Positions 1 to 64,000 of a DNA stretch of 64,000 nt are shown piece by piece. The stretch's first letter is position 1. Every line of letters starts with the position of its first letter. Below the pieces are notes generated by a model. It ran no database searches. It was not told where the DNA came from and worked only from the letters and a program-made list of their open reading frames with translations. The DNA comes from an uncultured Roseateles sp. (lineage in GTDB: Bacteria; Pseudomonadota; Gammaproteobacteria; Burkholderiales; Burkholderiaceae_C), in assembly GCF_945956965.1 (NCBI RefSeq), contig NZ_CAMFJS010000005.1, positions 62,001-126,000 of the forward strand, in the 5' to 3' direction. Position numbers and translations under genes: made by a program.

Positions 1-19
1 GGGCGGCGCAATCAGGTGA

Positions 20-2596
20 TTACTGCACTTGCAGCAAGGCACCCAAATCGTCCAAGTCGTTCCGACTCAGCACGCCCACCGCTTGCTTGAGCTTCAAGCG
101 GTTCAGCAAGTAGTCGTAACGGGCCTGCAGGAACTCACGCTTGGCGGTGAAGAACAGGCGGTTGGCATCCATCAACTGGACGGGATTGAAGAGGCCGGAC
201 TTCAAGCCTTCCTCGCGCGCTTCCAGCGCGCTTTGCTGAGCCAGCACGGCTTTGCGCAGCGCCTCTACCGAATCAACACTGGCCAACACGCCGTTGAAGG
301 CGGTGCGTGCCAGGCGGTCGCTGCGGCGCAGCTCCTGCTCTTGCTCATTGAGGGCCTTTTCCTTGCGGGCCACAGCCTCGTTCACCAAGGATTTGGTCAT
401 GCCGCCTTCGAACAGCGGTACGTTGACCCGCACACCCACTTCCGTGTTGTTGTAGCGCTGACCGCGGCCGAACAGCGAGCCGCCGGTATCCTGGTTGGCC
501 GTCGAGGCCACCAAGTTGATGCTGGGCGCATAGCCGGCTTGCTGACGTCGAATCTCCAAACCAGCAATCTCAACGGACAGCTTGCGCGCCTGCAGGGCCA
601 GGTTTTGCTCCAGGGCCGCACCGACCCAGGGGCCGACTTCAGCAGGCATGGGCTCCGTCGGCGCAAAGTCGCCCTTGAAGCCACGCAACTCACCTGGGTC
701 TTCGCCCACGATTTCCTTCAGCGCCAGCCTTGCATCTTCCAAGCGATTGCGCGCCTCACGCTCACGCGCCCGCGCCTGCGCAAACCGAGCCTCGGCCTCA
801 AAGAGCTGAGGCACATTGCCCAGGCCGGTGGACTTGCGCGCCTTGGCCAATTCGTACTGACGTTCGGTGCTGTCACGCTCGGCCTGTGCGAGGTCCACCC
901 CGTCGGTGCCGGCAAGCACATTCAGATAGGCGCTGGCCACACGCAGAATCAGCTCTTGCTCGGCCGCCAGCAAATTGAAGCGGGACTGATCGATAGACAG
1001 GCTTGCCTGGCTGTACTTGATCGCCGCCGGCAAGCGCAGCAGCGGCTGAGTGATGGTCAAGGACAAATTGGCGCTGGGATAACGCGTCACCCCCGTGGGG
1101 AAGGTGATGTTCGACGCCTGCTGGATATCCTGACGCAGATAAGACTTTTGATAGTCGATCGACGCCGTTGGCAGCAGGGCGGCGCGGGCTTGCGGCACGG
1201 CTTGCTGCGCAATTTCAAAGTCAGCTTTGGCGCTGAGATATTTGGGGTCCCGGTCCAGGGCAGAGCTGTACAAGCGGCTCAGGCCATTATTGTCTTCAGG
1301 ACTTGGCGCGCGCTGCTCAGGCGGCAAGAGCAGCAAGGGGCGCACGACCAGCAGCGGCGCCTTGGGGTCCAGGCGCTCGTCACGGCGTGCGAAGGAAGTC
1401 GCGGGGCGTGCTTTGCCTGCATCAAAGGCGGGGGCAGCAGCACTCGGCAGACGCAGGGCCAGGGCATAACGATCCGCGTCAGCAGCACCGTGCGACAGCA
1501 AAGGCGCAGCGGCCGTCAGATCAAACACCAGGCGCGCCGAACCCAGGCGGCTAGATTCCACCCGCAGCGCGCCAATGCTGGCATGCGGTGAAACAAAACG
1601 CGTAGCGGCGTCGCGCACCTGGTCAGGGCGCCAGCCCAGCACATCCACCACCAAGCGCGGCGGCTCGTCCAGCGCATAGGACTGCAGGCGAGACACCGGA
1701 ACACCGGGCAAACTCAGCTCAATGGCACGCGCTGACAACTTGGCATCAATGCTGCGCAGCTGCACATCGCTGGCCGCGCCACCGGCACCCAGCCGGGCCT
1801 GAGCCACGGCGCGGTCTGCCGCCAAGCTGATACGAATCAGGCCCTTGCCGTCGCGCACCTCACCCAGGCTGTCCACCAGATCGATGTCTTCGTGGAAGGT
1901 GAATTCCAGGCGCGGAACACCGCCCTGCTGAGCCGCGCTGACGCGCGCAAAAAGTGGCACGGCAGGCGCTTTGAATTGGCTAGCGAGCCGTTCGACGGAG
2001 GCCAGGCTGGCACCGGGGAACTCCAGCACCAAGCGCCCAGGCTGATCCAGAACGGAAACTTCCGCCGCCAGCTCTGCCGTTCCGGTCAGATGAATGTCCA
2101 GCAAGTCATCCCGCGCCGCCAGCCGCAGCTCACGCAGCTCAACCGGGGCCCCAACAATCGCGGAACTCAAAGGCGCCTGGGCCTGCAACTGCAAGTCCCA
2201 GCGCGACAGCCCCGCGGCCAAGGTGGTCAGCGTCTGGTCGATCAATTGATAGTTCGGCGTGAACTCGACCCAGAGCACCGCGTCCTGGTTCGGCTGCACA
2301 TCGGCACGCGCAGATTTCACCAAAGCCGGAACGGCAAGCAGTTGGCGCACCATGCCGTCCAGCTCGGCACGCTCCACTTGCTTGAGCATCAAGCGCACAC
2401 CGCCGCCATTTTTCGAGGGCAGCATCTGGGTCAAACGCCCCTGCGGCAAAGTCAGCTGCAAGACGGCACTGCCATTGGTCACCGACTGGGAGGAAGCCGT
2501 GTAAGCGGCGGGAAGGCCAAAGGCCCACATCGGAGCGGCAACAACACAAGCGGCCACCGACAATTGAACGGCCGCAAGGGCCAAACGCTTCTTCAT
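20..2596 (-). CDS. TolC-family outer membrane protein with N-terminal AMIN-like domains
   Basis: Predicted outer-membrane efflux or type I secretion channel of 858 residues, nearly twice the usual TolC length of about 450-490. I chose the ATG that begins MKKRLALAAVQ because it opens a clear signal peptide; a TTG 23 codons upstream is also in frame but lies before the signal. Residues about 150-200 and 277-330 look like AMIN domains, each ending in a PRLVVDV/GRLVLEF-type strand, as found in PilQ and AmiC. From about residue 437 (LSRLYSSALDRDPKYLSAKA) to the end it follows the TolC pattern of long helices and repeats, with a C-terminal NRLKLKQAVG stretch. No inner-membrane pump or fusion-protein partner is adjacent. 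The TolC assignment is firm; the AMIN assignment is by pattern only. Confidence 0.85.
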   Translation of the reverse strand: MKKRLALAAVQLSVAACVVAAPMWAFGLPAAYTASSQSVTNGSAVLQLTLPQGRLTQMLPSKNGGGVRLMLKQVERAELDGMVRQLLAVPALVKSARADVQPNQDAVLWVEFTPNYQLIDQTLTTLAAGLSRWDLQLQAQAPLSSAIVGAPVELRELRLAARDDLLDIHLTGTAELAAEVSVLDQPGRLVLEFPGASLASVERLASQFKAPAVPLFARVSAAQQGGVPRLEFTFHEDIDLVDSLGEVRDGKGLIRISLAADRAVAQARLGAGGAASDVQLRSIDAKLSARAIELSLPGVPVSRLQSYALDEPPRLVVDVLGWRPDQVRDAATRFVSPHASIGALRVESSRLGSARLVFDLTAAAPLLSHGAADADRYALALRLPSAAAPAFDAGKARPATSFARRDERLDPKAPLLVVRPLLLLPPEQRAPSPEDNNGLSRLYSSALDRDPKYLSAKADFEIAQQAVPQARAALLPTASIDYQKSYLRQDIQQASNITFPTGVTRYPSANLSLTITQPLLRLPAAIKYSQASLSIDQSRFNLLAAEQELILRVASAYLNVLAGTDGVDLAQAERDSTERQYELAKARKSTGLGNVPQLFEAEARFAQARAREREARNRLEDARLALKEIVGEDPGELRGFKGDFAPTEPMPAEVGPWVGAALEQNLALQARKLSVEIAGLEIRRQQAGYAPSINLVASTANQDTGGSLFGRGQRYNNTEVGVRVNVPLFEGGMTKSLVNEAVARKEKALNEQEQELRRSDRLARTAFNGVLASVDSVEALRKAVLAQQSALEAREEGLKSGLFNPVQLMDANRLFFTAKREFLQARYDYLLNRLKLKQAVGVLSRNDLDDLGALLQVQ

Positions 2597-3430
2597 ATCT
2601 GCAGTTGCGCACCCAGCCAGGTGCACCCTCCCAACATAGGCCAAACTCAGAGTCGAGTTCAGCAAGGTATTTTTTTAGCCCTCGTTCCAGGCTTCAAGCC
2701 AGCAACGCACGAACACTCTTTTAATTCTCAGAACTTAAAAACTCACGCTCCAGGTCAACACCAAGCCCATCCATTGCGCGGGCTCGGAATTCACGGCAAT
2801 TCAAAATCGAAGCCTCGCTATCGCCACACCCTGCGCCGCCAATTTGAGCAGCCAAATCTGTGGAATATTCCCCTTGGGATGTTAACTGAGCCCCTGTTGC
2901 GCAAGCCCTGCAACTCGGTGATGAAACACGTGCTTTATTGGTCCTTTTCGCGGAATGTTTTTGATTCCTCGCGCGGCGTTGACCAAGCCACGCAAACTCG
3001 CCCAGAGTCGAAGCTTCCGATTAGAAAAGCCGCCCGTCGTTTCAGCAAAGATTCGGCCGCAGCCTCGCCTTGATTAAGACAGTTATGTGAATATCTCAGC
3101 CATTTTCAGGCCGAGCGAAAAGGATCGACACAGACAGCCGCCAGCCTCCAGCGCAAGTCGAATTCCGTGCGATATACGCACACATCGCAAACGTAACACT
3201 CTGCCCAGGCGCCGCCGAGTGTTGGCTCAAAGGCCGCCGTTCGGGGATTTGCGGGCCCAGCAGCATGAGCATGAGATTTGGCTCGGCCGGGGCCGTCGAG
3301 CTTGCAGCCACGCGCAGGAACAAAGACTCGCCACAGCGATCCGAGGCGTCCATCTGCTGGCAAGATGCTGGCGCATATCAAGAACCAAGGCCTTGCCCCA
3401 GTTTTGTACCGACTTCAATTGGACCGCCCC
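2597..3430. other. 834-base intergenic region, no supported gene
   Basis: No open frame here has convincing protein character; those present are arginine/proline-rich and overlap one another on both strands. The part next to the TolC-like gene (about 2660-2960) is visibly more AT-rich than the coding DNA around it and should hold the minus-strand promoter. A TTGACC at 2753-2758 on the minus strand is a possible -35 element but lacks a good -10. The rest may be 5' leader for the plus-strand thioesterase gene. I see no tRNA, terminator or repeat. Confidence 0.4.
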
Positions 3431-3838
3431 ATGAGCCTGAAACCCCAAGACCTGCAAGCCGCCATCCCCAAAATCTTCGCGCCCTGGATCGTGGACTTGG
3501 GCCTGGAGGTGATCAGCGTCGACGCTGAGGGCATTCAGCTGCGGCTGCCGGTCGGCCCGGCGCTGGTGCATGTGGGCGGGGTGATGTGCGGGCAGGCGGC
3601 GATGGCGGCGGCGGACACGGCCATGGTGCTGGCCATGATGGCGCAGCTGGGTGAATTCAGGCCCATGACCACGGTGCAATTGCAGACCAGTTTTTTACGC
3701 CCGGTCAGCGCGGATCACTGCATCGTCACCGCGCGCGTCTTGCGCAGTGGTAAAAGCTTGGCTTTTGGCAGCATCGATATTGCCAATCCGGACGGCCGCT
3801 TGGCCGCTCAATCCACCACCACCTACGCCCTGCTTTAA
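3431..3838 (+). CDS. PaaI-type hot-dog thioesterase
   Basis: A 135-residue acyl-CoA thioesterase of the PaaI/YdiI hot-dog superfamily, which hydrolyses acyl- or aryl-CoA esters in the cytoplasm. The core helix segment HVGGVMCGQAAMAAADTAM matches the family's HGG..aalaDtA pattern, followed by the expected strands (MTTVQLQTSFLRPV and ARVLRSGKSLAFGSIDI). I chose the ATG at MSLKPQDLQ because the earlier in-frame sequence is low-complexity and unlike the family, and the resulting length is typical. The gene lies nine bases before a PAS-LuxR gene on the same strand, so the two are probably co-transcribed. The natural substrate cannot be read from the sequence. Confidence 0.85.
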   Translation: MSLKPQDLQAAIPKIFAPWIVDLGLEVISVDAEGIQLRLPVGPALVHVGGVMCGQAAMAAADTAMVLAMMAQLGEFRPMTTVQLQTSFLRPVSADHCIVTARVLRSGKSLAFGSIDIANPDGRLAAQSTTTYALL

Positions 3839-3847
3839 TTACGCCCC

Positions 3848-4402
3848 ATGCCGCTGGACTACCGCACCGCTTTTGACCACGCACCCATCGGCCTGGTTCT
3901 CTCCGCAAAACGCCTGATCAAAGATTGCAACCGCCAGCTGCTGGCCATGTTCGGCGCAGAACGCGAGCAGCTGATTGGTCAGAGTTTCGAAGTGCTCTAC
4001 CCCAGCATGATGGAGTTCCAGCGCACCGGGGAGCGCATTGTCGCCAGCTTGGATGCGCAAGGCTTTTATGCCGACGATCGGGTGATGAAACGTGTGGCCG
4101 GCCCACAGGCAGGCCAGCTCTTCTGGTGCCATGTTTCGGGCCGGGCCATCAACCCGGCTGACCCTCATGCCGAAGGTATCTGGAGCTTTGAAGATTTGTC
4201 GGCACACCGCCAGATCAAGGCCGAACTGACGGCACGCGAGCGCGAAATTGCCGCCTTGCTGATCGAGGGGCTGACCAGCAAATCCATCGGCAAGAAGCTG
4301 GAAATCAGCCCGCGCACGGTCGATGTTTACCGGGCCCGCTTGATGAAAAAGTATGGTGCCGCCTCGACGCCGGAGCTGATCCACAAGCTGGTGGTGAAGT
4401 AG
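3848..4402 (+). CDS. PAS-LuxR transcriptional regulator
   Basis: A 184-residue one-component regulator. Residues about 5-120 form a PAS fold (YRTAFDHAPIGLVLSAKRLIKDCN, then EQLIGQSFEVLYPS and WSFEDLSAHRQIK), and residues about 123-182 form a LuxR/FixJ-type helix-turn-helix (LTAREREIAALLIEGLTSKSI followed by ISPRTVDVYRARLMKKYG). There is no receiver domain and no membrane segment, so it probably senses a small cytoplasmic ligand or redox signal directly. Bacterial PAS-LuxR proteins of this size often act as positive regulators. It follows the PaaI thioesterase by nine bases, which suggests the thioesterase or its substrate is linked to the signal. No heme- or flavin-ligating residue is certain. 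Confidence 0.88.
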   Translation: MPLDYRTAFDHAPIGLVLSAKRLIKDCNRQLLAMFGAEREQLIGQSFEVLYPSMMEFQRTGERIVASLDAQGFYADDRVMKRVAGPQAGQLFWCHVSGRAINPADPHAEGIWSFEDLSAHRQIKAELTAREREIAALLIEGLTSKSIGKKLEISPRTVDVYRARLMKKYGAASTPELIHKLVVK

Positions 4403-4512
4403 TCAGCCCGCAGCGGAACTCTCATGTCCGCCATCGCGGCAAGCCACCGGGCAGCCCGGCCAGGCGCCAAGAGCCAAGTGGCAAGAGCAGGCAAACGTCA
4501 GCAAAAAGAAGA

Positions 4513-5385
4513 ATGACAACAAACCGCACCAACACCCTACTCCCGCTTGGCTTTGTGCTGCTGTGGTCCACAGGCTTCATCGGTGCGCGCTTAGGCCTGC
4601 CACATGCGCCGCCGCTGACTTTTCTTTTGCTGCGCTACCTCGCCGTTGTCCTGCTGATGACCCTGCTCGCGCTGGCCACCGGCGCGCCCTGGCCGCGCAC
4701 TGGCCGCCAATGGCTGCACCTGGGCATAGCCGGCCTGCTGATCCACGGGGTCTACCTCGGCGGCGTTTTCATCGCCATCTCACGTGGCTTGCCGGCAGGC
4801 GTCACCAGCCTGGTGGTGGGCTTGCAGCCCTTGCTGACGGCTGTTGCCGCCGGGCTGCTGCTCAAAGAGCGCGTGAGCCGCAATCAATGGATGGGCCTGA
4901 TGCTGGGCTTTGTGGGCGTGGCCATGGTGGTGGCGGGCAAGATCGGCAGCGGCTTTGGCCTGCCAGCGCTGCTGGCCGCATTGGCCGCGCTGCTGGGCAT
5001 CACCTTGGGCCTGATTTATCAAAAATCGTTTTGCGCCAGCTTTGACTGGCGCAGCGGCGCAGTGGCGCAGTTCATTCCCACCGCGCTGTTGACCGGCCTG
5101 CTGGCCTGGGCCACGGAAGATATGCGGGTGGACTGGCAGGGCGAATTCATCTTCGCGCTGGGCTGGTTGACCCTGGTGCTGTCGCTGGGCGCAATCAGCT
5201 TGCTGAACTGGCTGGTGCGTCGGGGCAGCGCCGTCAACACCGCCAGCTGGTTCTATCTGGTGCCGCCCTTCACCGCGGTATTCGCCTGGCTGCTGTTCGG
5301 TGAAACGCTCAGCGGCCAGGCTTTGCTGGGCATGGGCTTGGCGGTGCTGGGCGTGTATCTAGCGCGCCCGCCAGCCAAAGCCTGA
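4513..5385 (+). CDS. DMT-superfamily (EamA) transporter
   Basis: A 290-residue inner-membrane permease of the drug/metabolite transporter superfamily with ten predicted hydrophobic helices in two EamA repeats. The first repeat has the typical N-terminal LLPLGFVLLWSTGFIGARLG; the second ends with WFYLVPPFTAVFAWLLFGE, the usual EamA closing signature (P...a.l.g...l.E). Family members export amino acids, metabolites or drugs, and the substrate here is unknown. It stands alone, about 110 bases after the PAS-LuxR gene, and is convergent with slyX downstream. Confidence 0.9.
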   Translation: MTTNRTNTLLPLGFVLLWSTGFIGARLGLPHAPPLTFLLLRYLAVVLLMTLLALATGAPWPRTGRQWLHLGIAGLLIHGVYLGGVFIAISRGLPAGVTSLVVGLQPLLTAVAAGLLLKERVSRNQWMGLMLGFVGVAMVVAGKIGSGFGLPALLAALAALLGITLGLIYQKSFCASFDWRSGAVAQFIPTALLTGLLAWATEDMRVDWQGEFIFALGWLTLVLSLGAISLLNWLVRRGSAVNTASWFYLVPPFTAVFAWLLFGETLSGQALLGMGLAVLGVYLARPPAKA

Positions 5386-5413
5386 TGGAAGGAATCGCCG
5401 GCTAGCCCCCTGC

Positions 5414-5641
5414 TCAGTAATGCGGGGGCAGCTCATCGCGCAGGCTGCGAAAGCCCGGCGCACCGCCATCGCCGCTGTAATTGCGCTGTTCTCGCAGCTG
5501 CAGCAGCTCGCGTGTCAAAGCCTCGATCTGCTGCTGTTGCCGCACGACGACCTCGTTGAGTTGCTCCAGCAAGTCTTCGGCATAGCTGGCCTTGATTTCG
5601 AGTTCCGTCAGGCGTTTTTCGTTGGTATCTTGTGCGTCCAT
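5414..5641 (-). CDS. slyX: SlyX family protein
   Basis: A 75-residue protein matching SlyX in length and layout: an N-terminal helix (EKRLTELEIKASYAEDLLEQLN), then a second coiled-coil helix (VVVRQQQQIEALTRELLQLREQ), and the conserved C-terminal LRDELPPHY, the hallmark of the family. Its cellular role is not established. It is transcribed divergently from trhO, with about 78 bases between the two start codons. Confidence 0.92.
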   Translation of the reverse strand: MDAQDTNEKRLTELEIKASYAEDLLEQLNEVVVRQQQQIEALTRELLQLREQRNYSGDGGAPGFRSLRDELPPHY

Positions 5642-5718
5642 CGCCGTATTGGACGCGATATTTGGGCCGCCGCTCCAAAGCAGAGCCCGGGGGCTTGCCT
5701 ACAATCCCACCCCTGACC

Positions 5719-6534
5719 ATGGAAAACAACAGCGCCTCCCTCCCCGTTCTGAACATCTCGTCCTACAAGTTTGTGGGCCTGCCGGACTGCCACGCCCTGC
5801 GCGAGACTTTGCTGGCGCACGCCCAAGCGCTGGAGCTCAAAGGCACGGTGCTGCTGGCCGAGGAAGGCATCAACCTGTTCCTGGCCGGCCCAGGCGAGAA
5901 AGTCCGCGCCTGGGTGGATGCGCTGAAGCAAGACGCGCGTTTCGCTGACCTAGCGCCCAAGGAAAGCTGGAGCGCGACCGTGCCCTTCAAAAAGCTGCTG
6001 GTCAAGGTCAAGGGCGAGATCATCCGCATGAACCACACGGCCATCCGGCCCGATGCCTTGCCGCGCGCGCCCGCCCTGCCGGCCGCCACCTTGGCGCGCT
6101 GGCTGGATCAAGGCCATGACGATGAAGGCCGGCCAGTGGTGACGCTGGACACCCGCAATGCTTTCGAGGTGGATTACGGCACTTTCGAGAACGCCATAGA
6201 CTGGCGCATCGACAAATTCAGCGAATTCCCCGCCGCCGTGCAAGCGCACCGCGAAGAATTGATGGGCAAGACCATTGTGAGCTTTTGCACTGGCGGCATC
6301 CGCTGCGAGAAAGCGGCCATCTATTTGCAGCAGCAAGAGCTGGACGGCGCGGTCTACCAACTGGAAGGCGGCATCTTGAAATATTTTGAAGAAACCGGCG
6401 GCCCGCATTACCAGGGCAGCTGCTTTGTCTTCGACCAACGCGAAGCGCTGGACGCCGGCCTGGCGCCTGCGACTGAGATTGCCCGCCCGGCCTCGGAAGC
6501 GCATCGCGCCAAGGCCGCTGACTCGGCCCACTGA
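5719..6534 (+). CDS. trhO: tRNA uridine(34) hydroxylase TrhO (rhodanese-related)
   Basis: A 271-residue TrhO/YceA protein, which hydroxylates U34 of certain tRNAs as a step towards 5-(carboxy)methoxyuridine. The N-terminal ferredoxin-like part (residues 1-100, with LLAEEGINLFLAG) is followed by a rhodanese domain carrying the active-site loop FCTGGIRCEKA, whose first Cys is catalytic. The usual EGGILKYFEE and CFVFDQR segments follow. The ATG at MENNSASLP gives the family length. A GTG-started alpha/beta hydrolase gene begins four bases after its stop, suggesting co-transcription. Confidence 0.93.
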   Translation: MENNSASLPVLNISSYKFVGLPDCHALRETLLAHAQALELKGTVLLAEEGINLFLAGPGEKVRAWVDALKQDARFADLAPKESWSATVPFKKLLVKVKGEIIRMNHTAIRPDALPRAPALPAATLARWLDQGHDDEGRPVVTLDTRNAFEVDYGTFENAIDWRIDKFSEFPAAVQAHREELMGKTIVSFCTGGIRCEKAAIYLQQQELDGAVYQLEGGILKYFEETGGPHYQGSCFVFDQREALDAGLAPATEIARPASEAHRAKAADSAH

Positions 6535-6538
6535 CCCG

Positions 6539-7537
6539 GTGCCTAAGCCATCTGACGCCGAAGCGCCAGCGGCGCCCGCCAGCGAAGGCCGCGGCTGGCG
6601 CTTGCTGGGCATCGCCCTGATGCTGGCGGCGCTGGCCTTTGCCGCCACCAAAGCCCCCGACCGCCCACTGGAAACCCTGGTGCAGCGCTGGGCGCTGCCG
6701 CCCTCTGAGTTCATCGAGCTGCAAGGCCAGTTGGTGCATCTGCGCGATGTCGGCCCGCGCGGCGACCCCACGCCTTTGCTCCTGCTGCACGGCACCTCAG
6801 ACAGCCTGCACACCTGGGCCGGCTGGGTTGATCGCCTGCAAAAGCAGCTGCCCGATCGGCGCGTGATCACGGTCGACTTGCCGGGTTTCGGCCTGACAGG
6901 CCCCTCGGCGCAAGAGGACTATCGCAACGAGGCCTATCTGGCCTTTCTGCAGCGCCTGCTGAAAAAGCTGGGCGTGAACGAGGTGCTGCTGGGCGGCAAT
7001 TCGCTGGGTGGCGAGTTGGCCTGGCAATATGCCCTGGACCACCCGAAGCAGGTGCGCGCGCTGATCCTCGTGGACGCCGGTGGTTACGCCATGGCGCCGC
7101 TGGACGTGCCCCTGGGCTTTGCCCTGGCGCGCACGCCGGTCTTGAATCGCATCGGCGATGTGGTGCTGCCACGCGCCCTGGTGGCGCGCAGCGTGCGTGC
7201 CGTCTACGGCGACCCCAGCCGCGCCAATCCTGAGGTCATCGATCGCTTTTTCGAGCTGACCCTGCGCAGCGGCAACCGCGAAGCCCTGCGCCAGCGCCTG
7301 AGCCAGATGACGCCCGGCAGCCGCAGCGCGGAGATCAAGGCCTTGCGCATGCCCACGCTGATTCTTTGGGGCGAGCAAGACCGACTCATTCCGCCGCGAT
7401 TCGCGCAAGACTTTGCGCAAGACATTCCCGGCGCCCGCCTCGCCCTGCTGCCCGGCCTGGGTCACACGCCCCAGCAGGAAGACCCGCAAGCCAGCTTGGC
7501 CCCCGTACTTTCCTTCCTGACTACGCTCAAACCCTAA
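6539..7537 (+). CDS. Membrane-anchored alpha/beta hydrolase
   Basis: A 332-residue serine hydrolase. A single N-terminal hydrophobic segment (WRLLGIALMLAALAFAAT) would anchor it in the inner membrane with the catalytic domain outside. The fold is shown by the oxyanion region LLLLHGTSDSLHTW, nucleophile elbow GGNSLGGELA (Ser), the acid in LILWGEQDRLIP and the His in LPGLGHTPQQED. I place the start at a GTG four bases after trhO (VPKPSDAEAP), because no ATG precedes the membrane segment; a start further in is possible. The substrate is unknown; the family includes esterases, haloalkane dehalogenases and epoxide hydrolases. Confidence 0.83.
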   Translation: MPKPSDAEAPAAPASEGRGWRLLGIALMLAALAFAATKAPDRPLETLVQRWALPPSEFIELQGQLVHLRDVGPRGDPTPLLLLHGTSDSLHTWAGWVDRLQKQLPDRRVITVDLPGFGLTGPSAQEDYRNEAYLAFLQRLLKKLGVNEVLLGGNSLGGELAWQYALDHPKQVRALILVDAGGYAMAPLDVPLGFALARTPVLNRIGDVVLPRALVARSVRAVYGDPSRANPEVIDRFFELTLRSGNREALRQRLSQMTPGSRSAEIKALRMPTLILWGEQDRLIPPRFAQDFAQDIPGARLALLPGLGHTPQQEDPQASLAPVLSFLTTLKP

Positions 7538-7619
7538 GGGAAATCGCGTGTCACCGTTGCAAGATCCTGACCTGACTTGCGTAGATACTTGTGTTCCCAT
7601 GTTCCCAAAAGGAAAACCC

Positions 7620-8417
7620 ATGCAAAGCCGTTCCCTGATCGCCCTCACCGCAATCGCCGCGCTGGCCTGCAGCGCTTTCAGCGTCCAGGCCCAAGCGCCG
7701 GACTGGAAGAAAATCCGCATCGGTGTGGAAGGCGCTTACCCGCCCTTCTCCGAAGTGGGTGCCGACGGCAAGCTCAAAGGCTTCGAGATCGAGCTGGTGC
7801 AAGCCTATTGCGCCGAAATGAAGGCCGAATGCACCTTGGTGCAGCAGGACTTCGACGGCCTGATCCCGGCCCTGCAAGCGCGCAAGGTTGATGCCATCTT
7901 CGCCTCGGTGTCCATCACCGACGAGCGCAAGAAAGCCATCGCCTTCTCCAACCCCTACTACAACACGCCCGGCCGCTTCGTTGCCAAGGCCGGCGCCAAG
8001 TTCGACCTGACGCCTGCGGGCCTGAAGGGCAAGAAGATTGGTGTGCAAAGCGCCACCATTCACGAGGCCTATGCCGCCGCCATCTTCAAGCAAAGCGAGA
8101 TCGTGCGCTACCAAACCCAGGACCAGGTGTTTCTGGACCTGAAGTCCGGCCGCATTGACCTGACCCTGGCCGACACCCCGGCCGCCGACTTCGGCTTCCT
8201 GAAGAAGCCCGAGGGCAAGGGTTTCGCCTTCATTGGCCCTGACTACGACGATGTGAAGTACTTCGGCGTCGGCTCCGGCGTCGGCATGCGCAAGGCGGAT
8301 GAAGCCACGCTGGCCAAGAAGTTCAACGCAGCCATCGCCGCCGCACAAGCCAATGGCACTTTCAAGAAGTTGAACGACAAGTACTTCGACTACGACATCT
8401 CCATCAAGAAGAAGTAA
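7620..8417 (+). CDS. aotJ: Arginine/ornithine ABC transporter, periplasmic binding protein
   Basis: A 265-residue periplasmic solute-binding protein of the lysine-arginine-ornithine/histidine type (family 3). It has a signal peptide ending FSVQAQA and the family opening KIRIGVEGAYPPFSEVGADGKLKGFEIEL, then DGLIPALQARKVDAI and NPYYNTPGRF. The ATG at MQSRSLIAL is preceded by an AAAAGGAAAA ribosome site; an earlier in-frame ATG would put residues before the signal. It opens a five-gene set in the same order as Pseudomonas aotJQMOP, which imports arginine and ornithine. That synteny, rather than the protein alone, supports the substrate assignment. Confidence 0.9.
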   Translation: MQSRSLIALTAIAALACSAFSVQAQAPDWKKIRIGVEGAYPPFSEVGADGKLKGFEIELVQAYCAEMKAECTLVQQDFDGLIPALQARKVDAIFASVSITDERKKAIAFSNPYYNTPGRFVAKAGAKFDLTPAGLKGKKIGVQSATIHEAYAAAIFKQSEIVRYQTQDQVFLDLKSGRIDLTLADTPAADFGFLKKPEGKGFAFIGPDYDDVKYFGVGSGVGMRKADEATLAKKFNAAIAAAQANGTFKKLNDKYFDYDISIKKK

Positions 8418-8429
8418 TTCCGTTTAAAC

Positions 8430-9119
8430 ATGCTGCATGGCTTTTTACCCAGCCTGCTCGAAGGCGCCGGGGTCACGCTAAGCGTGGCCCTGGCCTCTTT
8501 GGCGATGGCAATGATTCTGGGGCTGCTGGGCGCCCTGGCCAAACTGTCGAAGTGGCGGCTGGCGCGCGGCGTCGCGCAGCTCTACACGACGCTGATCCGC
8601 GGCGTGCCGGACCTGGTGCTGATGCTGCTGATCTTCTACGGCGGCCAAGTCGCGGTGAACAGCATCGCCATGTCCATGGGGCATGAGGATTACATCGACA
8701 TCAATCCCTATGTGGCCGGTGTGCTGACCATCGGCTTCATCTTCGGCGCCTACCTGACCGAAGCCTTCCGCGGCGCCTTCCTGGCCGTGCCACCGGGCCA
8801 GCGCGAAGCCGGCCTGGCTTTTGGCCTGAGCAACTGGCAGATCGCCCGGCGCATCACCTTCCCGCAGATGTTCCGCCATGCCTTGCCGGGCTTGTCGAAC
8901 AACTGGCTGGTGCTGATCAAGAGCACGGCCATCGTTTCGGTGATCGGCCTGCATGATTTGATGACGCGCGGCCAGCAAGCGGCCGGCGCCACCCGCGAGC
9001 CCTTTGTCTTCTACCTGGCGGTCGCGCTGATCTATCTGGCCTTCACCAGCTTGTCGGAACTGTTGTTCAACTGGCTGCAAAAGCGCTTCTCCACTGGCGT
9101 GCGCCGAGGTGTGCTGTGA
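8430..9119 (+). CDS. aotQ: Arginine/ornithine ABC transporter permease
   Basis: A 229-residue HisQ/ArtQ-type inner-membrane permease with about five transmembrane segments. It has the GxxL-type N-terminus (LLEGAGVTLSVALASLAMAMILG), the TLIRGVPDLVLMLLIFYGG segment and the cytoplasmic EAA loop (EAGLAFGLSNWQIARRITFPQ) that contacts the ATPase. It starts 12 bases after aotJ and its stop overlaps the GTG start of aotM, so the two permeases are probably translationally coupled as a heterodimer. Confidence 0.92.
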   Translation: MLHGFLPSLLEGAGVTLSVALASLAMAMILGLLGALAKLSKWRLARGVAQLYTTLIRGVPDLVLMLLIFYGGQVAVNSIAMSMGHEDYIDINPYVAGVLTIGFIFGAYLTEAFRGAFLAVPPGQREAGLAFGLSNWQIARRITFPQMFRHALPGLSNNWLVLIKSTAIVSVIGLHDLMTRGQQAAGATREPFVFYLAVALIYLAFTSLSELLFNWLQKRFSTGVRRGVL

Positions 9120-9805
9120 TTGCCTTCGACACCATCATCGACAACCTGCCGCTCTACCTCAGCGGCGCCTGGGCCACGCTGCAGTTGCTGCTGATCAGCT
9201 TGGGGCTTGGCCTGCTGCTGGCCGTTCCGCTGGCCGTGCTGCGCAGCCTGCAGGGCAGCTGGATCTCACGCCTGATCTGGGTCTACACCTATGTGTTCCG
9301 CGGCACCCCCATGCTGGTGCAGCTCTTCCTGATTTACTACGGCCTGGCCCAGTTTGAGGCGGTGCGCGAAAGCGTGCTGTGGCCCTATCTGAGCTCGGCC
9401 TGGTTCTGTGCTTGCCTGAGCTTTGTGCTCAACACCGCGGCCTACACCACCGAGATCATCGCCGGCAGCATCCGCGCCTTGCCGGCGGGCGAGATTGAAG
9501 CTGCCAAATCCATCGGCATGAGCCGCTGGGTGATGTTCCGCCGCATCGTGCTGCCCTCGGCCCTGCGCCGCGCCTTGCCGGCCTATAGCAATGAGGCCAT
9601 CTTCATGCTGCACGGCACGGCGCTGGCCAGCATCGTGACGATTCTTGACCTCACCGGTGCGGCCCGGCGCGTCAACGCCACCCACTACATCCCCTTCGAA
9701 GCATTCATCACCGCGGCTTGCTTCTACTTCCTGCTGACCCTGGTTCTGGTGGCGCTGTTCCACAAGGCCGAGGCCAAATGGCTCAAGCCCCTGATGCCCC
9801 GTTGA
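9116..9805 (+). CDS. aotM: Arginine/ornithine ABC transporter permease
   Basis: A 229-residue HisM/ArtM-type permease, partner of the preceding subunit. It starts with GTG in a GTGA overlap with the upstream stop codon. Visible features are the VFRGTPMLVQLFLIYYGLAQ segment, the EAA loop EIEAAKSIGMSRWVMFRRIVLP and five hydrophobic segments. It ends nine bases before the ATG chosen for the next gene; an alternative ATG for that gene would overlap its end by 28 bases. Confidence 0.92.
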   Translation: MIAFDTIIDNLPLYLSGAWATLQLLLISLGLGLLLAVPLAVLRSLQGSWISRLIWVYTYVFRGTPMLVQLFLIYYGLAQFEAVRESVLWPYLSSAWFCACLSFVLNTAAYTTEIIAGSIRALPAGEIEAAKSIGMSRWVMFRRIVLPSALRRALPAYSNEAIFMLHGTALASIVTILDLTGAARRVNATHYIPFEAFITAACFYFLLTLVLVALFHKAEAKWLKPLMPR

Positions 9806-9813
9806 AAACGACC

Positions 9814-10929
9814 ATGGCCACACAAACCCATCGCCTGATCTCCCCCGCCCCCGGCACGCAACGCGAGCTGATCTCTCTGCACTACGGTCAGACAGGCGGG
9901 CAAAAAGCCTATATCCAGGCCTCGCTGCACGCCGATGAATTGCCCGGCATGCTGGTGGCTTACCACCTGCGCAAAAAGCTCGACGCCTTACAAGCCGCCG
10001 GCCGCATCAGCGGCGAGGTGATTCTGGTGCCCATGGCCAACCCCATCGGCTTGTCCCAGCATCTGCTGTACATGCATATGGGCCGCTTCGAGACCCAGAC
10101 CGGCGAGAACTTCAACCGCCACTACCCCGAGCAGACTGCGGCGGTGGCCGCAGCCGTTGAGGCCGAGTTGAGTGCCGACCCGGCGCATAACGTCAAAGTC
10201 ATTCGGCGTGAGCTCAAAAAAGCCGTGGACGCCTCCCCGGCCCACACCGAGTTGCAATCGCTGCGCCGCACCCTGATGAGCTTGAGCTGCGATGCCGACA
10301 TCGTGCTCGATCTACATTGCGATGCCCAGGCCGTCATGCATCTCTATACCGAGACGCCTTGCTGGCCCGAGTGCGATGCACTGGCTCGCTTCCTGCGTTC
10401 TCACCTCACACTGCTGGCCCAGGATTCAGGCGACAACCCCTTTGACGAAGCCTGCTCACAGATCTGGTGGAAGCTCAAGGCCAAGTTCGGCGAGCGTTTT
10501 GCCATTCCCCAAGCCTGCTTGTCGGTCACCGTTGAGTTGCGCGGCGCCGTTGATGTCAAGCACGAGTTGGCCGAGCAAGATGCGCAGCACATCATCGACT
10601 TCCTGGCCTATCGTGGCCTGATCAATGGTGAAGCGCCAGCGCTTCCTGAGGCGATCGGCGACGCTCGCCCGCTGGCCGGCAGCATGCCCATCCAGTCCAC
10701 CAGCACCGGCGTGCTGAGCTTTCTGCGCGAGGTGGGTGAAACCGTGCAGGCCGGCGATGTGCTGGCCCATGTGATCTGCCCCATTTCGGCCACCGTGACC
10801 GAGCTGAAGAGCCCGGTGGACGGCCTGTTCTTCGCCCGCGACTTCCTGCGTTTTGCCACCGCTGGCATGAACGTGGCCAAGGTGGCCGGCAAAGAAGCGA
10901 CGCGCACCGGCAAGCTGCTGAGCGCCTGA
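9814..10929 (+). CDS. aotO: AotO-like succinylglutamate desuccinylase/aspartoacylase family zinc hydrolase
   Basis: A 371-residue M14-like zinc enzyme of the AstE/ASPA family, embedded in the arginine/ornithine transport operon as in Pseudomonas aotJQMOP. Predicted zinc ligands are His and Glu of SLHADELPG near residue 33 and a later His in VLDLHCDAQ; the Asn-Arg pair of ENFNRHYP fits substrate binding. The C-terminal third (from about PIQSTSTGVLSFLREVGETVQAGD) resembles a biotinyl-lipoyl-like beta barrel, common in this subfamily. The role in Pseudomonas is not settled and the protein is not required for transport. I chose the ATG at MATQTHRL; MAQAPDAP, 12 codons upstream, is the alternative. 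Confidence 0.82.
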   Translation: MATQTHRLISPAPGTQRELISLHYGQTGGQKAYIQASLHADELPGMLVAYHLRKKLDALQAAGRISGEVILVPMANPIGLSQHLLYMHMGRFETQTGENFNRHYPEQTAAVAAAVEAELSADPAHNVKVIRRELKKAVDASPAHTELQSLRRTLMSLSCDADIVLDLHCDAQAVMHLYTETPCWPECDALARFLRSHLTLLAQDSGDNPFDEACSQIWWKLKAKFGERFAIPQACLSVTVELRGAVDVKHELAEQDAQHIIDFLAYRGLINGEAPALPEAIGDARPLAGSMPIQSTSTGVLSFLREVGETVQAGDVLAHVICPISATVTELKSPVDGLFFARDFLRFATAGMNVAKVAGKEATRTGKLLSA

Positions 10930-10948
10930 AAGAACGAGAAGCGAAACC

Positions 10949-11716
<768 letters not shown>

Positions 11717-11719
11717 ATC

Positions 11720-11740
11720 CCTAGGCTGTAGCCTAGGTTT
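11720..11740 (+). terminator. Possible weak terminator after the aot operon
   Basis: An inverted repeat CCTAGGCT / AGCCTAGG with almost no loop, followed by TTTA, begins three bases after the aotP stop codon. The stem is short and the T run poor, so it may be only a pausing or processing site. Confidence 0.4.
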
Positions 11741-11869
11741 ACCCGTGCTGACGGGCCTGGATGTTCGAGGCCAAAATCCTAGAACAATCAGCAAGGTCCC
11801 AGTCAGTGTCTGTCAGCCCAACTTGCCTAAAACCACGGGCGCAGACGGTATCCATCGAGGGTCATCCAC

Positions 11870-12112
11870 ATGAACTTTCTCAAGCACCGGGCCATTGGCC
11901 TGAGCCTGCTGGCCGTTTTCACGGCCACCATGTCGGCTTGCAGCAGCAATGCTGTCGCCGTCAATAGCGACAGCAATCTGGACGACAAGTCCTATGTGAC
12001 AGGCTCACGCCTGCCGCGCAAGGGAGCACAGCCGGTCACCCCGGCCGACCAGGAATTCGCGCGGGAAGCCCTGCGCCAACAAAAGCTGGAGCAGCTCGGC
12101 ACCGTCAAGTAA
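11870..12112 (+). CDS. Small hypothetical lipoprotein
   Basis: An 80-residue predicted lipoprotein. The signal sequence ends in the lipobox TMSAC, with Cys24 as the lipidation site, so the mature protein has about 57 residues. The mature part contains YVTGSRLPRKG, a short motif I recognise from small uncharacterised betaproteobacterial lipoproteins, and a charged C-terminal helix (ADQEFAREALRQQKLEQL). Asn and Ser after the Cys do not suggest inner-membrane retention. A strong terminator follows 28 bases later, so it is probably a single-gene unit. Function unknown. Confidence 0.75.
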   Translation: MNFLKHRAIGLSLLAVFTATMSACSSNAVAVNSDSNLDDKSYVTGSRLPRKGAQPVTPADQEFAREALRQQKLEQLGTVK

Positions 12113-12140
12113 CGCTGAGGCCCCTGCCAGCACAAAGCCG

Positions 12141-12177
12141 CTGCCCGCCTGCTCAAGCAGGCGGGCAGTTTTCATTT
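12141..12177 (+). terminator. Rho-independent terminator
   Basis: Perfect 12-base stem CTGCCCGCCTGC / GCAGGCGGGCAG with a TCAA loop, followed by TTTTCATTT. It ends the small lipoprotein transcript and lies against the end of the convergent DUF599 gene. Confidence 0.85.
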
Positions 12178-12900
12178 CTGGCTGCGCGGCTCGTCGCTTT
12201 GCAAAACGGCCAGCACATCGGAGCGGAATTCACGCTGGTACAGCACAAAGATCACGCCCAACGTGCCCGCCATAAAGGCCCAGGGCGAGAAGAACCAGGC
12301 AATGGCCGCAAAGGCCAGGTAATAAGCACGCAGGCCGTCATTGAAGGTTTCTGCCGCCATGCCCATCAAGCGCCCGGCACGATCAGCAAAGTCCTCACGC
12401 GACAAGTTCTGCTCGATGAAGGCTTCTGATGAAGGCGCAGCCGCCACCAGCAGGGCGCCAAAGGTGTACTGGCGCATGCTCCAGGTGAAGCGGAAGAAGG
12501 CATAGACAAAAATGCCAATCAGCAGCACCAGCTTGAGGTCAAACACCAGATTGGAGGTGCGCGCTGCGAAAGGCAGCTCATGCACCAACTCGGTTGCCTT
12601 TTCACTCGCGCCCAAGCTGGCCAGCAAGCCACCGATGATCAGAATCGTGGTGGAGGCAAAGAACGATGGGCTGGTTGACAGGTTCTGCACCACCACACCG
12701 TCGATCACCCGCACCTCACGGTAAGTGGTTTGCAGCATCCAGCGGCGCCGCTCGCGGTTGGTGGCCGCCAGCAAAGTGCCCTCGAACTGGCTCTGCCGCT
12801 TGGCGAATGCCGCATACCCGAGCCAGCCAACAAAAAACACCAAGAGGGCTAGCCAGTCAACGGCGGGCAAAAAATTCAGAACAGTGAGCAGTGCTTTCAT
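12172..12900 (-). CDS. DUF599 family membrane protein
   Basis: A 242-residue inner-membrane protein of the DUF599 family. Four or so hydrophobic segments are visible: near the N-terminus (PAVDWLALLVFFVGWLGYAAF), around FFASTTILIIGGLLASLG, around LVFDLKLVLLIGIFVYAFFRFTWS and near the end (AFAAIAWFFSPWAFMAGTLGVIFVLY). The family motif region RQYTFGALLVAAAP and a cytoplasmic helix with the NDGLRAYY stretch are present. The start is the ATG of MKALLTVLNF; upstream in-frame codons are basic and unlike the family. Function unknown. Confidence 0.8.
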   Translation of the reverse strand: MKALLTVLNFLPAVDWLALLVFFVGWLGYAAFAKRQSQFEGTLLAATNRERRRWMLQTTYREVRVIDGVVVQNLSTSPSFFASTTILIIGGLLASLGASEKATELVHELPFAARTSNLVFDLKLVLLIGIFVYAFFRFTWSMRQYTFGALLVAAAPSSEAFIEQNLSREDFADRAGRLMGMAAETFNDGLRAYYLAFAAIAWFFSPWAFMAGTLGVIFVLYQREFRSDVLAVLQSDEPRSQK

Positions 12901-13225
12901 GCCCGCAACTTTACCCGTGGCGCCCTCGCTTGAGACCGACCTTGAGGTAGGGTCGGCAGGGCCATGGAATGAAAACCGTCGCAGAGCCACGCGAAGGCAA
13001 CCCGGCCAACGCAGCCCGAAATCCACGCGCAACAGGCCTTGGCATAGCCCTCAGCGTTCTGAGCCTGAAGCAAGCGCATGTTCTGGCTTGACGAACAAGC
13101 ATCCGTGGAATTCAAGAACAATCGGCCGTAACTAGTTCCCTGTACGGCAGCTGCTGAACTTTTGAGAATTCTCCTTGTTCAATGAACTCGCTTATCGGCG
13201 CGTGCATTTGAACCAGGAGATTGCC
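12901..13225. other. 325-base divergent intergenic region
   Basis: Separates the minus-strand DUF599 gene from a plus-strand small secreted protein and must hold both promoters. The only features I can point to are a perfect ten-base palindrome GAGAATTCTC at about 13163-13172 and the good ribosome site AGGAG before the secreted protein. No further gene is supported. Confidence 0.4.
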
Positions 13226-13576
13226 ATGACAGCAGTACGCCTTGCAATTCACTCCATCACCGCGCTGGCCATACTCATTGGAAGCGCGCCTATCGCTCAA
13301 GCAAAACCACCTAGCGACGCGGCCGGCCTCGCGATTCAGAAGCAAATGGAACGTCACCCGCCCTCCGCCGGCATTGCCAGCGCAGGCGAGCTCAATTACG
13401 CGAACTGCATGGACGCGCCTGGCGCCGACGGCTCGCTCTACGACTGCGCCGCCTTCAAGCGCAAGGGACTGAAGGCAGACAGCCACAAACCCTCAACGGT
13501 CAAGGCCAAATCGGCAGCGCCCAGCCTCAATTATTTTGGTGAAGGCTGCGAGAAGGGCTGCGCCCTGCCCAACTGA
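13226..13576 (+). CDS. Small secreted hypothetical protein with four cysteines
   Basis: A 116-residue protein with a clear signal peptide (LAIHSITALAILIGSAPIAQA), leaving about 90 exported residues. The mature part has four cysteines (NCMDAPG, YDCAAF, GEGCEKGC), which could form two disulfides in the periplasm. The start ATG has an AGGAG ribosome site seven bases upstream. No family is recognised. It is flanked by intergenic DNA on both sides, so it is probably transcribed alone. Confidence 0.65.
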   Translation: MTAVRLAIHSITALAILIGSAPIAQAKPPSDAAGLAIQKQMERHPPSAGIASAGELNYANCMDAPGADGSLYDCAAFKRKGLKADSHKPSTVKAKSAAPSLNYFGEGCEKGCALPN

Positions 13577-13741
13577 GCGCCTTGGGGCCAGCCCGCTGGC
13601 GCGGCCTGGCCAAGCATCAGCGCCTGTCACTGCCAACAGGCTCAATCAGCGGCTAGGCACACTGCAGAAGTCACCTTGCTAGCCACCATCAAAGGCGGCT
13701 CGCAAAGCACTTCATGCGGCGCCTCTCTACTCCCTAGCGAA

Positions 13742-14296
13742 TCACTTCGCCCAGCGAGCCACCGCTGCTGCCACACGTTGGCCGAAGGCCTGCGCATTGG
13801 CCAAGTCGCCGGGCACCATTTCGTCCACCGAGGCGTCCGAAGGCGTGCTGGTCAGCAAGCCGGTGCTGTAGCCCAGATTGTTGGGCAGGTCACGGTTGGC
13901 AGCCTTGCTGTTGGAGGGCATGACGCCTGCGCCCACCCAAACGGCGCCATGCTGCTGCGACAGGGTGAACAGGTATTGCACGGTGTTGAACTTGTCACCG
14001 TTGAGCGAAGCCGAGTTGGTGAAGCCTGCCATCATCTTGTCCTTCCAACCCTGGCCGAACCAGACCTTGCTGGAGGCATCGGCAAACTTCTTGAACTGCC
14101 AGGACGGGCCGCCCATATAGGTAGGCGTGCCCATGATGATGCCGTCAGCGGCGGCCAGGCTGGCCCAGTCCGCTTCGCTCAAATTGCCTTCGGCGTCGAT
14201 GGCAGCCAGGCTGGCACCGGCGCCTTGCGCCACGGCTTCAGCGATCTTCTTGGTGTGGCCGTAGCCGCTATGAAACACAACAACGATTTTGCTCAT
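13742..14296 (-). CDS. Flavodoxin-fold NAD(P)H oxidoreductase
   Basis: A 184-residue WrbA/flavodoxin-like FMN protein. The N-terminal phosphate loop FHSGYGHTKKIAEAV and the second flavin loop GTPTYMGGPSWQFKKF are characteristic, and a WFGQGWKDKMMAGFTNSAS segment follows as in flavodoxin-family quinone reductases. It would reduce quinones or other electrophiles by two electrons. It lies 45 bases downstream of the pirin gene on the same strand, and both are divergent from a LysR gene, a common proteobacterial arrangement for electrophile or oxidative stress responses. Confidence 0.87.
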   Translation of the reverse strand: MSKIVVVFHSGYGHTKKIAEAVAQGAGASLAAIDAEGNLSEADWASLAAADGIIMGTPTYMGGPSWQFKKFADASSKVWFGQGWKDKMMAGFTNSASLNGDKFNTVQYLFTLSQQHGAVWVGAGVMPSNSKAANRDLPNNLGYSTGLLTSTPSDASVDEMVPGDLANAQAFGQRVAAAVARWAK

Positions 14297-14341
14297 GGTT
14301 CTACTCTCGGAGTGGGTTGGGTTGAAGGGGAAAAAACTTGA

Positions 14342-15076
14342 TTACGCGGCCAGGTCGAACACCAGCACCTCGGCTTCAAGGCCCTGGCTCAGCTGCAGCG
14401 CGGGCTCTTGGCTGAGTTGCAAGGCATCACCCGCAGCAAGGGTCTGGCCATTGACCTGCAAGCTGCCGCGCACCAGGTGCACATAGCTCAGGCGGCCCGG
14501 GGCCAGGGACAAGCTCAGCTGCTCGGCGCCGTCCACCAAAGCGGCATACAAGCGGGCATCGCTATTGATCTGCACCGAGCCCTGCGCACCGTCCGGTGAG
14601 GCCACCAAGCGCAGCACGCCGCGCTTTTGCTCTGCAGGGAAATGCTTTTGCTCGTAGCTGGGCTTGACGCCGCGCTGGTCGGGCTGAATCCAGATCTGCA
14701 GGAAATGGGTTTCCTGGCCTTTGGCATGGTTGAACTCGCTGTGCATCACGCCGGTGCCCGCACTCATGCGCTGCACATCACCGGGGCGGATCACACCGTC
14801 GGCATGGCCGGCGCTTTGCGCATTCGCCTGGCCATTGCCCATGCTGTCCTTGTGCGCCAACTCGCCCGCCAGCACATAGCTGATGATTTCCATATCGCGG
14901 TGGCCGTGTGTGCCAAAGCCAGTGCCGGCGGCAATGCGGTCTTCATTGATCACACGCAGGGCGCCAAAGCCCATGCGCCGGGGGTTGTGATAGTCGGCAA
15001 AGGAGAAGCTGTGATGCGACTTCAGCCAGCCGTGATCGGCGTAGCCGCGTTCAGAGGATTTGATGAGTTCGATCAT
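14342..15076 (-). CDS. Pirin family protein
   Basis: A 244-residue bicupin of the pirin/YhhW family; some members have quercetin 2,3-dioxygenase activity. The metal-binding cupin motif is seen in FGTHGHRDMEIISYVLAGEL, followed by RMSAGTGVMHSEFN, and the second cupin lies from about residue 150. The start MIELIKSSERGYADHGWL is the usual pirin N-terminus, so 12 upstream in-frame codons are excluded. It is transcribed before the flavodoxin gene and divergently from the LysR gene, which probably regulates both. Confidence 0.92.
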   Translation of the reverse strand: MIELIKSSERGYADHGWLKSHHSFSFADYHNPRRMGFGALRVINEDRIAAGTGFGTHGHRDMEIISYVLAGELAHKDSMGNGQANAQSAGHADGVIRPGDVQRMSAGTGVMHSEFNHAKGQETHFLQIWIQPDQRGVKPSYEQKHFPAEQKRGVLRLVASPDGAQGSVQINSDARLYAALVDGAEQLSLSLAPGRLSYVHLVRGSLQVNGQTLAAGDALQLSQEPALQLSQGLEAEVLVFDLAA

Positions 15077-15212
15077 GGCTTGTGGCCTCCAGCTAGTTGC
15101 GCCTGCTTGCATGCTTGCTCGTCAGCGCGTGTTGCAATGAACTCACTGTAGGTTTGCACGCCCTCGCGGCGGCTGCAGCCGCTTGATGACTACATTCAAA
15201 TAAGATGAAGGG

Positions 15213-16232
15213 ATGGCCTCCAGCAGCACCCCCATCTCCCACAGCCCTTCACAAATCCCCAAGAGCCGCGCCCTCTCGCCGGAAGCCTTGGCCATGATGG
15301 ACAGCATCGCCCGCAGCGGCAGCTTTGCGGCGGCCGCACGCGAAATGGGCAAAGTGCCTTCGGCCCTGACCTATAGCGTGCGGCAGCTGGAAGACGCTCT
15401 GGATGTGCTGCTCTTTGACCGCAGCTCGCGCCAAGCGGTGCTGACCGCGGCGGGCCAGGAATTGCTGATCGAAGGCCGCCGCCTGCTAAGCGAGATGGAC
15501 GCCGTCGCCAACCGGGTGCGCCGCATCGCCACCGGCTGGGAAAGCGAGCTGACCATTGCGGTGGATGACGCCATCGCCAAGCGCGCCCTGTTCGACCTGA
15601 TCGACGCCTTCTACCAACTGCCCTGCGAAAGCGCCACCGGCGAGCGCACCGCGCCGCCTACCCGCCTGAAGCTGCGCACCGAGGTCTTGTCGGGCACCTG
15701 GGAGGCGCTGACCTCCGGCCAGGCCGATCTGGCCATTGGCACCTCCTCGCAGCCGCCCACCGCCGGCGTGCAATGCGAATTGATTGGTGATCTGGAGATG
15801 GCGTTTTGCGTCGCCCCCCACCACCCGCTGGCCAAGGTGGCGCAGCCGCTGACGGCCGAGGTCATTGCCGCCCACCGCGTCATCACCGTGGCCGACACCG
15901 CGCGCAGTCTGGCGCCGATGACCTTCAACGTCATGCCGGGCCAGGATGTGCTGACCATGCCCAGCATGGCCGCCAAGCTCGAAGCGCTGCTGCGCGGCCT
16001 GGGCTGTGGCAATCTACCCGCCACCATGGTGCGCCGCCATCTGGAAGCCGGCCGCCTGGTGCAAATGGCCACCGACCAGGGCCGGCGCAGCTTCCCCTCC
16101 CATTACGCCTGGCGCAGCAATGCCAATGGCGGCCAGGCCGCAGGCCGGGCGCTGAGCTGGTGGCTGCAGCAGTTGGCCAGCCCCACCACCCGGCGGGCGT
16201 TGCTGGAGCAGCACGAAGGGCTGATTCTCTGA
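15213..16232 (+). CDS. LysR family transcriptional regulator
   Basis: A 339-residue LysR-type regulator. The winged helix-turn-helix spans about residues 25-85 ([41 protein letters not shown]), and the effector-binding domain runs from about 110 to 310. It has an N-terminal extension of about 20 residues rich in Ser and Pro. It is divergent from the pirin/flavodoxin pair with 136 bases between starts, the typical geometry for a LysR gene controlling its neighbour. The effector is unknown. Confidence 0.92.
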
Positions 16233-16270
16233 ACCGGGCTGCTGTTTTGTCCCCTGATTTTTCTGCCCCA

Positions 16271-17209
16271 TTGACTGCCTCCAAGCCCTACGTCGGCCGC
16301 TTTGCGCCCTCGCCCACCGGCCCCTTGCATGCCGGCTCCCTGGTGGCCGCGCTGGCCAGTTGGCTAGACGCCCGCGCCCACGGCGGGCGTTGGCTGCTGC
16401 GCATCGAGGATGTGGACGGGCCGCGCTGTCCGCCGGGTGCTGCCGAGCTGATCCAGCAGCAACTCAGCCAATGCGGCTTGCTGCCCGACGCGCCGCCGCT
16501 ATGGCAATCGCAACGCGGCGACTTGTATGCGCAAGCCCTGAGCCGCCTGCAGCAAGCCGGTTGGGCCTACCCCTGCGCCTGCACCCGGGCCGAGATCGCC
16601 TTGATGCAAAAGCAGAGCCCGCAACGCCATGGCGAGCTGGTCTACCCCGGCCGTTGCCGCCACGGCTTGCAAGGCCGCCCGGCGCGCGCCTGGCGCTTGC
16701 TCAGCACGGCGGATCTGCAAGGCAGCCAGGATTTGCAGATCGACTGGCATGACCGCCGCCTGGGCGCGCAAACCCAAAACCTGAGCCAAGCGGTAGGCGA
16801 CTTCGTACTCAAACGCGCCGACGGGCTCTGGGCCTACCAGTTGGCCGTGGTGGTGGACGATGCCGAGCAAGGCATCACCGACATCGTGCGAGGCCAAGAC
16901 CTGGCCGACAACACCCCGCGCCAGCTCCGCCTGCAAGAACTCCTGGGCCTGCCCCGGCCCCGCTATCTGCACACGCCCCTGGTGCTGGGCGAGAACGGCG
17001 AAAAGTTGTCCAAGCAAAACGGCGCCGCCGCCCTGGATCTGCATGACCCAGCCGCCGCCCTGCGCGCCGCCGCTGGCCATCTGGGCCTGCAAGTGCAGGC
17101 CAGCCAGCTGGGCGATGTGCTGGCCCAGGCCCTCAATGCCTGGCGAGGATTTATGATGCCCGCCTCGCCATCCCTCCTTCCTCGGGATGGCTCCGCAATA
17201 AAGGAATAG
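16271..17209 (+). CDS. gluQ: tRNA glutamyl-Q(34) synthetase GluQRS
   Basis: A 312-residue paralogue of the glutamyl-tRNA synthetase catalytic domain that attaches glutamate to queuosine at position 34 of tRNA-Asp. The HIGH-type motif is [11 protein letters not shown] (residues about 14-24), followed by [11 protein letters not shown]; zinc-binding cysteines are in YPCACTRAE and GRCRHG; the KMSKS counterpart is KLSKQNGA. It lacks an anticodon-binding domain, as expected. No ATG is available; I chose the TTG of [11 protein letters not shown], just before the conserved GRFAPSPTG, so the start is uncertain by a few codons. The FKBP gene starts three bases after its stop. Confidence 0.9.
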
Positions 17210-17211
17210 CG

Positions 17212-17934
17212 ATGAACACCAGCCCCAGCGGCCTGCAATTCGAAGACACCGTGGTCGGCGACGGTAAAGAGGCAAAGTCGGGTCACGACGTCAGCGTGCA
17301 CTACACCGGCTGGCTGTACAAGGATGGCGTCAAGGGCGCCAAGTTCGACTCCAGCAAGGACCGCAAGCAGCCCTTCAACTTCGAGCTGGACGGCGGCATG
17401 GTCATCCGCGGCTGGGACGAAGGCGTGCAAGGCATGAAGATCGGTGGATCGCGCACCCTGGTGATCCCGCCCGAACTGGGCTATGGCGCGCGCGGCGCCG
17501 GAGGCGTGATTCCGCCCAATGCCACGCTGATTTTTGAAGTGGAACTGCTGGGCGTCAGCGGTGGCAATGAGCCCATCAGGCTGAACCTGACCACCCTGGA
17601 CAGCGGCCTGCAACTCGAAGACACCAAGCTGGGCGAAGGCGCCGAGGCCAAGGCCGGCCAGCGCGTCACCGTGCACTACACCGGCTGGCTCTACAAGGAC
17701 GGCGCACGCGGCAAGAAGTTCGACTCCAGCAAGGACCGTGGCGACCCATTCCGCTTCGGCCTGGGCGAAGGCGAAGTCATCCAGGGCTGGGACCTGGGCG
17801 TGCAAGGCATGAAGGTCGGCGGTACCCGCATGCTGGTGATCCCGGCCGAGCTGGGCTATGGCGCCCGCGGCGCCGGCGGCGTGATTCCCCCGAACGCCAC
17901 GTTGCTGTTCGAAGTGGACCTGCTGGCCGTCTGA
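17212..17934 (+). CDS. Tandem FKBP-type peptidyl-prolyl cis-trans isomerase
   Basis: A 240-residue cytoplasmic prolyl isomerase made of two complete FKBP domains, residues about 1-118 and 119-240. Single-domain homologues are about 115 residues. Both copies contain VHYTGWLYKDG, KFDSSKDR, GWD.GVQGMK and GYGARGAGGVIPPNATL, so both active-site sets (Tyr, Asp, Phe, Trp equivalents) appear intact except that the first has MVIRGWD and the second EVIQGWD. No signal peptide is present. It probably shares a transcript with gluQ, and a terminator follows. Confidence 0.93.
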   Translation: MNTSPSGLQFEDTVVGDGKEAKSGHDVSVHYTGWLYKDGVKGAKFDSSKDRKQPFNFELDGGMVIRGWDEGVQGMKIGGSRTLVIPPELGYGARGAGGVIPPNATLIFEVELLGVSGGNEPIRLNLTTLDSGLQLEDTKLGEGAEAKAGQRVTVHYTGWLYKDGARGKKFDSSKDRGDPFRFGLGEGEVIQGWDLGVQGMKVGGTRMLVIPAELGYGARGAGGVIPPNATLLFEVDLLAV

Positions 17935-17986
17935 GCCCGCAGCATGCCTGTGCCTGCCTGACAGCAGGCAGGGCTGCACGCACAAC

Positions 17987-18009
17987 AGGCCCCGTTTGGG
18001 GCCTTTTTT
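17987..18009 (+). terminator. Rho-independent terminator
   Basis: Stem AGGCCCC / GGGGCCT with a GTTT loop and a run of six T, 52 bases after the tandem FKBP stop. A second inverted repeat, CCTGCCTG / CAGGCAGG, lies just upstream at 17953-17972. Confidence 0.88.
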
Positions 18010-18086
18010 CTGCCCGCTCAGGCCCTGCAGGGGCGTAGCATCAAAGCGGCTAGTGCAACTCATGCAGCCAACGCAGGAGGGCTTTG

Positions 18087-18845
18087 ATGAACCTACTCGA
18101 CCTTGAGCATCTGCTGCGCTTTTGGACCGCCGAGCAATGGCAGGCCAATGTGCTGATGCTGCTCCATCTCGCCGGCGCCATGGTGCTGGGCCTGGTGCTC
18201 GGCTACGAGCGCACCTACCACGGCCGCGCCGCCGGCATGCGCACCTACGCGCTGGTCTGTATGGCCTCCACCGGCGTGATCATCCTGCTGGCCTATCCGC
18301 TTCAGTGGTATGGCGGCCTGCAAGGCGGCAGCCTGCCGCCGCCGTTGGCCGACCCCACCCGCGTGATCCAGGGCGTGGTCACCGGCATCGGCTTTCTGTG
18401 CGCCGGTGTCATCATGAAGGAAGGCATGAATATCAGCGGCCTGACCACCGCTGCCTCACTCTGGGCCGCCTCCTCGATTGGCATCTTGCTGGGCATGGGC
18501 TTTTACTTCGCCGCCATCATGCTGACCCTGCTGTGCGCCAGCCTGATGATGTGGGGCGCCAAGTTGGAAGCCCTGCTGCCCTCGCACCCGGCCATTGCGG
18601 TAATGCTCAGAGGCCAGCCGCAGCGCCAGTTTCAGCAGGCCGAGTTGATCAAGTTTTCCAATGACTTGGGTTTTCGCTTTGCCCCTGGCTCGCTCAGCAT
18701 CGAGCTGACCGGCGGCCGCGAAGAATGGCGCTTTGTCTGCACCGCCAAACGCAATTTTGGTGGCGAGACCCTGACCCGCTTTGCCAGCCGGGTGCACGAA
18801 ATTCCCGGCGTGGCCGAATTCCGCGTCACACATGCGAGAAACTGA
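18087..18845 (+). CDS. MgtC/SapB family membrane protein
   Basis: A 252-residue inner-membrane protein of the MgtC/SapB/YhiD family, linked to magnesium homeostasis and acid tolerance in other bacteria. Four to five N-terminal helices carry the family signature LVLGYERTYHGRAAGMRTYALVCM and GVVTGIGFLCAGVIMKEGMNISGLTTAASLW; a soluble C-terminal domain (residues about 175-252) follows. A GCAGGAGG ribosome site precedes the ATG; the TTG directly before it is not needed. It is a single gene after the FKBP terminator. Family membership is firm, the physiological role is not. Confidence 0.9.
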   Translation: MNLLDLEHLLRFWTAEQWQANVLMLLHLAGAMVLGLVLGYERTYHGRAAGMRTYALVCMASTGVIILLAYPLQWYGGLQGGSLPPPLADPTRVIQGVVTGIGFLCAGVIMKEGMNISGLTTAASLWAASSIGILLGMGFYFAAIMLTLLCASLMMWGAKLEALLPSHPAIAVMLRGQPQRQFQQAELIKFSNDLGFRFAPGSLSIELTGGREEWRFVCTAKRNFGGETLTRFASRVHEIPGVAEFRVTHARN

Positions 18846-18890
18846 GGCGAGCAACCCGCACCGCCACAACACGACAAGAACAAGCTGCCG

Positions 18891-20300
18891 ATGACGCCAC
18901 GCGCCCCCAAGTTCCTCGCCCCCACATTCAGCTTTCTGAGCGCCCTTCTTCTTCTCGCCTCCTCCGCAGCTACCCACGCACAAACCCACGCCCAAGCTCA
19001 ATGGCAAGCCCCTGCTTATGACTTGCTGCTGCGCCCCGATTTCAAGCAGCAAACCCTCAGCGCGCAAGCCAAAATCCGGTTGCAGCGCGCACCGAGGGCC
19101 AATGCAGATGCCAACACCGAAGCCAATACCGACCCCAGCGCACCGCTGCTGCTGATCAACGCGCCCGACATCGACATCCTGACCGCTTCGATCGACGGTC
19201 AGTCCCTGAGCGTCCACAAGCAAGACGGCGCGTGGGCGATCACGCTAGCGCCCACGCTGGCCTCCAGGCAAGACCTGACCCTGACGCTGGACTACAGCGC
19301 GCGGGCGGGCGAAGGCCTGGTGTTCGGCGCCGACTATGTCTACACCGCCTTTCACAGCTGCCGCTGGCTGCCTTGTGTGGGCGCGGACCTGGGCCGCGCC
19401 TCGCTGAGCCTGGCGCTTGATCTACCCGATGGCATGAACTCACTGGCCAGCGGCCTGGCACTCCCGCCCAGCCAGGCGCCCGGTGCGCCCAAGCTGCAGC
19501 GCTGGCAGCAAGCCCAGCCCTACCCGCTCTACACCCTGGGCTTTGCGGCCGGCCACTTCAAACATGCGCAGCAAAGCAGTCTGGCTCACGACAGCAGCGA
19601 TGGTGCCGTCAAGCGCGAAGCCACCCTGCACTACCTGGGCCTGGCCGATCAGCCGGCCTCCGCGCTGCTGGCCAAATTCAAGAGCACGCCCGCCATGCTG
19701 GCCTTCTTCAGCGCCAAAGCCGGCCTACCCCTGCCCCACGCCAGCTACAGCCAGTTGCTGCTGCCCGGCGGCGTGGCCCAGGAGGCCAGCAGCTACGCCT
19801 TGATCGGCCGCCGCATGCTGGATCCGATTCTGGAAACCGAGCAAGAAGACTGGGTCATTGCCCATGAGTTGGCCCATCAGTGGTGGGGCACGCTGATCAG
19901 TTGTGCGAGCTGGAGCGAGTTCTGGCTCAACGAGGGCATCACCGTCTTCATGACGGCCGCCTGGAAGCAGCAACGCTGGGGCGAGGCCGCTTACCAACGC
20001 GAGATGGCCATCGCCACCCGCGCCTGGCAGCGCGCCAAAGACGCCGGCTTCGACAAGCCCCTGAGCTGGCCCGGCGACTATCCCCACCTCAGCCTCAAAC
20101 GCGCCATCCACTACAGCAAGGGCGCGCTCTTCATGCACGCCCTGCGCCAAGACTTGGGTGAACAGCAGTTCTGGGCCGGGCTACAGCATTACACCCAAAG
20201 CAATGCCGGCCGCCAGGTGCGCGCCCGCGATCTGCAAGTGGCGATGGAAGCTAAAGCAGGCCGCAGTTTGCAAACGCTTTTTGAGGCCTGGGTGTATTGA
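18891..20300 (+). CDS. Exported M1 family metallopeptidase
   Basis: A 469-residue exported zinc peptidase of the M1 (gluzincin) family, shorter than typical aminopeptidase N. The signal peptide ends near SSAATHAQ. The zinc site is HELAHQWWG (His325, Glu326, His329) with Glu348 in WLNEG as third ligand, spaced as in HEXXH-X18-E. The catalytic Tyr region appears as IHYSKGALFMHAL. The exopeptidase motif (usually GAMEN or GGMEN) reads GGVAQEAS, so the usual Glu-Asn pair that binds the free amino terminus is altered. It ends with little after the catalytic and thermolysin-like domains, lacking the C-terminal helical domain. Confidence 0.85.
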   Translation: MTPRAPKFLAPTFSFLSALLLLASSAATHAQTHAQAQWQAPAYDLLLRPDFKQQTLSAQAKIRLQRAPRANADANTEANTDPSAPLLLINAPDIDILTASIDGQSLSVHKQDGAWAITLAPTLASRQDLTLTLDYSARAGEGLVFGADYVYTAFHSCRWLPCVGADLGRASLSLALDLPDGMNSLASGLALPPSQAPGAPKLQRWQQAQPYPLYTLGFAAGHFKHAQQSSLAHDSSDGAVKREATLHYLGLADQPASALLAKFKSTPAMLAFFSAKAGLPLPHASYSQLLLPGGVAQEASSYALIGRRMLDPILETEQEDWVIAHELAHQWWGTLISCASWSEFWLNEGITVFMTAAWKQQRWGEAAYQREMAIATRAWQRAKDAGFDKPLSWPGDYPHLSLKRAIHYSKGALFMHALRQDLGEQQFWAGLQHYTQSNAGRQVRARDLQVAMEAKAGRSLQTLFEAWVY

Positions 20301-20412
20301 ATACCAGAGCGGATTCAACCCAGAATGCAGACGCGCAGCGCCTCAAGCCATCCATCTTGCAGGCAGAAATTGACAGCACGGTGGAAACACGATTTCTTCA
20401 GGAGCAATCGCC

Positions 20413-20835
20413 ATGTCTCTCGAACATCTGGCCTATGTCAGCTCAGCCACTGGCCTGCTGAGCGAGCAGTCCTTGAAGGAAATGCTGGAATCCGCCGCCC
20501 GACATAACGGCGCCAACGGTGTGACGGGCATGCTCTTGTACAGCGATGGCAATTTTTTGCAGATTCTCGAAGGCAGGCCCGCCGCGCTGGGCGAGACCAT
20601 GGCGCGCATCCACCGGGACCACCGGCATCACGATGTGTTGGAGTTGTTCCGCGAGCCCATCACCGAGCGCGACTTCTCCGGCTGGAAAATGGGCTTGCGC
20701 ATCCTCAGCCACAGCCAGTTGGCCGAGCATCCCGCGTGCATCCCCTTTTTCAGGCCCAACTACGACGCCTCCAAGATCGTGAATCCCAAGAGTGAAGCCC
20801 TCAAATTCCTGCTGAGCTTTCGCTCAAGCAACTAG
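20413..20835 (+). CDS. Short BLUF-domain blue-light photoreceptor
   Basis: A 140-residue single-domain BLUF protein that would bind FAD and sense blue light. All key residues are present: Tyr8 (LAYVSSA), Asn32, Gln50 (FLQILEG), Trp91 and Met93 (FSGWKMGL). The domain covers residues about 4-96; a short C-terminal cap of about 40 residues (PNYDASKIVNPKSEALKFLLSF) follows, as in PixD/BlrB-type short BLUF proteins that act through a partner. No EAL or cyclase domain is attached and no obvious partner gene is adjacent. Confidence 0.94.
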   Translation: MSLEHLAYVSSATGLLSEQSLKEMLESAARHNGANGVTGMLLYSDGNFLQILEGRPAALGETMARIHRDHRHHDVLELFREPITERDFSGWKMGLRILSHSQLAEHPACIPFFRPNYDASKIVNPKSEALKFLLSFRSSN

Positions 20836-20937
20836 GGTGGACTGGATGCTCGGCGTCCCGCAAGGCACCGTGTCCAGCCCCTGCTGGATGCAAGCTGCTG
20901 CCCAGCCCCGCCCCGGGCCAGTTGATGACTGCGGCGA

Positions 20938-21858
20938 TTATTTGACCCACTGCGGGAAATAGCCCAAGCGATCCTGCACCGCGCTGTCATGCGCGGGCAG
21001 CAAGATCAGCCCCGGCTCTTGCCGCATCAAGATGCGCAATTGCTCAAGGCTGCTGTGGGTTTGCTCGGCATGGCCGTCCACCAGGGCCGCGGCGGCCCAG
21101 AACTTTGCCGCGCCGGCCTTGACGGCCTCAACCGTCCAAGCCACATCACCGATGAAGAAGTAGACCTGGCCGCTGCCCACCGTCAGGAACATGCCGATCG
21201 AACCCGGCGTGTGGCCGGGCATGGGCACCAGCACCACCGTGCCATCGCCAAACAGGTCGAGGCTTTGCGCATAGCCCCGATAGGGCTGCGGCTGAAACTT
21301 CAGCAAATCCCATTGAATGGACGCGCTGGAGATTTGCGAGGCCCAGCTGCCGCCGGGCCCGCGCGTCGGGTGGCGGATCACATCCATTTCAGCGGCGGCC
21401 ACGCTGATCTTTGCCTCTGGGAAGTCCAAGATGCCACCGGCGTGATCCCAATGGCTGTGGCTGAGAATGACCCGGCGCAAGGGCGGGATGCCGGCAAGCT
21501 CAAGCTGCTCGCGGGCCGGCAGCACGGGGGCCTCGTACTTGAAGAATGGCCGCCACCACAGCGGCATATCGGCACGGTACTGCTGATCGATCTGCCGCCC
21601 CATGCCGGTGTCGAACAGCAAGTACTCATCCCTGTGCTTGATCAGAAAGGCGGAGAAGTTGGAATCGATCTGCTTGCCGAAACTGCCACCCGGCAGCAGC
21701 AGGCCTTCCATCACCGCGACACGCGAGGTCTTGATGATGGCAAAGCCGATCTCGGGGAGCTGCAACGCCTGACTTTGCGCCGCGATTGCCGGGCGGGGCC
21801 ACAGGCCTGCGGCCATGGAGATGTGCAGGAGGAGGAAGAAGAAGACAACTGTTCGCAT
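20938..21858 (-). CDS. Exported metallo-beta-lactamase-fold hydrolase
   Basis: A 306-residue MBL-fold hydrolase with a signal peptide (TVVFFFLLLHISMAAGLWPRPAIA), so probably periplasmic. The dizinc motif is HSHWDHAGG at about residues 131-139, followed by the later ligands in PMPGHTPGSIG and FIGDVAWT and a C-terminal LLPAHDSAVQ. The layout resembles AHL-lactonase or related lactonase-type enzymes, but the substrate cannot be read. It is divergent from a MerR gene, and a MerR-type promoter lies directly upstream (21911-21940). Confidence 0.88.
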   Translation of the reverse strand: MRTVVFFFLLLHISMAAGLWPRPAIAAQSQALQLPEIGFAIIKTSRVAVMEGLLLPGGSFGKQIDSNFSAFLIKHRDEYLLFDTGMGRQIDQQYRADMPLWWRPFFKYEAPVLPAREQLELAGIPPLRRVILSHSHWDHAGGILDFPEAKISVAAAEMDVIRHPTRGPGGSWASQISSASIQWDLLKFQPQPYRGYAQSLDLFGDGTVVLVPMPGHTPGSIGMFLTVGSGQVYFFIGDVAWTVEAVKAGAAKFWAAAALVDGHAEQTHSSLEQLRILMRQEPGLILLPAHDSAVQDRLGYFPQWVK

Positions 21859-21910
21859 GAGCGGCTGAGCTGAAAGCTGTTTGAGGCTGGTGGAGGAGAC
21901 GAAATCCCAG

Positions 21911-21940
21911 CTTAAAGATTGGTCTATGCTCCAAGGTCAA
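21911..21940 (-). promoter_or_regulatory. MerR-type promoter/operator for the MBL hydrolase gene
   Basis: On the minus strand a -35 TTGACC (21940-21935) is followed after 18 bases by TTTAAG (or after 19 by TTAAGC). Within the spacer is a dyad TTGG-N8-CCAA. An over-long spacer containing the operator dyad is the defining geometry of promoters activated by MerR proteins, and the divergent gene is a MerR regulator. Predicted transcription would begin about 45 bases before the MBL start codon. Confidence 0.55.
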
Positions 21941-21997
21941 GCCCCTGACCCACTTTCATCCGTTCGTCCCACCTTCGCTCGTTCATTCACTGCCACC

Positions 21998-22456
21998 ATG
22001 AACATCAGTCAGCTGGCACGGGCCTGCCAGATCTCCACCGATACCGTGCGCTACTACGAGAAGCAGGGTTTGCTGGCGGCGGCGGCGCGGCAGGAGAACG
22101 GCTATCGCAGCTATGCGCCCGCCCAGGTCGAGCAACTGCGCTTCATACGCGGCGCGCAGGCCCTGGGCTTTTCGCTGCAAGAGATTCGCGCCATCTTGCC
22201 CCTGTTGGCACAGGGCAAACTGGACCGCGCCGAGATCGAGCAACAGTTGCAGTCCAAGATGGCGCAGATCGACAGCCATATCGCGCAACTGCAGCGACTC
22301 AAGACCGAGCTCGCGGCCACCTTCGCCTCACTGCGCTGCACGCCCGAGCGCACGCTGGTGACGGAAGACGCCGTCGCCCCCGACAGCGGCAGCGGCGCAG
22401 GGGCTGCCGTGCGCAAGCGCAGCTTCAAGCCGCCATCGCCCAGGCAGCGCGGCTAG
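21998..22456 (+). CDS. MerR family transcriptional regulator
   Basis: A 152-residue MerR regulator of the CueR/ZntR/CadR length class. The winged helix is ISQLARACQISTDTVRYYEK, then GYRSYAPAQVEQLRFIRGAQALGFSLQEIRAIL, followed by the dimerisation coiled coil (residues about 82-112). Only one cysteine is visible in the effector region (LRCTPE), fewer than the two or three used by metal sensors, so the ligand is probably not a soft metal ion bound in the usual way. The C-terminus is a low-complexity Gly/Ser/Arg tail. Its stop overlaps the end of the convergent TDT transporter gene by four bases. Confidence 0.9.
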   Translation: MNISQLARACQISTDTVRYYEKQGLLAAAARQENGYRSYAPAQVEQLRFIRGAQALGFSLQEIRAILPLLAQGKLDRAEIEQQLQSKMAQIDSHIAQLQRLKTELAATFASLRCTPERTLVTEDAVAPDSGSGAGAAVRKRSFKPPSPRQRG

Positions 22457-23652
22457 CCCTTGACAGCTTTGGGCGCGGGGCTGGCGATGGGCGGGGTCAG
22501 CAATTTCCCACTGAGTGAGCCCTGGGCGGTTTTGATCAGCACCAAGAGCCATGCCGCCAGCAAAACAGCAAACAGCACGACGGCCGCCCACTGGAACAGT
22601 GGCAAGCCCGTATTGTGAGCCAGCTGACTGGTCCCGGTTACGCAGGTGCCGATGGGAAAGGTGAAGGACCACCAGGTCAGGGCAAATCGCATTTGCTTTT
22701 TGCGGGCGCGAAGGGTGAGCAATAAAGCAATCGGCAACCAGAGCCAGATGAAGCCCCACATAGGTATTCCGTACACCAGCGCGAAGGCCTTGAAGCCCAT
22801 GGCAAAGGGTTCAGGGATGGCGATGGTGGCCACCATGCCTAAGCCACTCGCTGCCGTGATGGACTGACCCACCGGGCCCAGCACAATCCACAGCGTGGGC
22901 ACACGTGCCGAGCCGGATGAGCCGAAATGCGCCAATCGACTCCAGATCATGGTGATGATGATCAATGAGGCCATCAAGCTCATGCCGAACAGCCCATAAC
23001 AAACCACCAGCATGCTTTCACGCCAGACCCCGTACTCCACAAAGGGGATGAGCAAGGCGCCCGCGGCAGCCGACACCATGGGTGGCACGACCGGCATCAG
23101 CCAGCCGCCAAACGCTGCATCATTGCTCACCCCTAACTGCGTAAACAGGCGGTAAGGCACGGACACGGCGGTGATGAAGCCCAACACTGTGCCCAGGGTC
23201 CACAGCAGGGCATCGATGGCCAGCGCGACGTCCTTGCCCAGATAGTGCGAGCCCACCAGCAAAGTGGCTGAGCCGACCGTCATCAAAGCCATGGGCGGCG
23301 CGCCGAAGAACTGGATCGAGATGGGGTCATTGGCAATAGCCTTGAAGGTCTGAGGCTGCCGAATCCAGTGCAGAGGAATCACCACCAGCAAAACCAGCAA
23401 GAGCACAAGGGCCAGCGCCCAGGCGACCGTCGCGATGAGGAACAGGCCCGGAAACTTCAGCGGTAACAGGGCCGCAGCAACAGCAATAATCCCCGTGCCC
23501 ATGACCGACGCAAACCAGTTGGGGCCAAGCACGATCTTGCCCTCGATCGGCGACGAGAAAGCCGCTGCCCAACGGCCAAAGCCGGTGGCAACACCACTGC
23601 CGGCTTGCTCGCTCGTCTTGCCCGCGTCGGCTTGGTTGGACTGCAAAGACAT
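22453..23652 (-). CDS. TDT family (TehA/SLAC1-like) transporter
   Basis: A 399-residue inner-membrane protein with about ten hydrophobic segments, of the tellurite-resistance/dicarboxylate transporter family that includes TehA, Mae1 and Ssu1. The signature GPNWFASVMGTGIIAVAAALLP opens the first helix, and WWSFTFPIGTCVTGTSQLA is a later conserved helix. Family members conduct anions or export sulfite or malate; the substrate here is undetermined. The start chosen is the ATG of MSLQSNQADAG, after which about 45 soluble residues precede the first helix; upstream frame has no family character. Confidence 0.88.
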   Translation of the reverse strand: MSLQSNQADAGKTSEQAGSGVATGFGRWAAAFSSPIEGKIVLGPNWFASVMGTGIIAVAAALLPLKFPGLFLIATVAWALALVLLLVLLVVIPLHWIRQPQTFKAIANDPISIQFFGAPPMALMTVGSATLLVGSHYLGKDVALAIDALLWTLGTVLGFITAVSVPYRLFTQLGVSNDAAFGGWLMPVVPPMVSAAAGALLIPFVEYGVWRESMLVVCYGLFGMSLMASLIIITMIWSRLAHFGSSGSARVPTLWIVLGPVGQSITAASGLGMVATIAIPEPFAMGFKAFALVYGIPMWGFIWLWLPIALLLTLRARKKQMRFALTWWSFTFPIGTCVTGTSQLAHNTGLPLFQWAAVVLFAVLLAAWLLVLIKTAQGSLSGKLLTPPIASPAPKAVKG

Positions 23653-24016
23653 ATGGTGAATTCCCGAGCGCAAGAGTGAGTTGGAGAGAAATTTGATAGC
23701 GCCTGCCGGCTTCTTTGTCGCGCCTGAGTCTACCGGCCACCTGGTCCCGGGCGCAGCACCCTGCTTGCCTGGCGTGCACATCCCACAAGCTTCAGCCCGC
23801 CTCAAGATGAACAAGCCTAGCCGCGCCGAAAACTTGGCACCAGATCGGCACAGTGACAGCTGGCGCGCCCGTGTGCAACACAGGCATTTTGAGCCTGCCC
23901 CTTCAGAACTGCAGATCAAGTGCGCCACGCTTGCGCAAGCAGGCTGCCATTTTCTCAAAGCGGGCCAGCCCCGCGTGCGCCAGGCGGCCAAGCGCCTGCA
24001 CAGTGACCGCCATGCC

Positions 24017-24841
24017 ATGCCGATGGGCCTCGCCTTGGCTACCGGCACACAGGCATGGCGCGGCGCCCGCCTGCTGAGCAGAAGCCTTGCTCACCTGCTG
24101 CTTTGGGCCACGGCAACGGTACCGCTGCAGGCGCGCGCCTGGGGCGTTGACGGGCACAAACTGGTCGCCAGCCTCGCTGAGGCTCAGCTAAGCCCCGAGG
24201 CCAAGGCGGAGGTCTACCGCCTGCTTGCACTTGAGCCCGGTGCCTCGATGGCCTCTGCGGCGAACTGGGCCGATGAGGTGCGATCGCCAGCCGACACCAA
24301 ATGGCACACCGTCAGTTTTCCGCGTGACAAGGACTGCCGCTATGACGCCGCGCTTTTGTGCCCCGAGGGGCAGTGCGTTGTCGCGGCCATCGAACGCCAG
24401 ACCGCCATCCTGCGCTCAAGCGCAGCAGACGCTCAGCGCCTGGTGGCGCTGAAGTATGTGATTCACTTTGTGGGAGACATTCATCAGCCCTTGCACGGCG
24501 GCTATGCCGATGACAAGCGCGGCAGGCTGCACTCGGTGCAAGCCTTCGGGCAGCCCACGGACATGCATGCGCTGTGGGACTCGGGCCTCATTCGCCACTG
24601 GCCCGGAGGCCGAGCAGCACTGCGATCCGCCGTGTTGGCAGACACCTCGCCGGGCACTGGCTCAGCCCAGAATTGGGCAGAGGAGTCCTGCCGCATCGTG
24701 CGCAGCCCCGGCTTTTATCCGGCTGAGCCCGATATGGATGTGAGCTATCCCGGGCGATGGCAAACGACGGTGGTTCAAAGGCTGGCCCAATCCGCCCGGC
24801 GCCTCGCCGCGGTGCTGAACAGCAGCTTGGGCAAGCCGTGA
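24017..24841 (+). CDS. S1/P1 nuclease family protein
   Basis: A 274-residue exported phospholipase C/S1-P1 nuclease-fold zinc enzyme. The signal peptide ends ...PLQARA, leaving Trp as the first mature residue in WGVDGHKLVA, as required since that Trp amino group binds zinc in the family. Further zinc ligands are seen in HFVGDIHQPLHGG and DMHALWD, and the NWADEVR segment is conserved. Such enzymes cleave single-stranded DNA and RNA or act as 3'-nucleotidases outside the cytoplasm. The start at MPMGLALATG is preceded by in-frame sequence that does not look coding; other starts are possible. Confidence 0.87.
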   Translation: MPMGLALATGTQAWRGARLLSRSLAHLLLWATATVPLQARAWGVDGHKLVASLAEAQLSPEAKAEVYRLLALEPGASMASAANWADEVRSPADTKWHTVSFPRDKDCRYDAALLCPEGQCVVAAIERQTAILRSSAADAQRLVALKYVIHFVGDIHQPLHGGYADDKRGRLHSVQAFGQPTDMHALWDSGLIRHWPGGRAALRSAVLADTSPGTGSAQNWAEESCRIVRSPGFYPAEPDMDVSYPGRWQTTVVQRLAQSARRLAAVLNSSLGKP

Positions 24842-24884
24842 TCGGCCAAGCACGGCCGGAGTAGCCGCAAGGGTCGCGGACGGC

Positions 24885-25436
24885 TCAGCCCCCTGCTGCT
24901 ACCCCCATCGCTTGCGCAATCAAGTTCATATCCTGCGCGCTGATTTCAAACAGGCCGAAACGCAGTAGATGGCCCCAGCTCTTTTGCCCCCGCGAAAACT
25001 CAAGCCGGTCGAGCAAGGGCTGAATCGGCGCCTCGCAAGCCTCTTGCCAAGCCACATCGCGGCGAAAGGGGACAAAGCCGCCGCCCATCTCAAAGGCATA
25101 GGGCGGGCGCTCAAGCACCCGGCCCAGGGCGGTGAAAGCCTGCCGCTTGTCCTTGCCGCCGAACTGGCTGCTGGGCGAGTAGTAAGCCACCCGGTCACCG
25201 GGGCGCAAACGCCGCAGTGGTGCGGCCTTGCCATGGCAGACCTGCATAAAGCCCTGCGCCCGGCCCAGCCGCACATGATCGGCGCTGGCCACGGCAATCC
25301 AGCAGCGCGGTGAATTGGACGTTGGCGTGTGCGCAGGTGCGAGCGGCTGAACCGGTGCCGGCTTAGCGTCCATCACCGGCAACTCAAAACCCGGCAGAAA
25401 AGCGTTTTGAGGCGATGGCCGTGCTGCCATCTTCAT
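24885..25436 (-). CDS. EVE domain-containing protein
   Basis: A 183-residue protein with an EVE (PUA-like, UPF0310-type) domain from about residue 40 to the end: [22 protein letters not shown], then [20 protein letters not shown] and [19 protein letters not shown] folds are related to YTH domains and can bind modified bases in RNA or DNA. About 35 unstructured residues precede the domain. The ATG overlaps the stop of the upstream glyoxalase-fold gene (ATGA), so the two are translationally coupled. Confidence 0.85.
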
Positions 25437-25813
25437 TGCCCACCCGGCGCATACACGCGCAAGCGGTGGCCGTCGGGGTCGATGGCGGTGAAGGTGTAGC
25501 CGAAATCCATCGCCGTGGGCGGCTGAATGATGGCAATGCCTTGCTGGCGCCAAGCGCTGTGCAGGGCATCAACGTCGGCATTTGAAGCTTGGGCAAATGC
25601 CAACTCCCCAGTGGCATGGCCCGCGGCACCCTCCACCGCAGGCGCCACCTCCTGGCGCGCCCACAAGCCCAGCTTCAGGCCGTTATCCAGCGCAAACATG
25701 GCGAAGCCTGGAGAGGCCTCGACGGGCGCGCGGCCCAAGAGGCGGGCGTAAAAGGCGGCGCTCTCGGCCGGGCTGGCGACGTAGAGCAAAACGAAATTGG
25801 GCTGCTGATTCAT
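25433..25813 (-). CDS. VOC (glyoxalase-fold) family protein
   Basis: A 126-residue protein with two beta-alpha-beta-beta-beta modules: [21 protein letters not shown] in the first and [24 protein letters not shown] with [16 protein letters not shown] in the second. This is the drug-resistance/dioxygenase-like class of VOC proteins, not glyoxalase I proper. It precedes and overlaps the EVE gene. About 140 bases upstream on the same strand is a WYL regulator; pairs of this kind are common and suggest the regulator controls this gene. Confidence 0.88.
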
Positions 25814-25892
25814 GCGATGCACTCCTGATGGGGATGGGGAAGCGGCCACGGCTTGTGGACCTGCCTGCATGCATGCATCGTAAAAACCGGCA

Positions 25893-25909
25893 CTGTCAGT
25901 TTCTGGCAG
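25893..25909. promoter_or_regulatory. Candidate operator upstream of the VOC-EVE pair
   Basis: Two copies of CTGNCAG (CTGTCAG and CTGGCAG) separated by TTT, about 80 bases upstream of the VOC start codon and in the gap after the WYL regulator gene. Each half is itself near-palindromic. Binding by the WYL regulator is my inference. Confidence 0.35.
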
Positions 25910-25953
25910 CAGCGAAGGACGGTATGAGTGGGCGGGCGGAGCCCATCAGCTCA

Positions 25954-26646
25954 CTACTGGGGCGCAATGCCTTCTTGCGCGCGCCATTCGGCCAGCAAGG
26001 CCTGGCGCGGGCGGGGGTAGCGCTCCGGCAAGACCTGCATGGCGGCGATGCGGTCCAGCCGGAAATGCCGCGTGGCCTGCCGCAACTCACACCAGGCCAC
26101 CAGCACCCGCACCGAATCAAAGAAGCCCAAGGCAAAGGGCCAGACGATGCGCTCGCTGGCCGCGCCTTGCAGGTCTCGATAGCTCAGCGACACCTTGCGC
26201 TCATTGCGCAGGGCCGAGCGCAAGCCGGCCTGCACAGCATCACCACCCGGCAAGGCCTCGCCCGGCCCCACCAGCAAGGCGGCACTGTCCAGCTCGAACC
26301 TCAACTCGGGCGGCAAGACGGCGGAGATCTTGGCCAAGGCATTGCGGGCGGCCTCGGCCAGCGCGGCGTCTTCAGCGCGGCCCGCCACCCAGCGCGAGCC
26401 CAAGACCAAGGCCTCCAACTCATCCGCACTGAACATCAGCGGCGGCAGCACAAAGCCGGGCTTGAGCACATAGCCCATGCCCGCCTCACCCACGATCTGC
26501 GCCCCTTGCGCCTGCAAGGTGGCGATGTCGCGATACAGGGTGCGCAGGCTGATGCCCATCTGCTGCGCCAGCGCCGCCCCGGTGACGGGCTGACGGTGGC
26601 GGCGCAACGCTTGCATCAGCTCCAGCAGACGGGCGGCGCGGGACAT
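25954..26646 (-). CDS. YafY-type HTH-WYL transcriptional regulator
   Basis: A 230-residue regulator with an N-terminal winged helix (RLLELMQALRRHRQPVTG, then MGISLRTLYRDIATLQAQGAQI) and a C-terminal WYL-type domain (from about residue 135, KVSLSYRDLQG, with ATRHFRLDRIAAMQVL). WYL domains can sense nucleic-acid or small-molecule ligands. It lies 31 bases after mksB on the same strand and 140 bases before the VOC gene. YafY-VOC pairing is common, so its target is more likely the VOC-EVE genes than the mks genes. Confidence 0.9.
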   Translation of the reverse strand: MSRAARLLELMQALRRHRQPVTGAALAQQMGISLRTLYRDIATLQAQGAQIVGEAGMGYVLKPGFVLPPLMFSADELEALVLGSRWVAGRAEDAALAEAARNALAKISAVLPPELRFELDSAALLVGPGEALPGGDAVQAGLRSALRNERKVSLSYRDLQGAASERIVWPFALGFFDSVRVLVAWCELRQATRHFRLDRIAAMQVLPERYPRPRQALLAEWRAQEGIAPQ

Positions 26647-26677
26647 GCGAGGCGCGGGGCGAAAGCCGAACAGCCGC

Positions 26678-29497
26678 TCAGTCGTAAACCGACTTCTCCG
26701 CCCGGCGCGCCAAGACCGCGATGGGCGGCGCCCAGCGCTCGCCGCGCGCCTTCTTGCTGGTCACCAAGGTGATCTCGGAGGGCTCAAACACTTCCACGTT
26801 GTGGGTGATGGGCGTGGTCAGCAAATACTGGGCGCGGGTGGAACGCAGGAAGTGGCCCACCAGCTGGATATTGCGCACATCCAAGTGGGCAAAGGGTTCG
26901 TCGATGAAGACGAAGCCGCCGGCGCTGTCGTCGTCCTTCATCAGGCCCACCAGCAAGATCAAACTCTTGAGCACCTGCTGGCCGCCCGAGGCTTCGCCGT
27001 CGTTGAGGCCGACCTCACCCTTACCGTCGAAGTTGAAGCGCACTTGCAGGCCGGCTTGCGCCAAGACCATATCGTCGTTGTCCAGATGCGGCAGCTCGGC
27101 CACGGCGATCACGCCGGCCAACTCGCCCAGCTCCTGCACATTCTTTTTGTAGCGGCGCACGGTGGCACGCAGCACGTCGATATAGCGCTCGCGGGCGTTG
27201 AAGGCGGCGATGCGGGCCATCTCATTGCTGGCGCGACGGTCGTCCAGCTGGGCGGTTTGTTCCAGCACGGCCACGCTCATGCGGGCATGGCGGTCTTGCA
27301 CCTGCGGGTCGGTTTCCCACACACCGTTGTCCAGCTCGGCCTGCACATGGCGGCCAGCAATCTCGGCCTGCTTGGCGTTTTCAAACTCGTCGCGCAGGGC
27401 TTGCACCGTAGCAGGCTGCACCCAGCTGGCGGGGAAGTTGGCCCGCGCCTCTTTCGAGGCCTTGGCCGCCTGCGCCAACTCAGCGCGACGGGCACCATGC
27501 TCACGCTGCACGCGGCTGACGTTGTCTTCGCTGGCCTTGAGCGAAGCCTGGGCGGACTCGTAATCGCGCTCGCTGCGGGTGTGCTGCGTCAGCGCGCGGT
27601 CATGCTCGGCTTCCAGCGCCGACATGCGGGTGGCGGCCTCGATGCGGGCTTGCTTGAGCGCGGGCAGGCGCTCACGGCAGGCGGCGAATTCATCCGCTCG
27701 CTCACCCAGCTCCTGGGCGGCTTTGTGGCCTTGAGCGGCGCGTTGCGCGTCCTTGAACTGGCGCTCCACCTCGGCCTGTTCCTTGGCCAGGCGGGTCAGC
27801 TCGGCGTCGTAACGGGCCAGCTCGCTTTCCAGCGCTTTGCGGCGCGATTCCAGCGCGGACACGCCGAACTGGAACTCACGCGGCTCCACCCACAGGCTGC
27901 GGCCGCCACGGCCGTCGCGGTAATAGGCATCGGGCGTGATCCACTCGCCGCCGGCCTTGGCGCCAGCCTCGGTGTCCTTCACGCGGCGGATGGCGCCGAG
28001 CTGGCGCAGCAGCCAGGCCGGCAGCTTGGCATTGATCTTCAACGCGGCCAACAGCGAGTCCGGCGGCACCGAGCTGGGCAATGTTTCAGCTTCCGCCACC
28101 ACGTAATGCCGGTAGCGCTCACGCGAGGCCAGGGCGAAGGCGTGTGATTCATCCTTCGCGTTTTGCAGCACCACCACCCAGCGTGAGGGGCGCAGCATGC
28201 CTTCGGCGGCGGCACGCCAAGCCTCGTCAGCGATGTCGATGCAATCGGCCAGCACATGGTGGTGAATGCCGGCATCGTCCAGCGCGCGGCGGAAGCGCGT
28301 TACCTCCACCGGTGGCGGCGGCAGGCGCTGGCCGCTCAGGGCTTCCAGTGCGGCCTGGGCCTTTTTGCTTTGGTCGTTGGCGCGGGTGAAGCTTTCGCGC
28401 AGGCTGTGCTGGCGGCTGCTCAAGTCCTGCACGCGCTGGGCCAACTCCTGCGCATCTGCTTCCACCGCGGCCAGGGTACGCAGCTCTTCCTCGCGCTTGG
28501 CCAGCAGCTCCATCGGCCGCTCGGCCTCGCGGGCGGCGTCGAAAGCCAGACGGTTCTGCTTGCGCTCTTGCTCGATCTCGCTCAGGCGGGTCTTGGCCTG
28601 GGCTGAGCTTTCAAACAGCTTGAGCAGATCGGCGCGGCGCTGGGCCAGGGTGTTCTCATCAGCCCGCGCAAACAAGCGCTGGCGATGCAGCTCACGCAGG
28701 CCCTGGGCGGTGCGCTGGCGGGCCTCGCTCCACTGCAGCACCGGCAGTACCTCAGTGGCCAGGCGCTCACGCTCGCGTAGGCGCAGCTGGTATTGCTGGT
28801 AGCTGGTGACGCGGTTGGACAAATCAGAGAGCTGCGCCTGCGTGTGCGAGAGCTCATGCGTGGCCTGCTCCACTTCCTTGAGCAGATGCTGCTGATGGCT
28901 GCGGGCTTGGTCGTAGCGGTCCAGCACCTCCTGGTCGCCAAACACCTCGAACACCAGGCGCAGCAATTCCTTCGGGCTCAGCTCGCACAGGCGGTCGGTC
29001 TGGCCTTGCTCCAGGGCCAAGACGCGGCCGATGGCGCGGGTCAGGCCGGCGGCTTCCAGGCGGCGGCGCCAGGCTTCGATGCCCATCCAATCTTTCTCGC
29101 CCTTCTCGGCCACGGCTTCCACCTCGGCCACGCCGTCCAGCATCATGTAGCGGCGCTGCCAGTCGCCACCATGGCGCTCGATGCGGCAGACCAGGGTCAC
29201 CTGATCGGCATACAGCAGCGAGCTGGCAAAGGGCCGCGAGCTGTTCTGGCGCCCACGCGGGCGGTTGTCCACCAGGGCGCGCAACCATGCAGTTTCGGCG
29301 TTAGCGTGGCGGGCATAGGTTTTGTAGGTGCGCCCGCCCGAGCATTCCAGGCCCAGCAAGGTGCGCATGGCATCCAGCAGCGTGGTCTTGCCCGAGCCGT
29401 TTGGGCCGGCGATGGTGATGATGGCGCCGTCCAGCGGCATGGTGACGCGCTGGATGTAGTCCCAATGCAGCAGTTCGAGAGATTGCAGGTGAAACAT
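26678..29497 (-). CDS. mksB: MksB-like SMC ATPase (condensin-type)
   Basis: A 939-residue SMC-family ATPase. It opens FHLQSLELLHWDYIQ with Walker A GPNGSGKTT at residues 31-39. Long coiled coils flank a central non-coiled region (about residues 385-560, including FRRALDDAGIHHHVLADCID) that takes the hinge position. The C-terminal head has the signature EASGGQQVLKSLILL near residue 835 and Walker B GGFVFIDEPFAHLD near 855-868. The length equals MksB of Pseudomonas and is well short of canonical SMC or MukB. It is last in an mksF-mksE-mksB operon, three bases after mksE. It would extrude or clamp DNA in chromosome organisation or plasmid restriction. Confidence 0.85.
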   Translation of the reverse strand: MFHLQSLELLHWDYIQRVTMPLDGAIITIAGPNGSGKTTLLDAMRTLLGLECSGGRTYKTYARHANAETAWLRALVDNRPRGRQNSSRPFASSLLYADQVTLVCRIERHGGDWQRRYMMLDGVAEVEAVAEKGEKDWMGIEAWRRRLEAAGLTRAIGRVLALEQGQTDRLCELSPKELLRLVFEVFGDQEVLDRYDQARSHQQHLLKEVEQATHELSHTQAQLSDLSNRVTSYQQYQLRLRERERLATEVLPVLQWSEARQRTAQGLRELHRQRLFARADENTLAQRRADLLKLFESSAQAKTRLSEIEQERKQNRLAFDAAREAERPMELLAKREEELRTLAAVEADAQELAQRVQDLSSRQHSLRESFTRANDQSKKAQAALEALSGQRLPPPPVEVTRFRRALDDAGIHHHVLADCIDIADEAWRAAAEGMLRPSRWVVVLQNAKDESHAFALASRERYRHYVVAEAETLPSSVPPDSLLAALKINAKLPAWLLRQLGAIRRVKDTEAGAKAGGEWITPDAYYRDGRGGRSLWVEPREFQFGVSALESRRKALESELARYDAELTRLAKEQAEVERQFKDAQRAAQGHKAAQELGERADEFAACRERLPALKQARIEAATRMSALEAEHDRALTQHTRSERDYESAQASLKASEDNVSRVQREHGARRAELAQAAKASKEARANFPASWVQPATVQALRDEFENAKQAEIAGRHVQAELDNGVWETDPQVQDRHARMSVAVLEQTAQLDDRRASNEMARIAAFNARERYIDVLRATVRRYKKNVQELGELAGVIAVAELPHLDNDDMVLAQAGLQVRFNFDGKGEVGLNDGEASGGQQVLKSLILLVGLMKDDDSAGGFVFIDEPFAHLDVRNIQLVGHFLRSTRAQYLLTTPITHNVEVFEPSEITLVTSKKARGERWAPPIAVLARRAEKSVYD

Positions 29498-29500
29498 CGA

Positions 29501-30223
29501 TCAGGACTCGCTATCGGATTCTGTTTGGATTTCTTCTTCCGGCTGGCGCAGCGTGGCCAGGGCCGGCGCCACCAGCGGGTCGGTGCTGCGCGCCAGCACA
29601 TCGCCCAGCGCGCCGTCAAGAATGCGCGGGGCCAGGGTGTCGTAGTCCAGCAGCAGGTCCAGCAGCGGGCCTTCGGCTATGTCTTCTCCGCGCCGGGTGA
29701 TGAAGCCGTTGCGCTCCAGCAGCTTGAGGTTGGAGTCCAGGCGCATCTTCTTGCCCAGCTGGTTGCCGAAGTCGGCCAACAGGCTGCGGTAGGAAATCGT
29801 TGGGCTGACGCTGATGGCCATGGGCACCGGCTTGTCAGTGGCAAAGAACTCGCCCTGCCCTTCTTCCTTGGCCTCGGCACGCGCCACCTGGCGCTGGCGC
29901 TTGGGCAACACAATCAGTGACCACAGCACCACCAGCAAGGCAACGCCGTCACGCGGCAAGTCCAGATTGTTGTTCGCAGCTAGGCCGGTTTCGCCAAACA
30001 CCGCGGCTTCCGCCGGGCGCAGCATGGCCAGGCTGATGTGGTCGGCGTAGAGGTTGTCGATCACCCGAAGGCCCACGGCGGCGAGGCGCTCACCCAGAGC
30101 GGTCCAGATATCGGTATCAATCAAGGCGCGGCGCACCAACGGGTGGCTGCGCGGCAGCCAGCGGCGCGCCAGCAATTGCGCCGCCAAGGCGGCGGCATCG
30201 TCCAGGGCTGAACTACTACTCAT
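29501..30223 (-). CDS. mksE: MksE-like winged-helix condensin subunit (DUF4194/JetB class)
   Basis: A 240-residue protein in the position and size of MksE/JetB, the winged-helix subunit that bridges kleisin and SMC heads. Visible are an N-terminal helical part (LAAQLLARRWLPRSHPLVRRALIDT), a central LLVVLWSLIVLPKRQRQ stretch and a winged helix around DFGNQLGKKMRLDSNLKLLERNGFITRRGEDIAEGPLLDLLLD. Its ATG overlaps the mksF stop (ATGA at 30220-30223), and its own stop is three bases before mksB, so the three genes are translated as a unit. Assignment rests on context and the winged-helix pattern. Confidence 0.8.
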   Translation of the reverse strand: MSSSSALDDAAALAAQLLARRWLPRSHPLVRRALIDTDIWTALGERLAAVGLRVIDNLYADHISLAMLRPAEAAVFGETGLAANNNLDLPRDGVALLVVLWSLIVLPKRQRQVARAEAKEEGQGEFFATDKPVPMAISVSPTISYRSLLADFGNQLGKKMRLDSNLKLLERNGFITRRGEDIAEGPLLDLLLDYDTLAPRILDGALGDVLARSTDPLVAPALATLRQPEEEIQTESDSES

Positions 30224-31560
30224 TCGGATTTATCCTCGTTCTTCTCTTGCGGCGCCGGGGTGGCGGCGGCAGCGGCCGTGCTGCGCAGCACGCCGGAGCT
30301 CATCCAGGCGATGTGCTCGTCGTCAATCTCACCCTGCTCAGCCGACCAATGCACGCGCCAGGGTTGGCGCGCCATATCGCCGGTGGCGCCACTCAAATGC
30401 TGGGCCTGCGGGTCACCCAGCAAAGGCAGCAGCTGGGCGCGGTAGGAGGCGCGGGCATAACTGCCACCCAGCACGGCGGGGGCCAGGTCTTGCTCGACCT
30501 CACCGGCCTCACTCCAGCGCGCCAGCAAGGCCTGCATCAAGCCCATCTCGGGCGGCAAGCTCATCACCGCCAGCTCACCCAGGGCGGCAGCCTGCGCGCT
30601 CGGCAAGGCCTCGGGCACGGGGGGCTTGGGCCGGTCGCGCTCAAACTCGGCCTCAGCGGTGTCCAGCAACTCATGCTGGGCCACAAAGATCGGATGCACC
30701 GGGCGCGACAAGGCGCCCAAGCTGAGGTTTTCCAGGAAGTGCACGCCCTGCAACCAGCGCCGTACATCGGTGGTGGTGATGCCGGTGGAGCCAAGCGTGA
30801 CGCGCTGGCGATCAGCCTGCTGCAGCGCACGGTTGAACTGGCTGGCCATGGCCAGCAAGCGCGCCTGCGCCAGGCCCAATTCGCGCGCCAGGCGCTCCAG
30901 CTTGGCATTGCCCTGCTCTTGCGCCTGCACCATGATGGCTGAGAGCGCCTCGCTGGCCTTTTCCACCAGGCTGAGCGCACGGCCGAAACGTTGGCGGGCA
31001 CGGCGCAGGTGAAATTCGGAACCGCTGGCAATGGCGTCGGCAAACTCGTCGTACAAGCGCGAGAGCTGGGCCTGCAAATGCTGCAACTGCGCCGCGTCCA
31101 GGGTGCCAAGCTGGTGGGCGCCGGTGACGTTGGTCAGCAAGGCGCTCAGGTCGGCGTCTTGCGCGCTGGCGGTGACCAGGGGCGTCAGCAGACCCAGCAG
31201 TTGCTGGGCCAAGGGCGTGACGCTGTATTGCTGGTTGGAGGCATCCCACAACAGCAGCTCCGCCTCGCGCAGGCGCTTGAGCACCAGCTCGAGCGGCTCG
31301 TCGCGCAGCATATGGAAGTGCAGATTGAAGGTTTCGCGGCTGATGCGCGAGGCCGGCATGGCCATCACTTCCATGAACACCCACACCCGCAGCTTGACCA
31401 AGCTGGCCGGGCCGTGGAACAGCGCGCGCAAGGCGGCCGTCAAGGCTTCTTGCCGCTCTAGTTGCCAAAGGAGCTGCGCCTCATTGGGCGCAGCAGCATC
31501 GCGAAAAAAATCTTCAAAGCGAGCTTCGTCTTCGCTCGCTGGGTGGTTGGGCTCCCGCAT
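30220..31560 (-). CDS. mksF: MksF-like kleisin subunit (JetA class)
   Basis: A 446-residue, mostly helical protein at the head of the mks operon, matching the kleisin MksF/JetA in size and order. The N-terminal winged helix spans about residues 25-120 (EALTAALRALFHGPASLVKLRVWVFMEVM, then LRDEPLELVLKRLREAELLLWD), followed by a four-helix region with long amphipathic helices (RLYDEFADAIASGSEFHLRRA) and a C-terminal winged-helix-like part ending in an Ala- and Lys-rich tail. The start MREPNHPASEDEARF lies nine bases after the cold-shock/DUF1294 gene. Assignment is by architecture and synteny. Confidence 0.78.
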   Translation of the reverse strand: MREPNHPASEDEARFEDFFRDAAAPNEAQLLWQLERQEALTAALRALFHGPASLVKLRVWVFMEVMAMPASRISRETFNLHFHMLRDEPLELVLKRLREAELLLWDASNQQYSVTPLAQQLLGLLTPLVTASAQDADLSALLTNVTGAHQLGTLDAAQLQHLQAQLSRLYDEFADAIASGSEFHLRRARQRFGRALSLVEKASEALSAIMVQAQEQGNAKLERLARELGLAQARLLAMASQFNRALQQADRQRVTLGSTGITTTDVRRWLQGVHFLENLSLGALSRPVHPIFVAQHELLDTAEAEFERDRPKPPVPEALPSAQAAALGELAVMSLPPEMGLMQALLARWSEAGEVEQDLAPAVLGGSYARASYRAQLLPLLGDPQAQHLSGATGDMARQPWRVHWSAEQGEIDDEHIAWMSSGVLRSTAAAAATPAPQEKNEDKSE

Positions 31561-31568
31561 GGTCTGGA

Positions 31569-32177
31569 TTATCCCCGCTCCCACCAGGCCCGCAGCCATG
31601 GCGAGCAGATCAAGACGAACAAGAGCCAATTGCCCAGCACGGTGAGCCAGAAAACCCGCCGAAAACCCGGCTTGGCCGACTTGTGCCGCAGCAGATGCTG
31701 GGCCAGCAAGGCGCCGGGCCAGCCACCGGCCAGGGCCAGCAGGTGCAAGGTGTTTTCCGCCACCCGCCATTGACCGCGCGCGGCGGCCCGCTTGTCACCG
31801 ACATAGACAATGAAGGTGGCCAGGCTCAGCGCCATGTACAAACCCCACACGCCGGGGCGCAGATCCCAGGCGATGTGACAAGCCAAGTAGAAGGTGGCGA
31901 AGGCCGGCACCAGCCACAAATGATTGGCGCTGCGCCGGGCTGCCGCAGGCTTGGCCGCCGGCACCCGAGTAGACAAAGGCCGCACCTTGAGCGCGCGCTT
32001 CTTGCCTTGCGCGTCGTGCCCGACCTCAAAACTCAGGGCCATGCCCTGCCGCGGCCGCTCTTGCTGCAGGGCGAAAGCCTTGATGTGGACAAAGAGCTTG
32101 GGCGCACCGTCCCGCGGGGTGATAAAGCCATAGCCTTTGGCGTCATCCCATTGACTCAGCAGTCCTTCAAATCGCAT
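31569..32177 (-). CDS. Cold-shock domain-DUF1294 membrane protein
   Basis: A 202-residue protein: an N-terminal cold-shock nucleic-acid-binding domain (residues 1-62, with KGYGFITPRDGAPKLFVHIKAF containing both RNP motifs), a short basic linker, then a DUF1294 membrane domain with three to four helices (FIVYVGDKRAAARGQWRVAENTLHLLALAGGWPGALLAQHLLRHKS is the family core). This fusion occurs widely in proteobacteria. It lies between the rhlE terminator and mksF, nine bases before the latter, so read-through into the mks genes is possible. An ATG five codons upstream is an alternative start. Confidence 0.9.
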   Translation of the reverse strand: MRFEGLLSQWDDAKGYGFITPRDGAPKLFVHIKAFALQQERPRQGMALSFEVGHDAQGKKRALKVRPLSTRVPAAKPAAARRSANHLWLVPAFATFYLACHIAWDLRPGVWGLYMALSLATFIVYVGDKRAAARGQWRVAENTLHLLALAGGWPGALLAQHLLRHKSAKPGFRRVFWLTVLGNWLLFVLICSPWLRAWWERG

Positions 32178-32230
32178 TGCCACGCCTCGCATCGCCTCAA
32201 TTCACGCCACAAGCGTGCCGCCCCCAACGA

Positions 32231-32258
32231 AAAAAAGCCCGCTTGCGCGGGCTTTTTT
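32231..32258 (-). terminator. Bidirectional rho-independent terminator after rhlE
   Basis: AAAAAAGCCCGC / GCGGGCTTTTTT with a TTGC loop, 22 bases beyond the rhlE stop codon. The A/T flanks make it work on either strand. Confidence 0.93.
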
Positions 32259-32280
32259 CAACCTTCAGGAGGCCATCTTA

Positions 32281-33981
32281 TCAGCGACCGAAGCCGCTGC
32301 GACGCGGGGCGCCGCCGGGAGGGCCGGCGCGCTTGGGGCCGCGCGAATCAAAGCCACCGGGACGACGATCGCCGCCGAAGCTCGGCTTGTCGCCAAAGGA
32401 CGGACGGTCATTGCGGGGAGCAAAAGCCGGCTTGTCGCCAAAGGCGGGGCGGTCGTTGCGGGGTGCGAAACCACGGTTGTCGCCATGGCCGCCACGGTTG
32501 TCGTAGCCGCCGCGGTCATTGCCACGATCGAAGGCAGGACGGTCATTGCCAAAGCCAGGACGATCGTTGCCGAAAGACGGGCGGGCATCTTGACGGAAGT
32601 CGCCGCCACGGGGAGCAAAGCCCTCCGGACGCGGGCCACCTTCACGCACAAAAGGCTTGCCGCCGTCGCGATGGAAGCTGGGCTTGCCGCCGAACTTGCT
32701 ACCGCCGCCGCCAAACTTGTTGCCGCCGAAGCCAGGCTTGTTGCCCCAGCCAGGACGGGGACCACGGTCTTCAAAACCACCGGCGCCAGCGGGCCGAGGC
32801 GGGAAGATGCGCGGTTCTTGCGTCTTAGGCTCCAGGCCTTCGATTTGCGCCGAAGGAATGGTCTGCGTCGTGAACTGCTGAATGCGGCGGATCATGGACA
32901 CATCATCACGCGTAGCCAGAGTCACAGCCAGGCCAGAGCGGCCAGCACGGCCGGTACGGCCGATACGGTGCACATAGTCCTCAGCCTTCATCGGCAGGCC
33001 GTAGTTGATCACGTGGGTGATGGTGGGCACGTCGATACCGCGGGCAGCCACGTCGGTGGCAACCAGCACGCGCACTTCGTGACGGCGCAGGGCCATCAGC
33101 ACGCGGTTGCGGCGGCCTTGCGGCATGCCACCGTGCAGGGGAGCCACGGCATGACCCAGCTCTTCCAGACGCTCGGCCAGCCAGTCAGCGTCACGCTGGG
33201 TGCTGGTGAAGACAACAGCCTGGTCCAGATCTTTGTCGGCCAGCAAATGCTCCAACAATTGATCCTTGTGGTTGTTGTTGTCAGCCCAGTGCAGACGCTG
33301 GGTGATGTTCTCGTGGGTGTCAGTGTGCGAAGCCACGTCGATGCGCTGCGGATCGCGCATCAGTTCATTGGCCAGGCGGCCCACATGGCCAGCGAAGGTG
33401 GCGCTGAACATCACGGTTTGACGCTCGGCCGGGATGCGGTCGGCCACGAACTTGATGTCGTCGATGAAGCCCATGTCCAACATGCGGTCGGCTTCGTCCA
33501 GCACCAGAATTTCAACGTTATCCAGCACGCACTTGCCGGATTGCAGGTGGTCCATCAGACGGCCAGGGGTGGCGATCAGGATGTCCAGCGGGCCGCTCAA
33601 TTGGCGGATTTGCAGGGCGTAAGGCATGCCGCCCAAGACGGTGGCGATCTTCAGGCCAGGCACATGGCGGCCGTAGGTCTGCGCGGCCTTGGCCACTTGC
33701 ATGGCCAGCTCACGGGTGGGGCACAGCACCAGCACCTTGGGGCCGTAGTTCTTGCCACGGACGCGCTCTTGCTGAGTCGCACGGCCGGCCAGAATCTTGC
33801 TCAGCGCGGGCAAGATGAAGGCGGCGGTCTTGCCGCTGCCGGTACGGGCGGAAACCATCAGGTCCTTGCCGGCGATACCAGCGGGGATGGCCAGGGTTTG
33901 AACTTCGGTGGCGGTTTCGTAACCGGAATCCTTGACGGCACGCAGAATGGACTCGTGCAGGCCTAGATTTTCAAATGTCAT
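32281..33981 (-). CDS. rhlE: DEAD-box RNA helicase RhlE
   Basis: A 566-residue ATP-dependent RNA helicase. The motifs appear in order: Q motif FENLGLHESILRAVKDSGYETATEVQTLAIP, I ARTGSGKT, Ia PTRELA, II DEAD in VLDEADRMLDMGF, III SAT, and VI HRIGRTGRAGRSG. The catalytic core ends near residue 375; the rest (about 190 residues) is a Gly/Arg/Asn/Asp/Pro-rich tail for RNA binding or phase separation. I prefer the ATG of MTFENLGL, preceded by GAAAGAAG, over an ATG five codons upstream. An unusually long untranslated leader precedes it. Confidence 0.93.
   Translation of the reverse strand: MTFENLGLHESILRAVKDSGYETATEVQTLAIPAGIAGKDLMVSARTGSGKTAAFILPALSKILAGRATQQERVRGKNYGPKVLVLCPTRELAMQVAKAAQTYGRHVPGLKIATVLGGMPYALQIRQLSGPLDILIATPGRLMDHLQSGKCVLDNVEILVLDEADRMLDMGFIDDIKFVADRIPAERQTVMFSATFAGHVGRLANELMRDPQRIDVASHTDTHENITQRLHWADNNNHKDQLLEHLLADKDLDQAVVFTSTQRDADWLAERLEELGHAVAPLHGGMPQGRRNRVLMALRRHEVRVLVATDVAARGIDVPTITHVINYGLPMKAEDYVHRIGRTGRAGRSGLAVTLATRDDVSMIRRIQQFTTQTIPSAQIEGLEPKTQEPRIFPPRPAGAGGFEDRGPRPGWGNKPGFGGNKFGGGGSKFGGKPSFHRDGGKPFVREGGPRPEGFAPRGGDFRQDARPSFGNDRPGFGNDRPAFDRGNDRGGYDNRGGHGDNRGFAPRNDRPAFGDKPAFAPRNDRPSFGDKPSFGGDRRPGGFDSRGPKRAGPPGGAPRRSGFGR
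32383..32475. repeat. 45-base tandem repeat in the RhlE tail
   Basis: Two adjacent, slightly diverged copies with a period of 45 bases, each encoding 15 residues of the pattern FAPRNDRP.FGDKP. Further partial copies (FGNDRP units) extend upstream to about 32590. The repeat keeps the reading frame. Confidence 0.75.
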
Positions 33982-34389
33982 AACTTCTTTCAACATGGCT
34001 GTGCCCTGCCTGCCAAGATTGCAGACGAGCGCACATGCTTGAGTACGTCAATGATGGAGACGCATCAAGCCAATAATGTCGCTGGGAGAAAGCTCGCGTC
34101 GTGCGCCAGGTCTTGCGAAATCGGCAAAGCAAAGCTTGGCCGATGGGTGCCTGGGGCGGCGCCGGGGGAACAGTCAAAGCGACGGCATCGCCGCCGACCG
34201 AACCCGAAGGGCGCTCAGCGCATCACCCGGTGAGGGTGCTCAGCAAAGCATTCGATAGGAATGTGTTTGCTGTCACTGCGCACAAGCTTCATGAATGAAG
34301 AACTTGGGCAGCGGCCTGAACATAGGTCAGAGGAGACGTACGAATTACCTGGAACAGAGCGGGTGTCATGACCCCCAGGCAAGACCGCA
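33982..34389 (-). other. Long 5' leader of rhlE
   Basis: About 400 bases between the rhlE start codon and the only good promoter candidate upstream. No gene is supported in either strand: open frames are short and arginine-rich. GC-rich inverted segments around 34140-34235 could fold. Long structured leaders are typical of cold-inducible helicase and cold-shock mRNAs; that this leader is regulatory is my inference. Confidence 0.4.
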
Positions 34390-34398
34390 ACTATAGCA
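34390..34398 (-). promoter_or_regulatory. Candidate extended -10 promoter for rhlE
   Basis: The minus strand reads TGCTATAGT, an extended -10 (TG-N-TATAGT). There is no clear -35 at 16-18 bases, which is acceptable for an extended -10 promoter. It lies between the terminator hairpin of the upstream gene and the rhlE leader. Confidence 0.45.
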
Positions 34399-34442
34399 CA
34401 CTAGGGTTTTCACGGGAGCTTTTTTTACAAGCCGATGACGAC

Positions 34443-34482
34443 AAGGCCCCCGCGCGCGCATTTCTGCACGCTCGGGGGCCTT
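34443..34482 (-). terminator. Strong hairpin terminating the SNF2-like transcript
   Basis: A perfect ten-base stem AAGGCCCCCG / CGGGGGCCTT continues after a one-base mismatch into GCGTGCA / TGCGCGC, giving about 17 pairs closing a GAAA loop on the minus strand. It lies 73 bases after the SNF2-like gene. The following sequence is only moderately T-rich. Confidence 0.6.
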
Positions 34483-34554
34483 GGGGCCTGCTGCTGCCGT
34501 GGGCCTGATTGGCTGGCCAAGGCAGGCTTGGCAGCCGTCAGACCCAGTGAGTTC

Positions 34555-37542
34555 TTACTGAGCCTCGGGCAGCATCAAAGCCAGCGCCTGCATGAAGGCG
34601 CGCAAGTCTTCGCCATGCATCAAGCGGCGGGCGATGTCGCCGTCCAGGCTGCAGGGCGGCAGTTCGGGCAGGCTGTCCAGCGCCAGCAGCATTTGCTGCT
34701 CCAGGCCTGGCTGCGCAATCAGCTGAATCATCGGCAGGCCGGCCGAATCCTCGCGGCAGACGCTGGCCAAGCGCTGCTCCAGCAAGGCTTCGCCCCAAGG
34801 CAGTTCCAGATTGATCAAGCCCAGGCCGAGGCCCGCCGCAGCACCCTCTCCTGCTGAGTCAATATGAAGATCCAGGCCGGCCGCGGCAGCATCGCTGCAC
34901 AGCAGGATTTGCAGGCTGGGGTCATCGCGCCAGCGGCGCGCCTGATGCTGACGCTGCACCAGGCTCTGGCCGTCGTGCAGATGCAGCAGCTTGAAGCCGG
35001 CCGCTTGCAGGGGCGCTACCGCCAAGGCCAGGGCATCGTCCCACTGGCAGAACACCACCAAGCGGGCTGCGGCGCGGCCCAACAATTCGCGCGCCACCTC
35101 AACCACCGCCGCCAGCTTGGGGCTAGGCAAGTCAGCGGCATCAGCAGAGGAAGCTGCAACAGCGCCAGCCAGCAACTGCGGGCTGATCGCCACGCGGCGC
35201 AAGGCTTGCAGCTGCTGGGTGATCTGCAGCAACTCGGCGTCAGACAGATAGTCGCTGCGCTGCCAGCGTTGCACCGCCCGGCGCAGGCCTTGCCACAGGC
35301 CGGCTTGCGCGTCTTGCTGCTGCGTGTTCACGCTCACCTTGCGCAGCTGCAGCAGCGCCGGCGGCAGCGTGGCCACCAAATCGGCGCGGCTGCGGGCGAA
35401 CATCAGGCGCTCCAGCGTTTGATCCAGCGCGTCCAAGGCCACAAAGCCCTGCACGCGACCTTCTTGGTCACGCTTGGCGTGGTAGCTCAGGAAGCGGGCG
35501 TAAGGGCCGCTGCGCTGGCGATCCAACAACTCCACCAGGGGCAACAAGGCCTTGGGGCGCTGATTCAAAAGCTCGCCGCTCAAGAGCAGCAAAAGGCCCT
35601 GATCCAATTGCTTGAGCTGGCTGAGCATCTGCTCGTCCAGCAGCGCCGCGTCATCCACGATGATCAACTCGGGCGCGAAGGCCTGCAGCGGGGTCAGGTC
35701 TTGCGTCAGCGCCGTGTGCGGGGCAATGCCGATCTCGGCCGCGCTTGGCGCCACGCCGGCCTGCAGCATTTGCACGCCGCGCGGGCTCAAGGTCTGCGCC
35801 TCGGCCTGCCAGCGGGGCAAGGCGCTCGTCTCGGCCAGCACCAGCACACGCTCCACGCCCATATGGCGCATCAACAACTCGGCCGCAGCCAAGGCTTGTG
35901 CGTGCAGGCCAAGCCCCAAGTCATCGGCCAGCAGGCTGCGCCCGGCGCAGACGGCAAACAAGGCCGCTTCCAACTGATAAATGGGCAAAGGCAGCTTGAG
36001 CAAGCCGTGCAGAGCGGGGCTTGCCAGGCCTTGCGGATAGGCTTGCTCCAAGCGCTCCACGCGCTGGGCGGCGTCACGGCGGTGCGCCAGCAAAGGCCAC
36101 ACGCCCTCTTCCACCCGCAAGTCATGGCCCAGCGTGGCGGCCAGATTCAGCAACTGGCTCAGCGCACCCGGCGCCTCGGCACGCAGGCGGCCGTTCTCGT
36201 CCAGCAAAGCCTGGGCAGCCTCGGCCAGCGCATCGGGGCAAGCACGCCCCTGGCGCCAACGCAGCTGACGGCGCGCGCCAAAGCGCAGCAAGACCTCGCT
36301 GTAATCCGCATGCCAGCCTTGGCGCAGCACTTGCGCGGCCTCGGGCTGGCTCAAGAGTTCTTCCAGCACGAAGTCGATGTGCTCGCAAGCACCGCGGTTG
36401 CTGAAGGCAAAGCCTGCACAGCTGCAGCGGCAGTCGATGGCCTGGGCGCCATGGACCGTCACTTGCCAGTGCGCGGCCGCATCGCTCAAGGACGTGACGC
36501 GGTAGGCGCCGAAATGGCTGCTCACATCCTCGGCCTGCAGGCTAAAGCGTGCGGGGGCCTTGTGCGGCTGAGGCGAAGCCACTGGGGCGGGAGCCGGGGC
36601 CACACTAGGCTCGGCAGCGAGCTTCGTCTGCTTGTCAGCTGGCTTAGCAGCGGACTTGCCCTTGGATGCTGCGCCTGTGGCGGTCGATTTGGGCTTTGCC
36701 GGGCTGACAGCGGCCGGTGCGGCGGCTTGGGCCTTGGGCTTTTTCGCCTTGGCTTTGGACGGGGCGCTGGGTGCGGGCACAGGCGCAGCGACAACAGCAG
36801 CTTCCACCGCGGGCTTGGCAGACTGCTTAACTGCAGGCTTCTTTTTCGCAGGCACTGCGGCAGTTTCGGGTACCACAGGCGCGGTAGCCTTCTTCGCCGC
36901 CGTCTTCTTTGCAATCGGTTCGACGGCCTTGGCGGCCGATTTCTCAACTGGCTTCTTCACAGCCGCTTTGACTGGGGCCTTTGCTGGCACTTCCACCGGC
37001 GCCATTGCCACAGCCTTCACAGCCGCTTTCACTGCCTTGACGGGCGCTGCCGCAGCGGCCTTCTTGCCTGCAGCAGTTGTCTTGGCGGGAGCGACTGCAG
37101 CCACTGCCTTCTTCTTGGCCGGCGCCTTCACCGCAGGCGTCGCTGCCGACGCAGCTTTGGCCTTGGCCGACGAGGCCTTGACCGGCGCCGCTGCCGCCTT
37201 CACCGCTGGCTTCGCAGCTGGCTTAGCCGATGCCTTTGCGGCCGGCTTGGCGCTGACAGGCGCAGCCACAGGGCTCGCCGCCTTGCTCGCGCGTTTGGCG
37301 GGTGCCGCTGCAGGGCTGGCCTTGACGGTCTTCTTTGCAGCGCTGACCGCCTTCACGGTGGGTTTGGATTCAACCGTCTTCACAGCTTTGACGGCCTTGG
37401 CGGCTGGCTTGGCCTCTGCCTTGGCGGCAGCGCTTGGCTTGGCGGCGGTCTTGCTGGCCGCGGGCTTCTTGGCTGCGGTACTGGCGGGCGCGGCAGTGGT
37501 TTTGGCACTGCTGGCGGCGGATTTCTTGGAGGCTGTAGCCAT
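34555..37542 (-). CDS. SNF2-like protein with degenerate ATPase motifs, SWIM zinc finger and histone-H1-like tail
   Basis: A 995-residue protein in three parts. Residues 1 to about 328 are a Lys/Ala/Pro-rich low-complexity tail (AKKPAASKTAAKP style) like bacterial histone-H1 homologues. Residues about 368-388 carry a SWIM zinc finger (CRCSC...ACEH). From about residue 500 the sequence aligns by eye with the SNF2 helicase core, but the catalytic residues are lost: motif I reads LADDLGLGLH with Leu546 in place of the Walker A lysine, motif II reads VDDAALL (Asp630-Asp631) instead of DEAQ or DEAH, and motif VI reads EQRLASVCRE instead of QATDRAHRIGQ. I conclude a DNA-binding pseudo-ATPase. The gene follows pabBC by 34 bases. 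Confidence 0.8.
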   Translation of the reverse strand: MATASKKSAASSAKTTAAPASTAAKKPAASKTAAKPSAAAKAEAKPAAKAVKAVKTVESKPTVKAVSAAKKTVKASPAAAPAKRASKAASPVAAPVSAKPAAKASAKPAAKPAVKAAAAPVKASSAKAKAASAATPAVKAPAKKKAVAAVAPAKTTAAGKKAAAAAPVKAVKAAVKAVAMAPVEVPAKAPVKAAVKKPVEKSAAKAVEPIAKKTAAKKATAPVVPETAAVPAKKKPAVKQSAKPAVEAAVVAAPVPAPSAPSKAKAKKPKAQAAAPAAVSPAKPKSTATGAASKGKSAAKPADKQTKLAAEPSVAPAPAPVASPQPHKAPARFSLQAEDVSSHFGAYRVTSLSDAAAHWQVTVHGAQAIDCRCSCAGFAFSNRGACEHIDFVLEELLSQPEAAQVLRQGWHADYSEVLLRFGARRQLRWRQGRACPDALAEAAQALLDENGRLRAEAPGALSQLLNLAATLGHDLRVEEGVWPLLAHRRDAAQRVERLEQAYPQGLASPALHGLLKLPLPIYQLEAALFAVCAGRSLLADDLGLGLHAQALAAAELLMRHMGVERVLVLAETSALPRWQAEAQTLSPRGVQMLQAGVAPSAAEIGIAPHTALTQDLTPLQAFAPELIIVDDAALLDEQMLSQLKQLDQGLLLLLSGELLNQRPKALLPLVELLDRQRSGPYARFLSYHAKRDQEGRVQGFVALDALDQTLERLMFARSRADLVATLPPALLQLRKVSVNTQQQDAQAGLWQGLRRAVQRWQRSDYLSDAELLQITQQLQALRRVAISPQLLAGAVAASSADAADLPSPKLAAVVEVARELLGRAAARLVVFCQWDDALALAVAPLQAAGFKLLHLHDGQSLVQRQHQARRWRDDPSLQILLCSDAAAAGLDLHIDSAGEGAAAGLGLGLINLELPWGEALLEQRLASVCREDSAGLPMIQLIAQPGLEQQMLLALDSLPELPPCSLDGDIARRLMHGEDLRAFMQALALMLPEAQ

Positions 37543-37576
37543 GAGATGTCGTATTCGGTGAGGATGGGCGTGGCGG

Positions 37577-39484
37577 CTAGCAATCGCCGCCCAGCGCATC
37601 CGGGCTGCCCAGCAGGCTGGCTTGGCACCAGCCGCGCAGGCTATTGATAAAGGCAAGGTCTTGGGCGCGGCACAGATCGCTTTTCAGCAATCGCGCTTCA
37701 CTCACGCGCCCCAGATGCAGGAGTTCTTCTCGGTAAACGCCGGGCAGCAGCCCGGCTTGCAAATGCGGGGTCAACCAGCGGCCGTCCAACTTCACGGCGA
37801 TATTGCCGAAGGTGCATTCGGTCAGCTCGCCGTCTTCGTTCCAAAGCAGCACGTCGAAGGCCTGAGCCGGCTTGGTGCTGGTAAAAAAATCATAGGCTTC
37901 GCGCCGCGTGGTTTTGTGTTGAAGGAATTCAGCGCCGGGGCCGCGCGTTGCGACGGCTTGCTCAGCGAGCGCGAGTATCACGCAATTCGGGGTCTGCGGG
38001 AGCGCAGTCAGCTCAACATGCACACGCCCTTGTTCGCCAAGCGTTGCTCGCACACGCCATTGGCCTTGCGGATTTTGCTGAGCTACGGCCTGCAAAGCGG
38101 CGCGCAACTCCGCCTGATTCAGGCGCAAACCGAAGTGCTGGGCCGTGCGCTGCATGCGGGCGATATGGCCGTTCAGGCGCAGCAACTCGCCGTCTTGCAA
38201 GCGCAGGGTTTCCAGCGCCGCCACCGGCGCCTGGGCGCGCAGCAGGAAGCGCGACTTGGCGCGCCACTCTGCAACTTCAGCCGCTGCTTGCGAATCGAGG
38301 GTGATGGCGCTGCCCACGCTGGCGCGCAACTTGGCGCCCCCGCCCTCGCTGTCAACCTGAGCCTCCACCGTGCGAATCGGCACATTGAAGGTCGCCACCC
38401 CGCCCGGCTGCAGCAGACCCAGGGCGCCGCAGTACCAGCCGCGCGCAGCAGGCTCCAGCTCGGCAATGATTTGCATGGCGCGGATCTTGGGCGCGCCGGT
38501 CACCGAGCCACAGGGGAATAGCGCGCCGAACAACTCGGACAATTGCAGCTTGGGCCGGCTCACCGCCGTCACGGTGGAAGTCATCTGCCACACCGTTGGC
38601 AAGGCGTGCAGCTCGAACAATCGCGGCACCCGCACGCTGCCCAGCTGCGCGACCCGGCTGATGTCGTTGCGCAGCAGGTCAACAATCATCAAATTCTCGG
38701 CGCGCTCCTTCTGGCTGGTGTGCAGATGAGCTTGCGCCGCCTCGTCCTCCACCACATCGCGGCCGCGCGCCGCCGTGCCCTTCATGGGCTGGGCCGCCAG
38801 CAGCCAAGAACTGGCCGCACCCGGCACCGGCCGCCAGTCGAAGAACAACTCCGGCGAGACGCTGGCCACGCCGGCCTCGCGCAGAAAAATCGAAAAGCCG
38901 CCCGGTTGGGCGCGGTGCAGGGCCAAAAAGTAGGCGGCCAGATCCACGCCCTCGGCCAGTGCGGAATGCAGCGGCGTGGTCAGATTGACCTGATAGCAGT
39001 CCCCCGCGCGAATCCACTCGCGGATGCGCTCGATCTGCGCGCATTCGTCTAACTCGCTCTGGCTGTCTTGCCAATCTTCGCAGCGGCGTTCGGCGGCCTT
39101 TGCGCCGGCGATCGCATTCGCAGCGCCATCCTCGGGCCAGGGCTCGGGCGCGGTCTCGAAAACCGCAAACTCAGCCAAGGGCAAAGGCGTGTCACGCACG
39201 CACAGCGCCGCGTCAAAAGCCGCAGCCGCTTCGTAGCGCAGGCCGCCCAGCACCCAGGCGCCGGCCCGGCTGGCCGCATGCGCTTCGTCCAGCACCGCAT
39301 TCAGTTCGGCGGCAGAGTGGGCGCGCAACCAGCGGGCCGGAGGCGCGTAGAAGGCACCCCGCACGCGCTCACCATCCTCCCGAGCCAGCGGATGGCGCGG
39401 GAAGTCGAAGGCGGCATGCAGGGTTTGCGGCGCCGGCGCAGCGCCAGGGGCTTCAGTGACTGCAGGGCTCAGGTCAGACGACAT
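37577..39484 (-). CDS. pabB: Fused aminodeoxychorismate synthase I and aminodeoxychorismate lyase (PabB-PabC)
   Basis: A 635-residue bifunctional folate-pathway enzyme. Residues about 1-395 are the PabB chorismate-binding domain (ELDECAQIERIREWIRAGDCYQVNLT, VSPELFF, QPMKGTAARG, PCGSVTGAPKIRAMQII, GWYCGALG). Residues about 405-635 are a fold-type IV PLP aminotransferase-like lyase (LRLQDGELLRLNGHIARMQ, then NEDGELTECTFGNIAV and LLPGVYREELL). Together with a PabA amidotransferase they make 4-aminobenzoate from chorismate. It starts 20 bases after orn and ends 34 bases before the SNF2-like gene, so the three may form one transcript. Confidence 0.93.
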   Translation of the reverse strand: MSSDLSPAVTEAPGAAPAPQTLHAAFDFPRHPLAREDGERVRGAFYAPPARWLRAHSAAELNAVLDEAHAASRAGAWVLGGLRYEAAAAFDAALCVRDTPLPLAEFAVFETAPEPWPEDGAANAIAGAKAAERRCEDWQDSQSELDECAQIERIREWIRAGDCYQVNLTTPLHSALAEGVDLAAYFLALHRAQPGGFSIFLREAGVASVSPELFFDWRPVPGAASSWLLAAQPMKGTAARGRDVVEDEAAQAHLHTSQKERAENLMIVDLLRNDISRVAQLGSVRVPRLFELHALPTVWQMTSTVTAVSRPKLQLSELFGALFPCGSVTGAPKIRAMQIIAELEPAARGWYCGALGLLQPGGVATFNVPIRTVEAQVDSEGGGAKLRASVGSAITLDSQAAAEVAEWRAKSRFLLRAQAPVAALETLRLQDGELLRLNGHIARMQRTAQHFGLRLNQAELRAALQAVAQQNPQGQWRVRATLGEQGRVHVELTALPQTPNCVILALAEQAVATRGPGAEFLQHKTTRREAYDFFTSTKPAQAFDVLLWNEDGELTECTFGNIAVKLDGRWLTPHLQAGLLPGVYREELLHLGRVSEARLLKSDLCRAQDLAFINSLRGWCQASLLGSPDALGGDC

Positions 39485-39504
39485 GGCTGGCCTCTATGCC
39501 CGGC

Positions 39505-40095
39505 TCAGAGGCTGAGGAAATGCTCGCGGTAATAAGCCAGCTCGTCGATGGACTCGGTGATGTCGGCCAGCGCGGTATGGGCTTGCGCCTTCTTGAAGCC
39601 GGCCAGCAGCTCAGGCTTCCAGCGCTTGGCCAATTCCTTCAGGGTCGAGACATCCAGATTGCGGTAGTGGAAGAAGGCCTCCAGCGCCGGCATGGTCTTG
39701 GCCAGGAAGCGGCGGTCTTGGCAAATGCTGTTGCCGCACATGGGCGACTTATTGGCCGGCACATATTGCTTCAGGAAGGCAATGGTCTGGGCCACGGCCT
39801 CGTCCTCGGTCACGGTGGAGGCCTTGACGCGGTCGATCAGCCCGCTGCGGCCATGGGTGCCCTTGTTCCAGGCGTCCATCTTGTCCAGGGTGGCATCGCT
39901 TTGGTGGATGGCGAACACGGGGCCTTCGACGCGCTGGGTCAGGTTCGCATCGGTCACCACCACGGCAATCTCGATGATGCGGTCGGTCTCGGGGTTCAGC
40001 CCGGTCATTTCCAGATCGATCCAGATCAGGTTTTGTTCATTCAAGGCCAGCGCGGGCACGGCGCTTTCGTTGTCGGTATCGGGGGTGATGCTCAT
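39505..40095 (-). CDS. orn: Oligoribonuclease
   Basis: A 196-residue 3'-5' exoribonuclease of the DEDDh family that degrades di- to pentaribonucleotides, including pGpG from cyclic-di-GMP turnover. The catalytic residues are in [10 protein letters not shown] (Asp, Glu), [11 protein letters not shown] (Asp) and [14 protein letters not shown] (His, Asp). Length is slightly above the usual 180 because of a short N-terminal extension. It is divergent from the M48 protease with 63 bases between starts, an arrangement I know from other Burkholderiales. Confidence 0.96.
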
Positions 40096-40158
40096 GGGGG
40101 CAGGTGTTTCGCGGAGACTTTATGTGGCCGGTATTGTCGCAGCCCTACACTTCGGACC

Positions 40159-41424
40159 ATGCTTTCCTCTCTGAATCCGCAATTTCTGGCCTTGGCATTC
40201 GCCATCGCCCTGGTGCTGACCCTGCTGGCCAAGTTCTGGCTCACCGGCCGCCAAATCCGCCATGTGGCCCAGCATCGCAACAAGGTGCCGGCCGCATTCG
40301 CCGCCACCGTGCCCCTGGCCGCCCATCAAAAAGCCGCCGACTACACCATCGCCCGCAGCCGCTACGGCCTGCTGAGCCTGGCCTTCAGCAGCGCCGTGCT
40401 GCTGGGCTGGACCTTGCTGGGCGGCTTGCAAGCGCTCAACACCCTGCTGACACCGCATTTCAGCGGCATGGGCTATCAGCTGATGCTGCTGCTGAGCTTT
40501 ACCTTGATTGGCGCCCTGCTGGACCTGCCCTGGGAGCTGTACAACACCTTTGCGCTGGAGCAGCGCTTTGGCTTCAACCGCATGACGCTGAAGATGTACG
40601 TCGTCGACGCGCTCAAGGGCATGCTGGTGGGCGCCCTGATCGGCCTGCCGATTGCCGCCTTGATTCTGTGGCTGATGGGTGCCGCCGGCAGCCTATGGTG
40701 GCTGTGGGCCTGGGGCGCCTGGATGGGCTTCAACCTCTTGATTCTGGTGCTCTACCCCACCGTGATCGCACCGCTGTTCAACAAGTTCGAGCCCCTGCCT
40801 GACGACAATCTGAAGGCCCAGGTCGAGACCCTGATGCAGCGCTGCGGCTTCAAGGCCAAGGGCTTGTTCGTGATGGACGGCAGCCGCCGCTCGGCGCATG
40901 GCAATGCTTATTTCACAGGCTTCGGCCCGGCCAAGCGGGTGGTGTTTTTCGACACCTTGCTGGAACGCCTGAACGGCGCCGAGGTGCAGGCCGTTCTGGC
41001 CCATGAGCTGGGTCATTTCAAGCACAAGCATGTCACCAAGCGCATGGTCTTGATGTTTGCCATCAGCTTGGCCGGCTTTGCGCTGCTGGGCTGGTTGTCG
41101 GCCCAGCCCGGCTTCTATCTGGCCTTCAATGTGCAGCCGAATATGACGGCACCCAATGACGCCCTGGCCCTGCTGCTGTTCTTGCTGGTGGTGCCAGTGT
41201 TCGGCTTTTTCTTCACCCCGCTGGGCAGCTATTTCTCGCGCCGCGATGAGTTCCAGGCCGATGCCTATGCCTGCGCCCAGGCCAGCGGCGCCGATCTGGC
41301 CTCGGCCCTGCTGAAGCTGCACGAGGACAATGCCGGCACGCTGACACCCGACCCGGTCTACGCCCGCTTTTACTACTCGCACCCGCCGGCCAGCGAGCGC
41401 CTGGCGGCCCTGTCACAAGCCTGA
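40159..41424 (+). CDS. M48 family (Ste24-like) membrane metalloprotease
   Basis: A 421-residue membrane protease like CAAX prenyl protease 1. The zinc motif is VLAHELGHFKHKHV, with the downstream Glu in DEFQADAYA, and about seven hydrophobic segments surround it; the conserved SRRSAHGNAYFTGFGPAKRVVFFDTL is present. In bacteria these proteins take part in membrane protein quality control. The ATG at MLSSLNPQFL gives the family length. It is followed 16 bases later by phhB and then rsgA. Confidence 0.93.
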   Translation: MLSSLNPQFLALAFAIALVLTLLAKFWLTGRQIRHVAQHRNKVPAAFAATVPLAAHQKAADYTIARSRYGLLSLAFSSAVLLGWTLLGGLQALNTLLTPHFSGMGYQLMLLLSFTLIGALLDLPWELYNTFALEQRFGFNRMTLKMYVVDALKGMLVGALIGLPIAALILWLMGAAGSLWWLWAWGAWMGFNLLILVLYPTVIAPLFNKFEPLPDDNLKAQVETLMQRCGFKAKGLFVMDGSRRSAHGNAYFTGFGPAKRVVFFDTLLERLNGAEVQAVLAHELGHFKHKHVTKRMVLMFAISLAGFALLGWLSAQPGFYLAFNVQPNMTAPNDALALLLFLLVVPVFGFFFTPLGSYFSRRDEFQADAYACAQASGADLASALLKLHEDNAGTLTPDPVYARFYYSHPPASERLAALSQA

Positions 41425-41440
41425 TGAAGCACCCCAGCTG

Positions 41441-41806
41441 ATGCCTAGCACCACCGAATTACTGAGCACGAACTGCCAACACGCGCCCACCGCGCTGGCC
41501 GCTGCCACTTGGCCCGAATGGCTGGCCTTGGTGCCGGGCTGGCAGCTGATCAGCACGGATGCGCAGGCGCAGCAAGCCGGCATTGAAGCCCGCTTCGAAT
41601 TCCAGGATTTTGATCAAACCATGGCTTTCGCCAATGCCGTGGCCGCGATGGCCAAGGCACAGGACCATCACCCCGATATGCATATCTCCTTCAAGCACTG
41701 CGTCCTGCGCTACACGACCCATTCGGCCGGAAGCCTGACGCTCAATGACTTCATCTGCGCGGCGCGGGTCCACGCCCTGCGCCAGGCCGGTGGCGCCCGC
41801 GCATGA
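41441..41806 (+). CDS. phhB: 4a-hydroxytetrahydrobiopterin (pterin-4a-carbinolamine) dehydratase
   Basis: A 121-residue enzyme that recycles the pterin cofactor of aromatic amino acid hydroxylases. The catalytic motif is AQDHHPDMHISFKHCVLRYTTHSAGSLTLNDF, containing the paired His and the later His and Asp. No hydroxylase gene is adjacent, so it may serve a distant phhA or a moonlighting role. Its stop overlaps the start of rsgA (ATGA). Confidence 0.93.
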   Translation: MPSTTELLSTNCQHAPTALAAATWPEWLALVPGWQLISTDAQAQQAGIEARFEFQDFDQTMAFANAVAAMAKAQDHHPDMHISFKHCVLRYTTHSAGSLTLNDFICAARVHALRQAGGARA

Positions 41807-42711
41807 GCCGCTTCAGCGACTTGGATCTCGGCCTGGTGGTGCGCGGCCATGGCCGCCACTACATCGTCGAAGACAGCGAGGGCCTGCGCCGGGTTTGCCA
41901 CCCGCGCGGCAAGAAGAGTGATTGTGTCGTCGGCGACGAAGTGCGTTGGGCGCCCAGCGGCTCAGACGAAGGCGTGATCGAAGCGGTGGAGCCGCGCCGC
42001 AATCTGCTGTTCCGCCAGGACGAGTGGAAGACCAAGAGCTTTGCGGCCAATGTCGATCAGCTGCTGATTCTGGTTGCGGTTGAGCCGGTGTTCAGCGAGA
42101 GCCAGTTATGCCGCGCCCTGGTGGCCGCGGAGGCCGCTGGCATCCACACCACCATTGCCCTGAACAAGACCGACCTGCCCGGCGCTGCCGCCGCGCGGGA
42201 ACGCCTGGCGCCTTACCGGGCCATGGGCTTGAACATGATGGAGATTGCGCTGAAGGCCGAACCGGCCGAGTCCATCGCCAAACTCACGCCCTGGCTGACC
42301 GGCAAGCGCAGCTTTGTGATGGGCCCCAGCGGCACCGGCAAGAGCACCTTGATCAATCTCCTGATCCCCGATGCCAAGGCCCAGGTGGGCGATATCTCGG
42401 TGGCGCTCAACTCCGGCCGCCACACCACCACCACCACGCAGTGGTACTGGGTCGACGCCGAGCGCCAATCGGCGCTGATCGACTCCCCCGGCTTCCAGGA
42501 ATTCGGCGTGCGCCAGATCGAACCCGCGCAACTGCCGCTCCTGATGCCCGATCTGCGCGCCCATGCCGACCATTGCCGCTTTTACAACTGCACCCATCAG
42601 CACGAGCCCGGCTGCGGCGTGCGCGATGCGGTGGAGGCGGGTCTGATCAGCCCGGCGCGCTACCGCATCTACGGCGAAATCCTGGCCGAGCTGACCAGCA
42701 AGCGATGGTGA
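41803..42711 (+). CDS. rsgA: Ribosome small-subunit-dependent GTPase RsgA
   Basis: A 302-residue circularly permuted GTPase that acts late in 30S maturation. An N-terminal OB fold (residues about 1-70) precedes the permuted motifs: G4 NKTD, G1 GPSGTGKST, then the switch region with SGRHTTTTT and G3 DSPGF. The C-terminal zinc site is CRFYNCTHQHEPGC. Translationally coupled to phhB. It is convergent with the decarboxylase gene; a GC-rich imperfect hairpin lies between them (about 42716-42756). Confidence 0.96.
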   Translation: MSRFSDLDLGLVVRGHGRHYIVEDSEGLRRVCHPRGKKSDCVVGDEVRWAPSGSDEGVIEAVEPRRNLLFRQDEWKTKSFAANVDQLLILVAVEPVFSESQLCRALVAAEAAGIHTTIALNKTDLPGAAAARERLAPYRAMGLNMMEIALKAEPAESIAKLTPWLTGKRSFVMGPSGTGKSTLINLLIPDAKAQVGDISVALNSGRHTTTTTQWYWVDAERQSALIDSPGFQEFGVRQIEPAQLPLLMPDLRAHADHCRFYNCTHQHEPGCGVRDAVEAGLISPARYRIYGEILAELTSKRW

Positions 42712-42763
42712 TGGCTGCCGGCCGGCCCGAGGCAACTCCGGGCTGGCGGCCAGCTGCGCTCAC

Positions 42764-45070
42764 TCAGGCCTGCTTGAGGCAGTAGACGTAGTAGGTGCCG
42801 TCCTTCTCGATGGTGCCCTCCACTTCCTTGGCGAAGCCAGGGAACTCTTCCGCCCAATGCGCCAGCACGCGCAGATAGCTGAGCCAGGCGCCATCGGCCG
42901 GGCCGATGTTCTCGCCCGGCATGACGATGGGAATGCCAGGTGGATAGGGAATCACGCCCACGGTGACGACGCGGTTGGCCAGTTGATCCAGCGGCAGCAG
43001 CTCGACCTCATCGGTCATCAGCTTCTGGAAGGCCAGGCGTGGCGTGCAATGCGGCTGGGGCAACTGAGCGTAAGCCTCGGCCTCCCAATAGCCCATGCGG
43101 CTGGCGCGCATCTCGGCCCACATGGCGTCACCCAGATCCTTCATGCCCATGCCGGCATAACGTTCAGGCGCAGCGGCCAGCACACGCGGTAAGGCTTTGG
43201 CCAAGGGCACATTGGCGTCGTAGTCGCGCTTGAAGTCCAGCATGGTGTTGATCAAGGTGCCCCACTTGCCCTTGGTCACGCCCATCGAGAACAGGAACAG
43301 CACCATATGCGCCGTGGTGCGCGAGGGCACGATGCCATGCTGAGACATATAGGCCGTCACCAGATCACCCGGAATGCCATGCTCGGCCAGCGTGCCGTCC
43401 TCATTCATGCCGGGGGCAACGATGCCGAACTTGATCGGGTCGAGCAAGCACCAGCCGTCCGGGATGTCGTCAAAGCCATGCCAGCGCTCACCCGGGTGCA
43501 GCACCCAGCATGAAGGCTCGTGCGCCAGCAGCTCGGCCGGCGCGTCAGCAAAGGCATAACGCTTGCCCGTGGCGGGATCCGTCACCTCGGGCGCATTCCA
43601 GGGCGTGAAGAACCATTCATCCTTGGCCGCCAGTTCACGCGCCACTTGGGCCACGGCCTGGCGGCAGGCGACGGCTTCGTCGATCACGTCCTGCGTCAAG
43701 GCCTCGCCCGAGGGGCCGGCCATCATGGCCGCAGCCACCTCGTTGCTGGCGATCAGGGCATAGAGCGGCGAGGTCGAGGCCTGCGCGCCATAGGCCTCGT
43801 TGAAGCGGCCGTGGTCGATGGCGCCCTTGCCATCACGCACATGGATGAAGGAGGTCTGCGACAGCGCCGCCAGCAGCTTGTGGGTGGAGTGCGTGGCGTA
43901 CACCGTCGGGCCATCGTCCGGATGGCTGGCGGCTGCGCCGCGCATCGCATAACGCTCACGATACATGGGGTTGAAGCGGGCGTAGCCGAACCAGGCTTCA
44001 TCGAAATGGATGCGGTCCACGCTCTGGCTCAGCAGTGACTCAACGCCCTTGGCGTCGTAACACATGCCGTCATAGGTGCAGTTGGTCAGCACGCTGTAGA
44101 CGGCGCGCTGCTGCTGCGCCTTGGCGGCCAGTGGGTTGGCGGCAATCTTGGCCGCGATGGCAGCGGGCTGCAGCTGATCGGGGTGGATGGGACCAATCAC
44201 GCCATAGCGATTGCGCCCGGCTTGCAAAAAGACCGGAATGCCCCCGGTCAGCGCCAGGCCTTGCTCGATCGACTTATGGCAATTGCGGTCACACAGCGCG
44301 ATTTGCTGCTCGCCGATGCAGGCCGACATGATGGTGCGGTTCGAGGCCGAAGTGCCGTTCAGCACCGAGTAGCTGCGGTCACTGCCGAAGACCTCGGCCG
44401 CATAGCTCTCGCTGGCACCAATCGGCCCGGTGTGCGAGAGCAGCGAACCCAGCGCGCCGCGCTCAATGCCCATATCGGTGCGGAACAAGGTCTCGCCATA
44501 GGCTTCAACAAACAACTGCCCGATGGGCGACTTGCTGAAAGCCACGCCCCCCTGATGACCCGGCGCGGCCCAGGAATATTCAGCATCCCGGTTGTAATTG
44601 ACCAGGGCGCGGGCAAAGGGCGGCAGCAGTTGCTCCAAATAACGCGCGACGGCCGCTTCGATGCGGCGGGCGATGAAGGCCGGGCTGTCTTCCAGGGTCC
44701 AGATGAACTCATCGGCCAGGCTGGCCACCGTCACCGTCATTGGCCCGCCGGCTGACTTGCGGTCGGCCATCAGGAACACCGGCACGGTCGCATTGCGGCG
44801 GCGCAGGCCTTGCAGCAGCTCGGCCGCCGCAGCATGGCTGGCATCGTCATTGGCGCCGAGTGACCAGTCGATCAGTACGCAATGAATGGCCGCGTCCGAG
44901 CGCAAGTTCGCCTCGCCATCGGCATAGGACAAGGCCTCGACCACCTCGACGCCGCGCTCACGCAGGGCCGCCAGAATGGCCTGGATGCGCCGGCTGGCGG
45001 TGGTGGACTGACCGGCCAGATCGTCGTCGATGCACAGCACGCGGGAGCGAAAAGGAATTGAGTTCGCCAT
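42764..45070 (-). CDS. Orn/Lys/Arg decarboxylase, copy A
   Basis: A 768-residue fold-type I PLP decarboxylase of the basic amino-acid (SpeF/LdcC/AdiA) family. The PLP lysine is Lys398 in STHKLLAALSQ; IHFDEAWFGYARFNP and CDRNCHKS are family motifs. Residues 1-130 are the receiver-like wing domain and retain an acidic cluster (CIDDDLAG) and an Asp in LIDWSLG. A strong GAGGAG ribosome site precedes the ATG. It is the last gene of a minus-strand cluster with a paralogue, a PotE antiporter and a solute-binding protein. Ornithine is the likeliest substrate by the PotE link, but lysine or arginine cannot be excluded. Confidence 0.92.
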   Translation of the reverse strand: MANSIPFRSRVLCIDDDLAGQSTTASRRIQAILAALRERGVEVVEALSYADGEANLRSDAAIHCVLIDWSLGANDDASHAAAAELLQGLRRRNATVPVFLMADRKSAGGPMTVTVASLADEFIWTLEDSPAFIARRIEAAVARYLEQLLPPFARALVNYNRDAEYSWAAPGHQGGVAFSKSPIGQLFVEAYGETLFRTDMGIERGALGSLLSHTGPIGASESYAAEVFGSDRSYSVLNGTSASNRTIMSACIGEQQIALCDRNCHKSIEQGLALTGGIPVFLQAGRNRYGVIGPIHPDQLQPAAIAAKIAANPLAAKAQQQRAVYSVLTNCTYDGMCYDAKGVESLLSQSVDRIHFDEAWFGYARFNPMYRERYAMRGAAASHPDDGPTVYATHSTHKLLAALSQTSFIHVRDGKGAIDHGRFNEAYGAQASTSPLYALIASNEVAAAMMAGPSGEALTQDVIDEAVACRQAVAQVARELAAKDEWFFTPWNAPEVTDPATGKRYAFADAPAELLAHEPSCWVLHPGERWHGFDDIPDGWCLLDPIKFGIVAPGMNEDGTLAEHGIPGDLVTAYMSQHGIVPSRTTAHMVLFLFSMGVTKGKWGTLINTMLDFKRDYDANVPLAKALPRVLAAAPERYAGMGMKDLGDAMWAEMRASRMGYWEAEAYAQLPQPHCTPRLAFQKLMTDEVELLPLDQLANRVVTVGVIPYPPGIPIVMPGENIGPADGAWLSYLRVLAHWAEEFPGFAKEVEGTIEKDGTYYVYCLKQA

Positions 45071-45204
45071 CGGTTGATCTCCTCAAAAGGTCTGGCCAAG
45101 TGCACTGCCTGATTGCCGCGCCACTCAGCACTGAAGGAATAGGGGCAAGGCGTTGCGCGGCCGAACAGGCGCTGCGCAGGACACGCCACTCAAGGCTCAA
45201 ACCA

Positions 45205-46122
45205 TCAAGGCCGCACCCAGCCGTCGAAAGCGGCCTTGGTGGGCTCATCCCAGTTGCCGAAGTAGCGCGTGTACACAGCGGGGAAAGTCTTGCTGAGATA
45301 GAGCTGGCTCAGCGCGCGGTCCACCAGCAGACGGAAGTCATCATCATTGCGCGCCATGGCCAGGCCCAACAGCTCGGTATTGAGCACCCGCTTGGCCACC
45401 AGCAACTCCTTGCCGAGCTGATTGCGCGCCACATACTGCTCCAGCAGCACCCGCTCGCCGAAATAGGCATCGGCCTGCTTGGCCTGCACCAGGGCAATGC
45501 CCTTGGCATCGTCCTGAACCTTGACGGTGCTGACGGTCACGCCTAGCAGGCGCGACTTGGCACGCGCCCAGTCCTCGGCCAAAGTGCCTTCACGCACCGC
45601 ATAGGTGTGTTTGACCCGCCCCCCATTGGCAGTGGCGCGCCAGACCGGCCCGGTCACCGGCGCTTGACCATTGACCACATCGCGCAACTGCTTGGGCGCG
45701 TCCTGCCGGATCAGCACCGCAATGCCGCCATTGAGCACCGGGATGGAGTAAGACACACGCTCACGGCGCTTCAGGGTTTCGGCCGTGGCGGTGCACAGCA
45801 GATCAACCCCGCCGCCGGCCACTTTGTCGACGGCCTCTTCCGCCACCACCGGTACATAACGCACCGTCACAGCGCGCTGCGGCAGCTTGGCTTTGACGGC
45901 ATCGGCCACGGCCTGGCACAGATCGGCCCCGTAACCGGCTAGTTGACCATCGGCCCCGCGGCTGGACATGGGCGCCACATCGTCGATATAGCCCAGGGTC
46001 AGCTGACCGCTCTTGGCGATGCGCTCCAGCGTTTGCGCCGATGCCTCTTGCATGGGCAGGGTCAAGCCGGCCAGCAGGCCGGCCATCAGCAAGCCGGATT
46101 GAATGCTTGGGTGAATTGCCAT
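45205..46122 (-). CDS. Orphan amino-acid solute-binding protein
   Basis: A 305-residue periplasmic binding protein of family 3, closest in pattern to the GltI/AatJ type: signal peptide ending QEASA, then TLERIAKSGQLTLGYID, GYGADLCQAVADAVK and DLLCTATAETLKRRERVSYS. No permease or ATPase is adjacent; its neighbours are a PotE antiporter upstream and a decarboxylase downstream on the same strand. It could supply ligand to a distant transporter, or serve as a sensor for periplasmic amino acid. An AGAGGA ribosome site supports the start. Confidence 0.87.
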   Translation of the reverse strand: MAIHPSIQSGLLMAGLLAGLTLPMQEASAQTLERIAKSGQLTLGYIDDVAPMSSRGADGQLAGYGADLCQAVADAVKAKLPQRAVTVRYVPVVAEEAVDKVAGGGVDLLCTATAETLKRRERVSYSIPVLNGGIAVLIRQDAPKQLRDVVNGQAPVTGPVWRATANGGRVKHTYAVREGTLAEDWARAKSRLLGVTVSTVKVQDDAKGIALVQAKQADAYFGERVLLEQYVARNQLGKELLVAKRVLNTELLGLAMARNDDDFRLLVDRALSQLYLSKTFPAVYTRYFGNWDEPTKAAFDGWVRP

Positions 46123-46225
46123 GATGGGATTCCTCTTTCTTGTTGAGCCGCTGGCGGCGTGGCGCGCTGAAATCTTCAACAGGATTTCGCGCAAGCGCCG
46201 CACAGTCCTCGGCCGTTCAGGCCAT

Positions 46226-47560
46226 TCAGCCTTTTGCCGCGCCAACGGTGGGCGCGACCTCGATGAAACGCTTGGCGATGAAGCCGTAGATCAGGAAGCC
46301 GATGGCCATCACGATCATGCCGCCGAAGACGGCGTCCTTGCCCGAGGCGTAAAGGGCGTAGAAGCTGTACAGCATGGCCACCATCAAGACCACCACATTG
46401 CGGGTGAACACGGCGCTGCTGACTTTGGCCTTGTGCATGATGATCATCAGCGCCGACAGCGCGGTGACGTAAGGCACCAGATTGGTCACCGCCGCCAGAT
46501 TCACCAGCTTGCCGAACTGCGCGGCCGCATCCGGCGACATGGTGGACACCGCCATCAAGGTCTGGATCACACAGGCCACCACCATGCCCACGATGGGCGC
46601 TTCTGCCGCCGTGATGCGGGCGAAAAAGGCTGGGAACATGCGCTGCTCCGCCGCGGCCTTAGACACCTGGCTGAGCGTGAACTGCCAGCCCAGCAGCGAG
46701 CCCACACACGCCGCCACCGCCAGGAACAGAATCACATTGCCGACCATGGGCGTGAACATGGTGGCATAGACCAGGGCAAAGGGCGCGGTGGACTGGGCCA
46801 GTTCCGCATTCGGAACAATGCCCTGAATCACCGTGGTGGAGAGGATGTAGACCACGGCCGCGCCGCCGGTGCCGAACAAGCAGGCCAGGGGCACATTGCG
46901 CTTGGGGTTCTCCACCGCATCTGAGTTCGCCGCGGCCGACTCCATGCCCAGAAAAGCCCACAAGGTCAGCGGAATGCTCGAGGCAATCGCCTCGCTCAGC
47001 GGCGCGCCATGCGGGTTCCAGGCCTCGGCAAAGACCGAAGACTTGAACCAGAACCAGCCGATCACCGAGAGGCCGGCCACCGGGATGATCACGCCCCACA
47101 CGGTGATGGCGCCGATCTTGCCCGTCACCTTGGGGCCGCCGAAATTGGCCACGGTGGTCAGCCACAACAAGCTGACCACGCCGACGAAGAGCGGTGTCGA
47201 GCCAGTGCCCAGCCAGGGGATGAAGGGCGTGATGTAACCCACCGCCGAGATGGCGATGGCCACATTGCCGATGGCCAGCGAGAGGTAGTACAAGAAGGAG
47301 GCCATGAAGAAGCCCGACTTGCCATGCGCTTCTTCCGCATAGGCTGACATGCCGCCCGAACGGGCGCAGAACAAGCCGCATTGGGCAAAGCTGTAGGCAA
47401 TCGCCATCGAGCCCACAGCTGTGATCACCCAGGACAGCAGCGACACCGCGCCGAGTTGGGCCATATTGGCGGGCAACATGATGATGCCCGAACCCATCAT
47501 ATTGACCGCGACGATGGTGGTCAGCCCCATCAGGGACATTTTCTTGCTGGAATCAGCCAT
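46226..47560 (-). CDS. potE: PotE-type putrescine/ornithine antiporter
   Basis: A 444-residue APC-family antiporter with about 12 helices. It resembles E. coli PotE along its length: NMMGSGIIMLPANMAQLG, GNVAIAISAVGYIT, TVANFGGPKVTGKI, ITVWGVIIPV and TLWAFLGMESAAAN are near-identical blocks. PotE exchanges cytoplasmic putrescine for external ornithine, which with an ornithine decarboxylase consumes protons. AAGGAG precedes the ATG. It is placed between the two decarboxylase genes. The alternative CadB (lysine/cadaverine) assignment fits less well. Confidence 0.88.
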   Translation of the reverse strand: MADSSKKMSLMGLTTIVAVNMMGSGIIMLPANMAQLGAVSLLSWVITAVGSMAIAYSFAQCGLFCARSGGMSAYAEEAHGKSGFFMASFLYYLSLAIGNVAIAISAVGYITPFIPWLGTGSTPLFVGVVSLLWLTTVANFGGPKVTGKIGAITVWGVIIPVAGLSVIGWFWFKSSVFAEAWNPHGAPLSEAIASSIPLTLWAFLGMESAAANSDAVENPKRNVPLACLFGTGGAAVVYILSTTVIQGIVPNAELAQSTAPFALVYATMFTPMVGNVILFLAVAACVGSLLGWQFTLSQVSKAAAEQRMFPAFFARITAAEAPIVGMVVACVIQTLMAVSTMSPDAAAQFGKLVNLAAVTNLVPYVTALSALMIIMHKAKVSSAVFTRNVVVLMVAMLYSFYALYASGKDAVFGGMIVMAIGFLIYGFIAKRFIEVAPTVGAAKG

Positions 47561-47624
47561 TGCGGGCTCCTTGATGTTTGGTCTTGCGCGGCAGGCTGGG
47601 CAGCACTGCCGCTGCAACTTGGGT

Positions 47625-47650
47625 GGCCGCGCGCTTCAAGCGGCGCGGCC
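47625..47650. other. Strong stem-loop between decarboxylase B and potE
   Basis: A nearly perfect inverted repeat, GGCCGCGCGCTT against AAGCGGCGCGGCC with one bulged base, lies 15 bases downstream of the copy B stop and 65 bases before potE. There is no T run after it on the minus strand, so it is more likely an mRNA-stabilising or partial-attenuation structure than a full terminator. Confidence 0.55.
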
Positions 47651-47665
47651 CCGAGAGGCCCGGAA

Positions 47666-49954
47666 TTACTTCAGGCACTGCACAAAGTAGCGCCCGTCCT
47701 TGACCTCGACACCGTGGGTGTCACGGCCAAAACCAGGGAAGCGTTCGCCCCAGTTCTGCAGGCCACGCAAATAGCCGATGAAGGGGCCATCCGCCGCGCC
47801 GGCCGACTCACCCGGCATCAACATCGGAATGCCAGGTGGGTAAGGCACGATGGCATTGGCCAGCACGCGCCCGGCCAGATCGTCCACCGCCACCTCTTCG
47901 ATCTCGTTGTGCACCAGCTTGGAATAAGCATCGGCCGGCGTCATCACCGGCTCAGGCAGGGAGGAGAAAGCCAAGGCTTGCAGACGCAAGATATCGCTGC
48001 TCTTCATCTGCTCAAACATGGCGTTAGCCAGGTCCTTCAGGCCAACACCGTTGTAGGCCTCAGGCACCGCCTCACCGTGGCCGTAGAGCACCTCGGCCAC
48101 CGGCGTGTTGGCGTCATAAGCTTCCTTGAAGCGCAGCAAGGCATTGACCAGGGTGCCGAATTTGCCGCGCGTCACGCCCAGCGAGAACAGCACCAGGATG
48201 GTGAAGTCGGTGGTCTTCTCGACCTGAATGCCGCGCTGGCTCAGGAAGGCCGTCACCAGCATGGCGGGGATGCCGCTGGCCTCGAAAGAGCCATCCTCCG
48301 CGATGCCCGGCGCCACGATGGACACTTTGATCGGGTCCAGCATGCAGTAGCCCGCTTCGATGTCCGCAAAGCCGTGCCAGCTCTGACCCGGCTGCAGCAC
48401 CCAGCAGCTGGGCTCGGTGGCCAGCAAATCTGTCGGTGCATCCTCAAAAGCCATGCTTCTGCCGCTGGTCGGGTCGGTGACGACATCGGCATTCCAGGTG
48501 CTGAAAAACCAGTCGCCGCGGGTCTGGGCATCGCGGCGCATGCGCCAGACGGCCTTGCGGAAGATCACCGCCTCCTGAATCGAATCATGCGTCAGCGTCA
48601 TGCCGCCCACGCCGGTCATCATGGCCGCCGAGACCTCGTTGGACGCGATGATGGCGTACAGCGGCGAGGTCGAGGCATGCATCATGTAGGACTCGTTGAA
48701 ACGCGCATGCGGTACCGGATTGCGCCCGTCACGCACATTGATCAGCGAGGACTGCGAGAGCGCAGCCAGCAGCTTGTGGGTCGAGGTGGTGGTGAAGATG
48801 GTGGGCTTGTCGCGCGGATAGTCCTTGGCTTCGCCATACATGCCGAAGCGGTCGCGGTAGAGCGGATTGAAGCGGGCGTAGCCGTACCAGGCTTCGTCAA
48901 AGTGGATGCGATCCACGCTCTTGTCCAGCAACTCCACCACCCGCGGCACCAGATAGATCAGGCCGTCATAAGTCGAGTTGGTGACGATGGCGTGCACCGC
49001 CTTTTTGGCCTTGTCCGTGGCCAGGGGGTTGGCCTCGATGGCGGCCTTCACGCCCGCCTCGCTGAGCGTCTTGGCATGGATGGGGCCGATGATGCCCAGG
49101 TGATTGCGCGAGGGCACCAGATAGGTGGGCACCACGCCAGTCATGGTCAGCGCCTGCTCGGTGGACTTATGGGCATTGCGGTCGCACAGGGCGTAGTCAC
49201 CGCGCGTCACCGAGGCCATCATGATGACCCGGTTGGACATCGATGAGCCGTTGGTGACGCTGTAAGCGCGATCGCCGCCAAAGATCTTCGCGCAGTATTT
49301 TTCGCTCTCGCCGATGGGGCCGCTGTGATCGAGCAGCGAGCCCAGCTCGCCCACCGAGATCGACAAGTCCGAGCGCAGCAGGTTCTCGCCGAAATAGTCG
49401 TGAAAAGCCGCACCTACCGGCGACTTCAGAAACGCCGTGCCGCCCGCGTGGCCGGGCGTGTGCCAGGAGTATTCGTACTTGCTGGCAAAGTCGATCAAGG
49501 CACGGGTGAAGGGTGGCGCGATCGCATCGCGGTAGCGCTTGATGGCGGCAAACACGCGCCCGGCAATGAAGGCCGTGGTGTCTTCCAGGAACCAAATCAG
49601 CTCGTCGACCTGACGCATCACTTCAGCGGACAGCTGCGCCCCGCCGCTGCCCGCCATCATCATCACCGGCACATTGGTATTGCGCGAGCGGATCAGGTTC
49701 AGGGTTTGGGTGGCCCCGGCGTGGCTCTCGTCTTCCTCGCCCATGGACCAACTCAGCAAGACGCATTGAATGCCGGGGTCCGCGTGAATCAAGGCCTGGG
49801 CATCTTCCACCGTGCTGGCCTCCAGCACCGTGATGTCGCGCTCGGCCAGGGCCGCGCCCAAGGCCCGCACCGCCCGGCCAACGGCCGACTGCGCATTGAA
49901 CTCTGCGCTGACCAGCAGCGCCTTCATTTCAACAATCCGCACACCATGACTCAT
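47666..49954 (-). CDS. Orn/Lys/Arg decarboxylase, copy B
   Basis: A 762-residue paralogue of copy A, collinear with it throughout. The PLP lysine is Lys394 in STHKLLAALSQ; IHFDEAWYGYARFNP and HTPGHAGGTAFLKSPVG are present. Unlike copy A, the N-terminal wing domain lacks the acidic cluster (LLVSAEFN) and has Ser in place of the phosphoacceptor-like Asp (LLSWSMG). The first ATG has GGGAG upstream; a second ATG at codon 10 is possible. It heads the cluster, followed by a stem-loop and potE. Two diverged copies may differ in pH optimum or substrate. Confidence 0.92.
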   Translation of the reverse strand: MSHGVRIVEMKALLVSAEFNAQSAVGRAVRALGAALAERDITVLEASTVEDAQALIHADPGIQCVLLSWSMGEEDESHAGATQTLNLIRSRNTNVPVMMMAGSGGAQLSAEVMRQVDELIWFLEDTTAFIAGRVFAAIKRYRDAIAPPFTRALIDFASKYEYSWHTPGHAGGTAFLKSPVGAAFHDYFGENLLRSDLSISVGELGSLLDHSGPIGESEKYCAKIFGGDRAYSVTNGSSMSNRVIMMASVTRGDYALCDRNAHKSTEQALTMTGVVPTYLVPSRNHLGIIGPIHAKTLSEAGVKAAIEANPLATDKAKKAVHAIVTNSTYDGLIYLVPRVVELLDKSVDRIHFDEAWYGYARFNPLYRDRFGMYGEAKDYPRDKPTIFTTTSTHKLLAALSQSSLINVRDGRNPVPHARFNESYMMHASTSPLYAIIASNEVSAAMMTGVGGMTLTHDSIQEAVIFRKAVWRMRRDAQTRGDWFFSTWNADVVTDPTSGRSMAFEDAPTDLLATEPSCWVLQPGQSWHGFADIEAGYCMLDPIKVSIVAPGIAEDGSFEASGIPAMLVTAFLSQRGIQVEKTTDFTILVLFSLGVTRGKFGTLVNALLRFKEAYDANTPVAEVLYGHGEAVPEAYNGVGLKDLANAMFEQMKSSDILRLQALAFSSLPEPVMTPADAYSKLVHNEIEEVAVDDLAGRVLANAIVPYPPGIPMLMPGESAGAADGPFIGYLRGLQNWGERFPGFGRDTHGVEVKDGRYFVQCLK

Positions 49955-50422
49955 TCACTCGCTCCCTGTTAGCCAAGGTCCGTCTTGGCCCCTTGAATGC
50001 AGACTTGAGGCCTGCTTGAAAAATGGCTTACAGGGTATGCCTAGGGAAAACGAGCCACAACACCTAACTTGGTAGCGAAACAAGCGCTGTTTGAGTTTGC
50101 GCAATGAAGCGCGCAGAGCCAGGCTGCTGAGCGAACAAGCAAATCACATGGCGTTAGCGCGCTGCTGGGTCGCTAGGTGCCAAAGGCCAATTGAGCGACA
50201 AGCAGCGCGAGGGCGGGCATTCGGCCTAGCGCTTCATGTTGTCACGAAAGAGTCGCAAGACCGCCGCCGAAAAACCGGGGCAAGACTTGACCCCATATCA
50301 GGCCGGAGGGGCCACGCCCGGGCGGCGCGCGGCATCGGCCGCAGGTCAAAGGCGCCGACAGCCCATCGATCATCCCGATCGATGGCGGCCTCCTCGGCTC
50401 ACACCCACGGCTGCGGGTGAAA
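49955..50422 (-). other. 468-base leader/intergenic region before decarboxylase B
   Basis: No ordinary gene is supported. On the minus strand a 33-codon open frame at 50335-50234 (MPRAARAWPLRPDM..., six Arg including three consecutive CGG codons) ends in a stop that overlaps the ATG of a three-codon frame Met-Lys-Arg-stop (50237-50226). Ornithine decarboxylase operons in gammaproteobacteria have an Arg-rich leader peptide in this position. Neither frame here has a good ribosome site, so this is a candidate only. Confidence 0.3.
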
Positions 50423-50704
50423 TCAGTTCAGTCGCGAGCCCGGCGTAGGCACTTCACGGGCCTCAACGTCAACCACCTCGCCCACGGGCGCACGGCGCGG
50501 CGACATCGAGCTGCGGCCGGCGCGGAACTGCCCGGCGCGCTTGAGTCCCGAGACATCGATCACCGGCTTACGCCCGCGCAGCAGGCTCCAGATCACCACC
50601 CCTAGGAGCGTGAACAAGGCCAGCGCGAAAAAAGCCAGCACCAGCACCGCCGTGGCCACACCCAGAACCAGGCGGGTCAACAAATTCACGAATGCAGAAA
50701 TCAT
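50423..50704 (-). CDS. Small membrane protein of unknown function
   Basis: A 93-residue protein with an N-terminal hydrophobic stretch (residues about 8-42, LTRLVLGVATAVLVLAFFALALFTLLGVVIWSLL) that would form one or two membrane helices, followed by a basic, probably cytoplasmic tail (LRGRKPVIDVSGLKRAGQFRAG). I recognise no named family. It is transcribed alone, between the SDR gene upstream and the decarboxylase cluster downstream on the same strand. Confidence 0.7.
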   Translation of the reverse strand: MISAFVNLLTRLVLGVATAVLVLAFFALALFTLLGVVIWSLLRGRKPVIDVSGLKRAGQFRAGRSSMSPRRAPVGEVVDVEAREVPTPGSRLN

Positions 50705-50771
50705 CTTGCTCTACCCCTTCCGCCCTCTTGCAGGCCCCAAAACTGAGCAATTTGGGGCGGCAGCGCCGATT

Positions 50772-51527
50772 TCAACCCCGGCCCACCAAGGGCATATGGC
50801 TGGCCATCACCGTCATTTGCTGCACATTGGCGCTCAGCGGCAGGCTGGCCATATAGAGCACGGCGCTGACGGCATGGGCCACATCCATGGTCGGCTCGAT
50901 GGCGATCTGACCATTGGCTTGGCGCACGCCACGCGTCATCGGCAGGGCCATCTCGGTCAGGGCGTTGCCGATATCGATCTGGCCACAGGCGATGTCAAAA
51001 GCCCGGCCATCCAGCGCCAGCGACTTGGTCAGGCCGGTGATGGCATGCTTGCTGGCCGTGTAGGGCGCGGAATTGGGGCGCGGCGCCTGGGCCGAGACCG
51101 AGCCGTTATTGATGATGCGGCCGCCGCGCGGCAACTGCGTCTTCATCAATTTGAACGCCGCCTGTGCGCACAGAAAACTACCGCTCAGATTGACATCGAT
51201 CACCGCCTGCCATTGCTCGAAGCTGAGCTCGTCAATCGGCACGGCCGGCGCCGACAGGCCGGCATTGTTGAAGAGCAGATCCAGCCGACCGAATTGCGCC
51301 TTGACCTGCTCAAACACCGCCGCCACGGCCGAGGCCTGGCTGATGTCCGCCGCCAGCACCAGGGCAAGATCCGGCTGGGCCGCTAGGGCCGCCGTTTCAC
51401 GCAAAGCCGTCTCGCGCCGCCCGACCAGGGCCACGCGGTAACCCGCTTGCATCAGCGCCAAGGCCACGGCCCGACCGATGCCCGAACCGGCGCCTGTCAC
51501 CAAGGCAAATTTGCTCACTGCGCTCAT
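50772..51527 (-). CDS. SDR family NAD(P)-dependent oxidoreductase
   Basis: A 251-residue short-chain dehydrogenase. The cofactor motif is [12 protein letters not shown] (TGxxxGIG), followed by NNAG, catalytic Ser in NNGSVSAQ and the YTASK tetrad. Arg residues after the second strand (VGRRETAL) suggest NADPH preference. It starts 27 bases after prlC with a purine-rich ribosome site (AGGGAAGGG), so it is probably co-transcribed with it. The substrate is unknown. Confidence 0.92.
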
Positions 51528-51554
51528 CGCACCCGCCCTTCCCTCTTGAGGTTT

Positions 51555-53612
51555 TTAGTCCTGCAACAAGCCCCGGCCCTTGAGCATGGGCGCCACTTGG
51601 GGGTCGCGGCCACGGAAGGCGCGGAAGGCCTCGCCGGGCTCGCGGCTGTTGCCGCTGGAGTAAATCGTCTCCAACAAACGCTGCGCCACCACGGGGTCGA
51701 AGATGTCGCCAGCCTCGACGAAGGCCTGGTAGGCATCCATCTCCAGCACCTCGGCCCACATATAAACGTAGTAGCCGGCGGCGTAGGAGCTGCCCGAGAA
51801 CAGATGCTGGAAATGCGTCAACCGGTGATTCAGGCCTACCGCTGCGGGGAGACCGTAGTCGGCCAAGGTTTGCGCCTCGAAGGCCACCACCTCGGGGCCT
51901 TGCGCATCGGTGAGCGAATGCACGGCCAGGTCGACCAAGGCGCTGGCGGTGTAGCGCACCGTTTCATAACCCTGGTTGAACAGCGCGGCCGCCTTGAGCT
52001 TGGCCAGCAGTTCTTCAGGAATCGGCGCGCCGGTCTTGTAATGACGGGCGTGCTTTTTCAGCACCTCGGGCTCAGCCATCCAATGCTCGAACATCTGCGA
52101 GGGCAGCTCGACAAAATCGCGCAAGACCTGGGTGCCGGAAAGCCGCTCAAATTCAACGTCAGACAACAAGCCGTGCAGGCCGTGGCCGAATTCATGGAAC
52201 AAGGTGCGGGCATCGTCAAAGCTCAGCAGCGTGGGCTCGCCCGCCGCGCCCTTGGCGAAGTTGTTATTGTTCAGGATGATGGGCAAGCAGTCCAGGCCGT
52301 TGCGGGCCTGCCAGCGCAGGGCATTCATCCAGGCGCCGCTGCGCTTGATGCTGCGCGCGAAGTTGTCTTGCACGAAGAGACCGCGCGCCTGGCCGTCAGC
52401 GCCGCGCACCTCGTAGACCTTCACATCGGGGTGATAAGCCTTGATCTCAGGCTGGTCCACAAAGCTCAGGCCAAACAAGCGATGGGCGCAGTCAAACAAG
52501 GCCTGCACCATCGCGTCCAGCGGGAAGTAGGGCTTGACCTCGGCCTCGTCCAAGTCGTACTTGGCCTTGCGCACCTTCTCGGCGTAGAAGCGCCAATCCC
52601 AGGCCTGCAAGGGCAAGGCGTGGCCCAGGCTTTGCATCATTGCTTCCAGAGCCTCTTGCTCCAGCGCGCAGGCGGCCTTGGCCGGCTCCCACACCTGATC
52701 CAGCAGGCCCAGCACCGCTTGGCGGCTGCCGGCCATGGTGTCGGCCAGGGCGTAATCGGCATAGCAGGCGTGGCCGTGCAGGCGCGCTTGCTCATTGCGC
52801 AAGGTCAGAATCTCTTGCGCGATGGCGCGGTTATCGCTGGCGCCCGCATGCTCGCCGCGGCTCACCCAGGCTTCCCAGGCTTGCTGGCGCAAATCGCGCC
52901 GCTCGCTGAAGGTCAGGAAGGGCACGATCAGCGAGCGCGACAGCGTAATCACATGAGCCCCGCCCACGCCACGCTCAGCGGCCGCCTGCGCCGCAGCCTG
53001 GCGCACAAAGTCCGGCAGGCCGGCCAGATCGGCCTCGCCTTGCAGCAGCAGCTGATAGCCGGTCTCATCCGCCAAAACGTTCTGGCCGAACTGCGTATTG
53101 AGCTCAGCCAGTCGCCCCATCACCTCGGCATAACGGCGCTGTTCAGCAGCACCCAGCTGGGCACCGGCGCGCACGAAGTCCAGATGCACACGCTCCAGCA
53201 AGCGCAGCTCTTGGGCGGTCAAACCCAGGCTCTGGCGCTCACGATAGATGGCGGCGACGCGAGCAAACAAGCCGGCGTGCATATAGGTCCAGCTGCTGTG
53301 CGCGGCCAGCGGCGCGGCCAGGGCGCGCTGCGCGGCCTGCAGCTCCGGCGAGGTGGCGGAGGCCGCCAGGGTGCCGAACAAATGCTCCAGCCGGGTCAGC
53401 AAGCGGCCGCTGCGATCGAAGCTGGCCAAGGTATTGGCAAAGCTTGGGGCCTCGGTCTGCGCCGCGATGGCATCGATTTCAGCCCGGTGCTGGGCCAGGG
53501 CAATCTCAAACGCTGGGGCGAAGTGCTGGGCTTGGATCTGGGCGAAGTCCGGCAGGCCCAGCGGGGCGGGCCAGTCTTGCAGCAAGGGATTGGAAGCGGG
53601 GTTGGGGCTCAT
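51555..53612 (-). CDS. prlC: Oligopeptidase A (M3 family)
   Basis: A 685-residue cytoplasmic thimet-type zinc oligopeptidase that degrades small peptides and cleaved signal peptides. The active site is TLFHEFGHGLHGLLSDV with a downstream Glu (in RDFVELPSQMFEHW). Length and N-terminal region (LPDFAQIQAQHFAPAFEIALAQHRAEIDAIA) match PrlC/OpdA. It is upstream of the SDR gene, and a terminator for the preceding gene separates it from the coiled-coil protein. Confidence 0.95.
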   Translation of the reverse strand: MSPNPASNPLLQDWPAPLGLPDFAQIQAQHFAPAFEIALAQHRAEIDAIAAQTEAPSFANTLASFDRSGRLLTRLEHLFGTLAASATSPELQAAQRALAAPLAAHSSWTYMHAGLFARVAAIYRERQSLGLTAQELRLLERVHLDFVRAGAQLGAAEQRRYAEVMGRLAELNTQFGQNVLADETGYQLLLQGEADLAGLPDFVRQAAAQAAAERGVGGAHVITLSRSLIVPFLTFSERRDLRQQAWEAWVSRGEHAGASDNRAIAQEILTLRNEQARLHGHACYADYALADTMAGSRQAVLGLLDQVWEPAKAACALEQEALEAMMQSLGHALPLQAWDWRFYAEKVRKAKYDLDEAEVKPYFPLDAMVQALFDCAHRLFGLSFVDQPEIKAYHPDVKVYEVRGADGQARGLFVQDNFARSIKRSGAWMNALRWQARNGLDCLPIILNNNNFAKGAAGEPTLLSFDDARTLFHEFGHGLHGLLSDVEFERLSGTQVLRDFVELPSQMFEHWMAEPEVLKKHARHYKTGAPIPEELLAKLKAAALFNQGYETVRYTASALVDLAVHSLTDAQGPEVVAFEAQTLADYGLPAAVGLNHRLTHFQHLFSGSSYAAGYYVYMWAEVLEMDAYQAFVEAGDIFDPVVAQRLLETIYSSGNSREPGEAFRAFRGRDPQVAPMLKGRGLLQD

Positions 53613-53654
53613 AGCTTGATGGCTGGATAAAGGGGAAGAAGGGCCGGCCCAATG

Positions 53655-53686
53655 AAAAAAGGCGCCAGCTGCACAGCTTGGCGCCC
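53655..53686 (-). terminator. Rho-independent terminator
   Basis: On the minus strand GGCGCC-A-AGCT / AGCT-GGCGCC with a four-base loop and one bulged A, followed by six T. It ends the coiled-coil secreted protein transcript, upstream of prlC. Confidence 0.85.
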
Positions 53687-53721
53687 ATTCGGCTCATTAC
53701 ACCGGGAAGGAGTTCACTCGC

Positions 53722-54414
53722 TTACTTCGGCGCCGCAGCGGCGGCAGCAGCGCGTTCCTTCTTGATGGCGGCTTCGTCGGCTTCGTCGTAAGCCTTGTTG
53801 CCGCACTCGGCCTTCCAGTTGTCGATCTTGTCGAGGTGGGCTTCGGTGCGCTCTTCCAGAGCCTTGAAGCTGGCGTTGAAGGGGTCTACCTTGTCAGAGA
53901 AAGTCTTGCGGCGGGCTTCCAGCGCCTTGCCCTTTTCGATCACCGGCGCGGCAGCCGCGTCGAACTTGGCAGCGCGGGCTTCATATTCCTTGCGCTTGGC
54001 TTCGAGCTCGTCCTTCGTCATTTTGGGCGCGGCGGCCTTGATCTCGTCGTTCATCTTCAAGATGCCTTCGCGCTCGGCCTTGAACTGGGCCACTTCGGCG
54101 CTATAGGCCTTGTCGGCCTCATTCAGCTCTTCTTTTTCCTTCTTCAGCGCCACGCTCTGGTCTTTGTAAGCCTGCTGAGCTTCCTTGATGGCCAGGGCTT
54201 CCTGGGTGTTGGCCTCGTACAAGGCCATGCAGGCGCGCAGCTCGTCGCGGCTCATGACTTTTTGCTTGGGCTTTTCCACCACGGGCTTGCCGACCTTGTT
54301 GTTCTTCGGGTCGACCTTGGCGTTCGGGTTGGTCGTGACATTGGATTGGGCCACGGCCTGAAACGATGCAGGCAAAGCCAGGGCCAGGGCGAGAGAGAGG
54401 GCGAGAAGTTTCAT
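53722..54414 (-). CDS. Exported coiled-coil protein of unknown function
   Basis: A 230-residue protein with a signal peptide (LLALSLALALALPASFQAVAQ) and a mature part that is almost entirely charged helix: heptad-like segments run from about residue 62 to 200 (IKEAQQAYKDQSVALKKEKEELNEADKAY, MTKDELEAKRKEYEARAAKF). Two cysteines, in LRACMALYE and KAECGNKAY, bracket the coiled coil and could pair. The C-terminus is an Ala-rich tail. It probably acts as a periplasmic structural protein or chaperone-like helix bundle; no family is recognised. It is transcribed alone, closed by a terminator. Confidence 0.75.
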   Translation of the reverse strand: MKLLALSLALALALPASFQAVAQSNVTTNPNAKVDPKNNKVGKPVVEKPKQKVMSRDELRACMALYEANTQEALAIKEAQQAYKDQSVALKKEKEELNEADKAYSAEVAQFKAEREGILKMNDEIKAAAPKMTKDELEAKRKEYEARAAKFDAAAAPVIEKGKALEARRKTFSDKVDPFNASFKALEERTEAHLDKIDNWKAECGNKAYDEADEAAIKKERAAAAAAAPK

Positions 54415-54564
54415 GGTGGAGACTCGGCTGAATGCACCCTGAGGATGGGGGTGCGGACAAAAAATCAGGCGCCCATCATGCCATGCAGGGCTGATGGGCT
54501 GTGCGAGAGGCGTGCAACAAAGCGTCACACCGCGCTGCAGCCTAAGCCGCAGCGCCGCCCGCAA

Positions 54565-54837
54565 TTACAGCAAACCCTTGCGCAGCAACTCGGCCACCAG
54601 GGCGTTGATGCCGCCCTCATGGCTGGCCGCCTTTTCGCGCAGGGTCTGGGTCAGCTCCGCAGGCAGCTTGCAGGCAAAGGGCACCAGACCGGCGGCGCTG
54701 TCGAGGCGGCGCTGCTCCTTGCGATCGGGCAGCTGGGCTGCGCCCTGACCGAAGCGGCCGGGAACAGGCGCACCTCGCATCTGGGTGTCAAGTTTCAGGC
54801 CGGCGAGGCGGTCGAGGTCGGTTTTCTTCATGCTCAT
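54565..54837 (-). CDS. Small protein with ribbon-helix-helix-like C-terminus
   Basis: A 90-residue basic protein. The C-terminal 35 residues (FACKLPAELTQTLREKAASHEGGINALVAELLRKGL) fit the strand-helix-helix pattern of small RHH DNA-binding or antitoxin-like proteins; the first half is probably unstructured. No toxin gene is adjacent: its neighbours are the coiled-coil secreted protein and, divergently, yaeQ. It starts MSMKK, with either Met possible. Function is not established. Confidence 0.65.
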   Translation of the reverse strand: MSMKKTDLDRLAGLKLDTQMRGAPVPGRFGQGAAQLPDRKEQRRLDSAAGLVPFACKLPAELTQTLREKAASHEGGINALVAELLRKGLL

Positions 54838-54911
54838 GCCCTGGATTGTCCCTCATCGCCTGGGTTGATAATTCGCCACCCCGCCGACCACCACCAGAGA
54901 AACGCGCCCAC

Positions 54912-55472
54912 ATGGCAATCAAGGCCACCATCCACAAAGCCCAAATCCAAATCGCCGACATGGACCGCAATGTCTACGGCGAACACAATCTGACCATCGC
55001 CCGCCAGCCCTCGGAAACCGACGAGCGCATGATGATCCGCATCCTGGCCTTCGCGCTGAATGCGCAGGCCGATGATCTGAATGGTCAGCTGGAGCTGAGC
55101 AAGGGCCTGGCCGACGCCGACGAGCCCGAGCTGTGGCAGCGCGACCTGACCGGTGACATCAAGCACTGGATCGACCTGGGCCAGCCCGATGACCGGCGCC
55201 TGCTCAAGGCTCATGGCCGATCGGGCCATGTCAGCGTCTACGGCTATGCCTACAGCACGCCCATCTGGTGGGCCAATATCGAGTCCAAGCTGACGCGGCT
55301 GAACCGCTTATCGGTCTGGCAGATCCCGCATGAGCAGTCGCAAGCCCTGGCCAAGCTGGCCCAGCGCAGCATGCAGTTGCAAGTGACGGTGCAAGACGGC
55401 GGCATCTATGTGTCGACCGCCACCGACTCGATTGAGATCAACCCCATCGCGCTCAAGCGCCCGCAGGAATGA
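54912..55472 (+). CDS. yaeQ: YaeQ family protein
   Basis: A 186-residue YaeQ protein, a family with a PD-(D/E)XK nuclease-like fold whose function is unresolved. Conserved segments are TIHKAQIQIADMDRNVYGEHNLTIARQPSETDERMM, LSKGLADADEPELWQ, IDLGQPDDRRLLKA and IWWANIESKLTRL. The ATG at MAIKATIHK is the family start. Its stop overlaps the ATG of the prolyl-oligopeptidase gene. Confidence 0.95.
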   Translation: MAIKATIHKAQIQIADMDRNVYGEHNLTIARQPSETDERMMIRILAFALNAQADDLNGQLELSKGLADADEPELWQRDLTGDIKHWIDLGQPDDRRLLKAHGRSGHVSVYGYAYSTPIWWANIESKLTRLNRLSVWQIPHEQSQALAKLAQRSMQLQVTVQDGGIYVSTATDSIEINPIALKRPQE

Positions 55473-57649
55473 TGAAGCCCGCACGCCCCTTTGCCGCCGC
55501 CTTTGCCACCGCCTTTGCCAGCATGGCCCTGGCTGGCCTGACCCTGATGTTCACGGAGACTGCCTTGGCCCAAACCAGTTCATCTGCCGCCGCAGCGGCC
55601 GCGCAGCAAAGCCCTGACCCCTATCAATGGCTGGAAGAGGTGCAAGGCGAGCGCGCCCTGGCCTGGGTGCGTGAGCGCAATGCTGTCAGCGCCAAAGTCT
55701 TGCAGTCGCGCCCCGAATACAAAGGCCTGCGCCAGGACCTGGCCGGCGTGCTCAATGCCAAGGACCGCATTCCTTATGTGAAGCGCATGGGGCCCTGGCT
55801 GTACAACCTGTGGCAGGACGAGCAGAACAAGCGCGGCCTGTGGCGCCGCACCACCCTGGCCGAGTACCAGAAGGCTCAGCCGCAATGGGAAACGGTGCTG
55901 GACATCGACGCCCTGGGTGCGGCCGAGAAAGAAAACTGGGTCTACGCCGGCAGCAGCTGCCTCGGCCCCGACTACCGACGCTGCCTGATTTCGCTCTCGC
56001 GCGGCGGGGCGGATGCCCATGTGGTGCGTGAGTTCGATACCCAGACCAAGACCTTTGTCGACGAGCAAGCCTTTGTGCTGCCCGAGGCTAAATCCTCGGT
56101 GGACTGGGTGGATGCCAACACCTTGTATGTGGGCACCGATTTCGGCCCCGGCAGCCTGACCGATTCGGGCTACCCGCGCGTCATCAAGCGCTGGCAACGC
56201 GGCACGCCGCTGAGCGCAGCCACCACCGTCTTCGAAGCCGAAGCCCAAGACGTGGCGGCCGGCGTGACGGTGGACCACACGCCCGGCTACCCGCGCACCT
56301 TGTTCAGCCGCGCGCTGGACTTCTACAACCAGGCCAGCTTCTTGCTGCAAGACGGCAAGTTGATCAAGCTGGACCTGCCCAGCGACGCACAGCCGCATTT
56401 CTGGGGCGACAAGCTCTTGATCGAGCCGCGCAGCGACTGGCAAGTCGGCACCCACAAGTTCAGCGCCGGCTCCCTGCTGCTGACCGATGCGGCCGCCTTC
56501 CTGCGAGGCGAACGCGCGCAATTCCAGGTTTTGTTCGCGCCCACCGCCACCCGCTCGCTGGCGGGCTACACACTGACGCAAAAGCACCTGATCCTGAACG
56601 TGAGCGATCAAGTCGCCAGCCGGCTGGAGGAATGGAGCTTTGCGGGCGCAACGCCCACGCACCGCCTGATCAAAGCCCCCTTCCCCGGCACCTTGAGCCT
56701 GGCCAGCTTGCATGACAACGAGTTGCCGCAAGACGAACTGGCCAATAACTACCTGGTCAATTACGCGGACTTCCTGACCCCCGACACGCTTTACCTGGCC
56801 CAAGCCGGCAGCGATGAACGCCAAGCGCTGAAAAGCCGCGAGCCGCTGTTCAACGCCGGCGGCATGAAGGCCGAGCAGTTCTTCGCCACCAGCCGCGATG
56901 GCACCCGCGTGCCCTACTTCGTGGTCTGGCCCGCCGGCGCCAAGGCCAATGGCAAGAATCCCACCTTGCTCTATGGCTACGGCGGCTTCGAAGCCTCCAT
57001 GCAGCCCGGCTACTCGGGCGGCCGGGGCCGCGCCTGGCTGCAGCGCGGTGGCGTGTTTGTGCTGGCCAATATCCGCGGCGGCGGCGAGTTTGGCCCGGGC
57101 TGGCATCAGGCCGCCGTCAAGGCCAATAAGCAGCGCAGCTACGACGACTTCATCGCCGTGGCCGAAGACCTGATCAAACGCAAGATCACCGCGCCCAAGC
57201 ACCTGGGCATCATGGGCGGCAGCAATGGCGGTCTGCTGATGGGCGCCACTTTTGTGCAGCGCCCCGAGCTCTTCAACGCCGTGGTCTGCCAAGTGCCCCT
57301 GCTGGACATGAGCCGCTATCACAAGCTGCTGGCCGGCGCCTCATGGATGGCCGAATACGGCGACCCAGACAAAGCCGAGGAATGGGACTTCATCCGCAAG
57401 TACAGCCCCTACCAGAACGTCAAAAAGGGCGTGAAGTACCCCAAGGTCTTGTTCACCACCTCGACCCGCGATGACCGCGTTCACCCGGCCCATGCCCGCA
57501 AGATGGCCGCGCTGATGCAGGCCCAGGGCCACGACCTGCTGTACTTCGAAAACATCGAGGGCGGCCACGGCGGCGCCGCCGACAACGAGCAGCGCGCCAC
57601 CCTGCAGGCGATGGAATACGCCTATCTGTGGCAGCAGCTGAGACGCTAA
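55469..57649 (+). CDS. Exported prolyl oligopeptidase family serine peptidase (S9A)
   Basis: A 726-residue S9A peptidase with a signal peptide (ending TETALAQ) that sends it to the periplasm. Residues about 45-440 form the beta-propeller gate (PDPYQWLEEVQGERALAWVRERN at its start), and residues about 460-726 the alpha/beta hydrolase domain: LYGYGGFE, GGGEFGPGWH, nucleophile GGSNGGLL (Ser), acid in STRDDRVHPAHARK and His in IEGGHGG. It cleaves peptides, usually after proline. The ATG overlaps the yaeQ stop. Confidence 0.94.
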   Translation: MMKPARPFAAAFATAFASMALAGLTLMFTETALAQTSSSAAAAAAQQSPDPYQWLEEVQGERALAWVRERNAVSAKVLQSRPEYKGLRQDLAGVLNAKDRIPYVKRMGPWLYNLWQDEQNKRGLWRRTTLAEYQKAQPQWETVLDIDALGAAEKENWVYAGSSCLGPDYRRCLISLSRGGADAHVVREFDTQTKTFVDEQAFVLPEAKSSVDWVDANTLYVGTDFGPGSLTDSGYPRVIKRWQRGTPLSAATTVFEAEAQDVAAGVTVDHTPGYPRTLFSRALDFYNQASFLLQDGKLIKLDLPSDAQPHFWGDKLLIEPRSDWQVGTHKFSAGSLLLTDAAAFLRGERAQFQVLFAPTATRSLAGYTLTQKHLILNVSDQVASRLEEWSFAGATPTHRLIKAPFPGTLSLASLHDNELPQDELANNYLVNYADFLTPDTLYLAQAGSDERQALKSREPLFNAGGMKAEQFFATSRDGTRVPYFVVWPAGAKANGKNPTLLYGYGGFEASMQPGYSGGRGRAWLQRGGVFVLANIRGGGEFGPGWHQAAVKANKQRSYDDFIAVAEDLIKRKITAPKHLGIMGGSNGGLLMGATFVQRPELFNAVVCQVPLLDMSRYHKLLAGASWMAEYGDPDKAEEWDFIRKYSPYQNVKKGVKYPKVLFTTSTRDDRVHPAHARKMAALMQAQGHDLLYFENIEGGHGGAADNEQRATLQAMEYAYLWQQLRR

Positions 57650-57686
57650 AGCCAGAAGACGCAAGAAGAGGCGAGAAGATCAGGCC

Positions 57687-58550
57687 ATGAGTGATTTGCA
57701 CATCCAGCACGACCCGGCACGCGGCCGCTTTCATGCCGAAGTCGAGGGGCACAGCATCGAACTGGACTACCGCCGCAGCGGCAGCCAACTGGTGTTCCAC
57801 CACACCGGTGTGCCGCCCGCGCTGGAAGGCCGCGGCCTGGCGGCCAAGCTGGTGACACATGGCCTGCAGTGGGCCGCTACGCAAGAAGGCATGCAAGTCG
57901 TACCCGCTTGCAGCTATGTGGCCGCCTTCATCCGCCGCCAGCCGCGCTGGCAACGCCTGCTGCTGGCAGCCCCCATTCAGGCGGTGCTGAACTATTGGTT
58001 CGGCGCCCTGGGCAGCGCGGAAGACGATCAGGTCCGCTCGCTGTGGTTCACCAAAAGCGCGGCGACTGATGCCGACATCAGCGCGCGTTTCACTACGCTG
58101 ATTGAAGCCGCCATGGCCGGCGACTTGCAGGACTGGGCCGCCACGGCGCAAGGCCGCCTGGCCCGCATCCTGCTGCTGGACCAATTCACCCGCAATGTGT
58201 TCCGCGGCCAGGCTCGCAGCTTCGCAGGTGACCCGCTGGCCCTGGCAGACGCCCTGCATTTGCTGGACCAGGACCGCAGCGGCTTTGAGCAATTGCCGCC
58301 CCTGCAGCGCTGGTTCGCCCTGATGCCGCTGGAGCATGCTGAAGACGCCGCCATGCAAGCCCGCTGCGTGGCCGAGTTCAAGCAGCAGGCAAGACTTGAC
58401 CCCCGCTTGCAAGGCGCGCTGGACTATGCCCGCAAGCATGAGGCGGTGATCCAGCAATTCGGCCGATTCCCGCACCGCAACCCCATCCTGGGGCGAGACT
58501 CCAGCCCGGCGGAGTTGGCCTATCTGGCCCAACCAGGGGCGGGCTTTTAA
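57687..58550 (+). CDS. GNAT (YjdJ-type)-DUF924 fusion protein
   Basis: A 287-residue fusion. Residues about 1-92 are a small COG2388-type N-acetyltransferase-like domain (LDYRRSGSQLVFHHTGVPPALEGRGLAAKLVTHGL, then VPACSYVAAFIRRQPRWQRLL, normally the end of such proteins). Residues about 97-287 are a DUF924 helical domain (AVLNYWFGALG, LWFTKSAATDADISARF, LARILLLDQFTRNVFRGQARSFAGD, FALMPLEHAED). Both halves are complete and joined by a handful of residues. The gene follows the S9 peptidase by 37 bases on the same strand. Function unknown for both parts. Confidence 0.85.
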   Translation: MSDLHIQHDPARGRFHAEVEGHSIELDYRRSGSQLVFHHTGVPPALEGRGLAAKLVTHGLQWAATQEGMQVVPACSYVAAFIRRQPRWQRLLLAAPIQAVLNYWFGALGSAEDDQVRSLWFTKSAATDADISARFTTLIEAAMAGDLQDWAATAQGRLARILLLDQFTRNVFRGQARSFAGDPLALADALHLLDQDRSGFEQLPPLQRWFALMPLEHAEDAAMQARCVAEFKQQARLDPRLQGALDYARKHEAVIQQFGRFPHRNPILGRDSSPAELAYLAQPGAGF

Positions 58551-58580
58551 ACAGCCCAGCCGCTGGCGGGCCGGAAGGAC

Positions 58581-60302
58581 TTAGGCGCCGTGCTCTTCGC
58601 GCTCCTGCAAGAGCCGCCACATCACCTTGCCTGAGCCCGATTTGGGCAGGCTGTCGGCAAAGGCCAGCTGCTTGGGCGCTTTGTAGAGCGCCATATGCTC
58701 GCGCGCCCAGGCCATGATGTCTTCTTCACTGACATTGCCTCTGGCCTCGGCCCGCAGCACCACGATGGCCTTGACGGTCTCGCCACGATAGGCGTCCTTG
58801 GCAGCGATGATGCAGGCCTCCTGCACCGCAGGGTGCTTGTAGAGCAGCATCTCCACCTCCGAGGGCCAGACCTTGTAGCCGCTGGCATTGATCATGCGCT
58901 TGAGCCGGTCGGTGATGAAGAAATAACCCTCCTCATCCATGCGACCCAGATCACCGGTGCGGAAAAAGCGTTTGCCCTCGATCTCAATGAAGGCCGCCGC
59001 CGTGGCGTCAGGTTGCTGCCAATAGCCACGAAACACCATGGGGCCATGGGTGATGATTTCGCCCACCTCGCCGATCGGCAATTCGCTCAGGGTGTTTGGA
59101 TCAATGACACGCGAATCCACCCCGAAGATGGGAATGCCCAGGCATTGCAGCTTGGCCCGCTCGGGCGGATTGGCGTGTGAGGGCGCGGCCGTTTCGGTCA
59201 AGCCATAGCCCTCGGCAAAAGTCAGGCCGAACTCTTGCTGCAGGCGTTCTGCCACGGCCTGCGGCATCGCCGCACCGCCGCCGCTGAGGTAGACCAGGCT
59301 GCTCAAGTCAAAGCTCTTGTAATTGGGGCTGCCGAACAGGTCGATGATCATGGTGGGCACACAGGTCCAGTGCGTGACCCGGTAGCGCGAGATCAAGCGG
59401 CCCGCCAACTCGCGGTCCCAGCGCGGCATGATGACGATGGTCATGCCCTGAAACACGGGGCCCAGCACACCGTACAACATGCCGGTGATGTGGAACATGG
59501 GCACCACCGCCAGGCCCACCGCTTCGGGCGAGGCATAACCCCACAGCCCACCGCCGCAGGCATTGGCCATCAGCGTGGCATTGCTGTGCATGCAGCCCTT
59601 GGGCAGGCCGGTGGTGCCCGAGGTGTAGGGCAGCAAGGCCAGATCCTCCGGGCCGGCCGTGTGTGAGCCGGGCTGCAGGCCTTGGGCCAGGGCATCGCCC
59701 CACAGCGTCAACCCGTCCATGACGGGCAATTCGGGCCGGGATTGCAAGAACTGCTGCAAGGCCTCAGGCACGGCAAGTTCGGCCGGGATGCCCTGCGCCG
59801 GCAAAGCATCGGCATAGTGCGCCACCAGCACGGCCTTGACGCGCTGGGCTGGCGGCAAGGCCTGATTGGCGGCGTGAACAATGCAGGCCAACTCGGCGCT
59901 GCAGATCACCAGCTTGGTGGCGGGGTCGCTGATGTAGTGGCCGAATTCCTCGGCCCGGTTCATTGGGTTGACCGGCACCAGCACCGCGTTGGCCCGGTTC
60001 ACTGCGTAAAACGCCACCAGGTACTGCGGGCAGTTCTGCATATAGAGGGCGACCCGGTCTCCCGCTTGCACGCCCTGGGCCTGCAACCAGCCGGCCAGCA
60101 CTTCGGCCTGGGCCTTGAGTTGCGCGTAGCTGCATGACTGGCCGCAGAAAATCGTGGCCGCCTTGTCGGGGAAACGCTTGGCAGACACCTCCAGGTTGAA
60201 CCACAAAGAGGTTTGCGGCAGGTGCAACTCACGCGGCAGACGGCGTGGCCAGTGGCTGCGCTGAGCCTGTTGTTGCGGGGAAATCAGAGCGTCTGCGGGC
60301 AT
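58581..60302 (-). CDS. AMP-forming acyl-CoA synthetase/ligase
   Basis: A 573-residue ANL-superfamily enzyme that activates a carboxylic acid as an acyl-adenylate and transfers it to CoA. Motifs include LLPYTSGTTGLPKGC (P-loop), the GYGLTETAAPSH core, FRTGDLGRMDEEGYFFITDR and the C-terminal lysine in LPKSGSGKVMWR. The overall type is a medium- to long-chain fatty-acid-CoA ligase (FadD/AlkK-like), but chain length cannot be assigned. It is divergent from argG, sharing a 240-base region with a palindrome. Confidence 0.93.
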   Translation of the reverse strand: MPADALISPQQQAQRSHWPRRLPRELHLPQTSLWFNLEVSAKRFPDKAATIFCGQSCSYAQLKAQAEVLAGWLQAQGVQAGDRVALYMQNCPQYLVAFYAVNRANAVLVPVNPMNRAEEFGHYISDPATKLVICSAELACIVHAANQALPPAQRVKAVLVAHYADALPAQGIPAELAVPEALQQFLQSRPELPVMDGLTLWGDALAQGLQPGSHTAGPEDLALLPYTSGTTGLPKGCMHSNATLMANACGGGLWGYASPEAVGLAVVPMFHITGMLYGVLGPVFQGMTIVIMPRWDRELAGRLISRYRVTHWTCVPTMIIDLFGSPNYKSFDLSSLVYLSGGGAAMPQAVAERLQQEFGLTFAEGYGLTETAAPSHANPPERAKLQCLGIPIFGVDSRVIDPNTLSELPIGEVGEIITHGPMVFRGYWQQPDATAAAFIEIEGKRFFRTGDLGRMDEEGYFFITDRLKRMINASGYKVWPSEVEMLLYKHPAVQEACIIAAKDAYRGETVKAIVVLRAEARGNVSEEDIMAWAREHMALYKAPKQLAFADSLPKSGSGKVMWRLLQEREEHGA

Positions 60303-60446
60303 TCGTCGGTCTCCTTATGTTTGCGCCGATTCTGGGTGGAGCCGTGCGCCAGCTGCTGTCCCTGACGCGACAAAGCCATCGCGACCGGGGACTCACCGCC
60401 ATCTCCGACCTTCGCCCAGATGCCCCAGCAGTACCGAAGAAATCGC

Positions 60447-60465
60447 ATTTCAACCACGTTGAAAT
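60447..60465. promoter_or_regulatory. Perfect palindrome between the acyl-CoA ligase and argG genes
   Basis: ATTTCAAC-CAC-GTTGAAAT, eight-base arms with a three-base centre, 78 bases upstream of argG and 145 bases upstream of the divergent ligase. It does not fit the ArgR box. Its symmetry is what a dimeric regulator of either gene would bind. Confidence 0.5.
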
Positions 60466-60500
60466 TGCGCAAAAACAGCCCGATGCGGGTTTGGCCCTAA

Positions 60501-61885
<1,385 letters not shown>

Positions 61886-61886
<1 letters not shown>

Positions 61887-62506
61887 TGCGCACCCGGGGC
61901 GGTTTTGCGTGGCTGACCGGTCCGGCTCGACAAGGGCTGACCGCCTTGGCACCGGCGGCACTGTCGGCCGCTTTTGCCATCGCCATCACCACCTGCCCCG
62001 GCCTGGCCATGGCCCAAGACCCGCCGGCGCCGGCGGGCTGGGCCAGCGCCTCCGCCACGGCCTCCGGCCGGGCGACTGAGCCCAAGGGTCGCATCGTGCT
62101 GACCCTGTCCGGCAAACTCAAGCGCCCCAATGCGCAGGACCGCGCCGTGTTCGACATGGCCATGCTGGCCGCTCTGCCGCAACACAGCTTCAAAACCAAA
62201 ACGCCCTGGTACGCCGAGCCGCGCAAATTCACCGGCCCGCTCTTGCGCGATGTGCTGGCAGCTGCCGGCGCTGAAGGCAAGAGCCTGGAAGCCATTGCCA
62301 TCAATGACTACAAGGTCAGCATTCCGGTAGAGGATGCGCTCAAGCACGAAGTCATCGTCGCCCGGCTGATGGACGATCAAGCAATGCCTCTGCGGGACAA
62401 AGGCCCTTTGTTCATCATCTACCCCTTCGATGACGAGCCTGAACTGCGCAGTTCGCTGCACTACAGCCGCTCGGTCTGGCAACTCAAGGCCTTGGTGATC
62501 CGCTAG
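61886..62506 (+). CDS. Exported oxidoreductase molybdopterin-binding-fold (SUOX-like) protein
   Basis: A 206-residue exported protein (signal peptide ending GLAMAQ). The mature part (about 160 residues) matches the small COG3915-type fragment of the sulfite-oxidase fold: LTLSGKLKRPN, FDMAMLAALPQHSFKTKTPWY, FTGPLLRDVLAAAGAEG, AINDYKVSIPVEDA and GPLFIIYPFDDEPELRS. The molybdenum-ligating Cys is not evident, so cofactor binding is doubtful. It precedes the sensor kinase by 25 bases on the same strand; such proteins often sit next to sensor kinases and may modulate their periplasmic domain. Confidence 0.85.
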
Positions 62507-62531
62507 CCACGCGCCGCCCCAGTAGCCACCG

Positions 62532-64000
62532 ATGTCTTCGACCTTTTTTCTGCAGCGGCGCCGCTGGTCTGTGTTGGCAGCCAGCATGGTGCTGGCCTTG
62601 GTCACGACCTTTGGCGGCGTGGCCATGCTGCAGCATCGGCAAACCGAGTTGCTCAATGCCACCGGGCGCTACGAAGAAGACTATCTGGCCTGGAGCTTGT
62701 TCCAGCTCGAAGCTGAATTCCTCAAGCTGCAACTCTCACTGCAGCAGGCGCTGGACAGCCCCAGCCGCATCGACGCTGAACAGGTGGAGCAACGTTTCGA
62801 GATTTTCGTCAGCCGCATCAATCTGATCGAAAGCGAATATGCCGCCAAGATGCTGCAGGCCAGCCCCAACTACGGTGTCACGCTGGCGCGCTGCAAGCGC
62901 TTTGTGCAATGGGCCGATGCCCTGCCGCTGAATGCTGCCACGATGCGCGGCCATCCCGACCAAATGCGCCTGGCGCTAGCGCAGATGTCGGGCATGGGCG
63001 AAGCGATCCGCGATCTCTCGCTCACCGCCTCGCACCATGTGGCCGCACGCACGGTGGAGCGCAATGAGTTGGTTCGCTCCCAAGCCCGGCTGAGCATCGC
63101 CCTGACCTTGCTGCAATGCACCTTGACCCTGGCCCTGGCCGCGGTGGTGATCAGCCAATTCAGGCGCTTGGCCCGCTATGGCGATGAGCAGCTTGAACAC
63201 GCGCAGCATCTGCAACAGGCCCGCCGCGAGGCCGAGGCCGGCAGCCGCGCCAAGAGTGTTTTTCTGGCCAATATGAGCCACGAGTTGCGCACACCCATGC
63301 ATGGCCTGATGGGCATGTTGGGCCTGCTGCGCGACACCCCGCTGGACAGCTCGCAGCGCAGTCTGCTCAAAGCCGCGGAAGACTCCAGCCGCCATCTGCT
63401 GAGCGTGCTGAACGATATTCTGGATGTCTCCAAAATGGAGGCCGGTGGCATCACCGTGCACCTGGAGCCCGTGGCGCTGCAAGAGTTGCTGGCCGAGCTG
63501 CGTGAGCTCAGCCTGCCCAGCGCCCAGGCCAAGGGCCTGGCCCTGCGCATCGACGCCGAAGCCGGCCTGCCCGCTTGGGTGATGAGCGACCCAACCCGGC
63601 TGCGCCAGATCCTGCTCAATCTGCTCAGCAATGCGATCAAGTTCACCGAGCAAGGCAGTGTCAGTCTGCAGCTCAGCCGGCAAGCGGATGCCCGCGGCTT
63701 GCCGCTGCTGCGTTTCGAAGTCAGCGATACCGGGGTGGGCATGGACGCCGACACCCAGGCCAAACTCTTCCAACGTTTCAGCCAAGGTGATGCCAGCAGC
63801 TCGCGCCGCTTTGGTGGCGCCGGCCTGGGCCTGGAGATCTCCCGCAATCTGGCGCGCGCCATGGGGGGCGACATCACCGTCACCAGCGAATTGGGGCGCG
63901 GCGCCACCTTCACCCTGGACCTCAACCTGGTGGAAAGCCGGGCCCAGCTGAGCGCCAGCCCGGCCAATAAAGACGCACAAGCCTTGGCCCTGGCCACACA
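62532..64000 (+). CDS. Membrane sensor histidine kinase, 3' end outside the window
   Basis: The frame is open from the ATG at 62532 to the window edge (489 codons). An N-terminal membrane helix ([18 protein letters not shown]), a periplasmic region of about 160 residues and a second helix ([21 protein letters not shown]) precede the HisKA domain ([14 protein letters not shown], with the phosphorylated His at about residue 250) and an ATPase domain with N box [11 protein letters not shown]1 DTGVGM, F box and G2 [10 protein letters not shown]. After the catalytic domain the sequence continues into a linker, so it is probably a hybrid kinase with a receiver domain further on. Likely co-transcribed with the SUOX-fold protein. 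Confidence 0.9.

Follow-up and report, generated by a model that had tools for sequence, protein, structure and literature searches.

What is left of an SNF2 motor once its ATP site has gone, and why would the remainder be kept? The question is posed by a gene in a stretch of 64,000 nucleotides from an uncultured Roseateles sp. (the whole analysed stretch is hereafter called the window). The encoded protein (hereafter called pseudo-SNF2) has an SNF2-like core, a zinc finger and a long basic tail. We compared it with its copies and relatives in other genomes, and asked what its ATP site, its tail and the charge of its core have in common across them.

The SNF2 core and its ATP site

The original prediction described a recognisable SNF2 core together with a CxC...CxH SWIM finger, and the core and the four finger ligands are present (Table 1). 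The two RecA-like lobes that define the SNF2 fold are each detected by Pfam, Helicase_C (E 3.1e-6, 27.8 bits) above its cut-off of 23.5, and SNF2-rel_dom (E 8.7e-6, 25.5 bits) barely above its cut-off of 24.9. The SWIM profile (PF04434) scores below its cut-off (E 0.014; 15.4 bits, cut-off 19.6) and gave no match at E 0.001 in the window's own genome, despite the presence of all four zinc ligands, which precede the SNF2 core.

Table 1. Features of the pseudo-SNF2 locus, in window coordinates
Feature	Position	Strand	Basis
pseudo-SNF2 gene, 995 aa, ATG start	34555..37542	minus	open frame, Pfam, orthologues
Lys/Ala/Pro-rich H1-like tail, N-terminal, residues 1-330, net +57	36553..37542	minus	composition
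SWIM zinc finger, ligands C373, C375, C386, H388	36379..36426	minus	Pfam and ligand positions
Degenerate two-lobe SNF2 core, about residues 536-930	34753..35937	minus	Pfam; fold match of low-confidence model
Motif I (Walker A) remnant GLGLH, Lys and Thr gone	35902..35916	minus	alignment with relatives
Motif II remnant VDDAALL	35638..35658	minus	alignment with relatives
Motif VI remnant QRLASVCRE, HRxGQ arginine pattern gone	34750..34776	minus	alignment with relatives
pabB-type gene, chorismate-binding and class IV aminotransferase domains; conserved upstream neighbour	37577..39484	minus	
DEAD-box helicase, rhlE-like; usual downstream neighbour	32281..33996	minus	

A structure model of the core (mean pLDDT 60.1, pTM 0.35, 12 sequences) serves only as support for the fold. 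Its first five Foldseek matches in the PDB are the SNF2 proteins DDM1 (5.0e-10), RapA (8.7e-10), Mot1 (2.7e-9), Ino80 (4.1e-9) and ISWI (4.4e-9). The TM-scores of these five by query length are 0.18–0.28 with rmsd of 17–30 Å, so the lobes are poorly placed in the model. The XPB helicase appears at rank 35 among the fold matches. The model of the SWIM region (164 residues, pLDDT 82.7) had no match in the PDB at E 0.001.

Motifs I, II and VI each have an established role in SNF2 proteins, and the ATPases of the family carry a Walker A GKT/S, a DExx and the arginines of motif VI. The window protein departs from all three. Taking the canonical forms from the intact relatives of our comparison, GLGLH (residues 543–547) stands in place of GLGKT, with Leu546 at the position of the lysine; VDDAALL (at residue 629) in place of DEAx; and QRLASVCRE (at residue 923) in place of QRxxRxHRxGQ.

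The Walker A lysine and threonine are both absent from 14/14 copies in the genus and from 18/18 copies of the clade in other genera. They are gone from all 32 degenerate copies, where L, Q, M or H replaces the lysine, and present in 25/25 intact-type relatives. Motif VI has likewise lost its HRxGQ pattern in every one of the 14 genus copies; each still has, in that region, the arginine of the initial QR or an equivalent of it. Leu546 and the missing arginine pattern, both singled out by the original prediction, are thus borne out well beyond the window. Its reading of motif II is right for the window protein and wrong as a genus trait: Asp-Asp is limited to the window's species and its nearest relative (2/14 genus copies), 11 copies keep Asp-Glu and one has Asp-Ala. 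On this sequence evidence, pseudo-SNF2 is predicted to be catalytically dead.

Conservation, locus and relatives

The gene occurs in 14 of the 18 genomes of the genus. One further genome (G002) cannot be scored, because its contig stops just past pabB. In the other three (G014, G016 and G017), neither pseudo-SNF2 (at E 1e-50) nor a matching pabB (at E 1e-80) was found, and the stretches around rhlE hold neither gene. By record title, matching loci come mostly from Roseateles and Paucibacter, and three are labelled simply as Burkholderiales bacteria.

All 14 genus copies have open frames. Values of dN/dS over the core (Nei–Gojobori counts, custom script) are 0.08–0.21 in six genus pairs, 0.12–0.31 in five pairs from the rest of the clade and 0.32 in one side-group pair (L062/L063); four intact-type pairs give 0.15–0.21. 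Orthologues with intact motifs had been proposed as the sign of a gene in decay. What we found was syntenic orthologues lacking the Walker A lysine, 14/14 in the genus and 18/18 outside it, with open frames and low dN/dS. These comparisons support the conclusion that pseudo-SNF2 is conserved under natural selection and is not decaying, and they uphold the central idea of an SNF2 motor turned pseudoenzyme. Kinship with helicases, degenerate motifs and retention under selection, the marks of a pseudohelicase, come together in the window protein.

The locus is conserved with the gene. Only 34 bases separate the stop codon of the pabB-type gene from the ATG of pseudo-SNF2, and pabB, pseudo-SNF2 and rhlE follow one another in the same order and strand in 11 of the 12 named genus loci, the twelfth being a 4.5 kb contig. 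Among the 18 clade members from other genera, 17 have pabB upstream on the same strand; in the eighteenth (L075) a contig end interrupts the locus, and rhlE is present downstream. Fourteen of the 18 have rhlE inside the examined stretch, and in L077, from the genome of L113, it is found about 2.4 kb beyond that stretch. No pabB/rhlE arrangement was found in eight intact loci with longer flanks, some of which ended at contig ends, or in 30 intact-type loci (L046–L060 and L119–L133) with flanks of up to 1.5 kb. One of the eight shows a helicase cross-match within its own core, and in L054 and L056 a chorismate-binding gene lies some way off, on the other strand.

One gene of an SMC-like three-gene cluster lies 0.5–3.2 kb past rhlE in all 11 named genus loci with flanks. 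The SMC-like gene is also present in L113, and was not found in the examined stretch of the other five of six other-genus loci (L103 and L108–L111). The cluster is at most a hint that points to the nucleoid. Scans of the window found no promoter, eight terminators (6.2 expected) and no Rfam family at the gathering threshold.

Relatives were sought at three depths. The family-wide search covered 399 genomes, 300 of them with some match at E 0.001 (up to three candidates scored per genome); the 58 homologues examined are the stronger of these matches plus the genus copies. The order-wide search (399 genomes, 15 matched, up to three candidates each) and the phylum-wide search (299 genomes, four matched, up to four candidates each) used a cut-off of E 1e-40, at which weaker, degenerate relatives outside the family would be missed. 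Intact-type SWIM-SNF2 proteins were found within the same family and beyond it. Outside the family, GLGKT and DEAQ are present in 14/14 loci spanning motif I. Motif VI of L133 is not of the HRMGQ form, and those of L123 and L126 deviate from it slightly. L015 and L129 are one and the same gene.

In a tree built without the three motif regions and rooted on L015, the window gene belongs to a clade of 31 rows (support 100/99), all of them without the Walker A lysine. Smaller groups beside the clade keep the lysine or have arginine instead, and their second lobe is degraded; the order in which these groups branch has low support (82/48). The intact relatives lie outside the 31-row clade and are absent from the pabB locus in the stretches examined.

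The basic tail and the acidic core

A Lys/Ala/Pro-rich, H1-like tail of about 330 residues had been predicted, and the protein indeed has one, at its N terminus. Residues 1–330 are 37% Ala, 20% Lys and 13% Pro with one Arg and nine acidic residues, a Lys/Ala/Pro-rich basic tail of the AlgP type. They hold 65 of the 72 lysines of the protein; the remaining 665 residues have only seven and a net charge of −18. We scanned all window frames of at least 200 aa in 200-residue stretches at steps of 20. Among 936 stretches, 11 reach at least 15% Lys and at least 25% Ala, and all 11 are in the pseudo-SNF2 frame, at or overlapping the tail.

A tail was scored when K/A/P-rich windows of 40 residues covered at least 60 residues (a threshold of our own). 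By this rule 14/14 genus copies have one, the N terminus of L008 being missing at a contig end. Chance composition as the origin of the tail is rejected on that count. Across the degenerate copies 28/32 are tailed; three exceptions (L077, L079 and L082) have an N-terminal extension of other make-up that falls below threshold, and in the fourth (L075) a contig end interrupts the gene. Intact-type SWIM-SNF2 loci have no such tail (0/16 and 0/15, in two sets that share one gene and include one locus that is a fragment without the N-terminal part). Four relatives that retain the Walker A lysine (L064, L066, L076 and L078) are tailed, so the tail does not require a dead ATP site. The tree counts two changes of the Walker lysine and three of the tail, with only two independent pairs, and we therefore claim no association between tail gain and lysine loss. 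Nor do we claim homology with H1-like proteins, since the likeness is one of composition; searched at E 0.001, the genome of the window gave no match to the HC2 profile (PF07382).

The proposal that the DNA-binding parts are elaborated holds for the tail only. The motor core has gone the other way, losing its positive charge. Net charge across the aligned core ranges from +3 to +19 in 25 intact proteins (mean +10.3, Lys 4.2%) and from −28 to −11 in 32 dead proteins (Lys about 1%). Base composition does not explain the change: in a GC3-matched comparison of 32 pairs, which reuses intact rows and ignores the kinship of the sequences, the means are +11.3 for intact and −17.2 for dead cores. For the motor alone the net charge is 0 to +11 in intact proteins, −20 to −11 in the genus and −15 to −1 in the rest of the clade; the intact and dead ranges almost touch. 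An acidic net charge is usual among the other window proteins (pabB −12, decarboxylase −24).

Acidic cores (−15 to −8) are also found in the eight relatives that lie outside the pabB clade, six of which have the Walker A lysine; this suggests, short of proof, that the core charge changed before the lysine was lost. The SWIM ligands are kept in 14/14 genus copies and in 17/18 clade copies from other genera. The best conserved of four regions in the genus is the first lobe, with 67% mean pairwise identity (SWIM region, 57%).

Possible roles and known systems

Our preferred reading, held with about even confidence, is that pseudo-SNF2 is a conserved, ATP-free adaptor tethered by its tail to nucleic acid or another polyanion. 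An ancestral ATP-driven SWIM-SNF2 translocase would have lost ATP binding and hydrolysis, judging by its motifs. The motor lost net positive charge and the zinc ligands were kept; the SNF2 fold was probably kept as well, going by the sequence profiles and the low-confidence model. The long basic tail, H1/AlgP-like in composition, could hold the protein on the chromosome or another polyanion by analogy with AlgP and its KPAA tail. The dead lobes and the SWIM region may present a surface to a protein partner. Taken together, this suggests that a former motor now serves on DNA as an anchor or adaptor. A bolder version, in which an SNF2 motor became an ATP-free, H1-tailed chromatin protein, its nucleic-acid-binding charge moved from motor to tail, and serves as a structural nucleoid regulator across several genera, seems to us doubtful.

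A nucleoid architectural protein, whose tail, SWIM finger and dead motor clamp or bridge DNA and so shape the chromosome, would account for the H1-like tail, the retained SWIM ligands and the SMC-like gene past rhlE in all 11 named genus loci with flanks. However, that gene was not found in the examined stretch of five of the six other-genus loci, and an acidic motor core speaks against clamping by the core. Because the core has lost its positive charge, a dead motor that still clamps DNA is less likely than a tail-tethered adaptor, and we consider the architectural role unlikely. Somewhat less likely again is that the tail binds RNA, ribosomes or polyphosphate and the protein plays an accessory part in RNA metabolism or in granules. 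We keep such a ligand in mind because rhlE adjoins the gene (downstream in 11/12 named genus loci and 14/18 others), although that neighbourhood is suggestive at most, and the SNF2 family works on double-stranded DNA. The AlgP-type tail does accompany polyphosphate granules, according to the available part of one report (PMC9239181).

Could the protein still hydrolyse ATP at an unorthodox nucleotide site? Asp-Glu in motif II of 11/14 genus copies, and the arginine near motif VI in 14/14, would allow it, but the Walker A lysine and threonine are gone from 32/32 copies and HRxGQ has gone too, which makes a working ATPase very improbable. A gene on its way out is harder still to credit. Three of the 18 genus genomes do lack any match to the gene or to pabB, yet the frames are open in 14/14 copies, dN/dS is low and the clade covers several genera at the same locus; we reject decay on the frames and the dN/dS.

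Three other labels were considered for the gene. Among defence-system profiles the core gives weak matches (best DrmD, E 1.7e-11, 41 bits), and we read these as a general likeness to SNF2 proteins. The NCBIfam entry 'pilus expression-regulating Snf2 family helicase' also matches weakly, and no source paper for it was among the matches listed. The Variovorax 'snf2' proteins, as described in the accessible portion of PMC7494200, are small and secreted, and are different from the pseudo-SNF2 gene.

Within one bacterial family, these proteins offer a natural series from intact-looking SWIM-SNF2 through partly degenerate forms to fully dead and tailed ones. The series allows us to ask which SNF2 parts matter after ATP use ends, and whether H1-like tails can replace the DNA tethering of a motor.

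How does pseudo-SNF2 compare with known systems? No bacterial pseudo-SNF2 family with an H1-like tail was among the matches listed in the open-licence PubMed Central literature. Prokaryotes have a recognised group of SWIM-associated SNF2 ATPases (PMC5512222, in the text available). The bacterial members (such as L015 and L047) are the nearest intact relatives of pseudo-SNF2 by sequence and tree, and have the same domain order, SWIM followed by the first and second SNF2 lobes. Unlike pseudo-SNF2, they keep GLGKT, DEAQ and HRMGQ-like motifs and a basic core, lack a tail rich in Lys, Ala and Pro, and none was found behind pabB.

Yeast Utp25 and Deinococcus radiodurans PriA have been proposed as pseudohelicases, and the available excerpt of that work (PMC9539457) presents them, like pseudo-SNF2, as helicase-type proteins whose motifs have degenerated and whose retained function is non-catalytic. 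They are of the DEAD-box RNA helicase and PriA kinds, however, and not SNF2 proteins, and the excerpt describes no H1-like tail for either. AlgP and PhaF are bacterial H1-like proteins whose Lys/Ala/Pro-rich tails, shared with pseudo-SNF2, resemble the eukaryotic H1 tail in make-up; the KPAA-repeat tail of AlgP binds DNA, and AlgP associates with polyphosphate granules (PMC9239181, in the portion available). In the same portion, the AlgP tail is C-terminal with 25 perfect KPAA repeats, whereas that of pseudo-SNF2 is N-terminal with four KPAA words; and the other domain of AlgP is 124 aa and predicted to be helical, where pseudo-SNF2 has its SNF2 core. Pseudohelicases and SWIM-SNF2 ATPases are thus already described. 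What is new here is the difference in charge between intact, basic cores and dead, acidic ones, with the zinc ligands retained.

Degenerate relatives within the family

Nine further loci from the same bacterial family as the window (L061-L066, L076, L078 and L084) encode degenerate SNF2 relatives, and within the stretches fetched no pabB was found adjoining any of them. With L084 left out, the SWIM ligands are absent in seven of eight, and the Walker A lysine is retained in six. These nine relatives are possible intermediate stages.

Genus members without the gene

Three genomes of the genus (G014, G016 and G017; loci L116-L118) gave no match to the pseudo-SNF2 gene (E 1e-50) or to the window's pabB copy (E 1e-80), and rhlE is present in all three.

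At the edge of the L016 contig, an open frame starts with sequence (L016:1-60) that resembles sequencing-adapter read-through, and the start of this contig is therefore doubtful.

The rhlE side of the locus

Features on the rhlE side (window positions)
Feature	Position	Strand	Description
rhlE-like helicase	32281..33996	minus	long C-terminal tail rich in Gly/Arg/Asp/Phe (translation)
three-gene cluster beyond rhlE	26678..31770	minus	products of 516 aa, 240 aa and 939 aa

In translation, the helicase tail carries repeated NDRPxFG-like units. Beyond rhlE, a relative of the 516 aa gene recurs in all 11 named genus loci with flanks. The 939 aa product is an SMC-like ATPase, and the 240 aa product has a weak DUF4194 match, below cut-off in the profile search. 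With weak profile matches, the cluster looks like a condensin cluster of the Mks/Jet type.
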